64,000 nt of DNA from positions 1,258,168-1,322,167 of the forward strand of contig NZ_JAJQXW010000001.1 of the NCBI RefSeq assembly GCF_021246445.1, given 5' to 3'. Below the pieces are notes generated by a model, which searched no databases, was not told the DNA's origin, and saw only the letters and a program-made list of their open reading frames with translations. The position numbers and the translations under genes are program-made. This document shows, one piece after another, positions 1 to 64,000 of the stretch (positions within the stretch are counted from its first letter, which is position 1; each line of letters begins with the position of its first letter). Origin of the DNA: Rhabdothermincola salaria. Lineage in GTDB: Bacteria; Actinomycetota; Acidimicrobiia; Acidimicrobiales; Acidimicrobilacustridaceae.

Positions 1-42
1 TGCGGGCACGATGGCGAGCAACGTGCCATGCGGGTCGGCCAC
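1..42 (-). CDS. Partial 5' end of a gene leaving the window, possibly a GT2 glycosyltransferase
   Basis: A minus-strand frame opens with GTG at 42 and reads VADPHGTLLAIVPA to the window edge. An AGGG motif lies seven bases upstream. The hydrophobic stretch LLAIVPA resembles the first beta strand of GT2 glycosyltransferases, and the gene would follow two glycosyltransferases in the same direction with a 70 base gap. Only 14 codons are visible, so the family is a guess. Confidence 0.45.
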   Translation of the reverse strand, partial: MADPHGTLLAIVPA

Positions 43-112
43 CGCCAGACCCTAGCTGGCCACCTCTACCGGCCCATCTCGGGGACGACCGCGGGGGCGA
101 CCTCCGTCAGCC

Positions 113-1354
113 TCACGTCGGGGTCCCGGAGGCGATCCTGACGGACCAGGACGACGATCGTCGACGCTCGAACGCGGTGCGCGCGTCGGTGAGGAGCGCT
201 TCGTAGTTCTCCATGACCACATCCCAGGCATAGTGCTGCTCGACGTAGCGACGGCCGGCCTGCCCGAGGCGCTCGGCCACGGCGGGCTCTGCCAGCAAGA
301 TGTCCAATGCGGCCTCGAACTCCGCGAAGCCGACATAGGGGATGGCCCCGCCCGACCTACGGCTCTGGCCGACCAGGACATCGCACCGCCCCTGCACCAG
401 GGCCGCTCGTTCGAGGGCCCACGCCTCGGTGAGCGCCATCGAGAAGCTCTCGAAGTACGACGGTTGGAGAAAAGCCAGCGAGCCGGCCAAGGCGTCGGTC
501 TTCGCTTGCTCGGACAGGAAGCCGGTCAGCACGACATCGGGATGCGGTGGCAGCGGCACGACCTGGTCTCCCACGACCACGAGCTTCAAGGGCCCCGGGT
601 TCCGTTCCTTGTAGGTCAGGAAGTACTGGTAGGCCTCGAGAGACCCCTTCCCAGGGTCCACTCTCCCCACGTAGACGAGGTACGGCTCGTCGCCGAGCCC
701 GTGGGCCGCCCTGAACGTCGACCCGTCGCCCTCGACGTCGAGGTCCACCCCCACTCCCAGCACGTCGTTGAGGGTCTGCACCCCGCGGCTCTCCTCGACC
801 AGCCCGCGCTCTTCGACGGTGAGGTAGCCGATCGCATCCGGCAGGCGGAAGAGTCGATCGTAGAGGGGCACGGTGAAGCCCGGCTCGTGGTGGGCAGTCG
901 GGTGGAAGACCGTGCACACCTTGCCGGCCACTGCCTCGAGTCCGCGCACCGTGGGGAAGTAGTGGTACGTGAAGAAGACGATGACGTCGAGGTCCGAGGC
1001 GCGCTGGACCAGGTAGGCCGGAAGGTCCACGGTGCGGGGGCCCATGCGGTCCACCCACTCCTCCTGCAGGAAGAGCGGCACCGGTCGGTTGGTACCCACG
1101 TTCACCCAGTTGATGTCGGAGAAGTGTGCATCTCGAGGCCGATCGACCGGGAAGCGGTGAACCGTCACCCCGTTGACGTCGGTGGGGCCGGCCGGGAACT
1201 CGTTCACCCAGTCCGTGTAACGCCGAGCACAGCTCGTCGCCACCTCGACGTGGTGCCCGCGCTGCAGCATGTGCTCGGCGAACAGCCGGCAGCACTGCTC
1301 CGATCCCCCGGCGATGTCCTCTCCATAGCGTTGGACCACGAACATCAGCCGCAT
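113..1354 (-). CDS. GT4 family glycosyltransferase
   Basis: This 413-residue protein looks like a retaining GT-B glycosyltransferase that moves an activated sugar onto a cell-surface glycan; donor and acceptor are unknown. The N-terminal half has a glycine-rich acceptor loop near residue 15 (EDIAGGSEQ) and the motif HHVEVATS. The C-terminal half opens with YLVYVGRVDPGKG near 225, and FLQPSYFESFSMALTEAWA near 295-313 is the usual GT4 donor site with the E-x7-E spacing. The start ATG at 1354 shares one base with the upstream gene's stop (TGATG), so the two are translationally coupled. It sits at the distal end of the rml-containing run. Confidence 0.9.
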   Translation of the reverse strand: MRLMFVVQRYGEDIAGGSEQCCRLFAEHMLQRGHHVEVATSCARRYTDWVNEFPAGPTDVNGVTVHRFPVDRPRDAHFSDINWVNVGTNRPVPLFLQEEWVDRMGPRTVDLPAYLVQRASDLDVIVFFTYHYFPTVRGLEAVAGKVCTVFHPTAHHEPGFTVPLYDRLFRLPDAIGYLTVEERGLVEESRGVQTLNDVLGVGVDLDVEGDGSTFRAAHGLGDEPYLVYVGRVDPGKGSLEAYQYFLTYKERNPGPLKLVVVGDQVVPLPPHPDVVLTGFLSEQAKTDALAGSLAFLQPSYFESFSMALTEAWALERAALVQGRCDVLVGQSRRSGGAIPYVGFAEFEAALDILLAEPAVAERLGQAGRRYVEQHYAWDVVMENYEALLTDARTAFERRRSSSWSVRIASGTPT

Positions 1355-2418
1355 CAGATGACCTCGGCCAGTTCGTCGAGGAACGCGCTGATGTTGCGGT
1401 CGAGCACGAGCTCGTCAGCCCGCCGGCGCCCGTGCGCGCCCAGCTCCTGGGCGAGGCGCCGGTCAGCGTGGACCTCGCTGACCGCCTCCGCGAGCTCGAC
1501 CGCCCCCGTGTCGGCCGGAAGGACCATGCCGCCGGCGCCGACCGTGTCGGCCAGGCCCCCGGAGTCTCGAGCGATGACCGGTACTCCCATCGCCAGCGCC
1601 TCGAGGACCGCGGGCGACGACCCCCGGTGCTCACTCGCCGTGACCACGATGTCCGCTCGGCGCATCACCGCGGCCAGCGCATCCTCACCCAGCGCACCGA
1701 GCATGAGGCACATGGGGATCCCCAGGTCCCGGGCGTGCTCCTGCAACGCCCTCGCGGTCACCGGGTCGGTCGAGGGACCGACGATCGCCAGCGTCGACGA
1801 GAGACCGATCCGGTGCAGAACGAGCTGCGCGTGCAGGATCACGTCGAGCCGTTCGTGCGCCAGCAGCTCGCCCACGGCGACCACGAGGGGATCGCCCACA
1901 TAGGCGCTCAAGGTCTGCATGGCGTTCTCATCGGGGTCGACACGCCGCAACCGCCCCACGTCCAGCCCGACCGGGATCGTCACCACGTCGACGTAGCCGA
2001 GCGCCTCGAGGTCCTGGCCCGCTGGGCGGGAGTCGGCCACCGCGAGGGCCACCCGGGGACGCAGGAGCTCGAGTTCCCGCTGCCCCCAGTGGATCATCGC
2101 CGCCCGGTGAGGATCGTTCAGCTCGAACGACTCCATCGGTGGTGGACTCCGGTAGATCAGCACGAGGGGCTCGGGTCGCTCGAGCAGGAATCGCAATGCG
2201 GCAGGGTTCCCCTCCCCGCCGTGGAAGAGGATCACCCCGTCCTGGGAACCCACCGAGGGAAAGGTCCACAACGGCTCGATCCCGGCATCGACCGGCGCGT
2301 CCCCCACGACGAAGACACGTGACTCCCCGCACTGGCTCAGCACCGCGCCGAGGTTGCGGGCGCAGCTGATCCTGGGATCGTCGGGTCCCGCAGCGGCCAC
2401 GACCTGGTGGAAGTACAC
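1354..2418 (-). CDS. GT4 family glycosyltransferase
   Basis: This is a GT-B glycosyltransferase of about 354 residues. A donor-binding half is visible as VVAVGELLAHERLD, followed by GSSPAVLEALAMGVPVIARD and a C-terminal helix. The frame is open further upstream to 2586, but that extension is out-of-frame with the overlapping upstream gene and looks like noise. I chose GTG at 2418, four bases after the upstream stop, where the protein starts with YFHQVVAA. No convincing ribosome binding site is seen, so coupling from the upstream gene is likely. The acceptor is unknown; the neighbours suggest a rhamnose-containing surface glycan. Confidence 0.85.
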   Translation of the reverse strand: MYFHQVVAAAGPDDPRISCARNLGAVLSQCGESRVFVVGDAPVDAGIEPLWTFPSVGSQDGVILFHGGEGNPAALRFLLERPEPLVLIYRSPPPMESFELNDPHRAAMIHWGQRELELLRPRVALAVADSRPAGQDLEALGYVDVVTIPVGLDVGRLRRVDPDENAMQTLSAYVGDPLVVAVGELLAHERLDVILHAQLVLHRIGLSSTLAIVGPSTDPVTARALQEHARDLGIPMCLMLGALGEDALAAVMRRADIVVTASEHRGSSPAVLEALAMGVPVIARDSGGLADTVGAGGMVLPADTGAVELAEAVSEVHADRRLAQELGAHGRRRADELVLDRNISAFLDELAEVI

Positions 2419-2422
2419 CTCG

Positions 2423-2980
2423 TCAGGCCCGTGGGTCGCCGTGGCGGGCCTCGCCGGGAGGGAGGCGGGCCTCGATGTCGTCGAGGCGCCGGGCGATCTC
2501 CTCCAGCGAGGAGAGGCGGTCGGCGATGGTGGCCACACGACGCTCCGTCTCCGGGTGCCCGTGCAGAGCCAGCGTCTCGACCACATCGCTCATGCGGTCG
2601 ACCACCCGACGGACGGTCACGGCGTAGTCCTGCATCTGGGCCAGCACCCCTCGGGTCTGGTGTCGGGCCAACCGGGCCCAGATCCGCTGGTACATCCGTA
2701 CCAGCCGATGGCGCGACGTCCGCTCGATCCGGGAGGCGCCGAACGGCTCCATGCGGTCGAGCTCTGACACGGCCTCCTGGAGGATCTCGACCGCGGCGTG
2801 CTCGGTGGCCAACGTGGAGACCAGCGCCCGGTAGTGGTGGTCGAGCTGCTTCTCCATCCCCGGGGGGTAGTCACCCATGGCCCGACGTTCGGCGACCCTC
2901 TTGCGGATCCGTTCCAGAGCCGCCTCCACCTCGGACGAACCGGACTCTCTTGCAGGACCGTCGTCATCGTGGTCGCTCAT
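2423..2980 (-). CDS. Conserved hypothetical helical protein in the glycan operon
   Basis: This 185-residue protein is predicted to be almost wholly alpha-helical and charged, with coiled-coil-like heptads near residues 15-45 and 125-175 (for example RLSSLEEIARRLDDIEARL). It has no signal peptide or membrane segment. Its stop lies four bases before the next glycosyltransferase start and it follows rmlD by 78 bases, so it probably belongs to the same transcript. Similar short helical proteins occur beside glycosyltransferases in other actinobacteria, where they may scaffold or regulate chain building, but I do not recognise a named family. Confidence 0.75.
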   Translation of the reverse strand: MSDHDDDGPARESGSSEVEAALERIRKRVAERRAMGDYPPGMEKQLDHHYRALVSTLATEHAAVEILQEAVSELDRMEPFGASRIERTSRHRLVRMYQRIWARLARHQTRGVLAQMQDYAVTVRRVVDRMSDVVETLALHGHPETERRVATIADRLSSLEEIARRLDDIEARLPPGEARHGDPRA

Positions 2981-3058
2981 CAGCTCGTCTCGATTCGCCG
3001 TCTGGCACCGGGGCCGGGTGCGGCGACCCCGCCGGCCGCCGCACAGGCATTTAGTACA

Positions 3059-3907
3059 TCACCCGGAAAGCCGTTCGACCAGACGGCTCAGGGGAACGCG
3101 GAAGTCGTCGAGGAGGGGGAGTCCCGACATGCGCAGGGCGGCGTTGTCGAGCACCGAGTTCGCCGGCCGCGGCGCCGGCCGGGGGGGCTGCAGATCGGCG
3201 GTGGCCACCGGCCGGACCCGGTCCGGGTCCTGGCCGCTGGCAGCGAGGACCTCGCGCGCGAACTCGTACCAGCTCACCGCCCCTTGGTTGGTGACGTGGA
3301 ACGTGCCCGGTCGGTGCTCGACCACCAGACGCATGATCATGGCGGCCAGGTCGTCGGCGAAGGTGGGGTGGCCCCTCTGATCGTCGACGAAGCTGAGGGT
3401 CTCGTGCTCGCCGGCCAGGCGCAGGATGGTCTTCACCATGTTGCCGCCGTGGTAGCCGCACACCCAGGAGGTGCGGATCACGGTGGACCCGGGGTCGAGC
3501 TCGTGCTCCCCCGCCAACTTCGACGCGCCGTAGACCGAGGCCGGCGAGGTCGGGTCCCACTCGGTGTAGGGGCTCGCCTTGGTGCCGTCGAAGACGTAGT
3601 CGGTCGAGACGTAGAACACCGGCGCCCCGACGCGGCGGGCGCCCTCGGCCACGTGGCGGGTGCCGAGGGCGTTCACCAGGAAGGCCCGCTCGGGGTCGCC
3701 CTCGCAGGCATCCACCGCCGTCCACGCCGCCGGGTGCACCACGGCATCGGGTCGGGTCGAGGTGATGGCGGCCAGCACCGCGTCGCGGTCGGACACGTCG
3801 ACGGTGGCGTGGTCGGCGGCCACCACCTCGTGGTGCCCGGCGGCCTCGAAGCAGGCCACCAGCTCCGAACCGACCTGGCCGCCGGCGCCGGTGATGAGGA
3901 CGCGCAC
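3059..3907 (-). CDS. rmlD: dTDP-4-dehydrorhamnose reductase
   Basis: RmlD makes the last step of dTDP-L-rhamnose synthesis, reducing dTDP-4-dehydro-L-rhamnose with NAD(P)H. The protein (282 residues) starts at GTG 3907 with RVLITGAGGQVGSEL, the Rossmann nucleotide-binding loop. It contains YVSTDYVFDG near residue 100 and YGASKLAGE near 125, the extended-SDR active site with Tyr and Lys. The start lies five bases after the rmlB stop, so the two are coupled. The frame stays open far upstream, but that part overlaps rmlB in another frame and is not coding. Confidence 0.95.
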   Translation of the reverse strand: MRVLITGAGGQVGSELVACFEAAGHHEVVAADHATVDVSDRDAVLAAITSTRPDAVVHPAAWTAVDACEGDPERAFLVNALGTRHVAEGARRVGAPVFYVSTDYVFDGTKASPYTEWDPTSPASVYGASKLAGEHELDPGSTVIRTSWVCGYHGGNMVKTILRLAGEHETLSFVDDQRGHPTFADDLAAMIMRLVVEHRPGTFHVTNQGAVSWYEFAREVLAASGQDPDRVRPVATADLQPPRPAPRPANSVLDNAALRMSGLPLLDDFRVPLSRLVERLSG

Positions 3908-3912
3908 GGTTC

Positions 3913-4869
3913 TCAGGCCCCCTTCAGGGGTTCCCACCAGGCGCGGTTGGCCCGGTACCAGTCGACGGTGGCCGCCAACGCCTCGTCGAGGCTGCGGCTC
4001 GGGTTCCAGCCCAGGGCGTTGGCCTTGGAGCAGTCGATCGAGTAGCGGCGGTCGTGGCCGAGGCGATCGGTGACGTACTCGATCATGTCGTCGCCGGCGC
4101 CGCACAGGGCCAGCACCTTCTCGGTGAGTTCCCGGTTGGTGGTCTCGTTGCCCCCGCCGATGTTGTAGATCTCGCCGATCTCGCCCTTGCGCAGGACCAT
4201 GTCGACGCCGGTGCAGTTGTCCTCGACGTAGATCCAGTCGCGGATGTTGAGTCCGTCGCCGTAGAGCGGGACCTTCTTGGCATCGAGCAGGTTGGTGACG
4301 AACAGCGGGATGACCTTCTCGGGGAACTGGTAGGGCCCGAAGTTGTTCGACGAGCGGGTGACGATGACCGGCAGGTCGTAGGTCTCCTCGTAGGACAGCG
4401 CGATGAGGTCCGAGCCCGCCTTGGACGAGGAGTACGGCGAGCGGGGGCCCAACCGGTCGGTCTCGACGAACGACCCCTCCTCGATGGAGCCGTAGACCTC
4501 GTCGGTGGAGATGTGCAGGAACCTCTCGACGCCGATCTGGCGGGCCACGTCGCACATCACGTTGGTGCCCAGGCAGTTGGTGCGCACGAAGGTGTCGGGG
4601 TCGACGATGGAGCGATCGACGTGGCTCTCGGCCGCGAAGTGCACCACCGCGTCGTGCCCGGCCATGGCCGCGGCCACCGCCTCGCGGTCGCAGATGTCGC
4701 CCTGCACGAAGCGGTACCGGGGGTCGTCGGCCACGTCGGCCAGGCTGGAGAGGTTGCCGGCGTAGGTCAGCGCGTCGTAGACGGTGACCTCGTCGTCGGT
4801 GGTGCCCAGCACGTGACGCACGTAGTTGGAGCCGATGAACCCGGCCGCGCCGGTGACGAAGAGCTTCAT
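3913..4869 (-). CDS. rmlB: dTDP-glucose 4,6-dehydratase
   Basis: RmlB turns dTDP-D-glucose into dTDP-4-keto-6-deoxy-D-glucose. The 318-residue protein begins with KLFVTGAAGFIGSNYV, the NAD-binding loop. It has HISTDEVYGS near 120 and YSSSKAGSD near 150, which supply the catalytic Thr/Asp/Glu and the Tyr-x3-Lys pair. The length fits the family. The ATG at 4869 is preceded by an AAAGG element about 11 bases away. It lies between rmlC and rmlD in one transcription unit, giving three of the four rhamnose enzymes here; rmlA is 12 kb away. Confidence 0.96.
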   Translation of the reverse strand: MKLFVTGAAGFIGSNYVRHVLGTTDDEVTVYDALTYAGNLSSLADVADDPRYRFVQGDICDREAVAAAMAGHDAVVHFAAESHVDRSIVDPDTFVRTNCLGTNVMCDVARQIGVERFLHISTDEVYGSIEEGSFVETDRLGPRSPYSSSKAGSDLIALSYEETYDLPVIVTRSSNNFGPYQFPEKVIPLFVTNLLDAKKVPLYGDGLNIRDWIYVEDNCTGVDMVLRKGEIGEIYNIGGGNETTNRELTEKVLALCGAGDDMIEYVTDRLGHDRRYSIDCSKANALGWNPSRSLDEALAATVDWYRANRAWWEPLKGA

Positions 4870-4933
4870 GGACGAGGAGACCTTTCGAGCGGGTCGAGCG
4901 CATCGCGCTCCCGGGCCGGGAGCACCGCGCGAT

Positions 4934-5500
4934 CTAGGGACGCAGGCCGTAGTGGGGTTGCCACTGGGGCTCGATGTCGGCACGGCGGGGGTTCGCCTGG
5001 TCGCGCCCCGACAAGATGGGGTCAGTGACCCCCCAGTCGGCGGCGATGGCCGGGTCGTCCCACGCCACGCCCAGCTCGTCGGTGGGGTTGTAGTAGCCGT
5101 CGACCAGGTAGGTGATGGTCATGTCGGTGAGCGCGGCGAAGCCGTGCGCGACACCCGGGGGGATGAACACGCCGCGGTGGGGGTTCGTGCCGTCGGGCTG
5201 CACCCCGAGATCGAGCCACAGGGTGGCGCCGTCGGTGGGCGAACCGGTGCGCAGGTCGTGCAGCACCACCCGGGCGGTGCCGAAGGGCACGTACCAGTAG
5301 TCGGCCTGGTGGAGGTGGTAGTGCAGGCCGACGATGGCACCCGCCTGGCGATCACCCCGGTTCCCCTGGATCATCTCGCGGCCCTGGGGGAACCACTCCC
5401 GGCGATAGGTCTCGACGAAGAAGCCCCGGTCGTCACCGTGGACCACGGGATCGACGACGTGCACGCCGGCGATGACATCGGAAGGGTGGACGACAGCCAT
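4934..5500 (-). CDS. rmlC: dTDP-4-dehydrorhamnose 3,5-epimerase
   Basis: RmlC epimerises C3 and C5 of dTDP-4-keto-6-deoxyglucose. The 188-residue cupin has FFVETYRREWF near 27, IQGNRGDRQAGAIVGLHYH (the catalytic His is in LHYH) near 45-62, and FIPPGVAHGFAAL near 115. The ATG at 5500 is where family similarity begins; earlier codons in the same frame look like leader. It is the first gene of the rmlC-rmlB-rmlD run and probably carries its promoter in the 233 base divergent gap. Confidence 0.94.
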   Translation of the reverse strand: MAVVHPSDVIAGVHVVDPVVHGDDRGFFVETYRREWFPQGREMIQGNRGDRQAGAIVGLHYHLHQADYWYVPFGTARVVLHDLRTGSPTDGATLWLDLGVQPDGTNPHRGVFIPPGVAHGFAALTDMTITYLVDGYYNPTDELGVAWDDPAIAADWGVTDPILSGRDQANPRRADIEPQWQPHYGLRP

Positions 5501-5546
5501 GGGAACGTGCCTCGAGGTGGTCCGAAGGGGGTTCGTACGGGACCGG

Positions 5547-5552
5547 AGGCTA
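5547..5552 (-). promoter_or_regulatory. Candidate -10 box of the rmlCBD transcript
   Basis: TAGCCT on the minus strand fits the actinobacterial TANNNT form. Transcription would start roughly 40 bases before the rmlC ATG. No clear -35 box is visible. The rest of the 5501-5733 divergent gap shows no gene; on the plus strand TAACCT at 5652-5657 is a weak candidate for the opposite gene. Confidence 0.35.
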
Positions 5553-5733
5553 GCGGAAGCGCCACCGCGCTCCGTGGGCACCACCCATCCGCCCCGGTCC
5601 GGCGGCGATGATGCTGCCGAGGTACGCGCCGGGGGCCGTCTGGCCGGGCGGTAACCTGCGACCCGCCTCTGACCACCGGAGGCCCCAGTGGCGGTGCTGG
5701 GCGCTCGACGCCATCGGGGCGAAGGAGGCGGAC

Positions 5734-7839
5734 GTGCCGAACGAACCCGTCCTGGCGGAAAGCACGAGCGTCGACGGCCCCTCTGCCGGTCGGGGCGGCC
5801 GCGTGGGATCGACCGCCGCTCGCTGGCTTCCCTTCGTGGTGCTCGTCCCTCCCACCCTGGTCGCCACCGTGGGCCTGATCGGACTCACCCAGGCCTTCCT
5901 CGGCTCCTTCTCTGCCCTGTGGGCTCTGGCCGGTGGCCTGGTCGTGACCGGAGCGATCCTCGGGGTGGGAGTCCGAGTCGTTCGCGCGACGCCCACCGCA
6001 CGTCGAGAGGTGCCGCCCTTCGGAGTCGCCCTTCTCATCTCCGTCGCGTTCGCCCTGTGGGCCGGCTGGGCGCCGGCCCAGCACGTCCTCATCGATCGTG
6101 ACCCCGGCTCGTACGCCAACACGGCGGTGTGGTTGGCGAACGACGGAGACCTGGCGGTGGAGACCGATGGCGAGGTGTACCAGACCCTCCGCGACGAGGA
6201 GCTCCGGCTCCACTCGGCAGCCGTGACCACCGCCGGGCCCGACGAGCTCCAGTTCCAGTTCAACCACCTCACCAGCGTGATCCTGGCCGTCGGCTACGAG
6301 GTGGGCGGCTACCAGCTGATGGTGCGCGTCCCGGCCCTGGCCACGGCAGCCGGGCTCTTGGTCGTCTACGCGTTCGCAGCGCGAGCCTTGCGACGACCGT
6401 GGATCGCCCTTCTGGTGCCCGGAGCCCTCGCGTTGATGGCTCCGGTGCTGTTCATCGCTCGCGACACCTACTCGGAGCCGTTCGCCTTCCTGGTCGCCTG
6501 GGGAGCCTTCTTCGCCCTTGTCTCCGCGTACGAACGCTCCTCCCCGCTCCTCGCAGCCTGGGGTGGGTTCTTGCTCGGCGCGGTCACGGCGATCCGGGTC
6601 GACGCGCTCTTGTACGTCGCCCTCGCCGTGCCGTTGGGCGCCCTGGCCGTCGCGATGCGCTTCCACTCACCGCGACGACGGCGGACGTTGCTGGCCGTGG
6701 GAGCGGCGGCGGTCGGCCTCCTGCCTGGCCTTCTCATCGGGTGGGCCGACCTCGAGTGGCACTCCAGGGTGTACGCCTCTGCGCTCTCCGGCCAGATCGC
6801 CTCTCTGCGGATCCTGCTCGTGGGGGCCACCCTGGTGTCGGCCGTCGGGGCGTGGGCGGTGATCTGGCTCTCCGGTCGCCCCGACGTACTGGAGCGGGCC
6901 CGCCGGGTCGCCCGACGGGCGGCTCCCTTCGCCGCGATCCTCCTGGCCGTCGGCCTCCTCGCGGCGTGGTTGCTCCGACCGTTCCTGTTCGAAGCACGAG
7001 GTGCGAGCAGAATCCGCTACCTCGAGCACTATCAGGCCCTCGAGGGCCTGGAGGTCGACGGCCGTCTCCGCTACACGGAAGAGACCCTCTGGTGGATGGC
7101 TTGGTACCTCGGCCCGATCGGGCTGGCGGCGGCGATCGCCGGGCTGGCAACGACAGCGGCGCGGGCCCTCCGCAGCCGCGTCACGCCGGGCGCTCTCGTC
7201 GCCCTGGTCCTCTGTCTGGCGGCCGGTTCGCTCTACTGGCTCCGGCCCAGCATCACGCCCGACCAGCTCTGGGCGTCACGTCGGTTCGTCCCTGTCGTGT
7301 TGCCGGCGCTGAGCATCATGGCGACGGTCGCCGTCGCGGCCGTCTGGTCGGTACGGACCCGCCCCATGGTCATGCGGGGGCTGGCGACGTTGCTCGGCCT
7401 CTCCTTGCTGGTCGGTCCCCTGCTCGTCACCTTCCCGATCCGCGACGGCGTCCAGCAGGCCGGCTACGTCCAGGTCGTCGAAGAAGCCTGCGCCGCAGTG
7501 CCCGACGACACCGTCTTCTTCGTCGTCGGTCCCCACGCGTCCATCGTCCTGCCCCAGACACTCCGTTCCTGGTGTGGTCACCCAGCAGCCATCGTCAGGG
7601 GTCCCGACGAGCTGGCCACCGCCACCGCCGCGGCCGATCGAATGCGGGGCCTGGGCCGGGCCCCGGTGGCCGTCTCCACCGATCCGGGGGCGCTCCAGAT
7701 CCTCCAGCCCTTGGCCGGGGCCGACACCATCGTCACCTCGACCGCAGTGTCCTCGAACGAGATCGTTCCCACCATCAGCGGGCCCCCGACCGACTACGCG
7801 GAGAGCACCTTCACCCTCTACCTCCTGCCGTTGGACTGA
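5734..7839 (+). CDS. Polytopic membrane protein, GT-C-like glycosyltransferase
   Basis: This 701-residue protein has about 12 hydrophobic segments. After the first two comes a loop with the motif DRDPGSYAN near residue 115, an acidic dyad in the first extracellular loop typical of PMT/ArnT-like GT-C enzymes that use lipid-linked sugars. The C-terminal 130 residues are mostly soluble. The GTG at 5734 is favoured because GAAGGAGG sits six bases upstream; ATG at 5608 lacks a ribosome site. It is followed after 51 bases by a GT2 enzyme of the dolichyl-phosphate-mannose-synthase type, a common pairing in which the GT2 makes the lipid-linked donor. The sugar is unknown. Confidence 0.8.
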   Translation: MPNEPVLAESTSVDGPSAGRGGRVGSTAARWLPFVVLVPPTLVATVGLIGLTQAFLGSFSALWALAGGLVVTGAILGVGVRVVRATPTARREVPPFGVALLISVAFALWAGWAPAQHVLIDRDPGSYANTAVWLANDGDLAVETDGEVYQTLRDEELRLHSAAVTTAGPDELQFQFNHLTSVILAVGYEVGGYQLMVRVPALATAAGLLVVYAFAARALRRPWIALLVPGALALMAPVLFIARDTYSEPFAFLVAWGAFFALVSAYERSSPLLAAWGGFLLGAVTAIRVDALLYVALAVPLGALAVAMRFHSPRRRRTLLAVGAAAVGLLPGLLIGWADLEWHSRVYASALSGQIASLRILLVGATLVSAVGAWAVIWLSGRPDVLERARRVARRAAPFAAILLAVGLLAAWLLRPFLFEARGASRIRYLEHYQALEGLEVDGRLRYTEETLWWMAWYLGPIGLAAAIAGLATTAARALRSRVTPGALVALVLCLAAGSLYWLRPSITPDQLWASRRFVPVVLPALSIMATVAVAAVWSVRTRPMVMRGLATLLGLSLLVGPLLVTFPIRDGVQQAGYVQVVEEACAAVPDDTVFFVVGPHASIVLPQTLRSWCGHPAAIVRGPDELATATAAADRMRGLGRAPVAVSTDPGALQILQPLAGADTIVTSTAVSSNEIVPTISGPPTDYAESTFTLYLLPLD

Positions 7840-7878
7840 ACGGCTGGACGGCTGGACGGCCCCGACCCACCCGACCAC

Positions 7879-7884
7879 TACGCT
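7879..7884 (+). promoter_or_regulatory. -10 box for a leaderless start
   Basis: TACGCT ends six bases before the ATG at 7891, so the transcript would start at or next to the start codon. The upstream region holds a short tandem CTGGACGG repeat and no obvious -35. Confidence 0.5.
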
Positions 7885-7890
7885 CGCCCC

Positions 7891-8964
7891 ATGGCGGTGG
7901 ACGACCGAGGAATCACGAGAGACGCCACCGGCGATCGAGCCGACGGACGCAAGCTGATCATCCAGATCCCGTGCCTCAACGAGGAGGAGCAGCTCCCGGC
8001 GACGCTGGCCGAGCTCCCCCGCCACGTCCCCGGCTTCGACGTCGTCGAGTGGCTGGTCATCGACGACGGCAGCACCGACCGAACCGTCGAGGTCGCCCGC
8101 GAATGCGGCGTCGACCACATCGTGAGCCTGCCCTACAACCGTGGCCTGGCCACCGCCTTCACCACGGGCCTCGACGCGGCCCTTCGAGCCGGCGCCGACG
8201 TGATCGTCAACACCGATGCCGACAACCAGTACGACGCCGCCTGCATCCCCGACCTGGTCGCTCCGGTCGTCGCCGACGAGGCCGACATGGCTGTCGGAGA
8301 ACGACCGATCGAGTCCATCCAGACGTTCTCGTTCGTGAAGAAGCGCCTCCAACGGCTCGGCAGCTGGACGGTGCGCCTCTTCAGCCGGACCGAGGTCCGC
8401 GACGCGGCCTCGGGGTTCCGGGCCTTCTCGCGAACCGCCGCCCTCAAGGTCCAGCTCAACGGCCGCTACTCCTACACGATGGAGACCCTGATCCAGGCCG
8501 GCTGGGAGAACCTCCGGGTGGCCACCGTTCCGGTCCAGGTCAACGGCGAGACGCGACCCTCGCGCCTGGTCCGCAGCATGCCTCGCTACGTGTTCCACTC
8601 GGCACAGACCATCCTGAGGAGCTTCGTCCTCTACAAGCCGTTCCGCTTCTTCTTCGTCCTGGGCGCGCTCCCGTTCCTCCTCAGCACCATTCTCGTCGTG
8701 CGCTGGTTCGCGCTCACATGGTTCGGCGATTCATCGGGGAGCCGAGTCCCCAGCCTGGTGGCAGCCGCGGTGCTGATGCTGATGGCGTTCCAGCTCTGGA
8801 TCTTCGGTGTGATCGCCGACCTCATGTCGGTCAACCGCAGGATCCTCTCGGAGCTTCGGTTCGCCGAGCGCCTTCGAAACCTCTCCGGGCCGGAAGCCGA
8901 CGACGGACCGGCTACCCGAACAGCCACCGCGACAGAGATGAGCAGCCGTGCCCCCCGATCCTGA
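7891..8964 (+). CDS. GT2 glycosyltransferase, polyprenyl-phosphate sugar synthase type
   Basis: This 357-residue GT-A enzyme has IQIPCLNEEEQLPATLAEL near 25-45, VIDDGSTDRT near 60 and NTDADNQYD near 105-113 (the D-x-D metal site). Two membrane helices near 255-315 end the protein, as in enzymes that charge polyprenyl phosphate with a sugar from a nucleotide donor at the inner membrane face. It follows the GT-C-like gene and overlaps the FkbM gene by 17 bases. The substrate is not deducible. A -10 box six bases upstream suggests leaderless translation in addition to any read-through. Confidence 0.9.
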   Translation: MAVDDRGITRDATGDRADGRKLIIQIPCLNEEEQLPATLAELPRHVPGFDVVEWLVIDDGSTDRTVEVARECGVDHIVSLPYNRGLATAFTTGLDAALRAGADVIVNTDADNQYDAACIPDLVAPVVADEADMAVGERPIESIQTFSFVKKRLQRLGSWTVRLFSRTEVRDAASGFRAFSRTAALKVQLNGRYSYTMETLIQAGWENLRVATVPVQVNGETRPSRLVRSMPRYVFHSAQTILRSFVLYKPFRFFFVLGALPFLLSTILVVRWFALTWFGDSSGSRVPSLVAAAVLMLMAFQLWIFGVIADLMSVNRRILSELRFAERLRNLSGPEADDGPATRTATATEMSSRAPRS

Positions 8965-9793
8965 CAGGGACTCCGACCCGATCGACTACCAGGAGTACCT
9001 CGCCTGGACCTACTTCGGCGAGGGGGGACTCGACGCGTCCGAGTTCGAGCGGTTCGGCGCACTTCTCGACGGGGTCGACACCTTCATCGACGTCGGAGCC
9101 TCGCACGGCGTGTACACGTTCCATGCGCTCCGCCACATGGCCACCGGAAGGATCATCGCCATCGAGGCCGACCCGGCCCGCTTCGCGCTCCTGCAGAAGA
9201 ACGTGGCCGAGTGGACCACCGACACCGACGTCGAGGTGGAGTGCCGATTCGCCGCCGTCTCGGACGACGAGGACCTCCGCGACGGGCCCACGGTCGAGTT
9301 CTACACGACCGGGACCCAGATCTCCGGTGGCCTCTTCCCCGTCGAGGAGCGCTCCAACGAGTACGCACCCGTCGAGGTCCCGTTGATCAAGCTGGACGAC
9401 CTGCTCGACGCTGATCACCGGTACCTCGTCAAGATCGATGTCGAGGGTGGGGAGCTACGGGTCCTCAAGGGCGCTCGAGAGATGATCCGGTCCGGCGCGG
9501 CGACCTTCTTCGTGGAGCTGTCCTGGTGGGGCGACCGCGACCGGGGGACGTCGGTCCTCACCTCCATCCGCTTCATCCACCGCCAGGGCCTCGGGATCCG
9601 TCGAAGGCTGCGATCCGACTACCTGCTGTTCCCCGAACCGTCACGGCTGCGAGCGATCGGCCAGACGGCGCGTGTCGTTCCACCCCTGCTCCCGCGCTAC
9701 CTCTTCACCACCCTCGTGCCGGCGCGGCTGCGTCGTGCCTACATCCGCCGCCAGAACCGCCAACGCCTGTCTCGGGCACCGCGATCGTCCTGA
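8948..9793 (+). CDS. FkbM family SAM-dependent methyltransferase
   Basis: The 281-residue protein carries the FkbM methyltransferase core: TFIDVGASHGVYTFHAL near 47 (SAM-binding glycine loop), IAIEADPARFALLQKNV near 75, and LVKIDVEGGELRVLKGA near 160, the family hallmark. Such enzymes O-methylate sugars or polyketides; here glycan methylation is likely from context. It starts at GTG 8948 inside the 3' end of the preceding gene, so it is coupled. Its last 55 bases overlap the 3' end of the opposite-strand gene, so the two transcripts are antisense at their ends. Confidence 0.88.
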   Translation: MPPDPDRDSDPIDYQEYLAWTYFGEGGLDASEFERFGALLDGVDTFIDVGASHGVYTFHALRHMATGRIIAIEADPARFALLQKNVAEWTTDTDVEVECRFAAVSDDEDLRDGPTVEFYTTGTQISGGLFPVEERSNEYAPVEVPLIKLDDLLDADHRYLVKIDVEGGELRVLKGAREMIRSGAATFFVELSWWGDRDRGTSVLTSIRFIHRQGLGIRRRLRSDYLLFPEPSRLRAIGQTARVVPPLLPRYLFTTLVPARLRRAYIRRQNRQRLSRAPRSS

Positions 9794-10812
9794 GCCAACG
9801 CCGCGTCGCCACCGCTCACCTCCGTGGCGTCGCCGTGCCTGCGCGTGCCGTCAGCGCGCGCCGAACGGGCCTCCGCCGACCGGTGCAGCGCCCGTGAAGT
9901 CACGATGAAGCTCGGGATCCCCGCGATCAGCACGACGGCGAGGCTGATCGCCCGCTCCGCGGAGGAACCCAGGATGCCGTCGCTGAACGGCCGACCCAAG
10001 GCAACGACCGCTGCTGCGATGGCCAGCTCGCGGATCCCGAGGCCGGCGGGGGTGATCGCCACGAAGGTCGCCAGCGCAGCGATGGGGGCGATGGCCAGGA
10101 AGAAGAAGTAGGAGTCGTCCACTCCGAGCCAGCCGAAAGCGATGTCCAGCCGCCAGGCGGCCAGCCCATAGCGGGCCGCCTCGAGCACGAAGACCACTGC
10201 GGCGGCGGCGCGTGCCCGACGGGCCCTCTCCCATCCCTGTCCGAGGCGCACCCAGGCCGACCCGAGACGGGTCTCCCGGGGTTTCGGCGACACCGGCACC
10301 ACCGCGGCCGCCCCTGCCACTGCGATCAGGAAGACCAACCCCACCGTCAGCAGCAACGACCAGGTGCCGTCGGTGAGGCCCAAGCAGACGAGGGCGAAGA
10401 GCCCGGTCACGCCCGTGGCGAAGATGGTGATCACGAAGTTGGCGCTGTAGGCCGCTGTGGAGATCGAGTACGGCATCTCGTGGACGTCGCGGAGGTACTT
10501 GAACCGATAGAGGGTGCCGATCTGGCCGGGCAGGTAGTTGCCGGCCTGGCCGGCGGAGTACAGCAGCCAGTTCTCGCCGTAGCCGATCCGCGCTCCCATC
10601 ACCCGGTACAGGAGCCCGAACTCCATGGCGTTCAAGAGGAATCCGAGTGCGCTCAGCACCGCCACCAGCAGGATCTGGGTGGGAGGGATGTCCCCCAGCG
10701 CCTCGAACTGCGAGCGTCGGCTGTAGACGTAGCCGCCCAGTAGGCCCACGGCCACCGTGGGGACCACGACGTTGTACAGCCACCAACGTCGACCCCGGAC
10801 CGAGCGAGTCAA
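9739..10812 (-). CDS. Flippase-like integral membrane protein (lysylphosphatidylglycerol synthase TM-region type)
   Basis: This 357-residue protein has 7-8 predicted membrane helices and the conserved stretch NWLLYSAGQAGNYLPGQIG near 82-100, typical of the UPF0104/AglD-type membrane domain found in lipid-linked glycan loci. A second signature, ITPAGLGIRELAIAA, lies near 262. Such proteins are proposed to move or use lipid-linked intermediates, but activity is rarely proven. The TTG start at 10812 overlaps the upstream stop as TTGA, so translation is coupled to the asparagine-synthase-like gene. The C-terminal 40 residues are basic and soluble and run antisense to the FkbM gene end. Confidence 0.82.
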   Translation of the reverse strand: MTRSVRGRRWWLYNVVVPTVAVGLLGGYVYSRRSQFEALGDIPPTQILLVAVLSALGFLLNAMEFGLLYRVMGARIGYGENWLLYSAGQAGNYLPGQIGTLYRFKYLRDVHEMPYSISTAAYSANFVITIFATGVTGLFALVCLGLTDGTWSLLLTVGLVFLIAVAGAAAVVPVSPKPRETRLGSAWVRLGQGWERARRARAAAAVVFVLEAARYGLAAWRLDIAFGWLGVDDSYFFFLAIAPIAALATFVAITPAGLGIRELAIAAAVVALGRPFSDGILGSSAERAISLAVVLIAGIPSFIVTSRALHRSAEARSARADGTRRHGDATEVSGGDAALAQDDRGARDRRWRFWRRM

Positions 10813-12569
10813 GTGACGAGCCGGCTGAACGATCCGTAGGACGCCAGCAGCCCGATCGCCTGGAAGGCGTGCTTGGAGATCGCCACTCGCTCCCGATAGA
10901 CGCGTTCGGCCACCTTCGGTCGCAGGATCTCCTCGACGTAGGCCCGGTCGTAGGCAAAGGGAAGGTCGTCGAGCAGTTCGAGGACCGTCGATCGAAGGGG
11001 ACCGGCATACCAGCCGTCCACCGGCGCTTCCGTGGGTGACTGCTTGGGTTGGTAGACGACCTCCTCGGGAAGTAGCCCTGCTGCGATGGCGGCCTCCTGG
11101 AGCACAGGCTTGCCCTCGGCCCCGCGCAGCCGCCCATGGGGTTGCTGGCGGTGGGTCGGCAACGCAGCGAACGCCTCCTTGAACCGCGGTGCGACGAACG
11201 GAGAGAAGACAGGGAGCCCGGTGCGCGCCACGACGCCCTCGACCTTCGACTGGCTCTGGCCGGTGAGGGTGTTGCCCTCCACCGCCAGTCGTGCCGAGGT
11301 GGTCTGGCGCGAGGCCTCGGCCAGACGACGCCGGACCTGGTCGACCGGTTCACTCTGGGTCGGTCCGGTCCCGCCCACCCGCAGACGGTGCAGGGCGACC
11401 TCGTCGAGGTAGCGCGTCGGGAGGTGGAGCCCGGCGGGGCCGTCCAGGAGGCTGGCGGACACAGCGCTCCGTCCCACCCGGGCGACGTGGCCCAGACGAC
11501 GGTCCACCGGTCGCGTGCCGAGGAGACGCAAGACGGCCTTGCGGACAGGAGCCGGCACCCGCCGCAGCGACGTGGTGGCGTTCGCCCGGGCGTTGATGGT
11601 GGGGTAGGCCGCGAACAGCGCATCGCAGCCGTCGCCGGTGAAGATCGCCTGTGCCCCGGCTGCTCTTGCGGCCTCGGCCGCGATGATGGTCTGGAGCTGG
11701 TAGTGGGGTTGGGGGCTCGGCTGGTTGAGCCTGGCGGGGAGCGTCGTCAACGCCTCCCCCATCAGGTCCGGGGTGAATCGCACCCAGTGGTGCTCGGCTC
11801 GAGCGGCGGCGACTGCGGCCTCGACGTGGCGCTGCTGGAAGCCGGGTTCCGCGTACGAGAATGTGAACGTGTGCACGGCGCGGCCGGTGCGGTGCAGGGC
11901 CGCCGCCACCAGGGCCGAGTCGAAACCGCCGAGGAGGACCCCGACCGTGCGTGCCGAGCCGGCCTGTTGGTCGACGACCTCGCACACCAGCTCGGCGAGA
12001 TCAGAAGCATCGGCTGGCTCGGTGGGCCCGGACTCCGCCGGTACCGCCTCCAGCTCGTCACCCGAGGCGACATCGAACACGGCCGGACGAGCCAGCACGG
12101 CGACGCCCTCGAACACCGTTCGGCCATCGGGGAGGAACCCGAAGCCCAACAGGAAGTCCTCGTAGGAGCGGTCCAGGGAGAGGTCCGGCCCGAGGGCCGC
12201 CGCCAGAGCGCCGACGTGGGTCGATACCAGCACCCCATTCGGCCCTCGGTGCTGGAAGAGACGCTGGTTGCCCTCGCCCGACCCGACCAGGAGCGTGCCT
12301 GCGTCGAGGGCCACGGCGACGGTGCCATCGGGCACTCGTCCGAGGCGCAGATCGGCGATCGGTGGTCCGGCTCGCACGCCGAGCGACGCCACGGCACCTT
12401 CAGGCGCTCGGCGGAGCTGGGCCATGGGCCCACCGCTCGAGGCTAGGGCGATGACCCCCCGACCGCCCTCGACCCGTTCGACTCCGGTGGCACCCTGTTC
12501 ACCTGCCCACGACAGAGCCCGCTCGATCGCGCCAGGGGCGAGATCGATCCCGGCGACGATCACGTGCAC
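10809..12569 (-). CDS. Asparagine-synthase-like amidotransferase, glutaminase cysteine absent
   Basis: The 586-residue protein has the ATP-pyrophosphatase half of asparagine synthetase B: LLGGFDSAL at 212-220 stands for the usual SGGxDSS loop, and IFTGDGCDALFAAYP follows near 335. The N-terminal half keeps the rough shape of a class II glutaminase domain, but the mature chain begins MHVIVAG with no cysteine at position 2, so it probably cannot release ammonia from glutamine. Its amidation or condensation target is unknown; it lies between a flippase-like gene (TTGA overlap) and a pyruvyl transferase (10 base overlap) in the glycan locus. GTG at 12569 is the start. Confidence 0.82.
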   Translation of the reverse strand: MHVIVAGIDLAPGAIERALSWAGEQGATGVERVEGGRGVIALASSGGPMAQLRRAPEGAVASLGVRAGPPIADLRLGRVPDGTVAVALDAGTLLVGSGEGNQRLFQHRGPNGVLVSTHVGALAAALGPDLSLDRSYEDFLLGFGFLPDGRTVFEGVAVLARPAVFDVASGDELEAVPAESGPTEPADASDLAELVCEVVDQQAGSARTVGVLLGGFDSALVAAALHRTGRAVHTFTFSYAEPGFQQRHVEAAVAAARAEHHWVRFTPDLMGEALTTLPARLNQPSPQPHYQLQTIIAAEAARAAGAQAIFTGDGCDALFAAYPTINARANATTSLRRVPAPVRKAVLRLLGTRPVDRRLGHVARVGRSAVSASLLDGPAGLHLPTRYLDEVALHRLRVGGTGPTQSEPVDQVRRRLAEASRQTTSARLAVEGNTLTGQSQSKVEGVVARTGLPVFSPFVAPRFKEAFAALPTHRQQPHGRLRGAEGKPVLQEAAIAAGLLPEEVVYQPKQSPTEAPVDGWYAGPLRSTVLELLDDLPFAYDRAYVEEILRPKVAERVYRERVAISKHAFQAIGLLASYGSFSRLVT

Positions 12570-13780
12570 GAAGCGGCCCCCTCGGTCGTCGTACCCACCA
12601 ACGCGACCACCTGATCTGAGATCGCCTCAGCCGACTGGCGCAGCTCGGGGCTCCGATCGCGAACGGTGGCCCGCACCTCGTCGAGGCGCTCGATCAGCTG
12701 TGAGATCGCGATCGACAACCGGTCGCCGTCGAGGTCGGCGGGGTCGACGACGTAGTCGGAGAGTCCCGCCGAGGCGGCGAAGCCACTCGCCTTGTGCTCG
12801 TAGGGGATGGTCACCGCGGCCACTCCGGCGGAGACGGCGAAGACCAGGGGGTGGTAGCGCCCGGCCAGCACGAAGTCGCTGGCCGCGACCAAACCTCGTT
12901 GCTCGTCACTGCTCAGGTCCTCGGGCACCACCACCACCGAGCCACCCCGCCGACGGGCCCGAACCGCAAGCTTCTCCAGGTACGGCTGGTCACGATGGCG
13001 CGGCCCGTGCAACTGCGGGAGCAGGAGCACCGTGCGTCCTGCATCGCCGACCTGGATCAGGGCATCGACGACCGCGTCGTCGTGCATCTCTCTCCCATCG
13101 GGACCGGGATCTCGGAAGGTCGCAGTGACGATCGGCTGCGTTCTGGGGGTCCCGTCGTCGAACCAGGGCGACGGATCGACGGGCTCCACCGACTGCTGGA
13201 GAGCGGAGTCAGAGCCGAGGTGCACCTCCCGCCCCGTGAACGACTCCAGGTGACCCACCGAGATCTGCTCTCGGGCGCTCAGGAACCGAAACCATCCGAA
13301 ACCCCGTCGACGCAGGGGGTTCAGCAGCCGATTGCGCAACGGCCCGGCAGAGGGCTGGTACAGGCACAGGGGCTTGCGGTGGAGCCTGGCGAGCCAGGCG
13401 TAGAACCAGTGCACGGCCTCGTGGTTCGCATAGAGGTCTCCGAAATACGGACCACCGGGCGCCGAGATCACCAGATCGGCGCGTGCGTAGGCCTCCACGA
13501 TCTGGAGACCCAGCGGCCCCAACAGCGACCTCGGCGCAGCTCCCACCCGCCGGAGGAGGGCCCAGAGCGAGAGCCGAAGCGCCTCCGGTATCGGCAGGCG
13601 AAGCGGCAGGTAGTCGACTCGTTCGTAGTCGATCGCGCTCTTCGGGTCGGCGAACTGGTGGAGCACCGTGATGTCGGAATCCGGAACTCGGCTCCGGAGT
13701 GCGGCGAACAGCCCCTTCATCGCGGCCTCGTCGCCCCGGTTGTCGCCGTGCTGGTTGATCACCAAGAAGCGCGTCGCCAT
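12560..13780 (-). CDS. Polysaccharide pyruvyl transferase family protein
   Basis: This 406-residue protein matches the CsaB-like family, which adds pyruvate ketals from phosphoenolpyruvate to glycans. Visible features are INQHGDNRGDEAAMKGL at 8-24, LVISAPGGPYFGDLYANHEAVHW near 125 (the Gly-Gly-Pro loop), and FVLAGRYHPLVFAVSAGV near 325, the C-terminal motif with Arg and His. The ATG at 13780 is the family start; the frame stays open to 14137 but overlaps another glycosyltransferase. Ten bases overlap the next gene. A TAGCAT box ten bases upstream could give it its own short-leader transcript. Confidence 0.88.
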   Translation of the reverse strand: MATRFLVINQHGDNRGDEAAMKGLFAALRSRVPDSDITVLHQFADPKSAIDYERVDYLPLRLPIPEALRLSLWALLRRVGAAPRSLLGPLGLQIVEAYARADLVISAPGGPYFGDLYANHEAVHWFYAWLARLHRKPLCLYQPSAGPLRNRLLNPLRRRGFGWFRFLSAREQISVGHLESFTGREVHLGSDSALQQSVEPVDPSPWFDDGTPRTQPIVTATFRDPGPDGREMHDDAVVDALIQVGDAGRTVLLLPQLHGPRHRDQPYLEKLAVRARRRGGSVVVVPEDLSSDEQRGLVAASDFVLAGRYHPLVFAVSAGVAAVTIPYEHKASGFAASAGLSDYVVDPADLDGDRLSIAISQLIERLDEVRATVRDRSPELRQSAEAISDQVVALVGTTTEGAASCT

Positions 13781-13790
13781 GGGAGGTCGA

Positions 13791-13796
13791 ATGCTA
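13791..13796 (-). promoter_or_regulatory. Candidate -10 box overlapping the preceding stop codon
   Basis: TAGCAT on the minus strand begins with the TAG stop of the upstream glycosyltransferase and lies ten bases before the pyruvyl transferase ATG. Confidence 0.3.
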
Positions 13797-14984
13797 GTGG
13801 CCCCAGTAGCGATGGCGGCCACGAAGGCTCGCGGCTCGCAACGCCTCCCCGATCTGATCTCGGAGGGCCTCCGGCGAGAAGGCCTCGAGAGCCCGACTGC
13901 GAGCGGCGCTTCGTCGCTCCTCCAGGTACTCCGGATCCGAAGCGAGCGCCACGATGGCGTCCGCCAGGGCCTCGGCATCGCCTGCAGGGACGTAGATCCC
14001 GGCACCGCCCAGGACCGCTCGCTGGGATTCGGTTCCCGAAGTGACCACGGCGCAACCGGCCGCAGCGCCTTGGTAGACCTTGTTCGGCACCACCCGCATC
14101 GCCTTCGGAGTGGTGCCGAAGATCCCCAGGCACACATCGTGAGCTGCCACCGTCCGAGCCAGGGCCTCCGGCTCCAGCCAGTCCACCCATCGCACCGATG
14201 GGTTCGGGCCCACCGTCTCCTCGACGAGTGCCCGCTGCTGCCCGTCTCCGATGAGTGTCCAGGTGACGGCCGCCCGGGCGTCGACCCGGCGGATGGCCTC
14301 GGCGATCACGGTCGTGCCCTGCAGCGGGGTGTAGAGACCGAAGAAGCAGACCTCCAGCGGACCGGTCGGGTCCGGCGCCCCACCGTCGCTGTGGAACCAC
14401 TCGTCAGGAGCACCGACGTGGACCACGAGGGCCTTCTCGGTCGCCTTGGCGGTCGTCGACCCGAGGATGCGGTGAGCCTCGGTGTCCCAGACCACCACGG
14501 ATGACGCCGCTGAGGCGACACGATCGATGACACGGAGCAGGCCGCCCAGCGGCAGGTCCCGATCCTCGGCGATGCCTCCCAGAGGCGCCATGTTGTCGAG
14601 GATGACTGGCGCTGCGAAACAGCAACGAGCCAGGTGGACGTCGAGCACACCGAGGTAGCCGACCAGCACGACATCGGGCGTCTCCCGCCCGATGCGGCGA
14701 GCCCGCCGAGCGAGCCTCCACCACACCTTGAGAAGCTGGAGCAGGACCGGGCCGGCCAGCCACGGCCGCCTCACGAGGCGAACCCGCTCCGCCGTGGAGA
14801 CGCGCAGCGGTTCGTTGCACTTCACGACGCGATGACCGAGGCCTTCCATGGCCTCGACCAACACCTTCACCCGAGGGTGGCTCGCCTCGTCGAAGGTACC
14901 GAAGACGACGACGGTCAGCGGTGAAGAAGAGCCCTCGACTCGCCCAGCCGACGCCGATCCGGACCAGGATCGGGGGTCCGTCAA
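13794..14984 (-). CDS. GT4 family glycosyltransferase
   Basis: The 396-residue protein has a GT-B layout: VVVFGTFDEASHPRVKVL near 25, VVLVGYLGVLDVHLAR near 105, and a donor half with VCFFGLYTPLQGTTVIAEAI near 225 and VVPNKVYQGAAAGCAVVTS near 315. I take the TTG at 14984 because AAGGG lies eight bases upstream and no ATG or GTG precedes the first beta strand. The first 24 residues are Ser/Gly rich and may be unstructured. It precedes the pyruvyl transferase by 13 bases. It probably uses a nucleotide sugar in the same surface glycan pathway. Confidence 0.86.
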   Translation of the reverse strand: MTDPRSWSGSASAGRVEGSSSPLTVVVFGTFDEASHPRVKVLVEAMEGLGHRVVKCNEPLRVSTAERVRLVRRPWLAGPVLLQLLKVWWRLARRARRIGRETPDVVLVGYLGVLDVHLARCCFAAPVILDNMAPLGGIAEDRDLPLGGLLRVIDRVASAASSVVVWDTEAHRILGSTTAKATEKALVVHVGAPDEWFHSDGGAPDPTGPLEVCFFGLYTPLQGTTVIAEAIRRVDARAAVTWTLIGDGQQRALVEETVGPNPSVRWVDWLEPEALARTVAAHDVCLGIFGTTPKAMRVVPNKVYQGAAAGCAVVTSGTESQRAVLGGAGIYVPAGDAEALADAIVALASDPEYLEERRSAARSRALEAFSPEALRDQIGEALRAASLRGRHRYWGH

Positions 14985-15027
14985 CTCGGTGACCCTTCGC
15001 GACGGATCGGAGACCGGCGGGTGGGCA

Positions 15028-17100
15028 CTAGAAGGTGCGACAGCCGATCAGGGCGTTGGCGCCGGGCGGGGCCACGTCGATCGCGAACACACACATCTGG
15101 TTGGTGCCAGGGGGCCCCGGCGTGACCGGAACCAAGCCGTCGTAGCCGTGCGCGTTGCCGAACCCCGGGTAGGCCTGTCCCACGTCCGCTCTCTGGCGGT
15201 CGGCCGTCAGGACGTAGCCTTGACCGTTGACGTAGACGTGCACGGGGATGGACGCCGAGGTGTTCGGGTCGATCGCCCACCCGGCCACCCGGAGGCCGCT
15301 GGGCACCTCCGAGACCAGGTCGAGCGAACCGAACGGGCTCCCCGACCCGGTGACGGTGACCGTGCGGCATCCGAGGAGGCGGTTGGATCCCGAGCCGGAG
15401 GCGTTGATGGCGTAGGCGCACACCGAGTGGACGCCGGCCTCCGCCGGGATCGATCCGCGGAACCCGTGGTTGTTGCCATAGCCGGGGAATGCTCGCCCGA
15501 CGTCGGAACGCCCACGATCAGCGGTGAGGGCCAACCCGGTGCCGGCCCCGTAGACGTGCACCGGGATGGGAGCGGCGGTGTCCGGGTCGATCGCCCAGCC
15601 GCTCACGTCGATGCGGCCGTTGCCACCTCGGACGACGTCGAGCGAGCCGAACGGGTCGCCTGTCGGGAGCACCACGGTGCGGCAGCCCAGGTACGTGTTG
15701 CCGCCCGGACCGGCCTTGTTGATGGCATAGGCGCACACCTGCTGCCGGCCGCCCCCTGCGGGGAGCACGACGTCGAAGCCGTGGTTGGCGCTCCACCAGG
15801 GGAAGGCGGACTGGACGTCGGAGCGGGCCTTGGAGGCGGTGACAGCCGTCCCCACACCGTTGACGTAGATGTGCACGTCGGGGGACGAGACGGTGTTCGG
15901 ATCGAGCGCCCATCCCGCGACGCGGACCTGCCCCGGGCCTGCCGACCTGACCGCATCGAGGTTCCCGACCGGGCTCCCGCCCAGGTTCCGGCAACCGAGG
16001 CCCACGTTGCCACCGGGGCCGGTGTTGATGGCGTAGACGCACACCTGACGAGCGCCGTCGGGCACCGGCACGGTCGTGGAGTAGCCATGGTCGGGCCCGA
16101 AGCCTCGATAGGCGACGCCGACGTCGTTGCGGGTCTTGGACGCCGTGGTGGAGTGCCCCTGGCCGTCGACGTAGACGTGCACCGAGATGGGGTCGGTCGT
16201 GTCGGGGTCGATCGCCCAGCCCGACACCCGCGCCGAGTTGGGTCCTTCCATGGCCACCGCGTCGACGCTCCCGAAGGGGTTTCCCGCGCTCCCACCCCCG
16301 CCTGCCAGCCCGGTCAGGTTCGCGAGCGAACAGCAGAATCGGTTGAGATCGACGTTTCCGACGATGCCGGGCACGCTCCCGGTGGAGGTGTACTGCCAGA
16401 ACGTCCACGTCGCCCACCCCGATGGCACCAAGGGCGTGAAGGTGGTGCTGTCGGGGTTCAGCGGGTAGCTCGGGAGCCAGAGGCGGTACTTGGCGCCGAT
16501 GTCGGTGGGGTTGCCCACGGCGTCGCGCCAGAAGTAGTAGCCGGTGTACACGATGGGGGCCCGCCCGGTGAGACGCTCCACCTCGGCCAACCAGATCCGC
16601 GCCCACTGGGCGAGATCGCCCTTGGAGAGGCCACCCGACTCCTCGAGGTCGAGCACCGCTGGGAGGTCACGGGCGCCCGACAGCGACCCGGTGGCGGAGA
16701 CGAAGTAGCGGGCCTGATCGACCGCGCTGGAGAGCGGCAGCTTGGGTCGGGCGTAGTGGTAGGCGCCCCGGTACAGCCCGGCCGCAGCGGCGCCGGCGAA
16801 GTCGGTCGTGTAGAAGGGGTTGCGGTAGGTGGTGCCCTCGGTGGCCTTCACGAAGGCGAACGAGTGCCCGGCGTTGCGCACCTGCGACCAGTTGATCGGC
16901 GCACCGTTGGGATGCTGGTCGGTCGGCGGATGCTGCCAGCTGGCCACGTCGACCCCGGTGAGCTGCGCCGCAGCCGGGATCGCCGCTCCGCCGACGATCG
17001 CCACCACCACCACGAGCGCCGTCGCCAGTCGACGCCGCGCCCGGGATGGCCACGCCGTGGCCTTCGGTCGGCCACTTGTCCGAGCGGGAGGATTGCTCAT
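15028..17100 (-). CDS. Secreted GH25 muramidase with four C-terminal repeats
   Basis: The 690-residue protein has a basic N-terminus and a hydrophobic segment (LATALVVVVAIVGGAAIPAAA, about residues 25-45) ending in an Ala-rich signal cleavage site. Residues 48-265 form a GH25 lysozyme that cuts MurNAc-GlcNAc bonds: GVDVASWQ carries the first Asp, VLDLEES the Asp-x-Glu pair, and FWQYTSTG..GNVDLNRF the usual end. Residues 274-690 are four repeats with the core GWAIDPDT, HVYV and LGCRT. ATG 17100 is chosen over 17160 since the signal peptide then has normal length. It lies 125 bases after rmlA, pointing to wall remodelling tied to rhamnose-glycan assembly. Confidence 0.92.
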   Translation of the reverse strand: MSNPPARTSGRPKATAWPSRARRRLATALVVVVAIVGGAAIPAAAQLTGVDVASWQHPPTDQHPNGAPINWSQVRNAGHSFAFVKATEGTTYRNPFYTTDFAGAAAAGLYRGAYHYARPKLPLSSAVDQARYFVSATGSLSGARDLPAVLDLEESGGLSKGDLAQWARIWLAEVERLTGRAPIVYTGYYFWRDAVGNPTDIGAKYRLWLPSYPLNPDSTTFTPLVPSGWATWTFWQYTSTGSVPGIVGNVDLNRFCCSLANLTGLAGGGGSAGNPFGSVDAVAMEGPNSARVSGWAIDPDTTDPISVHVYVDGQGHSTTASKTRNDVGVAYRGFGPDHGYSTTVPVPDGARQVCVYAINTGPGGNVGLGCRNLGGSPVGNLDAVRSAGPGQVRVAGWALDPNTVSSPDVHIYVNGVGTAVTASKARSDVQSAFPWWSANHGFDVVLPAGGGRQQVCAYAINKAGPGGNTYLGCRTVVLPTGDPFGSLDVVRGGNGRIDVSGWAIDPDTAAPIPVHVYGAGTGLALTADRGRSDVGRAFPGYGNNHGFRGSIPAEAGVHSVCAYAINASGSGSNRLLGCRTVTVTGSGSPFGSLDLVSEVPSGLRVAGWAIDPNTSASIPVHVYVNGQGYVLTADRQRADVGQAYPGFGNAHGYDGLVPVTPGPPGTNQMCVFAIDVAPPGANALIGCRTF
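15031..16281 (-). repeat. Four tandem ~105-residue repeats in the GH25 protein
   Basis: Repeat units run at residues 274-375, 376-481, 482-587 and 588-690. Each starts PFGSLD or close to it, then GWAIDPDT, VHVYV, a Lys/Arg-x-x-Arg-x-DV motif, HG(Y/F), a conserved VC(A/V)YAI and ends LGCRT. Two conserved Cys per unit could form a disulfide outside the cell. Predicted secondary structure is mostly beta. The same unit occurs four times in the lipoprotein at 18380-20629. Confidence 0.9.
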
Positions 17101-17225
17101 CGGTGCACCATCTCTGCCTTCGGTATCGACGCCGCAGGGACGTCCCCACGACATCGGCACGATCGGACCCCGCCTGAAGTGTGGCAGATGGACGGCCGTC
17201 GGTACCGGCCGAGGCCCGTCGCGGA

Positions 17226-18332
17226 TCAGGCCAGGTCCACGACCGAGTGGTCACCCACCATGAGCCGCGTGGCCCGGGGGCGCGTCTCGGAGCGCCGCAC
17301 CAGGACCTGCTTGCCGATGAGGGAGTCGGCCACGCGGGCGATGTCGAGCACCTTGGACTCCTCGAGGACGACCGAGTGCTCGATCTCGGAGTCCACGATC
17401 TCGCAGTCGAAGTACACCGAGGTGAACGGTCCGATGTAGCTGTTCACCACGCGGGTGCGCTCGCCGATGATGGCGGGGCCTCGCACCGTGGAGTTGATGA
17501 TCTGGGCGCCCTCCTCGATCACCACGCGCCCGTCGATGAGCGAGTCGGCGTCGACGCTGCCGCGAACCTCCGGCTCGATGGTCTCGAGCACCAGGCGGTT
17601 CCCCTCGAGGAGGGGCTGGAGCTTGCCGGTGTCCTTCCACCAACCGTCGAGGACCTCGTGACGGACCCGCTTGCCGGCGTCGATGAGCCACTGGATGGCG
17701 TCGGTGATCTCGAGCTCCCCCCGATCGGAGGGCTCGATGGTGGCGACGGCCTCGTGGATGCTGGGATCGAAGAGGTACACCCCCACCAGCGCCAGGTCCG
17801 ACGGCGGTTCCACCGGCTTCTCGACCAGACGCACCACCTCTCCGCTGGCGCCGATCTCGGCGACACCGAAGCGCTGCGGATCGGAGACCTTCGCCAGCAG
17901 GATCTGGGCCGAGGGGGCCGCCTCGGACTGATCGAGCGTCGGCGCGTCGAAGCGTCGGCGATCGGCTTCGAAGCGCTCGACGAACTCGGCGATGCCCTGG
18001 CGCAGCAGGTTGTCGCCGAGGTACATCACGAAGTCGTCGTCGCCCAGGAAGTCGCGAGCGATCAGCACGCAGTGGGCCAGCCCCAGGGGTGCGTCCTGGG
18101 GGATGTAGGTGACGGTCGCGCCCCAGCGGGAGCCGTCACCGACCGCGGCCCGGATCTCGGCGCCGGTGTCGCCGGTGATGATGCCGATCTCGGTGATGCC
18201 GGCCTCGACCATGTCCTCGATCCCGTAGAACAGGATCGGCTTGTTGGCCACCGGGACGAGCTGCTTGGCACTCGTGTGGGTGATCGGTCGCAGTCGGGTG
18301 CCGGCGCCGCCGGAGAGGATGAGGCCCTTCAC
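17226..18332 (-). CDS. rmlA: Glucose-1-phosphate thymidylyltransferase, long form
   Basis: RmlA joins glucose-1-phosphate and dTTP to give dTDP-glucose, the first rhamnose step. The 368-residue protein starts KGLILSGGAGTRLRPITH, the nucleotidyltransferase loop, with FVMYLGDNLL near 108. It is longer than the ~290-residue feedback-regulated RmlA; the last ~110 residues (GSVDADSLIDGRVVIEEG and on) form a left-handed beta-helix like sugar-phosphate acetyl/nucleotidyltransferases. Related long forms can accept other nucleotides or sugars, so strict dTTP specificity is inferred from rmlBCD nearby. GTG at 18332 has a TAGACA box seven bases upstream and may be leaderless. Confidence 0.92.
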   Translation of the reverse strand: MKGLILSGGAGTRLRPITHTSAKQLVPVANKPILFYGIEDMVEAGITEIGIITGDTGAEIRAAVGDGSRWGATVTYIPQDAPLGLAHCVLIARDFLGDDDFVMYLGDNLLRQGIAEFVERFEADRRRFDAPTLDQSEAAPSAQILLAKVSDPQRFGVAEIGASGEVVRLVEKPVEPPSDLALVGVYLFDPSIHEAVATIEPSDRGELEITDAIQWLIDAGKRVRHEVLDGWWKDTGKLQPLLEGNRLVLETIEPEVRGSVDADSLIDGRVVIEEGAQIINSTVRGPAIIGERTRVVNSYIGPFTSVYFDCEIVDSEIEHSVVLEESKVLDIARVADSLIGKQVLVRRSETRPRATRLMVGDHSVVDLA

Positions 18333-18339
18333 AGGCTTC

Positions 18340-18345
18340 TGTCTA
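18340..18345 (-). promoter_or_regulatory. Candidate -10 box for leaderless rmlA
   Basis: TAGACA on the minus strand ends seven bases before the rmlA GTG. Its last base departs from TANNNT, so support is modest. Confidence 0.3.
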
Positions 18346-18379
18346 CCATCGCCCCACTACGCCACCGGCCCTGCGGAAC

Positions 18380-20629
18380 TCACACCGTCCGACAGCCGAG
18401 CAGGACGTTGCCACCACCTCCGGCGACGTTGATCGCGTACACACACACCGGCACCGCCGAGCCCGGGGCCGGGAGCGTGCCCGCGTAGCCGTGGGCATCG
18501 CCGTAGCCGGGGAAGGCCGCTCCGACGTCGGGGCGCGGACGATCGGCTCGCAGCGCGTAGCCGGCCCCGCCGACGTAGACGTGCACGTCGGCGGCTCCGG
18601 TCGTGTCGGGGTCGATGGCCCAACCGGCGACGGCGATCCCCGAGGCGGTGCGGCGAACCACGTCGAGGGAGCCGAACGGGGAGCCCCCGACGACCGTCAC
18701 CGTCCGGCAGCCGAGGGAGACGTTGCTCCCTCCCCCGACGTTGATGGCGTAGGCGCACACCGTGGTGGGCCCTGCTCCGGTCTCGATCCGCGCCGAGTAG
18801 CCGTGCTGCGAGCCGTAGAGGGGGAAGGCGGCGCCGACGTCGCCACGGGTCCGATCGGCTCGCACAGCCACGCCGGTGGACCCGGCGTAGACGTGGACGT
18901 CGATCGCTGCGCTCGTGTCAGGATCGATCGCCCAGCCCGCGACCTCCACACCCCCCGAGACGGGGCGCACGACATCCAACGAGCCGAACGGCGGCCCCGT
19001 CGGGAGGGTGACGGTGCGGCATCCGAGCGCCTCCGGCGGTGCCCCCACCGAGCTCAGGCACACCCGGTGGGTGCCCCCCTCGGACGGGATCTGCACCGAG
19101 AAGCCCGCCGTGGCGCCCGCACCGGGCACCGATGCCTGCACGTCGGAACGGGTCAACGACGGCGTGAACCGGGCCCGCTCGACGCCGTTGACACGGATCA
19201 CGGCCTGGGCGGAGAGGTCGCCCTCGACGCTCATCCAACCCGCGGCCCTCAACGACCCGGGACGGCCGGTGACGACGTCGAGGCTGCCTCGCGGCGGGCC
19301 CAGCACGGTCACCGACCGACAGCCCAGCAGCACGTTGCTCGAGCCACCGACATCGATGGCGTAGGCGCACACGTCATGGGTCCCCACCGGGGCCGGCAGG
19401 ACGGCGTCGAAGCCGCGCCGGTCGCCCGTGCCGGGGTAGGCGCCGGCGACGTCGGCGCGCGGCTTGTTCGCCGTGATGGCGTGGCCCGAGGAGCCGATGT
19501 AGACGTGCACGGGGATGCCGGACTGCGTGTCCCGGTCGATCGCCCACCCCTGGACCCGGACCTGGTTGGGTCCCGGCGACCTGGCGGCGTCGAAGCTGCC
19601 GAACGGGACGCTGTTGCCGCAACTCCCCCGACCGAGGGTGCGGTCGCACAACGGTGCCGACCGCACCCAGGTCAGCGACGTCCGTGCGTTCCCCGTGATC
19701 GACTTGTGGGCGGTGATCCCGGTGTCGTAGCCGGTGTCGACGGGCAACCAGTAGCGGTACTCGCGACCGTTGTGGGACACCACGTAGAACGGCTCGGGCA
19801 GTGGCGTGACGCCTCCCGGCTTGGCCGGGTCGTACGAGCCGTAGCGCCATCCGGTGGACCCCTGGGCCCGCGCCGGGTCGACGTACCAGCAGGTCAGCGC
19901 CGTGCCGAGGCCCGAGATGTCGCAGGTGCGCTGCTCCATGCCCCCGTAGCGACCCACCCGGTCGTCGACGCTGACATCGAGCATCTCGGACTCGTACAGG
20001 TCCTGGTACAGGGCCTCGCAGTCCCAACCAGACCACGAGCTGCAGCCGTACCACGGTCCCCAGGCGTACGCCCGGCGAGCCGCATCCTGGTCGGCCACCG
20101 ACGAGGGCGGGTTGCAGTAGCGGAAGGCGATCGTGGTGGCCGCCTGTTGGGCGGCCTTCACCGAGTCGATGGCGTCGGCCGCCGTGAGGTTCCACCCGCC
20201 GGCCGAGTCGAACTGCCACATCCCCACCCCGGCCGTGAAGAAGGCCCCGACGTAGGGCCCGCTGGTCTGCCCGAACGCGAAGAGGTTCGAGTTGAGCGAC
20301 CACACGTTGACGTTGTCCCAGCGCCCGAGCGTCATGGGGGACGGGACGGGCCCGCCGGTCTCCGGGTAGGTGGGCACCATCATCATGGCGGCGAGCTCGG
20401 CCGACGTGAGCCCGGAGCACTTGGCATGGGCGTCGGCGGCCGCCCAGACGGCGTCGATCGGACCCTGGCCGTAGGTCCGGCCCGAAGTCGACGGCGAGAG
20501 CAGCGGGACGCACGCGCTCAGCACGAACGAGGCGACCAGCGCCAGCGAGATCGTCGACACCCGCCACGCTCGGCGGGTCGAAGAGAGGTGCGTGGGGTTC
20601 GCTCGTTGCGGACTCTTCGGAGTTGGCAT
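18380..20629 (-). CDS. Lipoprotein with lysozyme-like domain and four repeats
   Basis: The 749-residue protein has a signal segment ending VASFVLSAC near residue 39, a lipobox (L-S-A-C) for lipid anchoring. Residues 50-230 resemble a lysozyme-like fold: an early Glu in PETGG, then GVGMWQFDSAGG similar to the GLMQ motif of GH23-type enzymes, followed by helical text; this is inference. Residues 341-749 hold four units of the same repeat as the GH25 protein downstream of rmlA; the second unit is divergent and lacks the IDPDT core. It likely sits on the outer face of the membrane and acts on or binds wall polymer. Confidence 0.85.
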   Translation of the reverse strand: MPTPKSPQRANPTHLSSTRRAWRVSTISLALVASFVLSACVPLLSPSTSGRTYGQGPIDAVWAAADAHAKCSGLTSAELAAMMMVPTYPETGGPVPSPMTLGRWDNVNVWSLNSNLFAFGQTSGPYVGAFFTAGVGMWQFDSAGGWNLTAADAIDSVKAAQQAATTIAFRYCNPPSSVADQDAARRAYAWGPWYGCSSWSGWDCEALYQDLYESEMLDVSVDDRVGRYGGMEQRTCDISGLGTALTCWYVDPARAQGSTGWRYGSYDPAKPGGVTPLPEPFYVVSHNGREYRYWLPVDTGYDTGITAHKSITGNARTSLTWVRSAPLCDRTLGRGSCGNSVPFGSFDAARSPGPNQVRVQGWAIDRDTQSGIPVHVYIGSSGHAITANKPRADVAGAYPGTGDRRGFDAVLPAPVGTHDVCAYAIDVGGSSNVLLGCRSVTVLGPPRGSLDVVTGRPGSLRAAGWMSVEGDLSAQAVIRVNGVERARFTPSLTRSDVQASVPGAGATAGFSVQIPSEGGTHRVCLSSVGAPPEALGCRTVTLPTGPPFGSLDVVRPVSGGVEVAGWAIDPDTSAAIDVHVYAGSTGVAVRADRTRGDVGAAFPLYGSQHGYSARIETGAGPTTVCAYAINVGGGSNVSLGCRTVTVVGGSPFGSLDVVRRTASGIAVAGWAIDPDTTGAADVHVYVGGAGYALRADRPRPDVGAAFPGYGDAHGYAGTLPAPGSAVPVCVYAINVAGGGGNVLLGCRTV
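18383..19609 (-). repeat. Four tandem ~103-residue repeats in the lipoprotein
   Basis: Units span residues 341-444, 445-545, 546-649 and 650-749. Three carry GWAIDPDT or GWAIDRDT, HVY, DV(A/G) and LGCR; the second keeps only GSLDVV, the DVQ motif and LGCRTV. They align over their length with the units at 15031-16281. Confidence 0.9.
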
Positions 20630-20779
20630 GCAGACCTCGAGGGTGACGGCGCGCGCGACGCCGGGTCTCCGCCCGGCGCCAAGCTAGCAACCGTGCGCAC
20701 GCCAGAGGCGGAGGCCCAGCCCATTGCTCATCGGGCGTCAGCGGTCCGACCTTGAGGAAGCGGTCGCATCGTCGACAGT

Positions 20780-20797
20780 CGTCGGCGGCCGCCGACG
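20780..20797. terminator. Perfect 18-base palindrome in the gap after the MoeB-like gene
   Basis: CGTCGGCGGCCGCCGACG equals its own reverse complement and lies 38 bases past the stop of the minus-strand rhodanese-MoeB gene. No T-run follows, so it may be a processing or weak termination hairpin. The rest of the 205 base gap 20630-20834 holds TAGCTT, a possible -10 for the lipoprotein gene, and a GCCGGG/CCCGGC hairpin in its leader; no gene is seen. Confidence 0.35.
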
Positions 20798-20834
20798 GCC
20801 CGAGGCCGCCATGACCACCGCCTCAGCTCCGCGG

Positions 20835-22016
20835 TCAGCCGACGGCGGCCGGCACCGGGTGCGGGGTGCAGAACTGGTCGTACTCGGCGATGACGAGGTC
20901 GTCGGGATCGATCGAGCACGCCGGGCAGTTCGGGTCCCGACGGATCTTGTAGTTCATGAACGACTGGTCCGTGCTGTCGTAGGCCAGCAGCCGCCCGGAG
21001 AGGGACTCGCCGAGGCCGAGGAGAAGCTTGATGGCCTCCATGGCCTGGATGGAGCCGATGATGCCGGGCAGCACGCCGAGCACGCCGGCCACCGAGCACG
21101 AGGGGGCCAGCTCCGGCGGCGGGGGCACCGGCAGGAAGCAGCGGTAGCACGGCCCGTCGTGGGGCTTGAAGACCGTGGCCTGCCCCTCGAAGCGGAAGAT
21201 CGAGCCGTGCACCACCGGGGTGCCGGTCTTGAGCGAGGCGTCGTTGAGCAGGTAGCGGCTGGGGAAATTGTCGGCCCCGTCGACCACCAGGTCGTACTGG
21301 CTCAACAGCTCCACCACGTTCGACGCGTCGAGGCGCGTGTCGTGGGTCTCGACCTTGACGTCGGGGTTGAGCTTCTCGATCGTCTCGCGCGCGGAGTCGA
21401 CCTTGCGCATGCCCACCCGATCGAGGTTGTGGATGATCTGGCGCTGGAGGTTGGACTCGTCGACGACGTCCATGTCGATGATGCCGATGGTGCCCACCCC
21501 GGCGGCGGCCAGGTACAGCGCGGACGGCGCACCGAGGCCTCCGGCGCCGAGGAGCAGCACCTTGGCGTCGAGCAGCTGCAGCTGGCCCTCTTCGCCGACC
21601 TCGGGCAGCAGCAGGTGGCGTTGGTAGCGGTTGCGCTGCTCTGGGGTGAGGGTGCGGGGAGCGGACCAGGGCCGGTCCTGGTCCTTCCACTGGTTGAACC
21701 CGCCCGACATCGACACCACGTCGGTGTAGCCGAGCTCGGACAGCGTCTTGGCTGCGAACGCCGACCGCACCCCACCGGCGCAGAAGACGACCACGGGGGT
21801 CTCACGGCCGGGGATCCGGCTCTCGACCTGGGCCTCGAGGTGCCCGCGGGGGATGAACACCGCCCCGGGGATGGCGCCCTGCTCGAACTCGTCGGGCTCG
21901 CGCACGTCGAGGAAGACGGTCTCGGGTTCGGTGTCGCGCCGGGTGTCCGCCTCGGCCGGGGTGATCTCGCGGATCTGGGCCTTGGTGGCGGTGAGGAGGT
22001 CTCGGAAGGTGGGCAT
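20835..22016 (-). CDS. Rhodanese-MoeB/ThiF fusion, sulfur-carrier adenylyltransferase
   Basis: The 393-residue protein joins a rhodanese domain (residues ~15-115, active Cys in VVFCAGGVRSA) to an E1-like adenylyltransferase (~125-390) with LLLGAGGLGAPSALYLAAAG and a Zn site including CYRCF and CPAC. MoeB/ThiF proteins adenylate the C-terminus of MoaD, ThiS or CysO, and rhodanese supplies sulfur. In well-known MoeZ proteins the rhodanese domain is C-terminal; here it is N-terminal. ATG 22016 has GAAGG eight bases upstream; ATG 22022 is the alternative. Its target carrier protein is not in this window. Confidence 0.9.
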   Translation of the reverse strand: MPTFRDLLTATKAQIREITPAEADTRRDTEPETVFLDVREPDEFEQGAIPGAVFIPRGHLEAQVESRIPGRETPVVVFCAGGVRSAFAAKTLSELGYTDVVSMSGGFNQWKDQDRPWSAPRTLTPEQRNRYQRHLLLPEVGEEGQLQLLDAKVLLLGAGGLGAPSALYLAAAGVGTIGIIDMDVVDESNLQRQIIHNLDRVGMRKVDSARETIEKLNPDVKVETHDTRLDASNVVELLSQYDLVVDGADNFPSRYLLNDASLKTGTPVVHGSIFRFEGQATVFKPHDGPCYRCFLPVPPPPELAPSCSVAGVLGVLPGIIGSIQAMEAIKLLLGLGESLSGRLLAYDSTDQSFMNYKIRRDPNCPACSIDPDDLVIAEYDQFCTPHPVPAAVG

Positions 22017-22090
22017 CGACATCGCCTTCGCAGGGGGGGTCGTGTCAGGGGCGACGACGACCGACGGATCCGGTGGAAGCAAAACCCTAC

Positions 22091-22888
22091 CTAGTTGGTC
22101 GACATTTCGCTACCCCCGTCGGAGCGGGGGGCGAAGAGCAGCGGGAGCACGTCGCTCGCCGAGCCCCTGACCACCACCGTGACGGCATCGTCGAACGGGG
22201 TGGGTTCGGCGTTCACGATCACCACGGGGCGTCCGAGCTCGAGGGCCAGCGGCACCATGCCCGCCACCGGATAGACATTCAGGCTGGTGCCCACCGCCAC
22301 CAGCACGTCGGCCTCGATGGCGGCGCGCTCGGCCCGGGCCAGATCGGCGGGCACGAGAGCCTGGCCGAACATGATCGTCGCCGACTTGAGGATCCCCCCG
22401 CAGGCCGCGCAGGGCGGGTCGGGCTCCCCCTGGCGCACCCGTTCGAGCACGGGACCCATGGGCCCCCGGTCGCCGCAACCGAGGCATTCGACGGCGTGCA
22501 CGGTGCCGTGCACCTCGACCACGTGGTCGGCGGAGAGCCCCGCCGCCGAGTGCAGGCCGTCGATGTTCTGGGTGACCAGCGTGTGCAGGCGACCCTGGCG
22601 AGCCAGATCCGCGACGGCGTGGTGTCCGGCGTTGGGCTCGGCCGCCCACATCTCGGACTCGAGGCGGATGCGCCAGGCCGCCTCCCGCACCGTCGTATCC
22701 GAGAGGTAGTGATCGATGGTCGATCGCTTCTCGGCGGCGGGGTCACGCGTCCAGATGCCGTTGGGCCCCCTGAAGTCCGGGATGCCCGAGTCGGTGCTGA
22801 TGCCGGCGCCGGTGAGCACGGCGACGCGTCGGGCACCGTCGAGGACCGCGCGTGCGGCGGCGAGGGCAGCGGGGTCGACCGGGTCCAT
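22091..22888 (-). CDS. SIR2-family NAD-dependent protein deacylase
   Basis: The 265-residue sirtuin removes acetyl or other acyl groups from lysines using NAD. It shows GAGIS at 27-31, TQNIDGLH at 106-113, the catalytic His127 in EVHGTV, two Cys pairs (135/138 and 160/163) that bind zinc, and GTSLNVYPVAG near 210. Length fits a bacterial CobB. ATG at 22888 lies 14 bases after the BrkB-like stop, so the two genes form an operon. The frame is open upstream to 24079 but that part is antisense to real coding in another frame. Confidence 0.93.
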   Translation of the reverse strand: MDPVDPAALAAARAVLDGARRVAVLTGAGISTDSGIPDFRGPNGIWTRDPAAEKRSTIDHYLSDTTVREAAWRIRLESEMWAAEPNAGHHAVADLARQGRLHTLVTQNIDGLHSAAGLSADHVVEVHGTVHAVECLGCGDRGPMGPVLERVRQGEPDPPCAACGGILKSATIMFGQALVPADLARAERAAIEADVLVAVGTSLNVYPVAGMVPLALELGRPVVIVNAEPTPFDDAVTVVVRGSASDVLPLLFAPRSDGGSEMSTN

Positions 22889-22902
22889 GGCTCGAGCCTG
22901 CC

Positions 22903-23859
22903 TCAACCGGCCGCGTCCTCCTCGGATCGGGGGGCGATGTGCTCGACGTCGGCATCGACCATGGCGCCGACGATGACCGCCAGGGCGCTGAGCAGCAGCC
23001 ACAGCATGAGCACGAGCACGGAGCCCATCGTCCCGTAGGTGGCCTCGAGGTCGGCGACCCGCGAGGCGTAGAGCGCAAGGCCCGCCGAGCCCAGCAACCA
23101 GATGGCGGTGGCCACGAGGGACCCAGGGCTGAACCAGCGCCAGCGGGCATCCTCGGCCGCCGGGGCGATCCGGTAGAGCACCGCCATGGCGGCCAGGAAC
23201 ACCAGGGCGACGAGCGGCCATCGCAGCCAGGCCACGACCGAGCCCAGCACGTCGCTCGCCTCCCGGACCAGCGGGGGCACGACCGTGAGGACACCGAACA
23301 GCACCGCCAGCAGGACCACGGCGCCGACGGCCATCCCCAGGGCGCGGAGCCGAGCCTGCACGAAGGTGCGCGGGGCCTCGCCGTACGCCGCCCGGACCGC
23401 CTTGGTGAGGTGGCCGATGCCGCTCGACGCCGACCAGAGGGCCACGACGAGGGACACGACCAGGGCCACACCGAGGCCGGTGGGTGACGTCTCGACGATG
23501 CGGTTCAGCTGGTCGTCGAGGAACTCCTTGCTCGCCTCGGGGAGGCCCGCGGCCAGGTTCTCCACCTGGCGGGCCACATCGCTTGGATCCGACACGAGCC
23601 CGTAGATGCTGACCAGGGCGACGAGCGCCGGAAAGACGGCGAACAGCCCGAAGAAGGCGACGCCGGCCGCCAGGAGCACGACGTTGTCGTCTCGGACCCT
23701 GCCCTTCACCCGCATGGCCACCGAGCGCCAGTCCGTGGACTCCTCCGGTCCCGTCGAGGCCGGGGCCGATCGCTCGTCCGCCGGACCGGGGTCCGCCCCG
23801 GCACGGGCGTCGGCGCGGTCGGGGGTCCGGGCGGAGGCGGCGGCCGGTGGCGATGACAT
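22903..23859 (-). CDS. YihY/BrkB family integral membrane protein
   Basis: The 318-residue protein has a charged N-terminus (about 60 residues rich in Ala, Pro, Asp) and six predicted membrane helices from about 60 to 300. The stretch LLAAGVAFFGLFAVFPALVALVSIYG near 62-87 and ATYGTMGSVLVLMLWLL near 270 are typical of the YihY/BrkB family. Its function is not established; the old RNase BN label for the family is wrong. It starts at ATG 23859 with TAGACG six bases upstream, suggesting a leaderless transcript that continues into the SIR2 gene. Confidence 0.88.
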   Translation of the reverse strand: MSSPPAAASARTPDRADARAGADPGPADERSAPASTGPEESTDWRSVAMRVKGRVRDDNVVLLAAGVAFFGLFAVFPALVALVSIYGLVSDPSDVARQVENLAAGLPEASKEFLDDQLNRIVETSPTGLGVALVVSLVVALWSASSGIGHLTKAVRAAYGEAPRTFVQARLRALGMAVGAVVLLAVLFGVLTVVPPLVREASDVLGSVVAWLRWPLVALVFLAAMAVLYRIAPAAEDARWRWFSPGSLVATAIWLLGSAGLALYASRVADLEATYGTMGSVLVLMLWLLLSALAVIVGAMVDADVEHIAPRSEEDAAG

Positions 23860-23865
23860 GCCTCG

Positions 23866-23871
23866 CGTCTA
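23866..23871 (-). promoter_or_regulatory. -10 box for leaderless BrkB-like gene
   Basis: TAGACG on the minus strand is six bases before the ATG at 23859. Confidence 0.35.
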
Positions 23872-23930
23872 CCCCACCGATGGACCCCGTTGCCCGCCGG
23901 AAGAGACATCTCGGTGCATTTCGATCCCCC

Positions 23931-23959
23931 TTGACACACCAAGAACCATCTGGAACATT
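23931..23959 (+). promoter_or_regulatory. Promoter with TTGACA -35 box
   Basis: TTGACA at 23931-23936, a 17 base spacer and AACATT at 23954-23959 give a near-consensus housekeeping promoter reading into the gene at 24049. This is the clearest -35 in the window, in an AT-richer patch of the divergent gap 23860-24048. Confidence 0.55.
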
Positions 23960-24048
23960 GACGTTCACCGAAATCCTCGGAACGCACCGACATGCATTTC
24001 GAGGTCGCCGCGGGCTGGACACCGCGGCGCTCTCACGAAGGAGGCGAC

Positions 24049-24906
24049 GTGCCCCACATGATCGATGCCGAGTCACCACTGCCCGTCCTCACCGTCGAAC
24101 CGTGGGCCGACCCCCTGGTCGACGAGCTCGGTGTGGACCCGAGAGCGCCGTACGTCGAGCGCTTCTGGCTGCCGGTCCTCGGCCCCTCGACCGTGTGGCT
24201 CCTGCGCCGAGTGGCCGACCGCCTCGACGCCGAGCCCGACGGCTTCCGCCTCGATCTGGGCGACACCGCCCGCTGCCTGGGGGTCGGGATGCGCGGTGGC
24301 CGCAACGCCCCGATCCTCAAGACCGTCGAACGGTGCTGTCGCTTCGGCGCCGCCCGGATGTTCGGCCACGACCACCTCTCGGTGCGCCGGCGGCTGGCTC
24401 CGCTCAACCGCTCCCAGGTCGAACGCCTCCCCGACTGGCTGCAGGCCGAGCACGCCGAGTGGGTGGCCCGCCCCTCCGAAGTGCCCGCCGTCGAGCAGAT
24501 GCGCCAGCGGGCCCGCCGGTTGGCCCTGTCGTTGCTCGAGTTGGGCGAGTCACCCGAGGCGTGCGAGCGCCAACTCCACGCCTGGCGGTTCCACCCTGCG
24601 GTGGCGTTCGACGCCGTGCGTTGGGCCCGATCGTCGAGCGACGTCGACGGGGCGGCTCCCCCGGCGCCGAGCCGCGAGCCGGCCACCGCGGTCGCTCGCG
24701 CCGCGATGGCCCGCGCCGAGAACCTCTCCACCCGCGTCGCCGCACCGCCGGCGCCCCCTGCACCCCGGTCGGCGCCGACCGACGACCCCACCCCCGGGTC
24801 ACGGTCGCCGCGACCCCCGCTGCCGAGGACCGTCCCGCCCCGGTCCTCGGCAGACGGCGGGTCGAGCGGGATCAGCCCCGGGACCGGCGGCGACGAGGCG
24901 GCGTGA
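24049..24906 (+). CDS. Conserved hypothetical protein, possible winged helix
   Basis: I do not recognise this 285-residue protein by name. Residues 1-180 are compact; the segment FRLDLGDTARCLGVGMRGG near 65, then a helix (LKTVERCCRFGAARM) and SVRRRLAPLNRSQVERLP, looks like a winged helix with a recognition helix and wing, so nucleic acid binding is possible. The last 80 residues are Pro/Ala/Arg-rich and probably unstructured. GTG 24049 is chosen because AAGGAGG lies four bases upstream; ATG 24058 is the alternative. A strong TTGACA promoter is ~100 bases upstream. Its last 35 bases overlap the 3' end of pepA on the other strand. Confidence 0.7.
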   Translation: MPHMIDAESPLPVLTVEPWADPLVDELGVDPRAPYVERFWLPVLGPSTVWLLRRVADRLDAEPDGFRLDLGDTARCLGVGMRGGRNAPILKTVERCCRFGAARMFGHDHLSVRRRLAPLNRSQVERLPDWLQAEHAEWVARPSEVPAVEQMRQRARRLALSLLELGESPEACERQLHAWRFHPAVAFDAVRWARSSSDVDGAAPPAPSREPATAVARAAMARAENLSTRVAAPPAPPAPRSAPTDDPTPGSRSPRPPLPRTVPPRSSADGGSSGISPGTGGDEAA

Positions 24907-26368
24907 AGGTGCGGGCCAGCTCCAGGAGCGTGCGCACCCCGTAACCGGTGCCGCCCTTGCTCCACTCGCCGTCGTCACCGTCGCCCCACCATGCGGTTCC
25001 GGCGATGTCGATGTGCGCCCAGGGGATCCCGTCGGCCACGAACTCGGCGAGGAACAGCGACGCGGTGATGGTGCCGCCGTCCTTGGTGGTCGAGATGTTG
25101 CGCAGATCGGCCACGGTCGACTCGAGCCGAGAGCGGTAGTCGGCGGGAAGGGGCAACGGCCAGATGCGCTCGCCTGCTCCCCCGGCCGCGGCCTCGACCT
25201 GATCGAGCCACACCTCGTCGTTGCCCAGCACGCCGGCGATCCGGTTGCCCAGCGCCACCTCCACGGCCCCCGTGAGGGTGGCCAGGTCGACGATCGCATC
25301 GGGCTCGCTCTCACTGGCCAGGCACAGGGCGTCGGCCAGGATCAGGCGGCCCTCGGCGTCGGTGTTGAGCACCTCGACCGTGGTGCCGTTGCGGATGGTG
25401 AGCACGTCGCCGGGGCGGGTGGCGTCGCCGCCGGTCATGTTGTCGGTCATGGGCAGGTACCCGAGGACGCGACAACGTGGTGCCACCGCCCGCAGGGCGG
25501 AGAAGGCCCCGATCACCGCGGCGGCGCCGCCCATGTCCATCTTCATGGTCATCATGCCTTCGCCCGACTTGATGGACAGCCCACCGGAGTCGAAGGTGAT
25601 GCCCTTGCCGACGATGGCGAGGGTGCCCCGGGGTCGCTCGGGTTCGTAGGCGAGCTCCACGAACCGTGGCTCCTGGTTCGACCCCCGGTTCACGCCCAGC
25701 AGCCCTCCCAGCCCTGCCTCGGCGATCTCGTCGGGGCCGAGGACGGTGACCTTGAGGTCCTCGCGCTCGGCGATCTCGACGGCGACCTCGGCCAGCATCG
25801 CCGGGGTGAGGGTGCCCCCGGGGGTGTTCACCAGGTCACGGGCCAGGCACTGGGCCTCGGCGATGCGAGCCCCCAGTTCGACCGCTGCCGCGGTCTTGGC
25901 CCCACCCTTGCCGATCACCACCACCCGCTCGAGGACCTCGGGGGTGGGCTCGGAGCGGAAGTCCACGAAGCGGTAGGCGCCGAGGCCGGCACCTTCGGCG
26001 ACGGCGCGGGCGGCCTGCGCCCGTTGCCCAGCGGTGACGTCGGCGTCGAGCACCTCGAGGAGGCGGAGGCCGAGTGAGCCGACCCGACGACCAGCGCGCA
26101 CGGCCTGGGCGGCCGCCCGGCGGAGGCGGTCGGCGTCGACCTCGGCCGCCGGCCCGACGCCGACCACGACCCGAGGCGGGCCCGACTCCGACCCCGGCAC
26201 CAGGGCCACCTGGTCCGCCGCCCCGGTGAACCCCTGGGCCGCCAGCAAGGTGGCGGGCAGCTCGTCCTCGCCCAGTCGCGGTTCCTCGGCGCCCTCGGTG
26301 GTGACGGCGACGGCGAGCAGGTCGAGCCCCTCGGGCACGTCGCGGCTGACCTCGATCACGGGTGGCAT
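24872..26368 (-). CDS. pepA: Leucyl aminopeptidase (M17)
   Basis: The 498-residue protein is a cytosolic M17 metallo-aminopeptidase that releases N-terminal residues. The C-terminal catalytic domain carries IVGKGITFDSGGLSIKSG near 255 (Lys and Asp metal ligands), MKMDMGGAAAV near 280, and VLNTDAEGRLILADAL near 340, the NTDAEGR signature. The N-terminal macro-like domain is the usual ~160 residues. ATG 26368 has AGGAG five bases away. Some M17 proteins also bind DNA, which cannot be judged here. Its 3' end overlaps the opposing gene. Confidence 0.95.
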   Translation of the reverse strand: MPPVIEVSRDVPEGLDLLAVAVTTEGAEEPRLGEDELPATLLAAQGFTGAADQVALVPGSESGPPRVVVGVGPAAEVDADRLRRAAAQAVRAGRRVGSLGLRLLEVLDADVTAGQRAQAARAVAEGAGLGAYRFVDFRSEPTPEVLERVVVIGKGGAKTAAAVELGARIAEAQCLARDLVNTPGGTLTPAMLAEVAVEIAEREDLKVTVLGPDEIAEAGLGGLLGVNRGSNQEPRFVELAYEPERPRGTLAIVGKGITFDSGGLSIKSGEGMMTMKMDMGGAAAVIGAFSALRAVAPRCRVLGYLPMTDNMTGGDATRPGDVLTIRNGTTVEVLNTDAEGRLILADALCLASESEPDAIVDLATLTGAVEVALGNRIAGVLGNDEVWLDQVEAAAGGAGERIWPLPLPADYRSRLESTVADLRNISTTKDGGTITASLFLAEFVADGIPWAHIDIAGTAWWGDGDDGEWSKGGTGYGVRTLLELARTFTPPRRRRSRG

Positions 26369-26399
26369 GGGGGCTCCTGGAGCGACGGTGAGGGGCGGG

Positions 26400-26942
26400 T
26401 CAGGACGGCTCGACGGAGCGGGTGGGCACCGAGGTGCCCTCCTCCCATCGGGCGATGGTCCACAACAGGTCGGACAGCCGGTTGAGGTAGGGCACGACCG
26501 AGCTCCCCGGCACCGCGGCGGCCAGCGCGTCACGCTCGGCGCGGCGGGCGACGGTTCGGGCCACGTCGACCGATGCGGCCACACGGGTCTCTCCGGGCAC
26601 CACGAACTCGGTGGGTGGCTCGAAGCGCTCGCTGATCTCGTCGATCAGGCTCTCGAGCCGGCTCACCATGTCGTCGGTGACGAGGGTCTGGCCCTCGACC
26701 AGCCGGTCCCGCTTGGCGGGGTCGGTGGCCAGCTCGGCCATGAGCACCCAGAGGTCGCGCTGGATGCCGATGAGGAGGCCGGTGAGCTCTCCGTCGTCGG
26801 TCTCGGCTCGGGCCACCCCCAGCGATGCCTGCAGCTCGTCGACGGTGCCGTAGGCCGTCGGCGCCGCCGAGTCCTTGGGCACCCGCCCTCCGTAGAGCAG
26901 GCCGGTGGTTCCGTCGTCGCCGGTGCGCGTGTAGATCTTCAC
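26400..26942 (-). CDS. pduO: Cob(I)alamin adenosyltransferase, PduO type
   Basis: The 180-residue enzyme adds the adenosyl group of ATP to cob(I)alamin. It shows KIYTRTGDDGTTGLLYGG at the N-terminus (ATP loop), PTAYGTVDELQASLG near 30, and FVVPGE near 118 with RRAERD near 133, the conserved C-terminal ATP contacts. GTG 26942 is preferred: the protein family starts here and TAGTGT lies eight bases upstream, as for a leaderless transcript. It is divergent from metH, which needs cobalamin; adenosylcobalamin itself would serve other enzymes not seen in the window. Confidence 0.93.
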   Translation of the reverse strand: MKIYTRTGDDGTTGLLYGGRVPKDSAAPTAYGTVDELQASLGVARAETDDGELTGLLIGIQRDLWVLMAELATDPAKRDRLVEGQTLVTDDMVSRLESLIDEISERFEPPTEFVVPGETRVAASVDVARTVARRAERDALAAAVPGSSVVPYLNRLSDLLWTIARWEEGTSVPTRSVEPS

Positions 26943-26950
26943 GTTCGCCG

Positions 26951-26956
26951 ACACTA
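26951..26956 (-). promoter_or_regulatory. -10 box for leaderless pduO
   Basis: TAGTGT on the minus strand is eight bases before the GTG at 26942 and overlaps an alternative in-frame GTG, which argues against that alternative. Confidence 0.45.
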
Positions 26957-27142
26957 CCGACCCGGCGGTGCCGACCCGGGCTCGGGCCTCGTCTCGGAAG
27001 GGCTCGGCGGGACTCGCACCGTTCCGGAGCACCGCTGCTAGCGTGGGCCGCTGCCTCGAGCTGTCCTGATGGGGAGGGCGTGTTCGCCCCGGCTCCGGCG
27101 ATGATGGAGATCCGTCTTCGACGCGCCAGGAGTACCCACGAG

Positions 27143-30100
27143 ATGAGCAGTTCCTTCCTCGACGCCGCCCGCCAGCGAGTGGTCGTCTACGACGGTGCCA
27201 TGGGCACCGGCATCCAGTCCGCCGGGCTCACGGCCGACGACTTCGGGGGTCCGGACCTGGAGGGGTGCAACGAGCTCCTCGTGGTGACGCGTCCGGAGTT
27301 CGTCGCCGATCTCCACGCCAGCTACCTGGAGGTGGGGTGCGAGGTGATCGAGACCGACAGCTTCGGCAGCCTCGGCCTCACCCTGGCCGAGTACGGCATC
27401 GCGGAGCGGGCCCACGAGCTCAACGTGGCCGCCGCCCGCGTCGCCAAGGACGTCGCCTCGTCGTACGCCACCCCGGATCGCCCCCGGTGGGTGGCCGGCT
27501 CCATCGGCCCCGGCACCAAGTTCCCCTCGCTGGGCCAGGTGCGCTACGCCGAGATGCGCGACGAGTACGAGGTCCAGGCCCACGGCCTCATCGAGGGTGG
27601 CGCCGACCTGCTCATCATCGAGACGTTCTTCGACCTGCTCTCGGTGAAGGCGGCCATGAACGGCGCCCGCCGGGCCATGCGATCGATCGGCCGGGAGGTC
27701 CCCCTTCAGGTCCAGGTCACCATGGAGCTCACCGGGCGCATGCTGCCCGGCACCGAGATCGCCGCCGCCCTGGCCGCCATCGACCCGCTGCGCCCCGACG
27801 TGATCGGCATCAACTGCGCCACCGGGCCGGTGGAGATGGGCGAGCACCTACGCCACCTGGCCGCCCACGCCCGCGTCCCGATCTCGTGCATCCCCAACGC
27901 CGGCCTGCCCAGCGTGGTCGACGGCGAGATGCACTACGACCTGACCCCCGCCCAGCTGGCCGAGCACCATGCCCGCTTCGTCACCGAGCTCGGCGTCAAC
28001 GTCATCGGCGGCTGCTGCGGCACGACACCCGAGCACCTCGCCGCCGTGGTCGAGCGCTGCCGCGACCTGGAGGTCGCACCACGCTCCCCGCAGCACGAGG
28101 CCGGGGCGACGTCGATCTACTCCCTGGTGCCCTTCGAGCAGGACACCTCGTTCATGATCATCGGCGAGCGAACGAACGCCAACGGCTCCAAGAAGTTCCG
28201 CGAGTCGTTGCTCGAGGGCGACCTCGACACCTGCGTGCAGATGGCCAAGGACCAGGTCAAGGAGGGCGCCCACGTCCTCGACCTGTGCGTCGACTACGTC
28301 GGGCGCGACGGCACGGCGGACATGGACGAGCTGGCCAAGTTGCTCGCCACCCAGGCCAGCGTCCCGCTGGTCCTCGACTCCACCGAGGCCCAGGTGCTCG
28401 AGGCCGGCCTGCAGTGGCTGGGCGGACGGGCGATCCTCAACTCGGCCAACCTCGAGGACGGCGACGCCGAGGGCAGCCGCTTCGACAAGGTCATGAAGCT
28501 GGCCAAGGAGTACGGCGCAGCGGTGATCTGCCTGCTCATCGACGAGGAGGGCCAGGCCCGTGACGTCGAGTGGAAGATGCGGGTCGCCCACCAGATCCAC
28601 GACCTCGCGGTGGACCGCTACGGGCTGGAGTCGAGCGACCTGATCTTCGACGCCCTCACGTTCCCGTTGTCCACCGGCGACAACGACCTGCGCGGCGACG
28701 CCATGGCCACGATCGAGGCCATCCGGCGCATCAAGTCCGAGCTGCCGGGTGTCTACACCACCCTCGGCGTGTCCAACGTGTCGTTCGGCCTGAAGCCGGC
28801 TGCCCGCCACGTCCTGAACTCGGTCTTCCTGCACGAGTGCGTGCAGGCCGGCCTCGACTCGGCGATCGTCCACGCGGCGCGCATCATGCCGCTCAACAAG
28901 ATCCCCAACGAGCAGCGAGAGGGCTGCCTCGACCTCATCTACGACCGCCGTCGCGACGACTACGACCCCCTCACAGCGCTGCTCGACACCTTCGCCGACG
29001 TCCAGACCAGCGAGGTCGTGCGCGAGGACCGCACCGACTGGTCCGTGGAGCAGCTGCTGAGCCAGCGCATCATCGACGGCGAGCGAGAGGGGCTCGAGGA
29101 CGACCTCGACGCCGCCATGGCCAAGGGCCTCGCGCCGTTGGCGATCATCAACGACGTGCTGCTGGCCGGGATGAAGGTGGTCGGTGAGCTCTTCGCCACC
29201 GGCGAGATGCAGCTCCCCTTCGTGCTGCAGTCCGCCGAGACGATGAAGACGGCCGTCGCCTACCTCGAGCCGCACATGGAGAAGGACGACTCCGGCGGCA
29301 AGGGCCGCATCGTGCTGGCGACCGTCAAGGGCGACGTGCACGACATCGGCAAGAACCTGGTCGACATCATCCTCACCAACAACGGCTACGAGGTGGTCAA
29401 CCTCGGCATCAAGATCTCGATCGCCGAGATGATCGAGAAGGTCCAGGAGGTGAAGGCCGACGCGATCGGCATGAGCGGCCTGCTCGTGAAGTCCACCCTG
29501 ATCATGCGCGAGAACCTCGAGGAGCTCAACGCCCGGGGCCTGGCCGAGATCCCGGTGCTGCTCGGCGGGGCCGCCCTCACCCGCAGCTACGTCGAGCGGG
29601 ACCTGCGCGAGGTGTACGAGGGCCGGCTCTTCTACGGCAAGGACGCCTTCGAGGGTCTGCGGGTCATGGACCGCATCGCCGACATCAAGAAGGGCGGTGA
29701 CGACGACGCCGACTGGGGCCGGGTCCCGAGCGAGAGCACCGTCCCGGCTCGTCGCAGCACGACCACCGCCGACCCGGCCGAGCCGGTGGTGCTCCCGGCT
29801 CGCTCCCCCGACGTCGAGACCGACAACCCGGTGTTCCGGCCCCCGTTCCTGGGCACCAAGGTCGTGAAGGGCATCCCCCTCGACGACATCGTCGACTACG
29901 TCAACGAGACCGCCCTCTTCCGCAACCAGTGGGGCTTCCGTCCGGAGTCGACGGCCGACGGGAGCACCGAGACCGACGAGGAGTTCAAGGCCCGGGTCCG
30001 GTCGACCCTGCGCTCCCAGCTGGCCGAGGCCAAGGCCGCCGACATGCTCGTCCCCCAGGTGGTCTACGGGTACTTCGCCGCCAACGGCGACGGCGACGAT

Positions 30101-30640
30101 CTGGTCGTGTGGAGCGACGAGTCCCGTACCGAGGAGTTGGCCCGCTTCCACTACCCGCGCCAGAACAAGGCCCCGTTCCTGTGCATCGCCGACTTCTTCC
30201 GCCCGGTCGACTCCGGTGAGGTCGACTACGCCGCCTTCCACATCGTGACGATGGGCCAGCGGGTCAGCGACGTGACCGCCCGGCTCTTCGCCGAGGACCG
30301 CTACCAGGAGTACCTGCTGGTGCACGGCCTCGGGGTCGAGATGGCCGAGGCCCTCGCCGAGTACTGGCACCGGCGCATCCGGGAGGAGTGGGGCTTCGCC
30401 GACGAGGACGGGCCGTCGCTGGCCGGTCTGTTCCGCCAGCAGTACCGAGGGGGCCGCTACTCGTGGGGCTACCCCGCCTGCCCGGACCTCGAGGACAACG
30501 AGACCGTGGGGCGCCTGCTCGACGCCGGCCGGGTGGGCATCGAGGTCGGTGAGGAGACCGGCTTCCAGTTCCAGCCCGAACAGACGACGTCGGCCATCAT
30601 CTGCCATCACCCCCGCGCCAAGTACTTCGTGGCCCGCTGA
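27143..30640 (+). CDS. metH: Cobalamin-dependent methionine synthase
   Basis: The 1165-residue protein transfers methyl from methyltetrahydrofolate to homocysteine through cobalamin. All four modules are present: the homocysteine domain with zinc ligands Cys225, Cys291 and Cys292; the pterin domain starting IIGERTNANGSKKF near 340; the cobalamin domain with GDVHDIGKN (axial His733); and the SAM-dependent reactivation domain up to the end (QNKAPFLCIADFF near 1010). ATG 27143 has AGGAG ten bases upstream. A TAGCGT box at 27039-27044 would give a leader near 95 bases; I see no cobalamin riboswitch in it, though it contains an 11-codon ORF at 27069-27104. Confidence 0.97.
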   Translation: MSSSFLDAARQRVVVYDGAMGTGIQSAGLTADDFGGPDLEGCNELLVVTRPEFVADLHASYLEVGCEVIETDSFGSLGLTLAEYGIAERAHELNVAAARVAKDVASSYATPDRPRWVAGSIGPGTKFPSLGQVRYAEMRDEYEVQAHGLIEGGADLLIIETFFDLLSVKAAMNGARRAMRSIGREVPLQVQVTMELTGRMLPGTEIAAALAAIDPLRPDVIGINCATGPVEMGEHLRHLAAHARVPISCIPNAGLPSVVDGEMHYDLTPAQLAEHHARFVTELGVNVIGGCCGTTPEHLAAVVERCRDLEVAPRSPQHEAGATSIYSLVPFEQDTSFMIIGERTNANGSKKFRESLLEGDLDTCVQMAKDQVKEGAHVLDLCVDYVGRDGTADMDELAKLLATQASVPLVLDSTEAQVLEAGLQWLGGRAILNSANLEDGDAEGSRFDKVMKLAKEYGAAVICLLIDEEGQARDVEWKMRVAHQIHDLAVDRYGLESSDLIFDALTFPLSTGDNDLRGDAMATIEAIRRIKSELPGVYTTLGVSNVSFGLKPAARHVLNSVFLHECVQAGLDSAIVHAARIMPLNKIPNEQREGCLDLIYDRRRDDYDPLTALLDTFADVQTSEVVREDRTDWSVEQLLSQRIIDGEREGLEDDLDAAMAKGLAPLAIINDVLLAGMKVVGELFATGEMQLPFVLQSAETMKTAVAYLEPHMEKDDSGGKGRIVLATVKGDVHDIGKNLVDIILTNNGYEVVNLGIKISIAEMIEKVQEVKADAIGMSGLLVKSTLIMRENLEELNARGLAEIPVLLGGAALTRSYVERDLREVYEGRLFYGKDAFEGLRVMDRIADIKKGGDDDADWGRVPSESTVPARRSTTTADPAEPVVLPARSPDVETDNPVFRPPFLGTKVVKGIPLDDIVDYVNETALFRNQWGFRPESTADGSTETDEEFKARVRSTLRSQLAEAKAADMLVPQVVYGYFAANGDGDDLVVWSDESRTEELARFHYPRQNKAPFLCIADFFRPVDSGEVDYAAFHIVTMGQRVSDVTARLFAEDRYQEYLLVHGLGVEMAEALAEYWHRRIREEWGFADEDGPSLAGLFRQQYRGGRYSWGYPACPDLEDNETVGRLLDAGRVGIEVGEETGFQFQPEQTTSAIICHHPRAKYFVAR

Positions 30641-30686
30641 CCGGGCTGGTCAGCGGCCGCGCCCACTGCCGACCGCTATCGGTCGG
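30636..30686. terminator. Two hairpins between convergent genes
   Basis: GCTGACC/GGTCAGC with a 5 base loop (30636-30654) overlaps the metH stop, and CCGACCG/CGGTCGG with a 4 base loop (30669-30686) overlaps the stop of the opposite glycosyltransferase. They probably end both transcripts; no T-runs are present. Confidence 0.5.
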
Positions 30687-32265
30687 AGGCCTCGGGTTCG
30701 AGCAACGGTGCCACCAGCGCCTGCACGCGCTCGGCGAAGCGTTCGAAGCCGAACTCCTGGGCGCGGGCGATGGCGGCCCGGGACATCTCCCGGCGGAGGT
30801 CGGGGTCGCCCACGAGCTGCGCGGTCACGGCGACCAGCCCGTCGAGGTCGCGGAACACGAAGCCGTCGTGACCGTCGCGGACGATGTCGGGTTGACCGCC
30901 CGCCGCCATGACGACCGGCACCGCACCCGCCGACATGGCCTCGACGGTGGTGATGCCGAAGTGCTCGGCGCGGACGGGGTCGGCGTCGACGTCCTCCCCC
31001 AACCCCGTCGCGTGCCAGTAGACCGAGGCTCTCCGGTAGAGCGCGTCGAGCTCGGCGCCACTGGCATCGATGTGGATGGTGACCGCCAGCCCCTCTGCGG
31101 CAGCTCGCACCTCGTCGAGGTAGGCATGGTCGTGGGGATCGCAGCCCCCGACCAGGTGGAGCTCCCAGCCCGGGGCCAGCCCGGTGCGGACCAGGCGGGC
31201 GAAGGCGTCGACCATCTCCCGTTGCTTCTTGGCATGGCCGCGGCCGGGAGCGAAGAAGCGACCCACCGAGAGGATGATCGGGTCCTTGGCCGCCGGTTCG
31301 CGAAGTCGCACCGGCGGTTCGAGCACCGTGCTGGTCCGGCCCCACCATCGCTCGATCCACCGTTGCGTGAACGGCGAGTTGGCCACGATCCGGTCGTAGG
31401 AGTCCAGCCAGGTGGTGTCGGTCGGGTCAGCGGCGAGGAGCGAGGCCCGGCCCAGGACGTGTCGACGCCACCCGTGGCCTCGTGTCACGGCCACCAGCGG
31501 CACACCCAACCGGCGCCGGTCGCCGTTGCCGAGCACCTCGTGAGCGACGTCGCTGTCGCTGTGGATCTCGACCAGCGCTCCGCCCGGGCGGCCCGGAACG
31601 ACGATGTCGAGGGAGAACGGGTCGATCAGGTCGCGCTTGCTCCGCGGGGGGCTCAGGGTGCCTTCGGCGACGACCTCACCGTCCACGAGGACACCGATCT
31701 GTCGTTCAGGGCCGCCCGGCACGTAGCGCCCGAACCACAGGGTGATCGGCTCCACCCCACCGGCCTGACCGTGCACCCGTAGGACCCCGTGGCCGTTCGT
31801 CCAGTGGACCTCCTGCCACCTGATCAGATCGGAGCGGTGCAGGCCACGCACCGCGTCGACGCGCAGCGAAGGCCGAGCCCACCGTCGTCCGCTGCGGACC
31901 AGAGCCCGTTGCCACGGTCGCAGCTCGCCACCGGGCTGATCCGGGAAGTGCACGACGTAGACGCCACGGGCGGCGCCGCAGCGGCCGTGGTCCCGATAGG
32001 AGAGGTTCACGAGGAGGTCGAAGCCGGCCGTCGTGGCCACCAGGGGCTCGGTCGGGTCGACGACCTGCACCGCGACCCGGGAGAGGTCCGCGGTGAGCCG
32101 CTCTCCCATCCAGCCGGTGTCGACGGCGTCGTGGGCGAGGAGGGTGACCTCGTGGTCCCGGCTCAGGACCTCGGCGACCCCTGCCGCGTACGCCTCGCCT
32201 CCACCGGCGGTCGGCCAGTAGGCGTCGTAGACAGCGACCCGGCGTCGCGACCCGCTCCCCGTCAC
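30676..32265 (-). CDS. GT4 glycosyltransferase with inserted beta-rich domain
   Basis: The 529-residue enzyme has a GT-B frame: YWPTAGGGEAYAAGVAEVL at 17-35, SYDRIVANSPFTQRWI near 290, ILSVGRFFAPGRGHAKKQ near 328, and FGITTVEAMSAGAVPVV near 440 (the E-x7-E-type donor site). Between residues ~150 and ~265 lies a segment not usual for GT4, rich in predicted beta strands (GVLRVHGQAG, ITLWFGRYV, IGVLVDGEV, SLDIVVPGRPGG). A similar insert is seen in the next upstream gene. GTG 32265 overlaps the stop of a 13-codon leader ORF as GTGA, so initiation is coupled to it. Substrates are unknown. Confidence 0.88.
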   Translation of the reverse strand: MTGSGSRRRVAVYDAYWPTAGGGEAYAAGVAEVLSRDHEVTLLAHDAVDTGWMGERLTADLSRVAVQVVDPTEPLVATTAGFDLLVNLSYRDHGRCGAARGVYVVHFPDQPGGELRPWQRALVRSGRRWARPSLRVDAVRGLHRSDLIRWQEVHWTNGHGVLRVHGQAGGVEPITLWFGRYVPGGPERQIGVLVDGEVVAEGTLSPPRSKRDLIDPFSLDIVVPGRPGGALVEIHSDSDVAHEVLGNGDRRRLGVPLVAVTRGHGWRRHVLGRASLLAADPTDTTWLDSYDRIVANSPFTQRWIERWWGRTSTVLEPPVRLREPAAKDPIILSVGRFFAPGRGHAKKQREMVDAFARLVRTGLAPGWELHLVGGCDPHDHAYLDEVRAAAEGLAVTIHIDASGAELDALYRRASVYWHATGLGEDVDADPVRAEHFGITTVEAMSAGAVPVVMAAGGQPDIVRDGHDGFVFRDLDGLVAVTAQLVGDPDLRREMSRAAIARAQEFGFERFAERVQALVAPLLEPEASDR

Positions 32266-32303
32266 GACGCCACCCCGACTGTGAACGCGCCGAGACCAGC
32301 CAT
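32262..32303 (-). CDS. Leaderless 13-codon leader ORF coupled to a glycosyltransferase
   Basis: ATG at 32303 opens the peptide MAGLGAFTVGVAS, whose TGA overlaps the GTG start of the glycosyltransferase (GTGA). TAGGGT lies seven bases upstream of the ATG, so the transcript would begin at this ORF. The glycosyltransferase GTG has no ribosome binding site of its own, which makes re-initiation from this ORF the simplest way to translate it. The peptide itself shows no regulatory codon run. Confidence 0.5.
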   Translation of the reverse strand: MAGLGAFTVGVAS

Positions 32304-32310
32304 CGCCACG

Positions 32311-32316
32311 ACCCTA
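32311..32316 (-). promoter_or_regulatory. -10 box for the leaderless leader ORF
   Basis: TAGGGT on the minus strand, seven bases before the ATG at 32303. Confidence 0.45.
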
Positions 32317-32353
32317 CCGGCGCGACCTCGCGGCCCGAGGACGCCGGTGGCGC

Positions 32354-33694
32354 TCAACGAGCGACGAACCACGCGACCAGCTCGCGGTCGGCGACCCGCT
32401 GTCGGCGCCGCAAGCCCCGGCGCTTCGCCAGCATCCGGGGCAGAAGGCGGACGAAGCCGAGGAACGAGCCGACGCGACGACGGACCTGCACCGCCGTCGG
32501 TCGGCGAGCCCGGAGCACCGGGAGGACGACGTCGCGCCGGGCGTAGGAGGCGGTGACCAGGACGAAGCGCCACACCTCCCGCCACGCCATGGCGCGGGGC
32601 GCGTTCTTCACCAGCATCAGCAGCCGGTTCCGTTCGACGTAGTAGGCGAACAGCGGTGACGTGGCGTCCGAGCTGGCCGCGTGCACGTGGCGGGCCACCG
32701 CTCCCGGGGCCGTGCGATAGCCCCAGCCGAGGGCCCGACCCCGCCACGCCAGGTCGGTGTCCTCGTAGTACAGGAAGAAGTCCTCGTCGAAGAGCCCGGC
32801 GTCGGTGAGGTAGCCCTTGCGGAGCAGCACACCGCCTCCGCACCACGCGAACACGTCGCTCGGCTCGTCGAACTGGCCGAGATCACGTTCGAGCCAACCC
32901 CGGTCGGCGCCCGCCCCGTCCTCGTAGAGGATGGACCCGACGTTGTTCACCACGTCGTAGGCGGTGCCCGCCACCGGCACGACCACGTCGCACGCCCGAC
33001 GCCCCACGACCACGGTCACCTGGCCCGCCCCTCCGTCGATCACCACGTCCTTGGTCCGCTCGGCCTGCAACCGCAGCGTCACCGACGTGGGCTGGTCCTC
33101 ACCGACCGGCACCCTCAGCACCGACGAGCCGCTCGCCCACTCGAAGATCCCGTCGCGATCGTGCTCGATGCCCCAACCGCCCCGGCCGAAGTGGGCGTCG
33201 CGTCGACAGGACCGCCCCTCGACGACGACGTCGCGGAGCATGACCGCCAGCTCCCGCGAATCCCCGGTGCCGGGCACGAACGCAGGCGCACTGAGCGAGA
33301 GCTCGAGGAAGCGGGGGGCGAGCACCAGCTTCGAGCAGGCGGCCCCCAGCGCTCCATCGGCCTCCAGGGTGTCGACGAGCGCCGCCAGCCAGCCGGGTTC
33401 GACGAACGCGTCGTTGTTGATGAGCGCCACGTGGTCGACGCCCTCGAGGTCCCGCATGGCCAGGTTGTTGGCCGGGAACCCGCCGTTCACCGTGTTCGCC
33501 CGGATCTCGACCTCCGGGAAGCGCTGACGGATGGCCTCCAGGCTGTCGTCCGCCGACGCGTTGTCGACCACGACGATCTCGTAGCGATCATCGGGGTAGT
33601 GCACGCGCCGGAGGTGCTCGACGCACTTGGCCGTCATGGTGCCGCCGTTGAAGTTGAGCACGACGACGCGCACGAAAGGTCTCGATTGGGGCAC
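32354..33694 (-). CDS. GT2 glycosyltransferase with inserted beta-rich domain
   Basis: The 446-residue enzyme is a GT-A, rhamnosyltransferase-like GT2: VVVLNFNGG at 10-18, VVDNASADDS near 42, INNDAFVEPGW near 92 (metal site region), then WCGGGVLLRKGYL near 285 and DEDFFLYYEDTDLAWRG near 303-319. Between ~130 and ~245 there is extra beta-rich sequence (SSVLRVPVG, SVTLRLQAERT, VTVVVGRRACDVVVPVAG) that an ordinary family member lacks and that resembles the insert of the neighbouring GT4. The C-terminus is basic. GTG 33694 with TACGCT six bases upstream suggests leaderless translation. It may add rhamnose, as an inference from family. Confidence 0.88.
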   Translation of the reverse strand: MPQSRPFVRVVVLNFNGGTMTAKCVEHLRRVHYPDDRYEIVVVDNASADDSLEAIRQRFPEVEIRANTVNGGFPANNLAMRDLEGVDHVALINNDAFVEPGWLAALVDTLEADGALGAACSKLVLAPRFLELSLSAPAFVPGTGDSRELAVMLRDVVVEGRSCRRDAHFGRGGWGIEHDRDGIFEWASGSSVLRVPVGEDQPTSVTLRLQAERTKDVVIDGGAGQVTVVVGRRACDVVVPVAGTAYDVVNNVGSILYEDGAGADRGWLERDLGQFDEPSDVFAWCGGGVLLRKGYLTDAGLFDEDFFLYYEDTDLAWRGRALGWGYRTAPGAVARHVHAASSDATSPLFAYYVERNRLLMLVKNAPRAMAWREVWRFVLVTASYARRDVVLPVLRARRPTAVQVRRRVGSFLGFVRLLPRMLAKRRGLRRRQRVADRELVAWFVAR

Positions 33695-33700
33695 GAGGCG

Positions 33701-33706
33701 AGCGTA
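33701..33706 (-). promoter_or_regulatory. -10 box for leaderless GT2 gene
   Basis: TACGCT on the minus strand, six bases before the GTG at 33694. Confidence 0.5.
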
Positions 33707-33779
33707 GATCCCCTCTCGGGGCCCGAGGACCTCCCCTGTCGAGGCCCGAGGTCACCGCCCGCGGCGCGCCGGTACCCGG

Positions 33780-34658
33780 TCAGGACGCCTTCGACCGAGC
33801 CTCCCCCGCCTCGTCCGCCTGGCCCTCGTCGTCAGCGTCTCCGGTGTCGGCGCCACGCGCCGTGGGATGGCGCTTGCGGGTCTCCTTGGCGGCAGCCACC
33901 GAGGCTTCGAGCGCCGCCATGAGGTCGACCACCCGCTCGGGCTCGGCGGTGGCCGCCGGGACGACGACCTCCTCACCCGCCGCCTTGCGGTCGATCAGGT
34001 CGAGCACCGCCTGGCGGTAGGTGTCCTGGAAGCGCGCCGGCTCGAAGTCGGCCGAGAGCGACTCGACCAGCTGGGTCGCCATGGCCAACTCCTTGTCCGA
34101 GACCTCCACCTCGGCCACCTCGGCCAGATCGGGGATCTCGGCCGGGTCGTTGATCTCGTCGGCGTAGACCATGGTGGAGAGCACCAACCGGCCCTCCTGG
34201 GGACGGATGGCCGCCAGGTACTGCTTGGTCCGCATCACGAAGTGGGCGATGCCGACCTTGCCCTCTTCCTCCATGGCCCTGGCCAACAGGGCGTAGGGCT
34301 TGGAGGACTTGTCGGGCACCAGGTAGTAGGCGGCGTCGTAGAAGATCGGGTCGATCGAGGAGAGGTCGACGAACTCCTCGAGGTCGATCGTGCGGACCGC
34401 CTTGGGGTCGAGGGCCGCCAGCTCGTCCTCGCTGATGGTGACGTAGGCCCCGGAGTCGAGCTCGTAGCCCTTGACGATCTGGTCCCACGGGACCTCTTCG
34501 CCGGTCTCGGCGTCGACGCGACGCTGCTTCACGCGCGCTCCGGTGCGGCTGTCGAGCTGGTTGAAGTGCACCGTCTTGCGGCTCACGGCGCTGTAGAGCT
34601 TCACGGGGATGTTGACCAGCCCGAAGCTGATCGACCCACTCCAGATGGCACGGGGCAT
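33780..34658 (-). CDS. ku: Ku DNA end-binding protein
   Basis: Bacterial Ku forms a homodimeric ring on double-strand DNA ends and recruits ligase D for non-homologous end joining. The 292-residue protein starts ARAIWSGSISFGLVNIPVKLY, the family signature, and has RRVDAETGEEVPWDQIVKGYE near 47 and YLVPDKSSKPYALL near 112. The last 50 residues are Lys/Arg/Asp-rich, the usual variable tail for DNA binding. ATG 34658 has AAGGAGAG upstream. No ligD is in the window; it ends a run behind a membrane protein (24 base gap) and an M24 peptidase. Confidence 0.96.
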   Translation of the reverse strand: MPRAIWSGSISFGLVNIPVKLYSAVSRKTVHFNQLDSRTGARVKQRRVDAETGEEVPWDQIVKGYELDSGAYVTISEDELAALDPKAVRTIDLEEFVDLSSIDPIFYDAAYYLVPDKSSKPYALLARAMEEEGKVGIAHFVMRTKQYLAAIRPQEGRLVLSTMVYADEINDPAEIPDLAEVAEVEVSDKELAMATQLVESLSADFEPARFQDTYRQAVLDLIDRKAAGEEVVVPAATAEPERVVDLMAALEASVAAAKETRKRHPTARGADTGDADDEGQADEAGEARSKAS

Positions 34659-34682
34659 GGCGCTCTCCTTCCCGCCCGGTCC

Positions 34683-35549
34683 TCAGGAAAGTAGCGCCCG
34701 GGCGACCAGATCGGTGCTGAAGGCGGTGAGGATGGCCAGGTAGAGCAACCCGGTGGCGGCCATCACCGCGCTGTAGGCCCGTTCCTTCAACGCCAATCGG
34801 GTGACGACGACCAGGCCCAGGGTGGTGACGGCCGACATCACCCAGTACCAGCCGAGCAAGCCGTTGTACCCGTCGTCGATCGTGCCGTTCAGGGCCGACA
34901 CCATCCCGACCGGCACCAACAGCAGTGCGACCTCCGGGAACCACATGATGCCGGTCCAGCGCACCAGCTCGAGCAGGGGACCCCGGGCCATCCCCGGCTG
35001 CACGAGGTACCAGTGCCCGAGCAGCATGGCGTCGCTGACCGCTCCCAGGAAGGCCGCCCCCACGAGGAAGCGGGCGATCGCCAGCCACAGCTCTCCGTCG
35101 CCCGCGTCGGCGGCCACCGCCGCCGCGGCCAGGATGCCGGGCACGCCCAGGATGGGGGCGATGAGGTCGAGGCGAGGATCGAACTCCCGGACGGTCTCGT
35201 CCTTGCTGGCCGCCGATCGGTCGATGCCCGTCATGGCGGCCACCCGGGCCGAGCGGGCCTCGGCCAGCTCGACCTGGCCGGCGACGCCCGCCTGACGGCG
35301 CACCACCGACGAGACCAGGGCCGCGGTGGCCGCCACGGCGACCGCGACCGACGACAGGTCCCGCACGAGGTTGGTGTCGATGATCGCGAAGCCGATGTAG
35401 GCGGCGCCGGCCGCCATGAGGGCATACGTGCCCCGCATCAGCCACCCGTAGCCGAGGGAGACCTCACGTCGCCGGGTGGTCACCCACAAGAAGAGCAGGC
35501 CCCCGACCGACCACTGCAGCAGCACCGAGGCCGCGTCGAGGCTGATCAC
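34683..35549 (-). CDS. Multi-pass membrane protein of unknown function
   Basis: The 288-residue protein has about eight hydrophobic segments, at roughly 5-22, 38-58, 66-84, 127-148, 155-175, 200-218, 230-250 and 258-283, with a polar loop (residues 90-125, VRRQAGVAGQVELAEARS) on one side. I do not recognise a family. It starts at GTG 35549, 13 bases after the M24 peptidase stop, without a clear ribosome site, and precedes ku by 24 bases, so it is in the middle of a three-gene run. Confidence 0.75.
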   Translation of the reverse strand: MISLDAASVLLQWSVGGLLFLWVTTRRREVSLGYGWLMRGTYALMAAGAAYIGFAIIDTNLVRDLSSVAVAVAATAALVSSVVRRQAGVAGQVELAEARSARVAAMTGIDRSAASKDETVREFDPRLDLIAPILGVPGILAAAAVAADAGDGELWLAIARFLVGAAFLGAVSDAMLLGHWYLVQPGMARGPLLELVRWTGIMWFPEVALLLVPVGMVSALNGTIDDGYNGLLGWYWVMSAVTTLGLVVVTRLALKERAYSAVMAATGLLYLAILTAFSTDLVARALLS

Positions 35550-35562
35550 GAGGCGACAGGGC

Positions 35563-36672
35563 TCACGCGTCGACGACGACGAGGTCGTGGTCGGCCCGGT
35601 TGAGCGGTTCCGGCCCGTCGCTGGTGGTCACCACGATGTCCTCGAGTCGCAGTCCGAACCGTCCCGGCAGGTAGATGCCGGGCTCCACGGAGTAGGCGTG
35701 CCCCGCGGCGAGCGCGGTGGTGTTGCCCGTCACGATGTAGGGGTCCTCGTGCTCCTCGACGCCGATGCCGTGACCGGTGCGGTGGATGAAGTGGGCGCCG
35801 AGGCCGGCTGCTTCGATGACCCCCCGGGCGGCGGCGTCGACGTCCTCGCAAGGCGTGCCCGGCGACCCGGCGGCCACGGCGGCGGCCTGGGCCGGCTGCA
35901 ACACGGCGTAGGCCTCGGCCACGTCGGCCGGCGGCGCGTCACCCGCGACCACGCAGCGGGTGATGTCGGAGCAGTAACCGGCGCCGCTCTCGGTGGGGAA
36001 GGTGCCTCCGAAGTCGCAGAGCACCACCTCGCCCCGACCGATGCGCCGGTCCCCCGGCTCGTGGTGGGGGCTGGCGGCGTTCGGTCCGGCGGCGACGATG
36101 GCGAAGTTCACGCGCTGGTGGCCCTCGGCCAGGATGCGCCGCCCCAGCTCGGCGGACAGCTCGGCCTCGGTGCGGCCCACGAGGGGGATCTCGCCGCTCT
36201 GCAGGGCGAGGGCGATGCGGTCGACCGCCGCCGCCGCGGTGCGCAGGGCCTCGATCTCGGCTGCGTCCTTGATCGCCCGCAGCGGGCCGGTGACCCGGGA
36301 TGCGGCGCCGAAGCGGGCCGAAGGGAGCGCCTGTTGCAGGGCGAGGACGAACTGGGCCCAGGTTCGGTCGCCGATGACGGCGTTGGTGGCGGGGCCGACG
36401 AGGTCGGCCACCAGGGCGATGGGGTCCTCGGTCTCGCCCCACGGCCGCACGTGGAACACATCGGGGCGCTCGACCACCCGAGGCTGCTCGAGACGGGGCA
36501 CCACGAGGGTGGCGTCGCCGTCGCGGGGCACCACCAGCATCGTGAGTCGCTCGAGGGGCATGGCCTCGTAGCCGATCAGCCAGGGCAGGTCGGGCCCGAC
36601 CGAGAGCAGGCACACGTCGACACCCTGTTCGTCCATGGCGGCCCGCACCCGGGCCAGTCGCTCTGCGTGCAC
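35563..36672 (-). CDS. M24 family metallopeptidase, Xaa-Pro aminopeptidase-like
   Basis: The 369-residue protein has the creatinase-like N-terminal domain and a pita-bread C-terminal domain with metal ligands in VLCDFGGTFPTESGAGYCSDITR near 225-247, HRTGHGIGVEEHEDP near 292-306 and VEPGIYLPGRFGLRLED near 327. It should cleave Xaa-Pro bonds or act on related substrates in the cytosol. GTG 36672 lies six bases after TAGCCT, consistent with a leaderless transcript that also carries the membrane protein and ku. Confidence 0.92.
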   Translation of the reverse strand: MHAERLARVRAAMDEQGVDVCLLSVGPDLPWLIGYEAMPLERLTMLVVPRDGDATLVVPRLEQPRVVERPDVFHVRPWGETEDPIALVADLVGPATNAVIGDRTWAQFVLALQQALPSARFGAASRVTGPLRAIKDAAEIEALRTAAAAVDRIALALQSGEIPLVGRTEAELSAELGRRILAEGHQRVNFAIVAAGPNAASPHHEPGDRRIGRGEVVLCDFGGTFPTESGAGYCSDITRCVVAGDAPPADVAEAYAVLQPAQAAAVAAGSPGTPCEDVDAAARGVIEAAGLGAHFIHRTGHGIGVEEHEDPYIVTGNTTALAAGHAYSVEPGIYLPGRFGLRLEDIVVTTSDGPEPLNRADHDLVVVDA

Positions 36673-36678
36673 GCGGTG

Positions 36679-36684
36679 AGGCTA
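36679..36684 (-). promoter_or_regulatory. -10 box for leaderless M24 peptidase operon
   Basis: TAGCCT on the minus strand, six bases before the GTG at 36672. Confidence 0.5.
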
Positions 36685-36768
36685 CCGGGGGGTCTCACCG
36701 CGTCCGAACTCGAGGTCAGGGCCTGACGCCCCGACCCGACGCCACCCCGGCGGGGGCGGCGACGAGGC

Positions 36769-38607
36769 TCAGGCGGTGACCCGGGTGTCCTCGACCGCGG
36801 TGCCGGCCGCCGCCGACGCCTGCCGGGCGTGGTAGCTGGACCGGGTGAGCGGGCTGGACTCCACGTGGGCCAGGCCCATCGACTCCCCTGCCCGTCGGTA
36901 CTCGTCGAACTGGGCGGGCGTCACCCACCGGTGCACGGGGAGGTGGTGCGACGTGGGCCGCAGGTACTGCCCGATGGTGACGATGTCGACACCGACCCCG
37001 GCGAGGTCGGCGAGGGTGGCCGCCACCTCGTCGTCGGTCTCGCCCATGCCGACCACGAGCCCCGACTTGGTGACCAGGCCGGCATCCTTGGCCCGAGCCA
37101 GCACCGACAGCGATCGGGCGTAGCCGGCGGAAGGACGGACCGCCCGCTGGAGGCGAGGGACGGTCTCGACGTTGTGGTTGAGCACCTCGGGCCGGCTGGC
37201 GAAGATGGTGTCGAGGGCGTCGCGGCGACCACGGCAGTCCGAGATCAGCACCTCGACCTGCACCCCCGGGGTGCGGGCGTGGATGGCCGCCACGGTGGCG
37301 GCCATGGCGGCGGCCCCCTCGTCGGGGAGGTCGTCGCGGGCGACCGTCGTGACCACGGCGAAGCCCAGCCCCATGCGGGCCACCGCCTCGGCCACCCGAT
37401 CGGGCTCGGTCGGGTCGAGGGGCTCGGGCCGGCGGGTGTCGACGAGGCAGAAGCCACAGGCTCGTGTGCAGCGCTCGCCGTTGATCATGAAGGTGGCGGT
37501 GCCGTCGTCGCCCCAGCACTCGGACCGGTTGGGGCACCCGGCTTCCTCGCACACGGTGACCAGGCCCAGGTCTCGCACGGTCTGCTCGAGGCGTCGCACC
37601 CCGGGCCCGAGCCGCACCGGGGCCCGCAGCCAGTCGGGCTTGCGGTCGCGCACGGCGAGACCACCGGCCACACCGGCCTCGGCCAGCCGCCCCCGGAGGC
37701 GCAGGGACGGACCGGCCACGGCGGTCTCGGGCGGGCCCTCGACGAGCGGAGGAGGCGCCACCGGCGCGGCCCCTGGCTCATCCGGGCCGTGGTCGGCCGC
37801 CCGACGGACGGGGGTGCCGGCGCCCTCGCCCCGGCTGAAGGGGGCCAGGTCGTCGTCGCCGGCCCGGGGGCTGCGCCACACCACGTCGGCCCGCTCCACC
37901 GGGCGGCCGTCGGGCGCCCATCGCGCGATGGCGTGCTGGGCCAGCACGTCGACGACCTCGGCCATCGACGCGTCGATGCCTTCCTCGGCCAGGCTGGTCA
38001 CGGCCTTGTCGGCGATGCCGCAGGGCACGATGTGACCGAACATCGCCATGTCGGGGGCCACGTTGAGGGCGAAGCCGTGCATCGAGCGGCCCCGTGTGAG
38101 GCGGACCCCGATGGCCGCGATCTTGCGGGGGGCGGAGCTGTTCGGCTCGACCCACACACCGGGGTAGTCGCGCAGGCGACCGACGTCGGTCAGCCCCAAC
38201 GAGGCGAGGGTGTCGATGACCAGCTGCTCGACCGAGCGCACGTAGGCGACGGTGTCGGCCATGCCTCCACCGCGCTTGCCCGGCACGGTGAGGATCGGAT
38301 AGCCGACCAACTGCCCGGGGCCGTGGTAGGTGACGTCGCCGCCCCGGTCGGTGGGCACGAGCTCGGCGCCGACCGACGCCGGATCGACCAGCACGTGCTC
38401 GGTGCTGGCGCTGGCCCCCAACGTGTAGACGTGCGGATGCTCCAACAGCAGCAGCCAGTCGTCACGACCGTGCGTGAACAGCCCGTGCTGGAGCGCGTGC
38501 GCCTCGTGGTAGGGCACCGTGCCCAACCAGCGCAGGCGAAGGGGACGCGACGACGCCCGCTCCCGCTGCTCGGTCGGACCGAGAGGGGGGAGCGGGACCG
38601 TGCTCAC
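36769..38607 (-). CDS. LipB-LipA fusion: octanoyltransferase and lipoyl synthase in one chain
   Basis: One uninterrupted 612-residue frame encodes both lipoate assembly steps. Residues ~25-235 are LipB, which moves octanoyl from ACP to the lipoyl domain: YHGPGQLVGYP at 94-104, RKIAAIG (Lys162) and IVPCGI (Cys196). A Pro/Ala/Gly-rich linker follows (~245-320). Residues ~322-595 are LipA, the radical-SAM sulfur inserter: C-x4-C-x5-C at 353/358/364 for the auxiliary cluster, C-x3-C-x2-C at 380/384/387 for the SAM cluster, and the terminal RSSYHA. In most bacteria these are separate genes. GTG 38607 is 19 bases after the E2 stop, so the product modifies the E2 made just upstream. GTG codons in the linker could allow a separate LipA too. 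Confidence 0.9.
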   Translation of the reverse strand: MSTVPLPPLGPTEQRERASSRPLRLRWLGTVPYHEAHALQHGLFTHGRDDWLLLLEHPHVYTLGASASTEHVLVDPASVGAELVPTDRGGDVTYHGPGQLVGYPILTVPGKRGGGMADTVAYVRSVEQLVIDTLASLGLTDVGRLRDYPGVWVEPNSSAPRKIAAIGVRLTRGRSMHGFALNVAPDMAMFGHIVPCGIADKAVTSLAEEGIDASMAEVVDVLAQHAIARWAPDGRPVERADVVWRSPRAGDDDLAPFSRGEGAGTPVRRAADHGPDEPGAAPVAPPPLVEGPPETAVAGPSLRLRGRLAEAGVAGGLAVRDRKPDWLRAPVRLGPGVRRLEQTVRDLGLVTVCEEAGCPNRSECWGDDGTATFMINGERCTRACGFCLVDTRRPEPLDPTEPDRVAEAVARMGLGFAVVTTVARDDLPDEGAAAMAATVAAIHARTPGVQVEVLISDCRGRRDALDTIFASRPEVLNHNVETVPRLQRAVRPSAGYARSLSVLARAKDAGLVTKSGLVVGMGETDDEVAATLADLAGVGVDIVTIGQYLRPTSHHLPVHRWVTPAQFDEYRRAGESMGLAHVESSPLTRSSYHARQASAAAGTAVEDTRVTA

Positions 38608-38626
38608 GGCCGGGCGACCGCGCCGC

Positions 38627-40015
38627 TCACAGCTCGGCGTCCCAGTCGCGGGTCTCGAGGATCTCCTTGACCTCGCGCATGAACGAGGCGGCGTAGGCAC
38701 CGTCGAACGCCCGGTGGTCCCAGGCCAGGCCCAACAGGCCCACCGAGTGGATGGCGATGGACTCGCCCCCGTCGGCGTCGGTGACCACCACCGGCTTGCG
38801 GCTCACACCGTCCGTGCTCAGCACGGCGACCTGAGGCTGGCTGATCACCGGGAGCACGAGGTGGCTCCCGAACGACCCGGAGTTCGACAGCGTGAAGGTG
38901 CCGCCGGAGATGTCGTCCATGCTGAGCTTCTTGGACCGGGCCCGGCTGGCGAGGTCGTTGATGTCGCGGGCGATGGCCCGCAGGCGCTTGTCGTCGGCGC
39001 CCTGCACCACTGGCACCAACAGGCCCTGGAAGTCGAGATCGACGGCCACGCCGAGGTTGACGTAGTTGTGCACCACCAGCTCGCCGTCGCCCACCGAGGC
39101 GTTCATGTGCGGGTACTGGCGGAGGGCGTCGATCACGGCCCGGGAGATGAACGGCAGGTACGTGAGGCTGAACCCCTCGCCGGCCTTGAAGTCGCCACGG
39201 TGGCGACGCCGCACCCGCTCGACGTTCTCGTAGTCGACCTCCACGATGGTGTACGCGTGCGGGGAGGTGGCCTTGGACATGACCATGTGCTCACCGGTGC
39301 GACGCCGGATGTTGTTGAGCGGTTCGACCGTGTCGCCCGTGCCCGAACGAGGGGCGGGGGCCGGACGCCGAGCGCCTCCGGACTCGGTCGGGGCCGGGGA
39401 CGCCGCCGCGGGACGGGCCGGCGCGGCCGTGCTGGCCGCCCCCTCCCGGATGGCCCGGTCGACGTCGGCGCGGGTGATGCGACCGCCGGGGCCGGAGCCC
39501 TCGATGCGGGCCGGGTCGAGCCCGTAGTCGTTGATCAGGCGACGCACGATCGGTGACAGCAGACGTCCGGCGGTGGCCTCGGCCGGCGCCTCGGGCGCGG
39601 ATGCGGATTCGGAGGCGGCAGGAGCGGGGGCCGAGGCAGGGGTCGGTGCCGGCGCCTCGGGCTCGGGGGCCGGCTCCGGGGCCGGCGACTCCGCCGGCGC
39701 CTCGGGCTCGGGCGCCGCTTCGGGCTCCGGGGCGGTCTGCGTCTCGGGGGTGGCGGCCGCGGGGGCGCTGTCGGCCGCACCGGCGTCGCCGACGACGGCG
39801 ATGACCGTGCCCACGTCGACGGTGTCGCCCTCGGGGACCCGGATCTCGGTGAGGGTGCCGGTCACCGGCGACGGGACCTCCGAGTCGACCTTGTCGGTCG
39901 AGACCTCGAACAGCACCTCGTCCTCGGCGATCTGGTCGCCGATCTGCTTGAACCACTTCGTGATGGTGCCCTCGGTGACCGATTCACCGAGTTGGGGCAG
40001 CTGGATCTCGGCCAT
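38627..40015 (-). CDS. sucB: Dihydrolipoamide acyltransferase, E2 of a 2-oxoacid dehydrogenase
   Basis: The 462-residue protein has one lipoyl domain (residues 1-76, lipoylated Lys in STDKVDSE), a long Ala/Pro/Glu linker, a peripheral subunit-binding domain (LSPIVRRLINDYGLDPARIEGSG near 168), and the catalytic domain ending HRAFDGAYAASFMREV, where His and Asp catalyse acyl transfer. It may serve pyruvate, 2-oxoglutarate or both, as in other actinobacteria. ATG 40015 has GGAGG 11 bases upstream. Upstream in-frame codons to 40177 would add a hydrophobic stretch and look non-coding. It lies between lpd and the LipB-LipA gene. Confidence 0.93.
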   Translation of the reverse strand: MAEIQLPQLGESVTEGTITKWFKQIGDQIAEDEVLFEVSTDKVDSEVPSPVTGTLTEIRVPEGDTVDVGTVIAVVGDAGAADSAPAAATPETQTAPEPEAAPEPEAPAESPAPEPAPEPEAPAPTPASAPAPAASESASAPEAPAEATAGRLLSPIVRRLINDYGLDPARIEGSGPGGRITRADVDRAIREGAASTAAPARPAAASPAPTESGGARRPAPAPRSGTGDTVEPLNNIRRRTGEHMVMSKATSPHAYTIVEVDYENVERVRRRHRGDFKAGEGFSLTYLPFISRAVIDALRQYPHMNASVGDGELVVHNYVNLGVAVDLDFQGLLVPVVQGADDKRLRAIARDINDLASRARSKKLSMDDISGGTFTLSNSGSFGSHLVLPVISQPQVAVLSTDGVSRKPVVVTDADGGESIAIHSVGLLGLAWDHRAFDGAYAASFMREVKEILETRDWDAEL

Positions 40016-40186
40016 GGGGCGGGGTTCCTCCGTCGATGGGGGGTGGGTTCCGGTCTCGGCGGGAGTGGTGGGACCGGGCGGCTGGGGGATGTGGGGGGCG
40101 GATGGTCGGGAGCGCCCGGTGACGAGGGCGAAGAGGGTGGCGGCGGCGCGGCCTAGGGCAGCCAGCAGGCGCACCACGTCAGCCCG

Positions 40187-41599
40187 TCACTCGTAGGAGC
40201 GACCGGTGAGCGTGAAGGCACCATGGCCGAAGACCTCGCTGAGGGTCGGATGGGGCTGGATGAACTGGGCGATCTCCTCGGCGGTGGCCTCCCAGTTCAC
40301 CGCCAGGTAGGCCTGCCCGAGCTGTTCGGTGACCCACGGGCCGACCATGTGCACGCCCAGGATGCGGCCGCCGGTGCCGTCGGACTGCTTCTCGGCGATG
40401 ACCTTCACCATGCCCTCGGCCTCGTCGAGGATGATGGCCCGGCCGTTGCCGCCGAAGCGTCGCTTGGACACCACCACGTCGTGGCCGGCCTCCTTGGCGC
40501 TGGCCTCGGTGTGGCCGACGAAGCTGACCTCGGGGTGGCAGTAGATGCACCACGGCACGCGCCCGTAGTCGACGGGCACGGGGTCCTCGCCGAGGATGTC
40601 CTGGATGGCGAGGACGCCTTCGGCGAAGCCGACGTGGGCCAGGGCGGGCGTGGCGATGACGTCGCCGATGGCGTAGACGCCGGCTTCGCCGGTGCGGCAC
40701 CACTCGTCGACCTCGATGTGCCCGCGGTCGGAGACCTTCACCGCGGTGCCGTCGAGACCGAGGTTCTCCGACAGCGGGCGGCGGCCGACGGACACGACGA
40801 CCATCTCGACGTCGATGGTCTCGTCGTCGCCGAAGCGGACCTTGGTACCGCCGTCGTGGTCGTGGGGCTCGTGGCCGGTGACCGCCACACCCGTGCGCAC
40901 GTCGATGCCCTGCTTCTTGAACGACTGGAGCACGACCCGGGTGATGTCGTCGTCGAGGCCGGGGAGGATCTTGGGCAGGGCCTCGAGGATGGTGACGTCG
41001 GTGCCGAGGTCGCTCATCATGGAGGCGAACTCGCAACCGATGGCCCCGCCGCCGATCACCACGGCCGACGCCGGGAGCCGCTCGAGGGAGAGCAACTCGT
41101 CGGACGTCACCACCCGCTGGCCGTCGACCTCGAAGCCGGGGATGGTGCGCGGCACCGAGCCCGACGCCAGGATGACGTGGTCACCTGTGAGCTCGACATC
41201 GCCGGACGAGCCCCCGGACACCCGCACCAGGTGGTCGCCGTGGAGCGTGCCGGTGCCGTCGAGCACGGTGACCTTGCGGGACTTGAGCAGGCCCGACAAC
41301 CCACCGAAGAGCTTGTCGATGACCTCTTGCTTGCGCTGCTGGGTGACGGAGAAGTCGAGGGAGGGTTCGCCGGCGGTGATGCCGAAGGTGGAAGCCCCCA
41401 CCACGGCGCGGTGCACGGCGGCGGTCTCGAGCAGCTCCTTGGCCGGGATGCAGCCGACGTGCAGGCACGTGCCGCCGACCTTGTACTTCTCGACCAGGGC
41501 GACGTCGAGCCCGGCTGACGCGCCGTACAGGGCTGCGGCGTAGCCACCGGGGCCGCCACCGATGATGACGACGTCGTAGTTCTCGGCCGTGGGGACCAC
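40187..41599 (-). CDS. lpd: Dihydrolipoamide dehydrogenase, E3
   Basis: The 470-residue flavoprotein reoxidises dihydrolipoyl groups with NAD. It starts near YDVVIIGGGPGGYAAAL (FAD loop), has the redox disulfide in GGTCLHVGCIPAK near 45, a second Rossmann loop VIGGGAIGCEFASMM near 185, and the C-terminal HPTLSEVFG with the catalytic His-Glu pair. The start is uncertain: GTG 41599 directly follows GAGGAG, too close for normal initiation, and no other start precedes the FAD loop; TAGGCT at 41620-41625 could begin a leader of about 14 bases. E2 and LipB-LipA lie downstream in the same run. Confidence 0.93.
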   Translation of the reverse strand: MVPTAENYDVVIIGGGPGGYAAALYGASAGLDVALVEKYKVGGTCLHVGCIPAKELLETAAVHRAVVGASTFGITAGEPSLDFSVTQQRKQEVIDKLFGGLSGLLKSRKVTVLDGTGTLHGDHLVRVSGGSSGDVELTGDHVILASGSVPRTIPGFEVDGQRVVTSDELLSLERLPASAVVIGGGAIGCEFASMMSDLGTDVTILEALPKILPGLDDDITRVVLQSFKKQGIDVRTGVAVTGHEPHDHDGGTKVRFGDDETIDVEMVVVSVGRRPLSENLGLDGTAVKVSDRGHIEVDEWCRTGEAGVYAIGDVIATPALAHVGFAEGVLAIQDILGEDPVPVDYGRVPWCIYCHPEVSFVGHTEASAKEAGHDVVVSKRRFGGNGRAIILDEAEGMVKVIAEKQSDGTGGRILGVHMVGPWVTEQLGQAYLAVNWEATAEEIAQFIQPHPTLSEVFGHGAFTLTGRSYE

Positions 41600-41702
41600 C
41601 TCCTCGGGGTATCGGTCGGAGCCTACCCAGGCCAGAGGGCGGCGCCGACCGGGCCCGCACGCCGACCCCCGGCACCGACCGACGGGATCGGCCCGGTCGG
41701 TC

Positions 41703-42614
41703 CTATTGCTGCTGCAGCGCCGAGGTGGGGCGCCCGGCGGCGGCGGGGAGGCGACGGATCTCGACGTGGGGTTCGACCGTGGCCCGGGTGTTCCCCGAGA
41801 AGATGCCCCGCAGTGGCTGCACGTCGTCGTAGTCGCGGCCGTGGCCGATCTTGACGTGCCGGGGCCCGACGGGCTGCTGGTTGGTCGGGTCGAGGCCGAG
41901 CCACCCCACACCGGGGACCGCGGCCTCGAACCAGGCGTGGGTCTGGACCGACACGACGTCGTCGTCGCCGTCCTCGGAGGGGTCGAGGTTGGTCGTCTCG
42001 TCGCGGGTGAACAGGTACCCCGACACGTAGCGCGCCGGGATGCCCTGGCTGCGACAGAGGGCCACCGCGAGGTGGGCGAAGTCCTGGCACACGCCGTGCC
42101 CGTGGGCCAGCACGTCCTCCACCGACACGCCGATCTCGGTGGAGCCGGGCGTGTAGCGCAACGAGGTGCCGACGAAGCGGTGCATGGCCAACACCATGCC
42201 GACGGTGTCGGGACCCACGAGCGCGGCCTGGGTGGTCGCCGCCTGTCGCACCCCTTCGTCCCACTCGGCGTGCGGCGACGGGGCCAGGTACTCGGCGTGC
42301 TCGTCGCGGAAGGCAGGGGCGTCGAGGGCGGCACGGTGGCTGGCGGAGCTGAACAACGGCCTCGGCAGCGTCTCCACGGTGGCCTCGGCCACGACCTCCA
42401 TCGCCACGTGGGGGGACCGCAACCCGAAGGCGTCGACCCTGGTCCCCCAGTAGTCGACGAAGGAGGAGACCTTGGCCGAGGGGAAGGTGGTGACCCGATA
42501 GCTGACGAGCTGTTGGTGCTCGTCGGTGATGGGGCAGGCCCGCAGCTCGTTCTGGGACTCGCGCACCAGGGCGTCGTAGGTGAAGCTCGTGCGGTAGCGG
42601 ATGTCGAGCCTCAT
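41703..42614 (-). CDS. Transglutaminase-like cysteine protease
   Basis: The 303-residue protein has a beta-rich N-terminal domain (RLDIRYRTSFTYDALV) and a transglutaminase core with catalytic Cys in HGHGVCQDFAHLAVALC near 175, His in VQTHAWFEA near 226 and Asp in LDPTNQQ. It is the third gene of the ATP-grasp/alpha-E/transglutaminase set; its ATG overlaps the upstream stop as ATGA. In published comparative work on amidoligases such sets are proposed to make and trim a peptide-like product, which is not characterised. No signal peptide is seen, so it acts in the cytosol. Confidence 0.9.
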   Translation of the reverse strand: MRLDIRYRTSFTYDALVRESQNELRACPITDEHQQLVSYRVTTFPSAKVSSFVDYWGTRVDAFGLRSPHVAMEVVAEATVETLPRPLFSSASHRAALDAPAFRDEHAEYLAPSPHAEWDEGVRQAATTQAALVGPDTVGMVLAMHRFVGTSLRYTPGSTEIGVSVEDVLAHGHGVCQDFAHLAVALCRSQGIPARYVSGYLFTRDETTNLDPSEDGDDDVVSVQTHAWFEAAVPGVGWLGLDPTNQQPVGPRHVKIGHGRDYDDVQPLRGIFSGNTRATVEPHVEIRRLPAAAGRPTSALQQQ

Positions 42615-43585
42615 GACGCCCACTGCTCGCCGGGGAGCACCTTCAGGGTGTGCATGTCGAACTCGTGGCTGTTGGTGAAGTACTGCAGGCCCACCGCGGT
42701 GCCGACCTGGGCGATGGCCGCCTCCACCCGGATCAGCTCCGCCGAGAGGTCTCCCGCCATCAGCTCGCCGACCTCGGCGTACTCGAGGTCGGCTCGGAGC
42801 CGGCCGAGCAGGCGCAGCGGGCGAGAGAGCTCGCCGTGGGGCGGCGACAGCAGCGTGAGGCTCTCCTCCGCGGTGCGCACCGCGTGCAGCACCGACCGGG
42901 GGAAGGTCCGCGACAACAACAGGAAGGCCACCACGTCGGCGGGGGCCATGGAGGCCCGATGGGTGCGGCGGTACGCCTCGAGGGCCGAGGCCGAGCGCAG
43001 CGTGCCCACCCACTCGTGGAAGCCCGCCGAGGCCAGCTGACCCTGCCGGACGCGCAGCAACCGGCAGGCCCACGCCGCCCGCTCGAGGTGCCAGCCGAGC
43101 TCGAGGAAGCGCCACCCCTCGTCGCGGGTCATGGTCTCGTGAGCCATGCCGGCGACCGCCTGGCACTCGCGTCGCACGAAGCCGTAGAGCTCGTGGGGCT
43201 GGAACTCGAGGTCGAGCTTGAGGTTGCGCCCCCGCAGCTGCAGACAGAACGAGTTGATGGCGCCCCACAGCTCGGTGGAGAGCCAGCCCCGCACCGTCCG
43301 GGCGTTCTCACGGGCCTGTTCGACGCTGGCCAGGATCGAGCCCCGGTTGTCGCGATCGACCACCAGGAACTCCGAGACCATGGCCGCCGTGAGGGGGCGC
43401 TCGGTCTCGTCGAACGTGCCCCGCAGGCCCACGGCCGCGAGCACACCGCCCCACGCCGCCCGCTCCTCGGCGGCGGTCGTCTCGAGCAGCCCGTGGTAGG
43501 TGACGTCGAGCAGCCGGGCGGTGTCCTCCGCCCGCTCGAGGTAGCGGCCGATCCAGAACAGGCTCTCGGCGTCGCGTGCCAGCAT
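42611..43585 (-). CDS. Alpha-E domain protein (DUF403)
   Basis: The 324-residue protein is predicted all-helical. It starts LARDAESLFWIGRYLERAEDTARLLD, the family signature, and has WRFLELGWHLERAAWACRLL near 165, a second copy-like motif. Its biochemical role is unknown; it always travels with circularly permuted ATP-grasp and transglutaminase-like genes. Its ATG (43585) overlaps the upstream TGA by one base as TGATG and its own stop overlaps the next ATG, so the three are made in step. Confidence 0.9.
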   Translation of the reverse strand: MLARDAESLFWIGRYLERAEDTARLLDVTYHGLLETTAAEERAAWGGVLAAVGLRGTFDETERPLTAAMVSEFLVVDRDNRGSILASVEQARENARTVRGWLSTELWGAINSFCLQLRGRNLKLDLEFQPHELYGFVRRECQAVAGMAHETMTRDEGWRFLELGWHLERAAWACRLLRVRQGQLASAGFHEWVGTLRSASALEAYRRTHRASMAPADVVAFLLLSRTFPRSVLHAVRTAEESLTLLSPPHGELSRPLRLLGRLRADLEYAEVGELMAGDLSAELIRVEAAIAQVGTAVGLQYFTNSHEFDMHTLKVLPGEQWAS

Positions 43586-45135
43586 CAGCGCACCGCTTCG
43601 ATCGTTGCGTCGCTCCGGGCCCCCGAGAGGCCCGAGCCCTCGGCCGCCTCGGCCAGCTCGGCTTCCTCGGCGGCCACCTCGGCGGCGGTGCGCGCCAGCA
43701 CCCAGGTGTCCTTGGAGCCACCTCCCTGCGAGGAGTTCACCACCAGCGAGCCGGCCTTCATCGCCACCCGGGTGAGGCCGCCCGGGATGACCTCGACGGT
43801 GTCGCTGGTGACCACGAAGGGCCGCAGGTCGACGTGGCGGCCCTCGAGGTGGTCGCCGACGAGCGTGGGGTGCCGGGACAGCGAGACCACCTCCTGGGCG
43901 ATCCACCCCCGGGGGTCGGCCAGGATCGCGTCTCGACAGGCCGCCAACTCGGCATCGGTGGCGGCCGGGCCGATGGTGATGCCGTAGCCGCCGGCCTCGG
44001 CGACCGGCTTGATCACCAGCTGGTCGAGGCGTTCGAGAACGGCCGCGCGTTGCTCGGGGTCCCAGAGCAGGTAGGTCTCGACGTTGGGCAGGATGGGCTC
44101 CTCCCCCAGGTAGAAGCGGATCATCTCCGGCACGTAGGGGTACACCGCCTTGTCGTCGGCGACGCCGTTGCCGATGGCGTTGGTCACGGTGACGTTGCCG
44201 GCCCGCACGGCCGCCAGCAGGCCCGGGACGCCGAGGGTCGAGTCGTGGCGGAAGACGACGGGGTCGAGGAAGCTGTCGTCGATGCGGCGGTAGATGACGT
44301 CGACGCGCTGCAGGCCCTGGGTCGTGCGCATGTAGACGACGTGGTCGTCGACGACGAGGTCGCGGCCCTCGATGAGCTCCACCCCCATGTGGGCGGCGAG
44401 GAACACGTGCTCGAAGTAGGCCGAGTTGTAGACGCCGGGGGTGAGCACCACGATCGTCGGGTTCTCGCCGGCGGCCGGCGGCGCCACCCGGGTGAGCGCG
44501 CCGAGCAACGACCGCCCGTAGTGGTCCACCGGGCGGACGGGCGTGTTGGCGAACACGTGAGGCAACAGGCGGGTCATGGCCACCCGGTTCTCGACCACGT
44601 AGGAGATGCCGCTGGGGCTGCGCAGGTTGTCCTCGAGCACCCGGTACGTGCCCTCTGCGTCCCGCACGAGGTCGCTGCCCGCCACCAGCACCCGGGCGCC
44701 CAGCGGCACCGGCACCCCGAACGCCTCACGGGCGAAGCCGTCGGAGCTCGACAGCAGCCACCAGGGGATGATCCCGTCTCGCACGATGGCCCGGTCGCCC
44801 ACGTAGAGGTCGTCGAGGAAGCGGTTGAGGGCGGTCACCCGCTGGGCCAGGCCGTCCTCGACCACCGCCCACTCGTCGGCCGGGACCACGCGGGGCAGCA
44901 GGTCCATGGGGAAGGTCCGCTCGATACCCTCGCCCTCCCCGTACACGGTGAACGTGATGCCCTGGCTGCGGAAGGCGGCGTCGCGCCGCAGCTCGCGCCG
45001 GGCCAGGTCGTCGGCGTCGAACCGCGACAACCGCTCGACCAGAGCGCCGTAGTGGTCGCGCACCTCACCGTCCGGGGTGAAGACCTCGTCGAAGAACCCC
45101 TCGGTTCGGTACTCGCGGAACAGATCGCCTACCAC
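43585..45135 (-). CDS. Circularly permuted ATP-grasp protein (DUF404/DUF407)
   Basis: The 516-residue enzyme should use ATP to form an amide or peptide bond on an unknown substrate. Visible are ITFTVYGEGEGIERTFPMDLLPRVV near 60, VLEDNLRSPSGISYVVENR near 165, VYRRIDDSFLDP near 280, and VIKPVAEAGGYG near 375 (the glycine-rich ATP loop), with VAMKAGSLVVNSSQGGGSKDTW near 460. The permuted order is typical of this family. GTG 45135 follows TACGGT by six bases, indicating a leaderless transcript for the three-gene operon. Confidence 0.92.
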   Translation of the reverse strand: MVGDLFREYRTEGFFDEVFTPDGEVRDHYGALVERLSRFDADDLARRELRRDAAFRSQGITFTVYGEGEGIERTFPMDLLPRVVPADEWAVVEDGLAQRVTALNRFLDDLYVGDRAIVRDGIIPWWLLSSSDGFAREAFGVPVPLGARVLVAGSDLVRDAEGTYRVLEDNLRSPSGISYVVENRVAMTRLLPHVFANTPVRPVDHYGRSLLGALTRVAPPAAGENPTIVVLTPGVYNSAYFEHVFLAAHMGVELIEGRDLVVDDHVVYMRTTQGLQRVDVIYRRIDDSFLDPVVFRHDSTLGVPGLLAAVRAGNVTVTNAIGNGVADDKAVYPYVPEMIRFYLGEEPILPNVETYLLWDPEQRAAVLERLDQLVIKPVAEAGGYGITIGPAATDAELAACRDAILADPRGWIAQEVVSLSRHPTLVGDHLEGRHVDLRPFVVTSDTVEVIPGGLTRVAMKAGSLVVNSSQGGGSKDTWVLARTAAEVAAEEAELAEAAEGSGLSGARSDATIEAVR

Positions 45136-45141
45136 GACGTC

Positions 45142-45147
45142 ACCGTA
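45142..45147 (-). promoter_or_regulatory. -10 box for leaderless ATP-grasp operon
   Basis: TACGGT on the minus strand, six bases before the GTG at 45135. Confidence 0.55.
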
Positions 45148-45234
45148 GCCACCGTCGCCTGTCCCGGCGGACCCTCGACGCGCACGTTCACGAGTCGTTC
45201 ACACGCAGACGGCGCGCCGATCGCCATGCCGGGC

Positions 45235-45780
45235 TCAGCTCAGCGCGTCGAGCAGCTCCTGCTTGGTCATCCCCGAGCGTCCCTCGATGTCTCGCGCCCG
45301 GGCTCGCTCGTAGAGCTCGTCTCGGGTGAGTCCGGAGAGATCGTCCGCGTCCTCACGGTCCGGTGAGGCGACGATCACGGCGTAGCTGCCGATGCCGAGC
45401 AGGCGGTTGCCCTGCACGTCGTCGTCGGGGAGCAGGAGGCGTCGGATCTCGCCGGTCTCGGCGTCGAAACTCACGTCGGCGACCTTCCCCAGCGCCACAC
45501 CGTCCTCGGTGAGGACGCGCCGTCCGAGCGGGTCGCTGCGACCCTGCACGGCGGCCTCCTCGGCATCGGTGGACGGCTCCCGGACGAGGTCTCGCGAACT
45601 GATGGTGACGGCGTCGCGGCCCACCCCTCCGGAGTCGTCCCAGCCGATGACACCGGCGCCGGTGACCACACCGACGCACCGGGAGGAGTCGACGTCGACG
45701 ACGATGCCGTCGACCGATCCGACCTTCGACGCATCCGACGTGTCGATCACGTCGATGCCCAACGTTCGTCGCCAGCGCAT
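45235..45780 (-). CDS. PRC-barrel protein with SAP-like C-terminus
   Basis: The 181-residue protein has two PRC-barrel-like units, near residues 8-55 (LGIDVIDTSDASKVGSVDG) and 85-135 (RRVLTEDGVALGKVADVSF). The last ~35 residues (LTRDELYERARARDIEGRSGMTKQELLDAL) look like a SAP or Rho N-terminal helix-extended-helix motif, which often binds nucleic acid. PRC barrels occur in RimM and in many uncharacterised actinobacterial proteins. It is the last of three genes with one-base and four-base overlaps. Confidence 0.82.
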   Translation of the reverse strand: MRWRRTLGIDVIDTSDASKVGSVDGIVVDVDSSRCVGVVTGAGVIGWDDSGGVGRDAVTISSRDLVREPSTDAEEAAVQGRSDPLGRRVLTEDGVALGKVADVSFDAETGEIRRLLLPDDDVQGNRLLGIGSYAVIVASPDREDADDLSGLTRDELYERARARDIEGRSGMTKQELLDALS

Positions 45781-46343
45781 CAGGCGTCCTCCCCCAACTG
45801 GTTGCGGAACTCCTCGACGGCCGACCCGAACCCGGCCAGGTCGTCACGGATGTACGAGGTGGCCCCGTCCGGGACGATCACACGCGCCCCCGACACGGCC
45901 AGGGTGTCGGGCAACGGCAGGAACACGTGCCGGTCGCCGCCGCCGGAGAACTCCTCGGCGGGCTCGATCTCGAAGCCGACCACGTCGGCTTGGGCCCGGC
46001 CCACCTGCACGATGGCCTCGACCACCTCCCCGATCACCGACCCGGACTCGGTGAGCACCTCTGCGCCGAGGACGTCGCCCCGTCCTCCGTCGAGGTCGGC
46101 CCCCGGGCCGAACACGTCCTCGTCGGCGACCACGACAGCATCGGGTCCGAGGCCGTGCACGCCCTTCCACAACAAGACGTCACCCACCGGGCCACCCAGG
46201 AACCCGTGCTTGCGCAGGGTGAAGCCGAGGATCTCTCCCGAGTCGGGACCGAAGACGACGTCCTTCACCTCGAGGGGGGACTCGCCCGACAAGGTCACCA
46301 CCGGGGTACCGGTCAGCGTGCCCGCCCGCAACAAGCGACTCAC
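45780..46343 (-). CDS. PRC-barrel protein
   Basis: The 187-residue protein holds two PRC-barrel-like repeats: LTGTPVVTLSGESPLEVKDVVF near 9-30 with GEILGFTLRKHGFLGG after it, and GAEVLTESGSVIGEVVEAIV near 93. It has no signal peptide. Its start overlaps the upstream mini membrane protein stop (ATGA) and its stop overlaps the next start by one base. A structural or membrane-adapter role with the two neighbours is plausible but unproven. Confidence 0.8.
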   Translation of the reverse strand: MSRLLRAGTLTGTPVVTLSGESPLEVKDVVFGPDSGEILGFTLRKHGFLGGPVGDVLLWKGVHGLGPDAVVVADEDVFGPGADLDGGRGDVLGAEVLTESGSVIGEVVEAIVQVGRAQADVVGFEIEPAEEFSGGGDRHVFLPLPDTLAVSGARVIVPDGATSYIRDDLAGFGSAVEEFRNQLGEDA

Positions 46344-46471
46344 GAGCCGCCTCCCTCGTCCCCTGACACGACGACGCCACCCTTGCGGCGTCGCTGCTGC
46401 ACCAGCACCAGGGCGACGACGATCGCCACGAGCACCACCACAGCGATGGCGATGATCACCAACGGATCCAC
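46340..46471 (-). CDS. 43-residue single-pass membrane protein
   Basis: GTG 46471 with AAAGGA seven bases upstream opens DPLVIIAIAVVVLVAIVV, one strong membrane helix, followed by QQRRRKGG and an acidic end. The topology is probably N-out, C-in by the positive-inside rule. Longer starts (46537) add charged residues without a ribosome site. Its ATGA overlap with the PRC-barrel gene suggests the pair work together, perhaps with this peptide as the membrane anchor. Confidence 0.75.
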   Translation of the reverse strand: MDPLVIIAIAVVVLVAIVVALVLVQQRRRKGGVVVSGDEGGGS

Positions 46472-46598
46472 GAGTGCGTCCTTTCGATCGGTGACGGGCC
46501 AGCGGCGCACCTGATGCGCCGCGCGACCCCGCTTCACTCGTATCCGCCGACCACCCGATCCAGACCTCGGCCCCGTCGTGCCCCGGACCGACGGCCCG

Positions 46599-46688
46599 CT
46601 ACCGGGCGATGAAGAGCTGGAGCGCGAACGCGCCCAGGATGGCCAGGCCGCAGGCGAGGGACAGCAGGATCAGCTTCCGGGTGCTCAT
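46599..46688 (-). CDS. 29-residue membrane microprotein
   Basis: ATG 46688 opens a 29-codon frame starting MSTRKLILLSLACGLAILG and ending LFIAR before TAG. It has a basic N-terminus, one 20-residue hydrophobic helix and a short polar end, as in known bacterial microproteins. It lies in the gap between the PRC-barrel set and a divergent epimerase gene, where nothing else is coded. The composition is far from random six-frame noise for this G+C, but there is no strong ribosome site, so translation is inferred. Confidence 0.5.
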   Translation of the reverse strand: MSTRKLILLSLACGLAILGAFALQLFIAR

Positions 46689-46754
46689 CGACCGTGGAGC
46701 CTACCGGGCGGCCCCGTCGGGCATACCAGCGCGCCGACGGCGGTTGTGCCTGGC

Positions 46755-47675
46755 ATGAGGATCGCCATCACCGGCTCGACCGGTCTCATCGGGACCGCCC
46801 TCGGCCGTTCCCTCGCCGCCGACGGCCACGAGGTCGTGCCCGTGGTCCGACGCCCCCTCACCGCGGGAGAGGTCGGCATCAGCTGGGATCCGTCGGGAGG
46901 CACGATCGACACGGCCGCACTCGAGGGCCTCGACGCCGTGGTGCACCTCGCGGGAGCCGGTATCGGCGACAAGCGCTGGACCGACGAGTACAAGCGCACG
47001 ATCCTCGAGAGCCGCACCAAGGGCACGGACGTGCTGGCCCGCGCCCTGGCGGGGCTCTCCGACCCCCCGTCCGTGCTGGTGAGCGCGTCGGCCATCGGGT
47101 ACTACGGCGACACCGGCGACTCGGCCGTCACCGAGCAGGCGCCGGCCGGCGACGACTTCCTCGCCGACGTGTGCGTGCAGTGGGAGGGCGCCGCCGCCCC
47201 CGCCACCGAGGCCGGCATCAGGGTGGTCCACCCCCGCACCGGCATCGTCCTCAGCCCCGAGGGCGGAGCCCTGGCCAAGCTGCTCCCGCTGTTCAAGGTG
47301 GGGCTCGGCGGACGCATGGGCTCCGGACAGCAGTGGTGGAGCTGGATCACGCTCCCCGACGAGGTGGCTGCGATCCGCCACCTGATCGACCACGACGTCT
47401 CCGGTCCGGTCAACCTCACCGCCCCCGACCCGGCCACCAACTCTCAGCTGACCAAGGTGTTGGGCTCGGTGCTGCACCGCCCCACCCTCGTGCCCGTGCC
47501 CTCGTTCGGGCCGAAGCTCCTGCTCGGCGGCGAGCTCGCCGACGCCTTGTTGTTCAACAGCCAGCGGGTCCTCCCGGGGGTGCTCGACGCCCAGGGGTTC
47601 TCCTTCGCCCACCCCGACCTCGAAGGGGCGCTGCGGGCCCTGCTCGACCGGCCCGCCGACGACGCCGCGGCCTGA
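46755..47675 (+). CDS. TIGR01777 family NAD(P)-binding epimerase-like protein
   Basis: The 306-residue protein is an extended SDR: RIAITGSTGLIGTALGRSL at the N-terminus, VVHLAGAGIGDKRWTDEYKR near 64 and VSASAIGYYGDTGD near 112, then the C-terminal DUF1731 part (LGGELADALLFNSQRVLPGVL). The family is related to SulA cell-division-like oxidoreductases, but its substrate is unknown. ATG 46755 is the family start; codons before it lack similarity. It is divergent from the 29-residue microprotein and 43 bases upstream of rsgA. Confidence 0.92.
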   Translation: MRIAITGSTGLIGTALGRSLAADGHEVVPVVRRPLTAGEVGISWDPSGGTIDTAALEGLDAVVHLAGAGIGDKRWTDEYKRTILESRTKGTDVLARALAGLSDPPSVLVSASAIGYYGDTGDSAVTEQAPAGDDFLADVCVQWEGAAAPATEAGIRVVHPRTGIVLSPEGGALAKLLPLFKVGLGGRMGSGQQWWSWITLPDEVAAIRHLIDHDVSGPVNLTAPDPATNSQLTKVLGSVLHRPTLVPVPSFGPKLLLGGELADALLFNSQRVLPGVLDAQGFSFAHPDLEGALRALLDRPADDAAA

Positions 47676-47718
47676 CGCACCCCGTGCGGCGCGAGGTGTC
47701 CGGTACCGTGACGATCTC

Positions 47719-48774
47719 GTGAGCGATCGTGCCGGGCCCGGCCCGGAGCCGCCACCGCGCCTCGCGGCGCTCGGGTGGGACCAGGACTGGGCCGACGCGC
47801 TGGTGGACTTCGGTCCCGGCGCCCAGCCCGCCCGTGTGCTCCAGCACCACGGAGCCGGACTCGTGCTGGCCCTGGCCGACGAGACCCGCACGTTCATGTT
47901 CACCCGCCGCCTCGATCCCGAGCCGGCGGTGGGCGACTGGATCGCGGTCGTCGACGGAGAGATCAGCGCCGTGCTCCCCCGTCGTTCGCTCCTGCGGCGC
48001 CGAGCCCCGGGAGGCGGTGAGCAGCAGCTGGCCGCCAACGTCGACCGCCTGCTGCTGGTGTGCGGGCTCGACCGGCCGGTGAAGGACGGCCGCATCCAGC
48101 GCGGCACGGCCATCGCCCACGACGCCGGCGCCGAGCCCGTGGTCGTGCTCACCAAGGCGGCCGACCCCAGCGCCGCCGACCCCGACGAGGCCCGGGCCGA
48201 GGCGCGCGCCGGGAACCCGGGGATCGAGGTCGTGGTGACCTCGGTGATGGAGGGTGAAGGGCTCGGCGCCCTCGAAGAGCTCGTCGCCGGACGCACCGTC
48301 GCCCTGCTGGGCGAATCGGGGGCGGGCAAGTCGTCGATCGTCAACGCCCTGTTGGGCACCGAGGTGGCCCTCGTCGGCGACGTGCGCGGCGGCGACAGCA
48401 AGGGACGGCACACCACCACGACCCGCGAGCTGCACCTGCTCGCCAACGGCGGCATCCTCATCGACTCGCCCGGCATCCGCGAGGTGGGCCTGGTGGGCGA
48501 CACCGAGGCCGTGGAGGAGACCTTCGCCGAGGTGGCCGAGGTGGCCGAGCTGTGCCGCTTCAGCGACTGCGCCCACGAGACCGAGCCCGGCTGCGCGCTA
48601 CGGGCCGCCCTCGAAGCCGGCGAGCTCGATCCGGTTCGGGTGCAGCGCTGGCAGGACCTCATGGAGGAGACAGCTGCCGCCGAGGTGCGGGCCTCTCCCG
48701 TCGAGCGACGTCGCCACGACAAGCGCTTCGCCCGCATGGTCAAGGACGTCAAGCGCCAGAAGGGTCGCGACTGA
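47719..48774 (+). CDS. rsgA: Ribosome small-subunit GTPase A
   Basis: RsgA is a circularly permuted GTPase that checks late 30S assembly. In the 351-residue protein an OB-fold (about 30-100) comes first, then VVLTKAAD (G4) near 142, GESGAGKSSIVNAL (G1) near 197, DSPGIRE (G3) near 250, and a zinc finger CRFSDCAHETEPGC near 281-294 with three Cys and one His. This order G4-G1-G3 is the family hallmark. GTG 47719 has a TACCGT box nine bases upstream, so its leader would be very short. Confidence 0.95.
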   Translation: MSDRAGPGPEPPPRLAALGWDQDWADALVDFGPGAQPARVLQHHGAGLVLALADETRTFMFTRRLDPEPAVGDWIAVVDGEISAVLPRRSLLRRRAPGGGEQQLAANVDRLLLVCGLDRPVKDGRIQRGTAIAHDAGAEPVVVLTKAADPSAADPDEARAEARAGNPGIEVVVTSVMEGEGLGALEELVAGRTVALLGESGAGKSSIVNALLGTEVALVGDVRGGDSKGRHTTTTRELHLLANGGILIDSPGIREVGLVGDTEAVEETFAEVAEVAELCRFSDCAHETEPGCALRAALEAGELDPVRVQRWQDLMEETAAAEVRASPVERRRHDKRFARMVKDVKRQKGRD

Positions 48775-48797
48775 TCCCGGCCGCCCGACCGGGCGCG

Positions 48798-49082
48798 CTA
48801 TGCCTCGACCGTGACGCCTCGCCAGAAGGCCACGTAGCCGGCGATCTCGGCCGCCGCGTCCTTGGGCTCCGGGTAGGACCAGGCGGCGTCGCCGTTCACC
48901 TGGCCGTCGACGACGACGTTGCGGTAGCTCGCCGTGCCCTTCCACGGGCACACCGAGTGGTGGTCGCTGTCGGTGAAGAGCTCGTCGTTCACGCTCGCCG
49001 GAGGGAAGTAGTGGTTGCCCTCCACGACGATCGTGTCGTCGCTCTCGGCCAGCACCGCACCGTTCCAGATCGCCTTGGCCAT
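48798..49082 (-). CDS. DUF427 domain protein
   Basis: The 94-residue protein matches DUF427: KAIWNGAVLAESDDTIVVEGNHYFPP at the start, then SVCPWKGTASYRNV near 43 and a terminal AFWRGVTVE. The fold is a small beta barrel with no known activity. ATG 49082 has GAGGAGG five bases upstream. Its leader contains a 9 bp inverted repeat (49114-49152) and, further out, a paired-hairpin repeat element. Confidence 0.88.
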   Translation of the reverse strand: MAKAIWNGAVLAESDDTIVVEGNHYFPPASVNDELFTDSDHHSVCPWKGTASYRNVVVDGQVNGDAAWSYPEPKDAAAEIAGYVAFWRGVTVEA

Positions 49083-49113
49083 CTCGTCCTCCTCGACACT
49101 CCCGGGACGCGAA

Positions 49114-49152
49114 CCGGCCCGGTCCCAGGAGAGAACCCCTGAGCCGGGCCGG
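49114..49152 (-). other. Inverted repeat in the DUF427 gene leader
   Basis: CCGGCCCGG and CCGGGCCGG are perfect complements 21 bases apart, between a possible TAGGTA box near 49161-49166 and the start at 49082. It could be a leader hairpin; function unknown. Confidence 0.35.
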
Positions 49153-49173
49153 ATCTTCCCTACCTATGGCGCC

Positions 49174-49303
49174 GCGGAGCGACGCGGTGTGAGCGGGGTC
49201 GCTGGCGCTCCCGACCGCTCACCACCCCGAACCACACCACCCACCCCACCCCACGGCGGAGCGACGCGGTGTGAGCGGGGTCGCTGGCGCTCCCGACCGC
49301 TCA
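49174..49303. repeat. Paired-hairpin intergenic repeat, first locus
   Basis: Two identical 48-base units (49174-49221 and 49256-49303) start GCGGAGCGACGCGG and end CGACCGCTCA. Each folds as TGAGC/GCTCA, a GG bulge, GGTCG/CGACC and a ten-base loop. The units lie 82 bases apart, separated by a C/A-rich spacer. A second pair with the same loop but different stem is at 59705-59838. It sits in the 226 base gap 49083-49308 between two minus-strand genes; no other gene is visible there. Confidence 0.8.
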
Positions 49304-49308
49304 GCGGC

Positions 49309-50085
49309 TCACTTCGGGGCGAGGCGGGCGCCGCCGTCGACCCGGATGGTCTGGGCGTTCATGTAGGAGTTGGTGACCAGCTCGACCACCATGCTGGCCA
49401 GCTCGTCGGCCGACCCGAGGCGCTTGGGGAACAGCACGTCCTTGGCCAGGTTGGCCTTGAACGCCTCGGAGCCCTCACCCTCGCCGTAGATCGGGGTGTC
49501 GATGAGGCCCGGTGCGATGGTGTTGACCCGGACGCCGACGACCGCGAGGTCGCGGGCGATCGGCAGGGTCATGCCCACCACGCCGCCCTTGGATGCGGAG
49601 TACGCGGCCTGGCCGATCTGGCCGTCGAAGGCGGCGACCGACGCCATGTTCACGATGGCGCCACGCTCGCCGGACTCGAGGGGCTCGGTCTGGCCCATGG
49701 CGGTGGCGGCCAACCGGATGACGTTGAAGGTGCCGGTCAGGTTGATGTCGATGACCTTGCGCCAGTAGTCGAGGTTGAACGCCGAGTCGTAGCTGCCGTC
49801 CTTGCCGATGGTGCGGCTGGCGGCGCCGATGCCGGCGGAGTTCACGACGGCGCGCAGCGGCCCCATCTCCTTGGCGGTCTCGACGGCGGCGATGACCTCG
49901 TCGACGTTGGTCACGTCGACGTGGCAGAAGGCGCCACCGAGCTCGGAGGCGACGGCGTTGCCCCGCTCGTCGTTGAGATCGGCGATGACGACCTTGGCGC
50001 CGCGGGCGGCCAGCTGACGGGCCGACGCTTCGCCGATGCCACTGGCCCCACCGGTGACGATGGCAGAGGTTCCATTGATGTCCAT
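49309..50085 (-). CDS. Short-chain dehydrogenase, 3-hydroxyacyl-CoA dehydrogenase type II-like
   Basis: The 258-residue SDR has [19 protein letters not shown] (NAD loop), [12 protein letters not shown] near 60, [12 protein letters not shown] near 85, and [20 protein letters not shown] near 163 with the Tyr-x3-Lys pair. The arrangement and the [14 protein letters not shown] stretch match type II 3-hydroxyacyl-CoA dehydrogenases of beta-oxidation, so acyl-CoA substrates are likely. ATG 50085 follows TAGGAT by eight bases, suggesting a leaderless transcript. It ends beside the paired-hairpin repeat. Confidence 0.9.
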
Positions 50086-50093
50086 GGGAACCG

Positions 50094-50099
50094 ATCCTA
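50094..50099 (-). promoter_or_regulatory. -10 box for leaderless dehydrogenase gene
   Basis: TAGGAT on the minus strand, eight bases before the ATG at 50085. Confidence 0.5.
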
Positions 50100-50173
50100 C
50101 GGATCCGACGATCCGGGGACCGCATCCACCGTGTCCGGCGGGGCGGAGTCCCCGACGGCGAGGGACCGGTCGT

Positions 50174-51751
50174 TCAGGCGGGCGGGCCCCAGCCGCCACC
50201 GCCGGGCGTGCGCAGACGGACCACGTCGCCGGCGTCCACCACGACCGTCACCTTGTCCGGCAAGGGCTGGGCGGCGCCCTCGTCTCCCCTCGGCAGGAGC
50301 CAGTTCTCGCCCGTCGCGCCTGCCGCGCCGCCCTCGTGCCCCCACGGGGCCGAGCGCCGGCGCTCGGTGATGAGCGAGACCACGGCGGGGGCGAGGACCT
50401 CGAGGTCGCGCTCCACCCCGTCGCCGCCGGCGTGGAGCCCGGCGCCGCCACTCCCCCGCCGCAAGGTGAGCCGTCGCACCCGCAGCGGGAACGCCCGCTC
50501 CAACGCCTCGATGGGCGTGTTCTTGGTGTTGGTCATCGCCGTGTGGACGCCGCTCATGCCGGGGCCGTGCACCCGGCCGCCCTGCCCACCGGCCACGGTC
50601 TCGTAGTACACCCAGGGCCGCTGCGCCTCGGTCGCGTCGGCGGCGCGTCGTCCCCCGATGAGCAGGTTGTTCATGGTGCCCTGCGAGGCCGCCCCCAGAC
50701 GCCCTGGTCGGGCCAGGGCGAGGGCGCCCAGGCAGATGTCGGCCACCCGCTGGCTCACCTCCACGTTGCCCGCCCCCACCGCGGCCGGTTCGGAGGCGGC
50801 CACGATGGTGCCCGGCCGGGTGACGACCCGCACGGGTCGCAGGGCACCGCCGTTGGCGGGCATGGTCGGGTCGAGGGCGCACCGCAGGGCGTACACCGCG
50901 GCGCTGACCGTGACCGCCTCGACCGCGTTGACGTTGCCCGGCCGTTGGGGGTCGCTGTCGGACAGGTCGAACGTGATGCTGTCACCCTCGACGGTGACCG
51001 CCACCCGCACATGGGTCTCGACCTGTTGGTCCGGCGCCGGCCCGAAGCTGTCGACCACGTCGGCGAAGCGCCAGGTGCCGTCGGGCATCTCGGACAGGGC
51101 GGCCCGCATGCGCCGTTCGCCGTGCTCGAGCACGGCCGCGAACGGGGCGTCGGACAGCTCGGCGAGGCGAGCCACCCCCCGGCGGTTGGCGCCGACCTGG
51201 GCGTCGAGGTCGCCGGCCCGCTCGTCGGGGGTGCGGGAGTTGGCCAGCAGCACGGCGCGCACCTCGTCGGTGAGGCGCACCGGCGGCAGACGGAGTCCTT
51301 CCGCGTAGATCTCCGTGGCCTCCGCCGGCATCGACCCGGGAGCGGCGCCGCCGACGTCGGCGTGGTGGGCGCGGTTGGCTGCCCATCCGACGAGCCGGCC
51401 GTCGACAACGCACGGGGCGACGAGGGTGATGTCGTTGAGGTGCGTTCCTCCGCGGAACGGGTCGTTGAGCACGACCTGGTCACCTCCGGCCAGCGCCTCC
51501 CAGCCAGCTGTCCCCGGACCGAACCGGTCGATGGCCGCCGCCACCGACGCCGGCATGGAGCCGAGGTGCACCGGGATGTGCTCGGCCTGCACCAAGAGCT
51601 CGCCCTCGGCGGTGAACAGCGCGGCCGAGTGATCGTGACGCTCCTTGATGTTGGGGCTGAACGCGCTGCGACCCAGGACCGCCCCCATCTCGGTGGCGAT
51701 GCCGGTGAGGCGGGCGATGAGCACCTGCAGGGCGGCGGGATCGAGGGTCAC
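50174..51751 (-). CDS. Hydantoinase B / 5-oxoprolinase beta-like subunit
   Basis: The 525-residue HyuB-type protein has LGRSAFSPNIKERHDHSAALF near 25, a GDQVVLNDPFRGGTHLNDI motif near 90 and GGQGGRVHGPGMSGVHTAMTNTKNTPIE near 390, all family hallmarks. With HyuA it hydrolyses cyclic imides or 5-oxoproline using ATP. GTG 51751 overlaps the hyuA stop as GTGA. The exact ring substrate cannot be told from sequence. Confidence 0.9.
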   Translation of the reverse strand: MTLDPAALQVLIARLTGIATEMGAVLGRSAFSPNIKERHDHSAALFTAEGELLVQAEHIPVHLGSMPASVAAAIDRFGPGTAGWEALAGGDQVVLNDPFRGGTHLNDITLVAPCVVDGRLVGWAANRAHHADVGGAAPGSMPAEATEIYAEGLRLPPVRLTDEVRAVLLANSRTPDERAGDLDAQVGANRRGVARLAELSDAPFAAVLEHGERRMRAALSEMPDGTWRFADVVDSFGPAPDQQVETHVRVAVTVEGDSITFDLSDSDPQRPGNVNAVEAVTVSAAVYALRCALDPTMPANGGALRPVRVVTRPGTIVAASEPAAVGAGNVEVSQRVADICLGALALARPGRLGAASQGTMNNLLIGGRRAADATEAQRPWVYYETVAGGQGGRVHGPGMSGVHTAMTNTKNTPIEALERAFPLRVRRLTLRRGSGGAGLHAGGDGVERDLEVLAPAVVSLITERRRSAPWGHEGGAAGATGENWLLPRGDEGAAQPLPDKVTVVVDAGDVVRLRTPGGGGWGPPA

Positions 51752-53616
51752 GAGCGCTCCTGCCCCACCCGCCGCAGCACCAGGGCACCGGCCGCGCCGA
51801 GCTCGGCGACCCATCCGTCGGGGACCCAGATCGTGCAGTCCTCCTCGGCGAGCACGGCCGGCCCGACGGCACCGACCCGGTCGGGCGCCGGCAGGTCGTC
51901 GACCCCGACGGGCGACTCGATCCAGGCCTTGACCCGCACGGCGATCACCTCGACGGGGTGCTCCGGACGCTCGTAGCCGTTGCGGAGCCGGTGCTCGCGG
52001 TGGAAGCGCCCCGGGTGGCGCACCGCCAGCTCGTGGCTCTGGCCGGCGTAGCGGCAGTCGAAGGCCACGTCGCTGTGGACCCGGTGCTCGGCCGTGGTGA
52101 CCCCGACGAGGCCGGCCCCGAGGTCGTCGTGGCGGTCAGCCGGTGGTGGCGGCGCCTGGGCGAGGAGCTGCGTCGTCGCCTCCTGGACGAGCTCGTGGCC
52201 CAAGAGGCGGGCGCCGGCGTGGTCGCGGGGGTCGACGACGGAGCGCACCAGGTCGACCCGCAACGGCGCGCCGAGTATGCCCACCGCCGAGAGCACGCCC
52301 GCTCGGGCCGGCACGACCACCGCGGCCATGTCCAGGGCCTCGGCCAGGGCGCACGCGTGCAGCGGACCGGCGCCCCCGAAGGCGACCAGGGCCAGACCCG
52401 ACGGGTCGACACCGCGCTCGACGGTGACCACCCGGATGGCTTCCTCCATGGCGGCGTCGACCACGGCCAGCACTCCGTCGGCGGTGACGCCGGCGGCGGC
52501 CAACGCCGTCTCGGCCGCATCGCGGTCGAGTGGACCGAGACCGGGGAAGGCGGCGTCGGCCGGGATGCGGCCGGCGACCAGGTCGGCATCGGTGACGGTG
52601 GGACGCCGACCACCCCGGCCGTAGCAGGCCGGCCCGGGTTCGGCCCCGGCGCTCTCGGGCCCCACGACGAGGGCCCCACCGTCGTCGAGGTGGGCGATGG
52701 ACCCCCCGCCGGCGCCGATGGTGTGCACGTCGAGCGACGGCATTCGCACCGGGAAGCCGGCGACCTCCCGTTCGGCGGCCGGCTCGGGGGTGCCGCCGAG
52801 CACGAGGCACACGTCGGTGGACGTGCCCCCCATGTCGAAGGTGACCGCATCGGGGAACCCGTTGGCCGCGGCGGCCACGGCCCCGGCCAGCACCCCGCCG
52901 GCGGGGCCCGACAACAGCAGCGCCGCCGGTCGCTCGGCCGCCCGCCTCGCCGGCACCAGGCCCGCCGCCGAGGTCATGACGAGCACGCGGTCGGCTGCGT
53001 CGTCGAGGTCGCGCAGATAGGTCCGACAGGCGGGCCGCAGGTAGGCGTTCACGACGGTGGTCACCGTGCGCTCGTACTCGCGGAACTCCGGGCTCACGTC
53101 GCACGAGCAGCTCACGTCGTGGCCCCGGAACTCCAGCTCGGCCCCGACCACCCACTCGTGCCCTGGTTCGAGGTCGCTGTGCAGCAGGCACACGGCGACC
53201 GCGTCGACGACGTCGGGGATGACCGGGATCTCGCCGAGGGGCACCAGCTCGGTGCCGTCGGCGGCCAGGCGCTCGTCGACCTCGAGGCGCAGGTGGCGGG
53301 GCACCAGCGGCTCGGGGCGGGTCGCCGACTGGTCGTACAACGCGGGACGGTCCTGGCGGGCGATCTCGATGACGTCGGCGAAGCCGGCCGTCGTCACCAG
53401 CGCCACCCGGGCGCCCTTGCGTTCGAGCAGGGCGTTGGTGGCGACGGTGGTGCCGTGGGCCAGGGTCTCGGCCTGCTCGTCACCGAGCAGCAGGGCCAGA
53501 CCGTCGCGCACGGCGCGACCGGGGTCGTCTCGGGTGCTGGGCACCTTGGCGATGCGACCGTCGGCGGTGACCAGGTCGGTGAAGGTGCCCCCGGTGTCGC
53601 TGCCGACGCGCGTCAT
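51748..53616 (-). CDS. Hydantoinase A / 5-oxoprolinase alpha-like subunit
   Basis: The 622-residue protein belongs to the ASKHA ATPases: VGSDTGGTFTDLV near 4-16, HGTTVATNALLERKGARVALVTT near 54, VTFDMGGTSTDVCLV near 265, and a GAGGGSIAHLD loop near 300. It should phosphorylate or activate the cyclic amide opened by HyuB. ATG 53616 overlaps the stop of the RNase HI-like gene (ATGA), so all three are coupled. No transporter for the substrate is nearby. Confidence 0.9.
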   Translation of the reverse strand: MTRVGSDTGGTFTDLVTADGRIAKVPSTRDDPGRAVRDGLALLLGDEQAETLAHGTTVATNALLERKGARVALVTTAGFADVIEIARQDRPALYDQSATRPEPLVPRHLRLEVDERLAADGTELVPLGEIPVIPDVVDAVAVCLLHSDLEPGHEWVVGAELEFRGHDVSCSCDVSPEFREYERTVTTVVNAYLRPACRTYLRDLDDAADRVLVMTSAAGLVPARRAAERPAALLLSGPAGGVLAGAVAAAANGFPDAVTFDMGGTSTDVCLVLGGTPEPAAEREVAGFPVRMPSLDVHTIGAGGGSIAHLDDGGALVVGPESAGAEPGPACYGRGGRRPTVTDADLVAGRIPADAAFPGLGPLDRDAAETALAAAGVTADGVLAVVDAAMEEAIRVVTVERGVDPSGLALVAFGGAGPLHACALAEALDMAAVVVPARAGVLSAVGILGAPLRVDLVRSVVDPRDHAGARLLGHELVQEATTQLLAQAPPPPADRHDDLGAGLVGVTTAEHRVHSDVAFDCRYAGQSHELAVRHPGRFHREHRLRNGYERPEHPVEVIAVRVKAWIESPVGVDDLPAPDRVGAVGPAVLAEEDCTIWVPDGWVAELGAAGALVLRRVGQERS

Positions 53617-54695
53617 GGACCCGGAGGCGCAGGCGGAGGAGGGGGCGGCGGCGGGGCCACGACGACCACGGCGGTGGACCCGAGGTGGTCGACGAGGGTG
53701 CGGTGCAGGCGCCCCATCGCCTCGTCGTGGCCGTCCCACACCAACAGGGCGGCGCGGGCCCGGCGGGCCAGCCAGTCGTCGCGCCGGGCCATCGCGGCGC
53801 GCTGGTCGTCGACGCTTGCCGGCACGTCGGGGCGCAGCACCCGCACCCCGTCGGCCTCGCCCACGAGCTCCTCGAAACGCTCGCGGTCCGCCTCGGGCCA
53901 CCCCGTGGCCGGGTCGGGCCACGGGAGCACGGCCACGTAGGGCACGCCCGCCCCCACGGCGGCCTCGGCGGCCAGCTGCTCGGCCCCCCGGCGCAGCCCG
54001 GTGACGACCACCAGCTCGGGGTCGCGCTCGACCAGGGTGACCAGCTTGGTGAGCAGCTCGTCGAGGAGGATGCCGGCCCCCTCGGGGTCGGCTTCGGGAT
54101 CCACGACGGGAGGGCGATGCCCGAGGATCACCACCGGATGGCCGGGCAGGTCGCCGTCGGTTCCCGAACCGGTGTCGTCGGTGCCGCTGGTGCCGACCGA
54201 GGCCGCCGACCGCGTCGGTGCGCCCGGTCGGTCGGGTGCCCCGACCTCTTCCGGGGGCGAGTCGCCCGACCGGCCCTGCTGGGTCTCCGCGGCCTCCACG
54301 GCCAGGCGATCGACGAGGTCGTTGCCCGGGTCGCCGCCGTGCCCCTTCACCCAACGGAACCTCACGTCGCCGCGAGCGACGACGAGGTCGACGAAGGGCT
54401 CCCACAGATCGCGGTTGGCCACCGGCTTGCGCTGGGAGTTGAGCCACCCCTTGCGCTTCCAGCCCTCCCACCAGCCGTCACGGAAGCAGTGCACGACGTA
54501 GGTGGAGTCGCTCACCACCTCCAGCGGCCCGGGGTTGGCCTTCACCGCCTCGAAGGCCGCCGTGATCTCCATGCGCTGGTTGGTGGAGTGGGCCTCTGCG
54601 CCGCTGGCGAAGGCTCCGCCCGGCACCGCCCAGGCCCAGCCCCCGGGGCCAGGGTTCCCCTTGCAGGCACCATCGGTGTAGGCCACGGTCGTCAC
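53613..54695 (-). CDS. rnhA: RNase HI fused to a YpsA-like (SLOG) Rossmann domain
   Basis: Residues 1-135 form RNase HI, which cuts RNA in RNA/DNA hybrids: TDGACKGNPGPGGW (Asp8), RMEITAAFEAV (Glu43), VSDSTYV (Asp63) and VKGHGGDPGNDLVDRLA (His119, Asp126). A 50-residue Gly/Ser/Asp linker follows. Residues ~185-340 resemble the YpsA/DUF1273 branch of the SLOG superfamily: VVILGHRPP, VVVTGLRRGAEQLAAEAAVGAGVPYVAVLPWP near 229-260 and ALLVWDGHDEAMGRL near 316-330. SLOG domains bind nucleotides or cleave N-glycosidic bonds. The end is a Pro run. GTG 54695 is the start; hyuA follows with an ATGA overlap. Confidence 0.88.
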   Translation of the reverse strand: MTTVAYTDGACKGNPGPGGWAWAVPGGAFASGAEAHSTNQRMEITAAFEAVKANPGPLEVVSDSTYVVHCFRDGWWEGWKRKGWLNSQRKPVANRDLWEPFVDLVVARGDVRFRWVKGHGGDPGNDLVDRLAVEAAETQQGRSGDSPPEEVGAPDRPGAPTRSAASVGTSGTDDTGSGTDGDLPGHPVVILGHRPPVVDPEADPEGAGILLDELLTKLVTLVERDPELVVVTGLRRGAEQLAAEAAVGAGVPYVAVLPWPDPATGWPEADRERFEELVGEADGVRVLRPDVPASVDDQRAAMARRDDWLARRARAALLVWDGHDEAMGRLHRTLVDHLGSTAVVVVAPPPPPPPPAPPGP

Positions 54696-54815
54696 CCGCC
54701 CAGCGTCGCACAGACCGGTTCATGCACAGTTCTCCCGAACTACCCACCGGTAACCGACCGAGGGGCGGCATCATGGAAGGCGCCCTGCCCCTCGAGCCCG
54801 GAAGGGTCTCCCCCC

Positions 54816-57548
54816 GTGAACCTCGACCAGCACGTCTCGCAACTGCCCGATGCCGACCCCACCGAGACCGGCGAGTGGTTGGACTCGCTGGACGCGGTGA
54901 TCGGCGAGCGGGGCAAGACTCGGGCCCGCTACCTGGTGTCACGCCTCACCGAGCGGGCCCGGGAGCGCCAGGTCGGGACCCCGGCCGAGGTGTCCACCCC
55001 GTACGTGAACACCATCCCCGTGAACGAGCAGCCCTGGTTCCCGGGCGACGAGTACGTGGAGAAGCGCCTGCGCCGCATGCTGCGCTGGAACGCCGCGGTC
55101 ATGGTGATCAACGCCAACACCCAGGCCGAGGGCATCGGCGGGCACCTGTCGACGTTCGCTTCGTCGGCGATGCTCTACGAGGTCGGGTTCAACCACTTCT
55201 TCCGGGGCAAGGAGGACGGGCTCGCCGGCGACCACGTGTACATCCAGGGCCACGCCGCGCCGGGCATCTACAGCCGGGCGTACCTCGAGCGCCGCCTCGA
55301 CGAGTCCCACCTCGACGGGTTCCGTCGCGAGATCGACGGACCCGGGCTCTCCTCGTACCCCCACCCGTGGCTCATGCCCGACTTCTGGGAGTACCCGACG
55401 GTGTCCATGGGCCTGGGGCCCATCAACTCGATCTACCAGGCCCGGTTCAACAAGTACCTGCACAGCCGCCGCGTCGACGACACCGCCGCCAGCCGGGTGT
55501 GGTGCTTCCTCGGCGACGGTGAGACCGACGAGCCCGAGACGCTGGGCGCCATCTCGCTGGCCGGGCGCGAGGGGCTCGACAACCTCACCTGGGTCATCAA
55601 CTGCAACCTGCAACGCCTCGACGGCCCGGTGCGGGGCAACGGCAAGATCATCCAGGAGCTCGAGAGCTCGTTCCGCGGTGCCGGCTGGAACGTGATCAAG
55701 GTCATCTGGGGCGCCGGGTGGGACGACCTGTTGGCGCGCGACGTCGACGGCGTGCTGCTGGCCAAGATGAACGCCACCCTCGACGGCGAGTGGCAGCGCT
55801 ACGCGGTCGAGTCCGGCGAGTACATCCGCGAGCACTTCTTCGGCCCCGACCCGCGGTTGCGCAAGCTCGTCGAGCACCTCTCCGACGACGAGCTGCGGGC
55901 CCTGCCCCGAGGCGGTCACGACTACAAGAAGGTGTTCGCCGCCTACAAGGCCGCGGCCGAGACCAAGGGCGTACCCACCGTCATCCTGGCCAAGACGGTC
56001 AAGGGCTGGGCCCTGGGCTCGGAGGTCGAGGGCCGCAACTCCACCCACCAGATCAAGAAGATGTCGATGGCCCAGCTGCGCGAGCTGCGCGACCGGTTGC
56101 ACCTCGACGACGTCATCCCCGACGACGCCCTCGACGACGAGGACACTCCGCCCTACTACCGGCCCGACACGGACTCGCCCGAGTACAAGTACCTGATGGA
56201 CCGGCGGCGCGCCCTCGACGGGCCGTTGCCCATCCGCTCCACCGAGGTCCGCCGTCCGCTCACCCTGCCCGATCCGGCCGCGTTCGCCGAGTTCGACGCC
56301 GGCTCCGGTGGGCAGGCGGTGTCCACCACCATGGCCTTCACCCGGATGCTGCGCGGCCTCGCCCGCGACGAGGGCTTCGGCGACCGCGTCGTGCCCATCA
56401 TCCCGGACGAGGCCCGCACCTTCGGCATGGACGCCCTGTTCCGCGAGCTGAAGATCTACGCCAGCCATGGCCAGCTCTACGAACCCGTTGATGCCTCCTT
56501 GCTGCTCAGCTACGTGGAGGGCAAGGACGGCCAGATCCTCGAAGAGGGCATCACCGAGGCCGGGGCCATGGCCAGCTTCACCGCGGCGGGCACCAGCTAC
56601 GCCACTCGAGGCGTGCCCATGGTGCCCTTCTTCATCTTCTATTCGATGTTCGGATTCCAGCGGGTCGGCGACCTCATCTGGGCGGCGGCCGACGCCCAGG
56701 CCAAGGGCTTCCTCATCGCCGCCACCGCGGGGCGCACCACCCTCATGGGCGAAGGGCTGCAGCACCAGGACGGCCACAGCCTGGTGCTGGCCTCCACCGT
56801 GCCCACCTGCCACGCCTACGACCCCGCCTTCGCCTACGAGATGGCAGCCATCATCGAGCACGGCCTGCACGAGATGTACGGCGGGCCCGAGGGCCGCGCC
56901 GCCGGCGACGGGCCCAACGGCGGCGACGGTGGCTTCTACTACCTCACCGCCTACAACGAGAACTACCAGATGCCCGCCCGACCCGATCACGTCACGGCCG
57001 ACGACATCGTGGGTGGCCTCTACAAGTGGGCCGACAGCCCCGAGGGGGTCGAGGCCCAGGCCACCCTCGTGTTCTCGGGCACCGCCCAGGCGGCGGCCCG
57101 CGACGCCCAGGCGGCCCTCGCCGAGGCCGGGGTCGGGGCCGAGCTGTGGTCGGCCACCAGCTACAAGGCCCTGCGCGAGGACGCCCTCTCCGTCGAGCGG
57201 TGGAACCGGCTCCACCCGCTCGACCCGCCCCGCACCTCCCGCGTCGCCCGCCTCCTCGCCGATGCCCCCGGTCCCATCGTCGCCGTCACCGACTTCATGA
57301 AGTCGGTCCCCGACCAGGTCGCCCGGTTCCTCGGCGAGCGCACGTTCGTCCCCCTCGGCACCGACGGCTTCGGCCGGTCCGACACCCGCGAAGCCCTGCG
57401 CCGGCACTTCGAGACCGACGCCGCCCACGTCGAGGTGGCGGTGCTCTCGGCCCTGGCCCACGACGGAGCGGTCGACCCGACCAGGGTGGCCGACGCCATC
57501 AAGCGCCACGAGCTCGACCCCGACACCCCCGACCCCCGCACCATCTGA
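54816..57548 (+). CDS. aceE: Pyruvate dehydrogenase E1, homodimeric
   Basis: The 910-residue thiamine-diphosphate enzyme decarboxylates pyruvate and acetylates E2. It shows [18 protein letters not shown] near 95, [18 protein letters not shown] near 230-247 (ThDP/Mg motif), [18 protein letters not shown] near 258, and [18 protein letters not shown] near 645. Length is normal for AceE. GTG 54816 has GAAGGG nine bases upstream. It is divergent from the RNase HI fusion; the 120 base gap carries ACCGGT twice and TAACCG, a weak -10. E2 and E3 are encoded 13-16 kb away. Confidence 0.96.
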
Positions 57549-57561
57549 CCGGCCACCGTCA

Positions 57562-57577
57562 CCGCCGTCTCCGGCGG
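57562..57577 (+). terminator. Short GC hairpin after aceE
   Basis: CCGCCG/CGGCGG with a TCTC loop starts 14 bases after the aceE stop. No T-run follows, so termination is uncertain; the next gene has its own -10 box. Confidence 0.3.
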
Positions 57578-57599
57578 CGGACGGCACCGACGGGTTGGG

Positions 57600-57605
57600 T
57601 AGCGT
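57600..57605 (+). promoter_or_regulatory. -10 box for leaderless HhH-GPD gene
   Basis: TAGCGT lies seven bases before the ATG at 57613, which supports that ATG over the upstream TTG (57595) and GTG (57604). Confidence 0.55.
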
Positions 57606-57612
57606 GACCGCC

Positions 57613-58197
57613 ATGGCCGCGCCATCCATCCCCGTCACCGGCGACCCCGAGGCCGACCGCCTCCTCGTCACCGATCCTCTGGCCCTGCTCATCGGCATGC
57701 TGCTCGACCAGCAGGTGCCGATGGAGTGGGCGTTCAAGGGGCCCCTCACCTTGTCGCAGCGCCTGGACGGGCTCGACGCCGCTGCCATCGCGGCCATGGA
57801 CCCCGACGCCCTCGTCGAGGTCTTCGTCACCAAGCCCGCCCTGCACCGCTACCCCGCCGCCATGGCCCGCCGCACGCACGAGCTGTGCCAGTTCCTCACC
57901 GAGCACTACGACGGCGACGCCGCCAAGGTCTGGAAGGGCGTCCGCTCCGGCGACGAGCTCTACCGACGCCTCCGCGAACTCCCCGGCTACGGCGAGGAGA
58001 AGGCCAAGATCTTCATGGCCATCCTGGCCAAGCGGCTGGGCAAGGCGCCGGCCGGATGGGAGGCAGCCGCCGCGCCGTTCTCCGACGACGTGCCCCGGTC
58101 AGTGGCCGACATCTCCTCGCCCGAGGCCCTGCTGAAGGTCCGCGAGTGGAAGAAGGCCCAGAAGGCCAAGGGAAAGGGCAAGGCCGACAAGGCGTGA
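57613..58197 (+). CDS. HhH-GPD type DNA repair protein (TIGR03252-like)
   Basis: The 194-residue protein has PLALLIGMLLDQQVPMEWAFKGP near 25 and ELPGYGEEKAKIFMAILAKRLG near 122, the helix-hairpin-helix with its Gly-rich turn, as in base-excision glycosylases. The usual catalytic Asp of HhH-GPD enzymes is not obvious here, so activity is open. The C-terminus is a Lys-rich tail (KKAQKAKGKGKADK). ATG 57613 follows a -10 box by seven bases. It stands alone on the plus strand after aceE. Confidence 0.88.
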   Translation: MAAPSIPVTGDPEADRLLVTDPLALLIGMLLDQQVPMEWAFKGPLTLSQRLDGLDAAAIAAMDPDALVEVFVTKPALHRYPAAMARRTHELCQFLTEHYDGDAAKVWKGVRSGDELYRRLRELPGYGEEKAKIFMAILAKRLGKAPAGWEAAAAPFSDDVPRSVADISSPEALLKVREWKKAQKAKGKGKADKA

Positions 58198-58258
58198 CGA
58201 CCCCGCCGGGCCGAAGGCGCCCGGCCACCCCTGGACACCGGGCGACGCCTCGACGCCG

Positions 58259-58891
58259 CTACGACGACGAACCCTCGTCCTCCGCCCGTTCGCGGGCGAC
58301 GTGAAGGGGCACCGACACCTCGGTGCCGGTGGACAGCGAGGGCCGGTCGGGCTCGATCTCGGCGAGCGGCTCGCACCGCAGAAGCGAACCACGGCTGCGT
58401 CGGGCGAGCTCTTGGTACACGCGCACCCCGTTGGCCTTCCATCCCAGGGCGGTGTCGTCGAGCTCGCGCACCACCTTGGCCGGGTTCCCCGCCGCCAGGT
58501 GCCGAGCCGGCACCTCCATGCCGGCCGGCACGAAGGCGTTGGCCCCCACCAACGCCTCGCCACCGATGCGGGCGCCGTCCATCACCACGGCGTTCATGCC
58601 GATCATGGCGAAGGAGCCGACCGTGCAGCCGTGGAGGATGGCGCCATGGCCGACGTGGGCCTCGGGTGCGAGCTCGCAGGCCTCCCCCGGGAAGCAGTGC
58701 AGCACGCAGCCGTCCTGCACGTTGGCGCCCTCGCCCACGACGATGCGACCGAAGTCGCCTCGCAGGCTGGCCAACGGGCCCACGTAGGCGCCCTCGCCGA
58801 CGTGCACGTCGCCGATGAGCACGGCGTCGGGGTGCACGAACGCCCCGGGGTGCACGACGGGCCGGACGCCCTCGATCTCATAGGCCGGCAC
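58259..58891 (-). CDS. Gamma carbonic anhydrase family protein
   Basis: The 210-residue left-handed beta-helix protein has hexapeptide turns from ~12 to ~155 (GAFVHPDAVLIGDVHVGEG) and candidate zinc His in CVLHCFPGE, AHVGHGAILHG near 62-90. PaaY/CaiE-like members share this shape, so hydratase activity is not certain. GTG 58891 has GGAGG five bases upstream. It is 26 bases after the alpha/beta hydrolase gene and probably co-transcribed. Confidence 0.88.
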   Translation of the reverse strand: MPAYEIEGVRPVVHPGAFVHPDAVLIGDVHVGEGAYVGPLASLRGDFGRIVVGEGANVQDGCVLHCFPGEACELAPEAHVGHGAILHGCTVGSFAMIGMNAVVMDGARIGGEALVGANAFVPAGMEVPARHLAAGNPAKVVRELDDTALGWKANGVRVYQELARRSRGSLLRCEPLAEIEPDRPSLSTGTEVSVPLHVARERAEDEGSSS

Positions 58892-58917
58892 GCGGTCCTC
58901 CAGTCGGTCGGGGTCGG

Positions 58918-59691
58918 TCAGCTCGACCGGTCGGCCGAGCTGAGGGCCCGCTGACGGTTCAGCCAGCCGAGCAGGACGGCCACCGCACGGGGATCGTGGC
59001 GCAGCTGGTGCCCACCGCCGTCGATGATGCGCAGGTCGGCGTCGCCGTGGGCGTCGGCCAGGACCCGGGCGTCGAACACGGGCACCACGTCGTCGTCCGA
59101 GCCGTGCAACAGCAGCACCGATCGAGGTGCCACCTTCGGGATGGCCGCCACGGCCCGCACGTCGCGGATCTCACGGGCCCAGGCGTCGAACGCCGGCGGG
59201 TAGGCCGCCGAACGGATGATGCCGGTGTCGCGCGCGTGCTGCAGGAGCCGGCGTGGGTGGCTGGCCCAGTCGTCGAAGTCGGCGGGTGCCCCCACCGCCG
59301 CCACTCCTCGGATCTCGGGATCGGCCGCGGCGGCGCAGACGCTGAGGGCCCCACCCGTGCCGAACCCGGCTGCCCACACGCCCCGCACGGCGTCGACCTC
59401 GCGCAGGAAGCGGGCTGCCGCCAACAGGTCGTCGAGCCATCCCCGCAACGAGAAGTCGCCGCCGGAGTCGCCGCAGCCACGGAAGGTGAAGGTGAGCACC
59501 ACCCACCCCATCTCGGTGGCGATGCGCTCCGCCAGCTCCGGGAAAGACCGCGCCGAGAGCCGCCCGCCCTGGTTCATGTGGGGGAACCCGTGGGTGATCA
59601 ACAGCCCCGGCACCTGCGTCCCCGCCGCGATGCTGGGCCGGGCCAGGTGCCCGGCGATCCCGATGCCCCCCGAGGTGAACAGCTGCTCCAT
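58918..59691 (-). CDS. Alpha/beta hydrolase
   Basis: The 257-residue protein has PGLLITHGFPHMNQGG near 28 (oxyanion region), FTFRGCGDSGGDFSL near 68, and AAGFGTGGALSVCAAA near 107, where the usual nucleophile motif G-x-S-x-G reads G-F-G-T-G; the Ser is replaced by Gly or shifted. HGSDDDVVPVFDARVL near 200 supplies the Asp and GGGHQL near 230 the His. Loss of the serine suggests a non-esterase role or a different catalytic residue. ATG 59691 starts next to the second paired-hairpin repeat. Confidence 0.85.
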   Translation of the reverse strand: MEQLFTSGGIGIAGHLARPSIAAGTQVPGLLITHGFPHMNQGGRLSARSFPELAERIATEMGWVVLTFTFRGCGDSGGDFSLRGWLDDLLAAARFLREVDAVRGVWAAGFGTGGALSVCAAAADPEIRGVAAVGAPADFDDWASHPRRLLQHARDTGIIRSAAYPPAFDAWAREIRDVRAVAAIPKVAPRSVLLLHGSDDDVVPVFDARVLADAHGDADLRIIDGGGHQLRHDPRAVAVLLGWLNRQRALSSADRSS

Positions 59692-59704
59692 GACTATGGG
59701 CGAC

Positions 59705-59838
59705 GCGGAGCGCCGCCGGTGCGAGACGGGTCGCTGGCGCTCCCGACGTCTCGCCACCCCCCACCCCGACACGAACCCACCCCGGAACGCGGAGCGCCGC
59801 CGATGCGAGACCGGCCGCTGGCGCTCCCGACGTCTCGG
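59705..59838. repeat. Paired-hairpin intergenic repeat, second locus
   Basis: Two 50-base units (59705-59754 and 59789-59838) start GCGGAGCGCCGCCG and share the loop CGCTGGCGCTCC with the units at 49174-49303. Their outer stem is GCGAGAC/GTCTCGC (CGAGAC/GTCTCG in the second unit) instead of TGAGC/GCTCA, so paired bases changed together. Spacer and spacing (84 bases) match the first locus. It occupies the 157 base gap between two minus-strand genes. Confidence 0.8.
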
Positions 59839-59848
59839 CCGATGCGGG

Positions 59849-60067
59849 TCACTCGGCGACGCCGGCGCCCGAGCCGTCGCCCTTGTAGGGCTTGTAGCCG
59901 CGGTTGCGGGCCTCGGCCAGGGTGTCGGGGCCGAAGCCGATGAACGTCTCGGCCGCCATGAGCTCGGCGATGATCTCGGGCTCGGTGAGGTTGTCGACGT
60001 CGTAGACCACCTGGGTGCGCTTGTCGCCCACCCATCGGTGCTCGGCGTACTTCCCGGGACGTTCCAT
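59849..60067 (-). CDS. 72-residue conserved hypothetical protein
   Basis: The protein is short, soluble and acidic, with YAEHRWVGDKRTQVVYDVDN near 8-27 and a C-terminal YKPYKGDGSG tail. No domain is recognised. ATG 60067 has GGAGG 12 bases upstream. Its 240 base upstream region holds an 11 bp hairpin and a 14-codon ORF with a very strong ribosome site, so its expression may be controlled through this leader. Confidence 0.7.
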   Translation of the reverse strand: MERPGKYAEHRWVGDKRTQVVYDVDNLTEPEIIAELMAAETFIGFGPDTLAEARNRGYKPYKGDGSGAGVAE

Positions 60068-60118
60068 TGGTCGTGCGCACCTCCGCTGCAGGGAGCCTCA
60101 TCGTAGGGCGGGCGCGAA

Positions 60119-60146
60119 CAGGGGAGGGCACGAAGGCCCTCCCCTG
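60119..60146 (-). other. Strong hairpin in the leader of the 72-residue gene
   Basis: CAGGGGAGGGC and GCCCTCCCCTG pair perfectly over 11 bases around a six-base loop, about 50 bases before the ATG at 60067. No T-run follows on either strand, so it is more a leader structure than a classic terminator. The remainder of the 339 base gap 60068-60406 holds the 14-codon ORF at 60263-60307 and nothing else recognisable. Confidence 0.55.
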
Positions 60147-60262
60147 TCACTGAGTAAGTGGAATGAGACCGGTGGGACGTTGGCTACCGGGCGGGACGAG
60201 CTCCCGGCCGTCGTCACCGGCGGTGGCTGGGTGGGATTCACCAGCCGGCCCAGCTCGCCGCG

Positions 60263-60307
60263 CTAGCGACCAGCCACCTCCGAGGTCCCACAACAACCGT
60301 CGTTCAT
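60263..60307 (-). CDS. 14-codon leader peptide with consensus ribosome site
   Basis: ATG 60307 opens MNDGCCGTSEVAGR and ends with TAG. AAAGGAGGTGG, an almost perfect match to the 16S anti-Shine-Dalgarno, lies ten bases upstream and is the strongest ribosome site in the window. The peptide contains a Cys-Cys pair. It precedes the 72-residue gene by 195 bases with a strong hairpin between, a layout like an attenuator leader, though coupling is not shown. Confidence 0.5.
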   Translation of the reverse strand: MNDGCCGTSEVAGR

Positions 60308-60406
60308 CTGGTGGACCACCTCCTTTCCTCGGTCCGAGCAGTGTGCCAGCTCTGCCCCGCCGAGTGCACGCGCCTTTCGGCTCCGTTCACACGCCGTTCG
60401 CAGGGC

Positions 60407-60859
60407 TCAGGAGCTCGCCGAGGGATCCGGCGGCTCGGGAACCTGACCGCCGATGGCGCCGATGGCCTCGAGGTACTCACCCGAGGCGTCGAGGACCCGC
60501 ACCACCCACACGTCGTCGAGCTCGAGACCGCCTTCGGCCGCCTTGCCGAGCACGTAGGCCAGCCCCTCGTCCTCGGCGGCGACCAGCGGACCGCTGGTGT
60601 CGTTCTCACCGAAGTCGCGGGCCACGCCCCGATCCTCGAGGTAGTCGAGGTGCCACAGCAGCAGCGCCCGCACGTCGTCGTAGGTCAGCTCGGCGGTCAT
60701 CTCCTCGGGGAGGCGGTCGGCCACGAACTCCACCGCCTCCTCGAGGTCGTACACCGACGTGGGCGGCTCGTCCTCGAGGCGGTAGGTGAGGCGCCCGATG
60801 GTGACCAGGGCGATGACCAGCACCGCCACCACGGTGAGCACGACGAAGACGATGAGCAC
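60407..60859 (-). CDS. Membrane-anchored hypothetical protein
   Basis: The 150-residue protein starts with one membrane helix (LIVFVVLTVVAVLVIALVTI) and then a soluble acidic domain, EEAVEFVADRLPEEMTAELTYDDVRALLLWHLDYLEDRG near 40-78, and a second part rich in Gly/Asp. No family recognised. GTG 60859 with TAGTCT six bases upstream suggests a leaderless transcript that begins just after the acyl-CoA dehydrogenase terminator. Confidence 0.75.
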   Translation of the reverse strand: MLIVFVVLTVVAVLVIALVTIGRLTYRLEDEPPTSVYDLEEAVEFVADRLPEEMTAELTYDDVRALLLWHLDYLEDRGVARDFGENDTSGPLVAAEDEGLAYVLGKAAEGGLELDDVWVVRVLDASGEYLEAIGAIGGQVPEPPDPSASS

Positions 60860-60865
60860 GACACG

Positions 60866-60871
60866 AGACTA
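60866..60871 (-). promoter_or_regulatory. -10 box for leaderless membrane protein gene
   Basis: TAGTCT on the minus strand, six bases before the GTG at 60859. Confidence 0.5.
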
Positions 60872-60885
60872 CGGAGAAAACGGCG

Positions 60886-60915
60886 GAGGCCCGCACCGGC
60901 GACGGTGCGGGCCTC
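60886..60915 (-). terminator. Rho-independent terminator of the acyl-CoA dehydrogenase gene
   Basis: GAGGCCCGCACC and GGTGCGGGCCTC pair over 12 bases around a six-base loop, 36 bases past the dehydrogenase stop. On the minus strand CGCCG and then TTTTCT follow, which fits intrinsic termination. It sits directly before the next -10 box. Confidence 0.7.
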
Positions 60916-60951
60916 GCGGTCGTGGTCGGCCCCGAGGGCCCGACGACCGGC

Positions 60952-62067
60952 TCAGATGCCGATGCGCTGGGCGAGGAGCTCGCGGTGGTAGGTGGGGTCG
61001 CCGAAGAGCAGTTCGGAGCTCTTGGCCCGCTTGAAGTACAGGTGGGCCGGGTGCTCCCAGGTGAAGCCGATGCCGCCGTGGATCTGGATGTTCTCGGAGG
61101 CGGCGTGGAAGTAGGCCTCCGAGCAGTAGGCCTTGGCCAGGGAGGCGACCGACGGCAGCTCGTCGTTCATCTCCGAGGCGCACCAGCCGGCGTAGTAGGC
61201 GGCCGACTTGGCCGACTCGACCTCGAGGAGCATGTCGGCGCACTTGTGCTTGATGGCCTGGAACGAGCCGATGGGCCGGCCGAACTGCACGCGCACCTTG
61301 GCGTACTCGACGGCCATGTCGAGGCACATCTGGGCGCCGCCGACCTGCTCGGCAGCGAGGCCGACCGCGGCGAGGTCGAGGACGGTGGACAGGGTGTCCC
61401 AGCCGGCGCCGTCGGTGCCGAGGAGGGTGGCCTCGACGCCGTCGAAGTCGAGCTTGGCCTGCTTGCGGGTCTGGTCCATGGTGGACAGCGCCGTGCGGGT
61501 GAGCCCAGCGGCGTCGCCGGGGACGTGGAAGAGGCTCACACCGGCGGCGGTGCGGGCGGCCACCACGATCAGGTCGGCCACGTGGCCGTCGAGGACGTAG
61601 CTCTTGGTGCCGCTGATCTTCCAGGTGCCGCCGTCGTCGGTGGCGGTGGCCTCGATGCCGGACTCGTCCCAGCGACCGTTGGGCTCGGTGAAGGCGAGGG
61701 TGGCGATGGTCTCGCCCGAGGCGATGCCCGGCAGCAGGGCGGCCTTGGCGTCGTCGTCACCGGCCTGCAGGATCGTGTTGGCGGCGAGCACCACCGTGGA
61801 GAAGTACGGGGCGCACAGCAGCGAGCGGCCCATCTCCTCGAGCACGACGATGAGCTCGACGTAGCCGAAGCCCTGGCCGCCGAACTCCTCGGGGATGGTG
61901 AGGCTCTGCAGGCCGAGCTGCTCGGCCATCTGGCTCCACACCGTGGGGTCGTAGCCCCGCTCGGTCTCCATCTGCTCGCGCACGGTGGCCTCGGAGGACT
62001 TGGCCTCCAGGAACTGACGGACGATGTTGCGGAGCTCTTCCTGCTCCTCGGAAAAGGCGAAGTTCAT
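60952..62067 (-). CDS. Acyl-CoA dehydrogenase
   Basis: The 371-residue flavoenzyme introduces an alpha-beta double bond in an acyl-CoA. It has FSEEQEELRNIVRQFLE at the start, TIPEEFGGQGFGYVEL near 58, LAFTEPNGRWDESG near 122 (FAD/CoA contact region), VQFGRPIGSFQAIKHKCADM near 263 and IQIHGGIGFTWEHPAHLYFKRA near 331. It belongs to the shorter FadE branch seen in steroid or fatty-acid catabolism; the normal catalytic Glu/Asp near the C-terminal Gly loop is not clear. ATG 62067 has TAGCGT eight bases upstream. Confidence 0.92.
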   Translation of the reverse strand: MNFAFSEEQEELRNIVRQFLEAKSSEATVREQMETERGYDPTVWSQMAEQLGLQSLTIPEEFGGQGFGYVELIVVLEEMGRSLLCAPYFSTVVLAANTILQAGDDDAKAALLPGIASGETIATLAFTEPNGRWDESGIEATATDDGGTWKISGTKSYVLDGHVADLIVVAARTAAGVSLFHVPGDAAGLTRTALSTMDQTRKQAKLDFDGVEATLLGTDGAGWDTLSTVLDLAAVGLAAEQVGGAQMCLDMAVEYAKVRVQFGRPIGSFQAIKHKCADMLLEVESAKSAAYYAGWCASEMNDELPSVASLAKAYCSEAYFHAASENIQIHGGIGFTWEHPAHLYFKRAKSSELLFGDPTYHRELLAQRIGI

Positions 62068-62075
62068 GGGCCGGG

Positions 62076-62081
62076 ACGCTA
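62076..62081 (-). promoter_or_regulatory. -10 box for leaderless acyl-CoA dehydrogenase gene
   Basis: TAGCGT on the minus strand, eight bases before the ATG at 62067. Confidence 0.5.
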
Positions 62082-62110
62082 CGAGGCGGCGCGCCGGGCT
62101 GCAAACCATC

Positions 62111-62139
62111 TTGTGTACACACGCGTCCACATCTACGGT
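62111..62139 (+). promoter_or_regulatory. Toxin-antitoxin promoter with palindromic operator
   Basis: TTGTGT at 62111, a 17 base spacer and TACGGT at 62134-62139 place transcription at the antitoxin GTG (62147). The perfect palindrome TGTGTACACA at 62112-62121 overlaps the -35 and is a candidate site for autorepression. Confidence 0.55.
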
Positions 62140-62146
62140 GGGTGCC

Positions 62147-62413
62147 GTGCAGATCGGCGTGCGAGAGCTCCGGGCCAACCTCGCCGGCCTCGTGCGACGG
62201 GCCCAGGCGGGCGAGGCCATCGTGGTGACCGTCTCGGGTCGACCGGCGGCGGTGCTCGGACCTGTCGGCGGCGGCCACGAGGTCGGGCTCGACGACCTCG
62301 TGGCCATGGGCGCGGTGCGGGCACCGCGGGCCCGCACGGGGCGGCCGGACGTGGCCCGCACTCCCCTGCCGGTCGACACCCGGTCCGACATCGAGCTGCG
62401 CAAGGTCCGCTGA
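62147..62413 (+). CDS. Antitoxin, Phd/YefM type
   Basis: The 88-residue protein has QIGVRELRANLAGLVRRAQAGEAIVVTVSGRPAAVL at 2-37, the Phd/YefM antitoxin fold that binds its own promoter and the toxin. The C-terminal half is Arg/Pro-rich and probably disordered until toxin binding. GTG 62147 is where similarity starts and a -10 box lies seven bases upstream, so it is likely leaderless. The PIN toxin start follows the stop by three bases. Confidence 0.88.
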   Translation: MQIGVRELRANLAGLVRRAQAGEAIVVTVSGRPAAVLGPVGGGHEVGLDDLVAMGAVRAPRARTGRPDVARTPLPVDTRSDIELRKVR

Positions 62414-62416
62414 ACC

Positions 62417-62830
62417 GTGGCGCTGGCCATCGACTCGAGCGCCCTGGTGAAGCGCTACGTGGACGAACCGGAGAGCGCCGCGGTCACCGCGCTGATGGAC
62501 GCCGAGGCCCAGTGGTTCGCCTCGGACCTCGTGCGGTGCGAGACCACGATCCTGCTGGCCCGTCTGGCCACGAGCGCTCGCCAAGCCGAAGACCTCACCG
62601 CCCGTTTCTACGCCGACTGGGACGCCTTCCACGTGGTGCCCGTCGACGAACGCTGCCTCTCACGCGCCGCCGAGATCGGCGCCGACTTCGGCCTGCGGGT
62701 GGTCGACGCCATCCACCTGGCCGCCGCCACCCGGCTCCCCCGCCCCGTGCGCCTCTTGACCCTCGACCCTCGCCAGGTGCTGGCGGCGGTGGCCCTCGAC
62801 CTCGAACCGGTACCCACGCCCGAGGACTGA
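62417..62830 (+). CDS. vapC: PIN-domain ribonuclease toxin, VapC family
   Basis: The 137-residue protein has the PIN acidic residues Asp6 (AIDSSALVKRY), Glu42 (RCETTILL) and Asp97 (VVDAIHLAAA), which hold metal for RNA cleavage, usually of tRNA or rRNA. Its GTG start three bases after the antitoxin stop, without its own ribosome site, ties its synthesis to the antitoxin. The RNA target is unknown. Confidence 0.9.
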   Translation: MALAIDSSALVKRYVDEPESAAVTALMDAEAQWFASDLVRCETTILLARLATSARQAEDLTARFYADWDAFHVVPVDERCLSRAAEIGADFGLRVVDAIHLAAATRLPRPVRLLTLDPRQVLAAVALDLEPVPTPED

Positions 62831-62890
62831 CACCTCGGCGGCCGGGCGGACCCGGGTGCGAACAGGGCCCGGAGACGAGAGGATGGTCCC

Positions 62891-63496
62891 ATGACGCTGC
62901 TGCTCTCCGACACCGGCTGGGAGCTCCACAACGTGGTGGTGGGGCCCGTCGACAACAACGTGTACGTGCTGCGCTGCACCGAGACGGGCGACGCGCTGCT
63001 CATCGACGCCGCCAACGAGCACGACCGCCTGCTCGACCTGTGCCGCACCCTCGAGGTGCGCACCGTGGTGGAGACCCACGGCCACTGGGACCACATCCAG
63101 GCCATCCCCGAGATCCGCGACGCCGGCTACGAGGTCGGCGTGACCGCGGCCGACGCCGGGATGCTGCCCAGCTACGACTACCTGCTCGAGGACGACACCG
63201 TGTTCGACGTGGGCCGTCTGAAGCTGCGCACCATCCTCACGCCGGGCCACACGCCGGGTTCGATCTGCTTCAAGGTCGAGGGCACCCCCCTGCTCTTCAC
63301 CGGCGACACCCTGTTCCCGGGCGGGCCGGGCAACACCAGCTTCGAGCACAGCGACTTCGACACGATCATCGAGTCGATCGACCGGCGTCTCTTCACCCTC
63401 CCCGAGGACCTCATCGTCCTGCCCGGCCACGGCGACCGCACCACGATCGGCACCGAACGGCCTCACCTGCAGGAGTGGGTCGACCGGGGCTGGTGA
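62891..63496 (+). CDS. Metallo-beta-lactamase-fold hydrolase, glyoxalase II-like
   Basis: The 201-residue protein has the metal motif HGHWDH at 63-68, TPGHTPGSICF near 117, FTGDTLFPGGPGN near 137 and PGHGDRT near 178. These are the zinc ligands of the glyoxalase II branch, which cleaves thioesters or persulfides. ATG 62891 has GAGAGGATGG just upstream, which could serve as ribosome site. It has no clear operon partner. Confidence 0.92.
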   Translation: MTLLLSDTGWELHNVVVGPVDNNVYVLRCTETGDALLIDAANEHDRLLDLCRTLEVRTVVETHGHWDHIQAIPEIRDAGYEVGVTAADAGMLPSYDYLLEDDTVFDVGRLKLRTILTPGHTPGSICFKVEGTPLLFTGDTLFPGGPGNTSFEHSDFDTIIESIDRRLFTLPEDLIVLPGHGDRTTIGTERPHLQEWVDRGW

Positions 63497-63561
63497 GCCG
63501 ACAGCTCTTCGCCGCCGAACCTCTGGTTCGGTGTCGCCGCTCGGTCGAGGTGAACGACACC

Positions 63562-63567
63562 TAGGAT
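63562..63567 (+). promoter_or_regulatory. -10 box for leaderless lipoprotein gene
   Basis: TAGGAT lies eight bases before the GTG at 63576 and supports that start over ATG 63603. Confidence 0.45.
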
Positions 63568-63575
63568 CGCCGTCC

Positions 63576-64000
63576 GTGCCTGTTCCTCGACGAGCTGCTC
63601 GCATGCTGCGCGCGCTGCTGGTGGCCTCGACGGTCTTGATCGCCTCGGCGTGCGGGACCTCGGGCTCAGCTCAGGTCGAGGCGCCGGGGAGCGACCGCTC
63701 CCTGGTGCACCCCGATGAGCTCTGTGACGAGGCACTCGAGAGCGACGACACGGTGCTCGTCACGGCTGCCCACGTCGTCACCGACGGGCGACTCGGCGCG
63801 CTGTGCTTCGGCGAACCCGACGACACCCTCGTCGAGGCGTGGGACGAGCTCGTCGCCATCACCCCACCCGGTCAGCTCTCCGACCTCGCCGTCGTCGTCG
63901 GCTTCGTCGCGGACGAAGACGACGACAGCCAGACCCTCGCCTTCGTGAACGCCTTGGACTCGGAGGGCCTGGCGTTCCAGATGTCGATCAACCTGCCCGC
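63576..64000 (+). CDS. Partial lipoprotein, runs off the window
   Basis: The frame from GTG 63576 is open to the window end (141 codons). Residues 1-26 form a lipoprotein signal with basic residues, a hydrophobic run (LRALLVASTVLIASAC) and Cys26 in a lipobox. The exported part is acidic (for example DEDDDSQ) with no recognised domain so far. It would be anchored on the outer membrane-face of the cell. Confidence 0.75.
   Translation, partial: MPVPRRAARMLRALLVASTVLIASACGTSGSAQVEAPGSDRSLVHPDELCDEALESDDTVLVTAAHVVTDGRLGALCFGEPDDTLVEAWDELVAITPPGQLSDLAVVVGFVADEDDDSQTLAFVNALDSEGLAFQMSINLP

Follow-up and report, generated by a model that had tools for sequence, protein, structure and literature searches.

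The 64,000-nucleotide stretch of Rhabdothermincola salaria DNA analysed here (the window) contains two adjacent glycosyltransferase genes whose products differ in fold, and a first-pass annotation had claimed that both products carry the same extra beta-rich domain. We asked whether one domain has been inserted into two unrelated enzymes and, if so, what it might do there. The two genes, for which the annotated coordinates were right, lie on the minus strand with GT2 first and GT4 second, separated by 88 bases (Table 1). Pfam supported both host assignments, with Glycos_transf_2 scoring 53 bits against a cut-off of 23.3 in GT2 and Glycos_transf_1 scoring 67.9 bits against a cut-off of 26.4 in GT4. 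Along with these matches, GT2 has a weak match to PF13632 at residues 258-343 and is without Pfam assignment at residues ~121-257, and the N-terminal half of GT4 is mostly unassigned, with one weak match at 235-317. The neighbours of the pair in this genome are a Ku gene and an open reading frame that, judged from its translation, is similar to cobalamin-dependent methionine synthase.

All four landmarks said to be shared were found in both proteins: a tryptophan segment (W186-ASG-SS-VLRV in GT2, W155-TNG-HG-VLRV in GT4), a TL strand (SVTLRLQ, PITLWFG), a DG turn (VIDG, LVDG) and a (D)(I/V)VVPxxG segment (DVVVPVAG, DIVVPGRPG). The inserts are each ~125 residues long, and their annotated limits, ~130-245 in GT2 and ~150-265 in GT4, were slightly off and are revised in Table 1; together with its linkers, the GT4 insert comprises host residues 109-287. 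The first part of the GT2 insert contains the motif F.P..gDxRxLGV, here FVPGTGDSRELAV, and the second part contains GxxGxE...FxW..G..VLRV. W186 and R147 are invariant amongst 30 GT2 orthologues, as are G141, W155, R251, L253 and G254 amongst 21 GT4 orthologues. The tryptophan, which is nearly invariant in a wider set of 47 GT2 inserts, and the arginine of DxRxLG occupy equivalent positions in the two inserts, and the conserved residues may form a ligand site or belong to the core. In two relatives (L083:3-437 and L084:1-390), the GT2 insert loop behind the conserved tryptophan strand contains a short in-frame peptide repeat (TELSS/TELNG, SGMEP), which is a recent loop expansion.

Table 1. Coordinates in the window of the glycosyltransferase pair and of the predicted inserted domains.
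Feature	Position	Strand	Details or basis
GT2 (GT-A fold) glycosyltransferase	32354..33694	-	446 aa, GTG start; PF00535 at residues 10-120
GT2 insert, residues ~127-250, putative permuted CBM35/CBM6-like beta domain	32945..33316	-	Rotation scan, AlphaFold2, insert-less homologues
GT2 insert, first part, residues 127-163, canonically the last two strands	33206..33316	-	Cut before residue 165
GT2 insert, second part, residues 164-250, canonically the first strands	32945..33205	-	Aligns with the N-terminal part of the GT4 domain
GT4 (GT-B fold) glycosyltransferase	30676..32265	-	529 aa, GTG start; PF00534 at residues 326-499
GT4 insert, residues ~135-262, canonical strand order, predicted CBM35/CBM6-like jelly roll	31480..31863	-	AlphaFold2, VIA-align, insert-less relatives
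GT4 insert, first motif, residues 141-164, GLHRSD..VHWTNGHGVLRV	31774..31845	-	G141, W155 invariant
GT4 insert, last two strands, residues 230-262, ALVEIHSDSDVAHEVLGNGDRRRLGVPLVAVTR	31480..31578	-	Corresponds to the beginning of the GT2 insert

Both segments proved to be additions to their hosts rather than normal parts of the GT families, as insert-less homologues exist for each enzyme. In GT2 homologues of this kind (L138, L148), PKIYF is joined to YAGG by ~25 residues, as opposed to ~125 in the GT2 of the window. In relatives of GT4, the VHFP strand is separated from the DSYDxIVANS helix by either 9-52 or 139-194 residues, a bimodal distribution with a single case at 74. On a GT4 tree built without the insert columns, whose rooting is uncertain, presence or absence of the insert changes at least three times. 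Chloroflexota, Actinomycetota and candidate phyla all contribute deep branches with insert-bearing GT4s, and 24 insert-less GT4s from Actinomycetota, many of them from Ilumatobacteraceae, nest within the insert-bearing ones. This nesting points to secondary loss in the actinomycetotal clade, subject to the rooting, and the module would therefore be dispensable there, which weighs against the binding role proposed below. Three loci titled Bifidobacterium breve or Acidobacteria (L072, L117 and L074) are placed by the tree in acidimicrobial clades and probably derive from mislabelled metagenome-assembled genomes.

The relationship between the two inserts is not apparent from single sequences. BLASTP of GT2 against GT4 recovered only an 11-residue piece of the motif at a non-significant E = 1.4, and it is from this lack of a significant match that one could argue that the segments are ordinary elements of the GT2 and GT4 folds, or unrelated beta insertions alike by chance. 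With insert-less homologues available for both hosts and profile scores that lie well beyond every null, we consider that reading scarcely credible. When full-length profiles of the 30 GT2 and 21 GT4 orthologues were compared, the match listed was insert against insert. In hmmsearch, the match of the GT4-insert profile to GT2 inserts was split in two, with the order of the pieces swapped, and the GT2-insert profile behaved likewise on GT4s; in one relative (L023), profile positions 101-133 of the GT4 insert aligned at residues 143-172 and were followed by positions 3-51 at residues 179-231. The score between deep insert profiles rose from 55.7 unrotated to 92.1 with the GT2 insert rotated at residue 165, at which point the match covered 119 columns from end to end. 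The rotation scan peaked at cuts of 160-168, with 165 the best, and rotation at this point moves the first two GT2 strands to the last positions.

For the deep sets, the maximum score was 14.3 over 60 column shuffles and 17.5 for reversed profiles over all rotations, and an unrelated beta sandwich, Wzt_C, reached 12.6 and 17.1 over all rotations against insert sets A6 and A5, respectively. The scan with the ortholog sets gave 39.0 in native order and 65.0 rotated (maximum of the column-shuffle null, 17.4). As a control, C-terminal copies of the domain from Wzt and from a methyltransferase matched the GT4 insert best at rotation 0 (80.1). Since rotation raises the score from 56 to 92 while controls stay at or below 17.5, we are highly confident that the two inserts are homologous and are circular permutants of one domain. 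Homology without permutation was rejected, as rotation is needed for the similarity to span the whole domain.

AlphaFold2 models of the inserts alone were of high predicted quality for both GT4 (pLDDT 93.0, pTM 0.87) and GT2 (pLDDT 95.8, pTM 0.88). In protein numbering, the modelled strands are 136-142, 151-164, 171-178, 188-194, 197-204, 217-224, 230-236 and 256-262 in the GT4 insert, and 128-135, 151-158, 168-179, 182-197, 204-210, 215-220, 225-230 and 235-241 in the GT2 insert. The GT2 order in these models is the GT4 order rotated by two strands, such that the first two strands of GT2 correspond to the last two of GT4. A Foldseek search with the GT4 insert model returned sugar-binding domains as its best matches, and VIA-align superposed model residues 2-130 on the CBM35 structure 2w3j over 112 residues (Z 10.5, rmsd 2.9). 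Further matches included 2w47 (Z 9.7) and a CBM6 (Z 8.3), and the CBM35, CBM6 and CBM22 matches together ranged from Z 10.5 to about 8. On the strength of its model, the GT4 insert is a jelly roll of CBM35/CBM6 type from end to end.

Fold searches with the GT2 insert model gave no match at Z >= 5, which fits a permuted domain because the aligners follow chain order. Weak immunoglobulin-like and other beta matches of this model were not interpreted, and de novo designed immunoglobulin proteins matched by the GT2-insert profile were put down to strand composition. That the GT2 insert adopts the same jelly roll is suggested by the profile rotation and the predicted strand order; overall, we judge a CBM-like fold for both inserts to be very likely. 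The annotated proposal of one domain in two unrelated folds is thus borne out by the profile comparison, the predicted strand order and the CBM35-like fold of the GT4 copy; what it had overlooked is the permuted order, which brings two further strands into the shared domain.

Scans of the inserts against Pfam and NCBIfam found no family model, and PDB sequence searches gave nothing useful. No Pfam family, CBM models included, matched more than three members of insert sets A5 or A6, and none did so convincingly. Kinship to Wzt_C (PF14524) was rejected, as its profile scores, given above, resemble those of the nulls. As the sequences show no likeness to catalogued CBMs, the fold is the one feature that speaks for sugar binding, and CBM35/CBM6-type jelly rolls serve other functions as well.

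Of 396 sampled genomes from Actinomycetota, 70 contained matches to the canonical-order profile, as did seven of the eight genomes picked via their loci. One of the latter, a Chloroflexota genome (G488, locus L128), contains 19 matches in open frames of 286 to 1140 aa; the genome of the window has just two clear copies, those in GT2 and GT4. By Pfam, the hosts in Chloroflexota include a methyltransferase and ABC ATPases of Wzt type, some of which carry the module behind Wzt_C. Hosts in Actinomycetota include other methyltransferases, an O-antigen-ligase-like protein (Wzy_C), PMT_2 proteins, a GT2 that carries the module C-terminally and other GT4s with the insertion. These other hosts carry the module in canonical order, and amongst the hosts seen the permuted order is confined to the inserted GT2 form. 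In Chloroflexota loci (L101, and by gene order L107 and L118), wzt, GT2 and GT4 are consecutive and each carries the module, with wzm just upstream. Downstream of this trio in L101 lies a 748-aa protein (L101:7600-9846) without a Pfam match. An actinobacterial locus (L191:1117-5005) has three consecutive frames that each end in the module, namely two methyltransferases and a 309-aa frame.

This arrangement bears on whether the modules serve as protein-protein docking domains that tie GT2 to GT4, along with Wzt and further enzymes in relatives, within an assembly complex. The module does occur on adjacent gene products, three in a row in Chloroflexota, and GT2 and GT4 are neighbours in about 20 of 22 genomes with an insert-bearing GT4. 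However, in one Actinomycetota clade insert-less GT4s stand beside 19 GT2s that keep the module, and several genomes (G012, G018, G031, G007, G077 and G065, for example) encode a GT2 with the module and no GT4 of this family nearby. The genome of the window, moreover, holds only its two clear copies, and the fold is that of sugar-binding modules. Docking domains are on these grounds an unlikely explanation. Docking of the two enzymes to each other through their inserts, as first proposed, is disfavoured because one clade lost the module from GT4 and retained it in GT2; another docking partner is conceivable.

The same secondary loss would suit a structural or regulatory lid without a ligand of its own that is kept by descent, as would a structural role, which is possible, for the conserved W, R and DxRxLG residues. 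Repeated joining of the module to unrelated glycan-assembly proteins is more easily explained by a shared ligand, and we regard a lid as rather improbable.

The neighbouring genes in relatives provide the pathway context. In a relative of the same genus, an rmlA-like gene and rmlC-rmlB-rmlD precede the GT2-GT4 pair. Another member of the family has wzm and wzt after rmlC-rmlB-rmlD-GT2, and rmlD directly precedes GT2 in several relatives. These rml and wzm/wzt neighbours suggest that the pathway probably makes a surface glycan that uses dTDP-rhamnose and is exported by an ABC transporter. GT2 is a candidate rhamnosyltransferase, an assignment that stays circumstantial because its weak similarity to the rhamnosyltransferase model TIGR01556 (33.8 bits) falls below the cut-off of 200.55. 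In the genome of the window, rmlD lies at window positions 3068-3907, and a single Wzt_C gene is present beyond the window. This rmlD shares 84% identity with its orthologue in the same-genus relative, yet lies ~27 kb from the glycosyltransferase pair; since rmlD directly precedes the pair in that relative, either the pair or the rml genes have moved.

We propose, with a probability of roughly two in three, that both inserts are a mobile jelly-roll module of CBM35/CBM6 type, canonical in GT4 and permuted in GT2, that sits on the acceptor side of each enzyme and binds the lipid-linked glycan. The module lies within the N-terminal Rossmann domain of GT4, where its order is canonical, and in GT2 between the donor half and the half that holds the acceptor site and catalytic base. 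In the GT2 copy, the new ends fall between the sixth and seventh of the eight canonical strands, and a linker joins the old ones. The N-terminal domain of GT-B enzymes and the C-terminal half of GT-A enzymes face the acceptor, which places both insertions on the acceptor side. There, the module may bind the lipid-linked glycan on which GT2 and GT4 work, and could hold this acceptor near the active site or sense the state of the chain, its length or its end, much as the Wzt CBM reads finished O-antigen. Glycan binding is the somewhat favoured role of the module, made plausible by the CBM35/CBM6 fold, the glycan-assembly and export hosts and the acceptor-side insertion. A grip on the glycan along the assembly line is probable because relatives of the module are attached to exporters, methyltransferases and further enzymes of glycan assembly. 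More tentatively, a single uncatalogued module, permuted in GT-A, may be the common reader of one polymer for GT2, GT4, methyltransferase, ligase and Wzt.

In few systems, such as the Wzt CBMs, is it known how one growing chain is recognised both by polymerising glycosyltransferases and by ABC exporters. A module found on proteins of synthesis, capping, ligation and export would offer a direct handle on such shared recognition, and its two forms in one gene pair would represent a clean natural case of permutation linked to insertion. In the open-access literature we found no description of an inserted or permuted CBM in GT2 or GT4 enzymes. As far as the tools used here show, the novelty lies in a widespread module that lacks a Pfam or NCBIfam model and in the natural permutation that goes with its insertion into a GT-A fold; CBM-like domains on glycan-assembly proteins are of a kind already known.

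Catalogued CBM35, CBM6 and CBM22 domains resemble the GT4 insert in their beta jelly roll, which extends along its whole length, but share only ~10% identity with it and yield no Pfam match; in addition, the identified hosts of the module are synthetic and export proteins, and its GT2 copy is permuted. The C-terminal CBM of Wzt, which recognises the finished, terminated chain (PMC11231755, PMC9445017), is likewise found on the exporter ATPase of ABC-dependent polysaccharides, but it is a separate domain: the L101 protein has Wzt_C at 261-384 and the module thereafter. The chain terminator ORF6 of Klebsiella O7, a multidomain O-antigen synthesis enzyme, has an internal predicted CBM, a CBM-like beta domain that the authors call immunoglobulin-like (PMC11231755). 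The arabinosyltransferase EmbC is also a glycosyltransferase with a carbohydrate-binding module, in this case a lectin-like C-terminal CBM appended to a membrane enzyme and neither inserted nor permuted in a GT-A or GT-B fold (PMC3044687). Finally, RoCBM21 is a permuted carbohydrate-binding module too, but it is a permuted construct of a starch-binding domain from another family (PMC3511584), in contrast to the permutation in GT2, which is natural and tied to insertion into the host fold.
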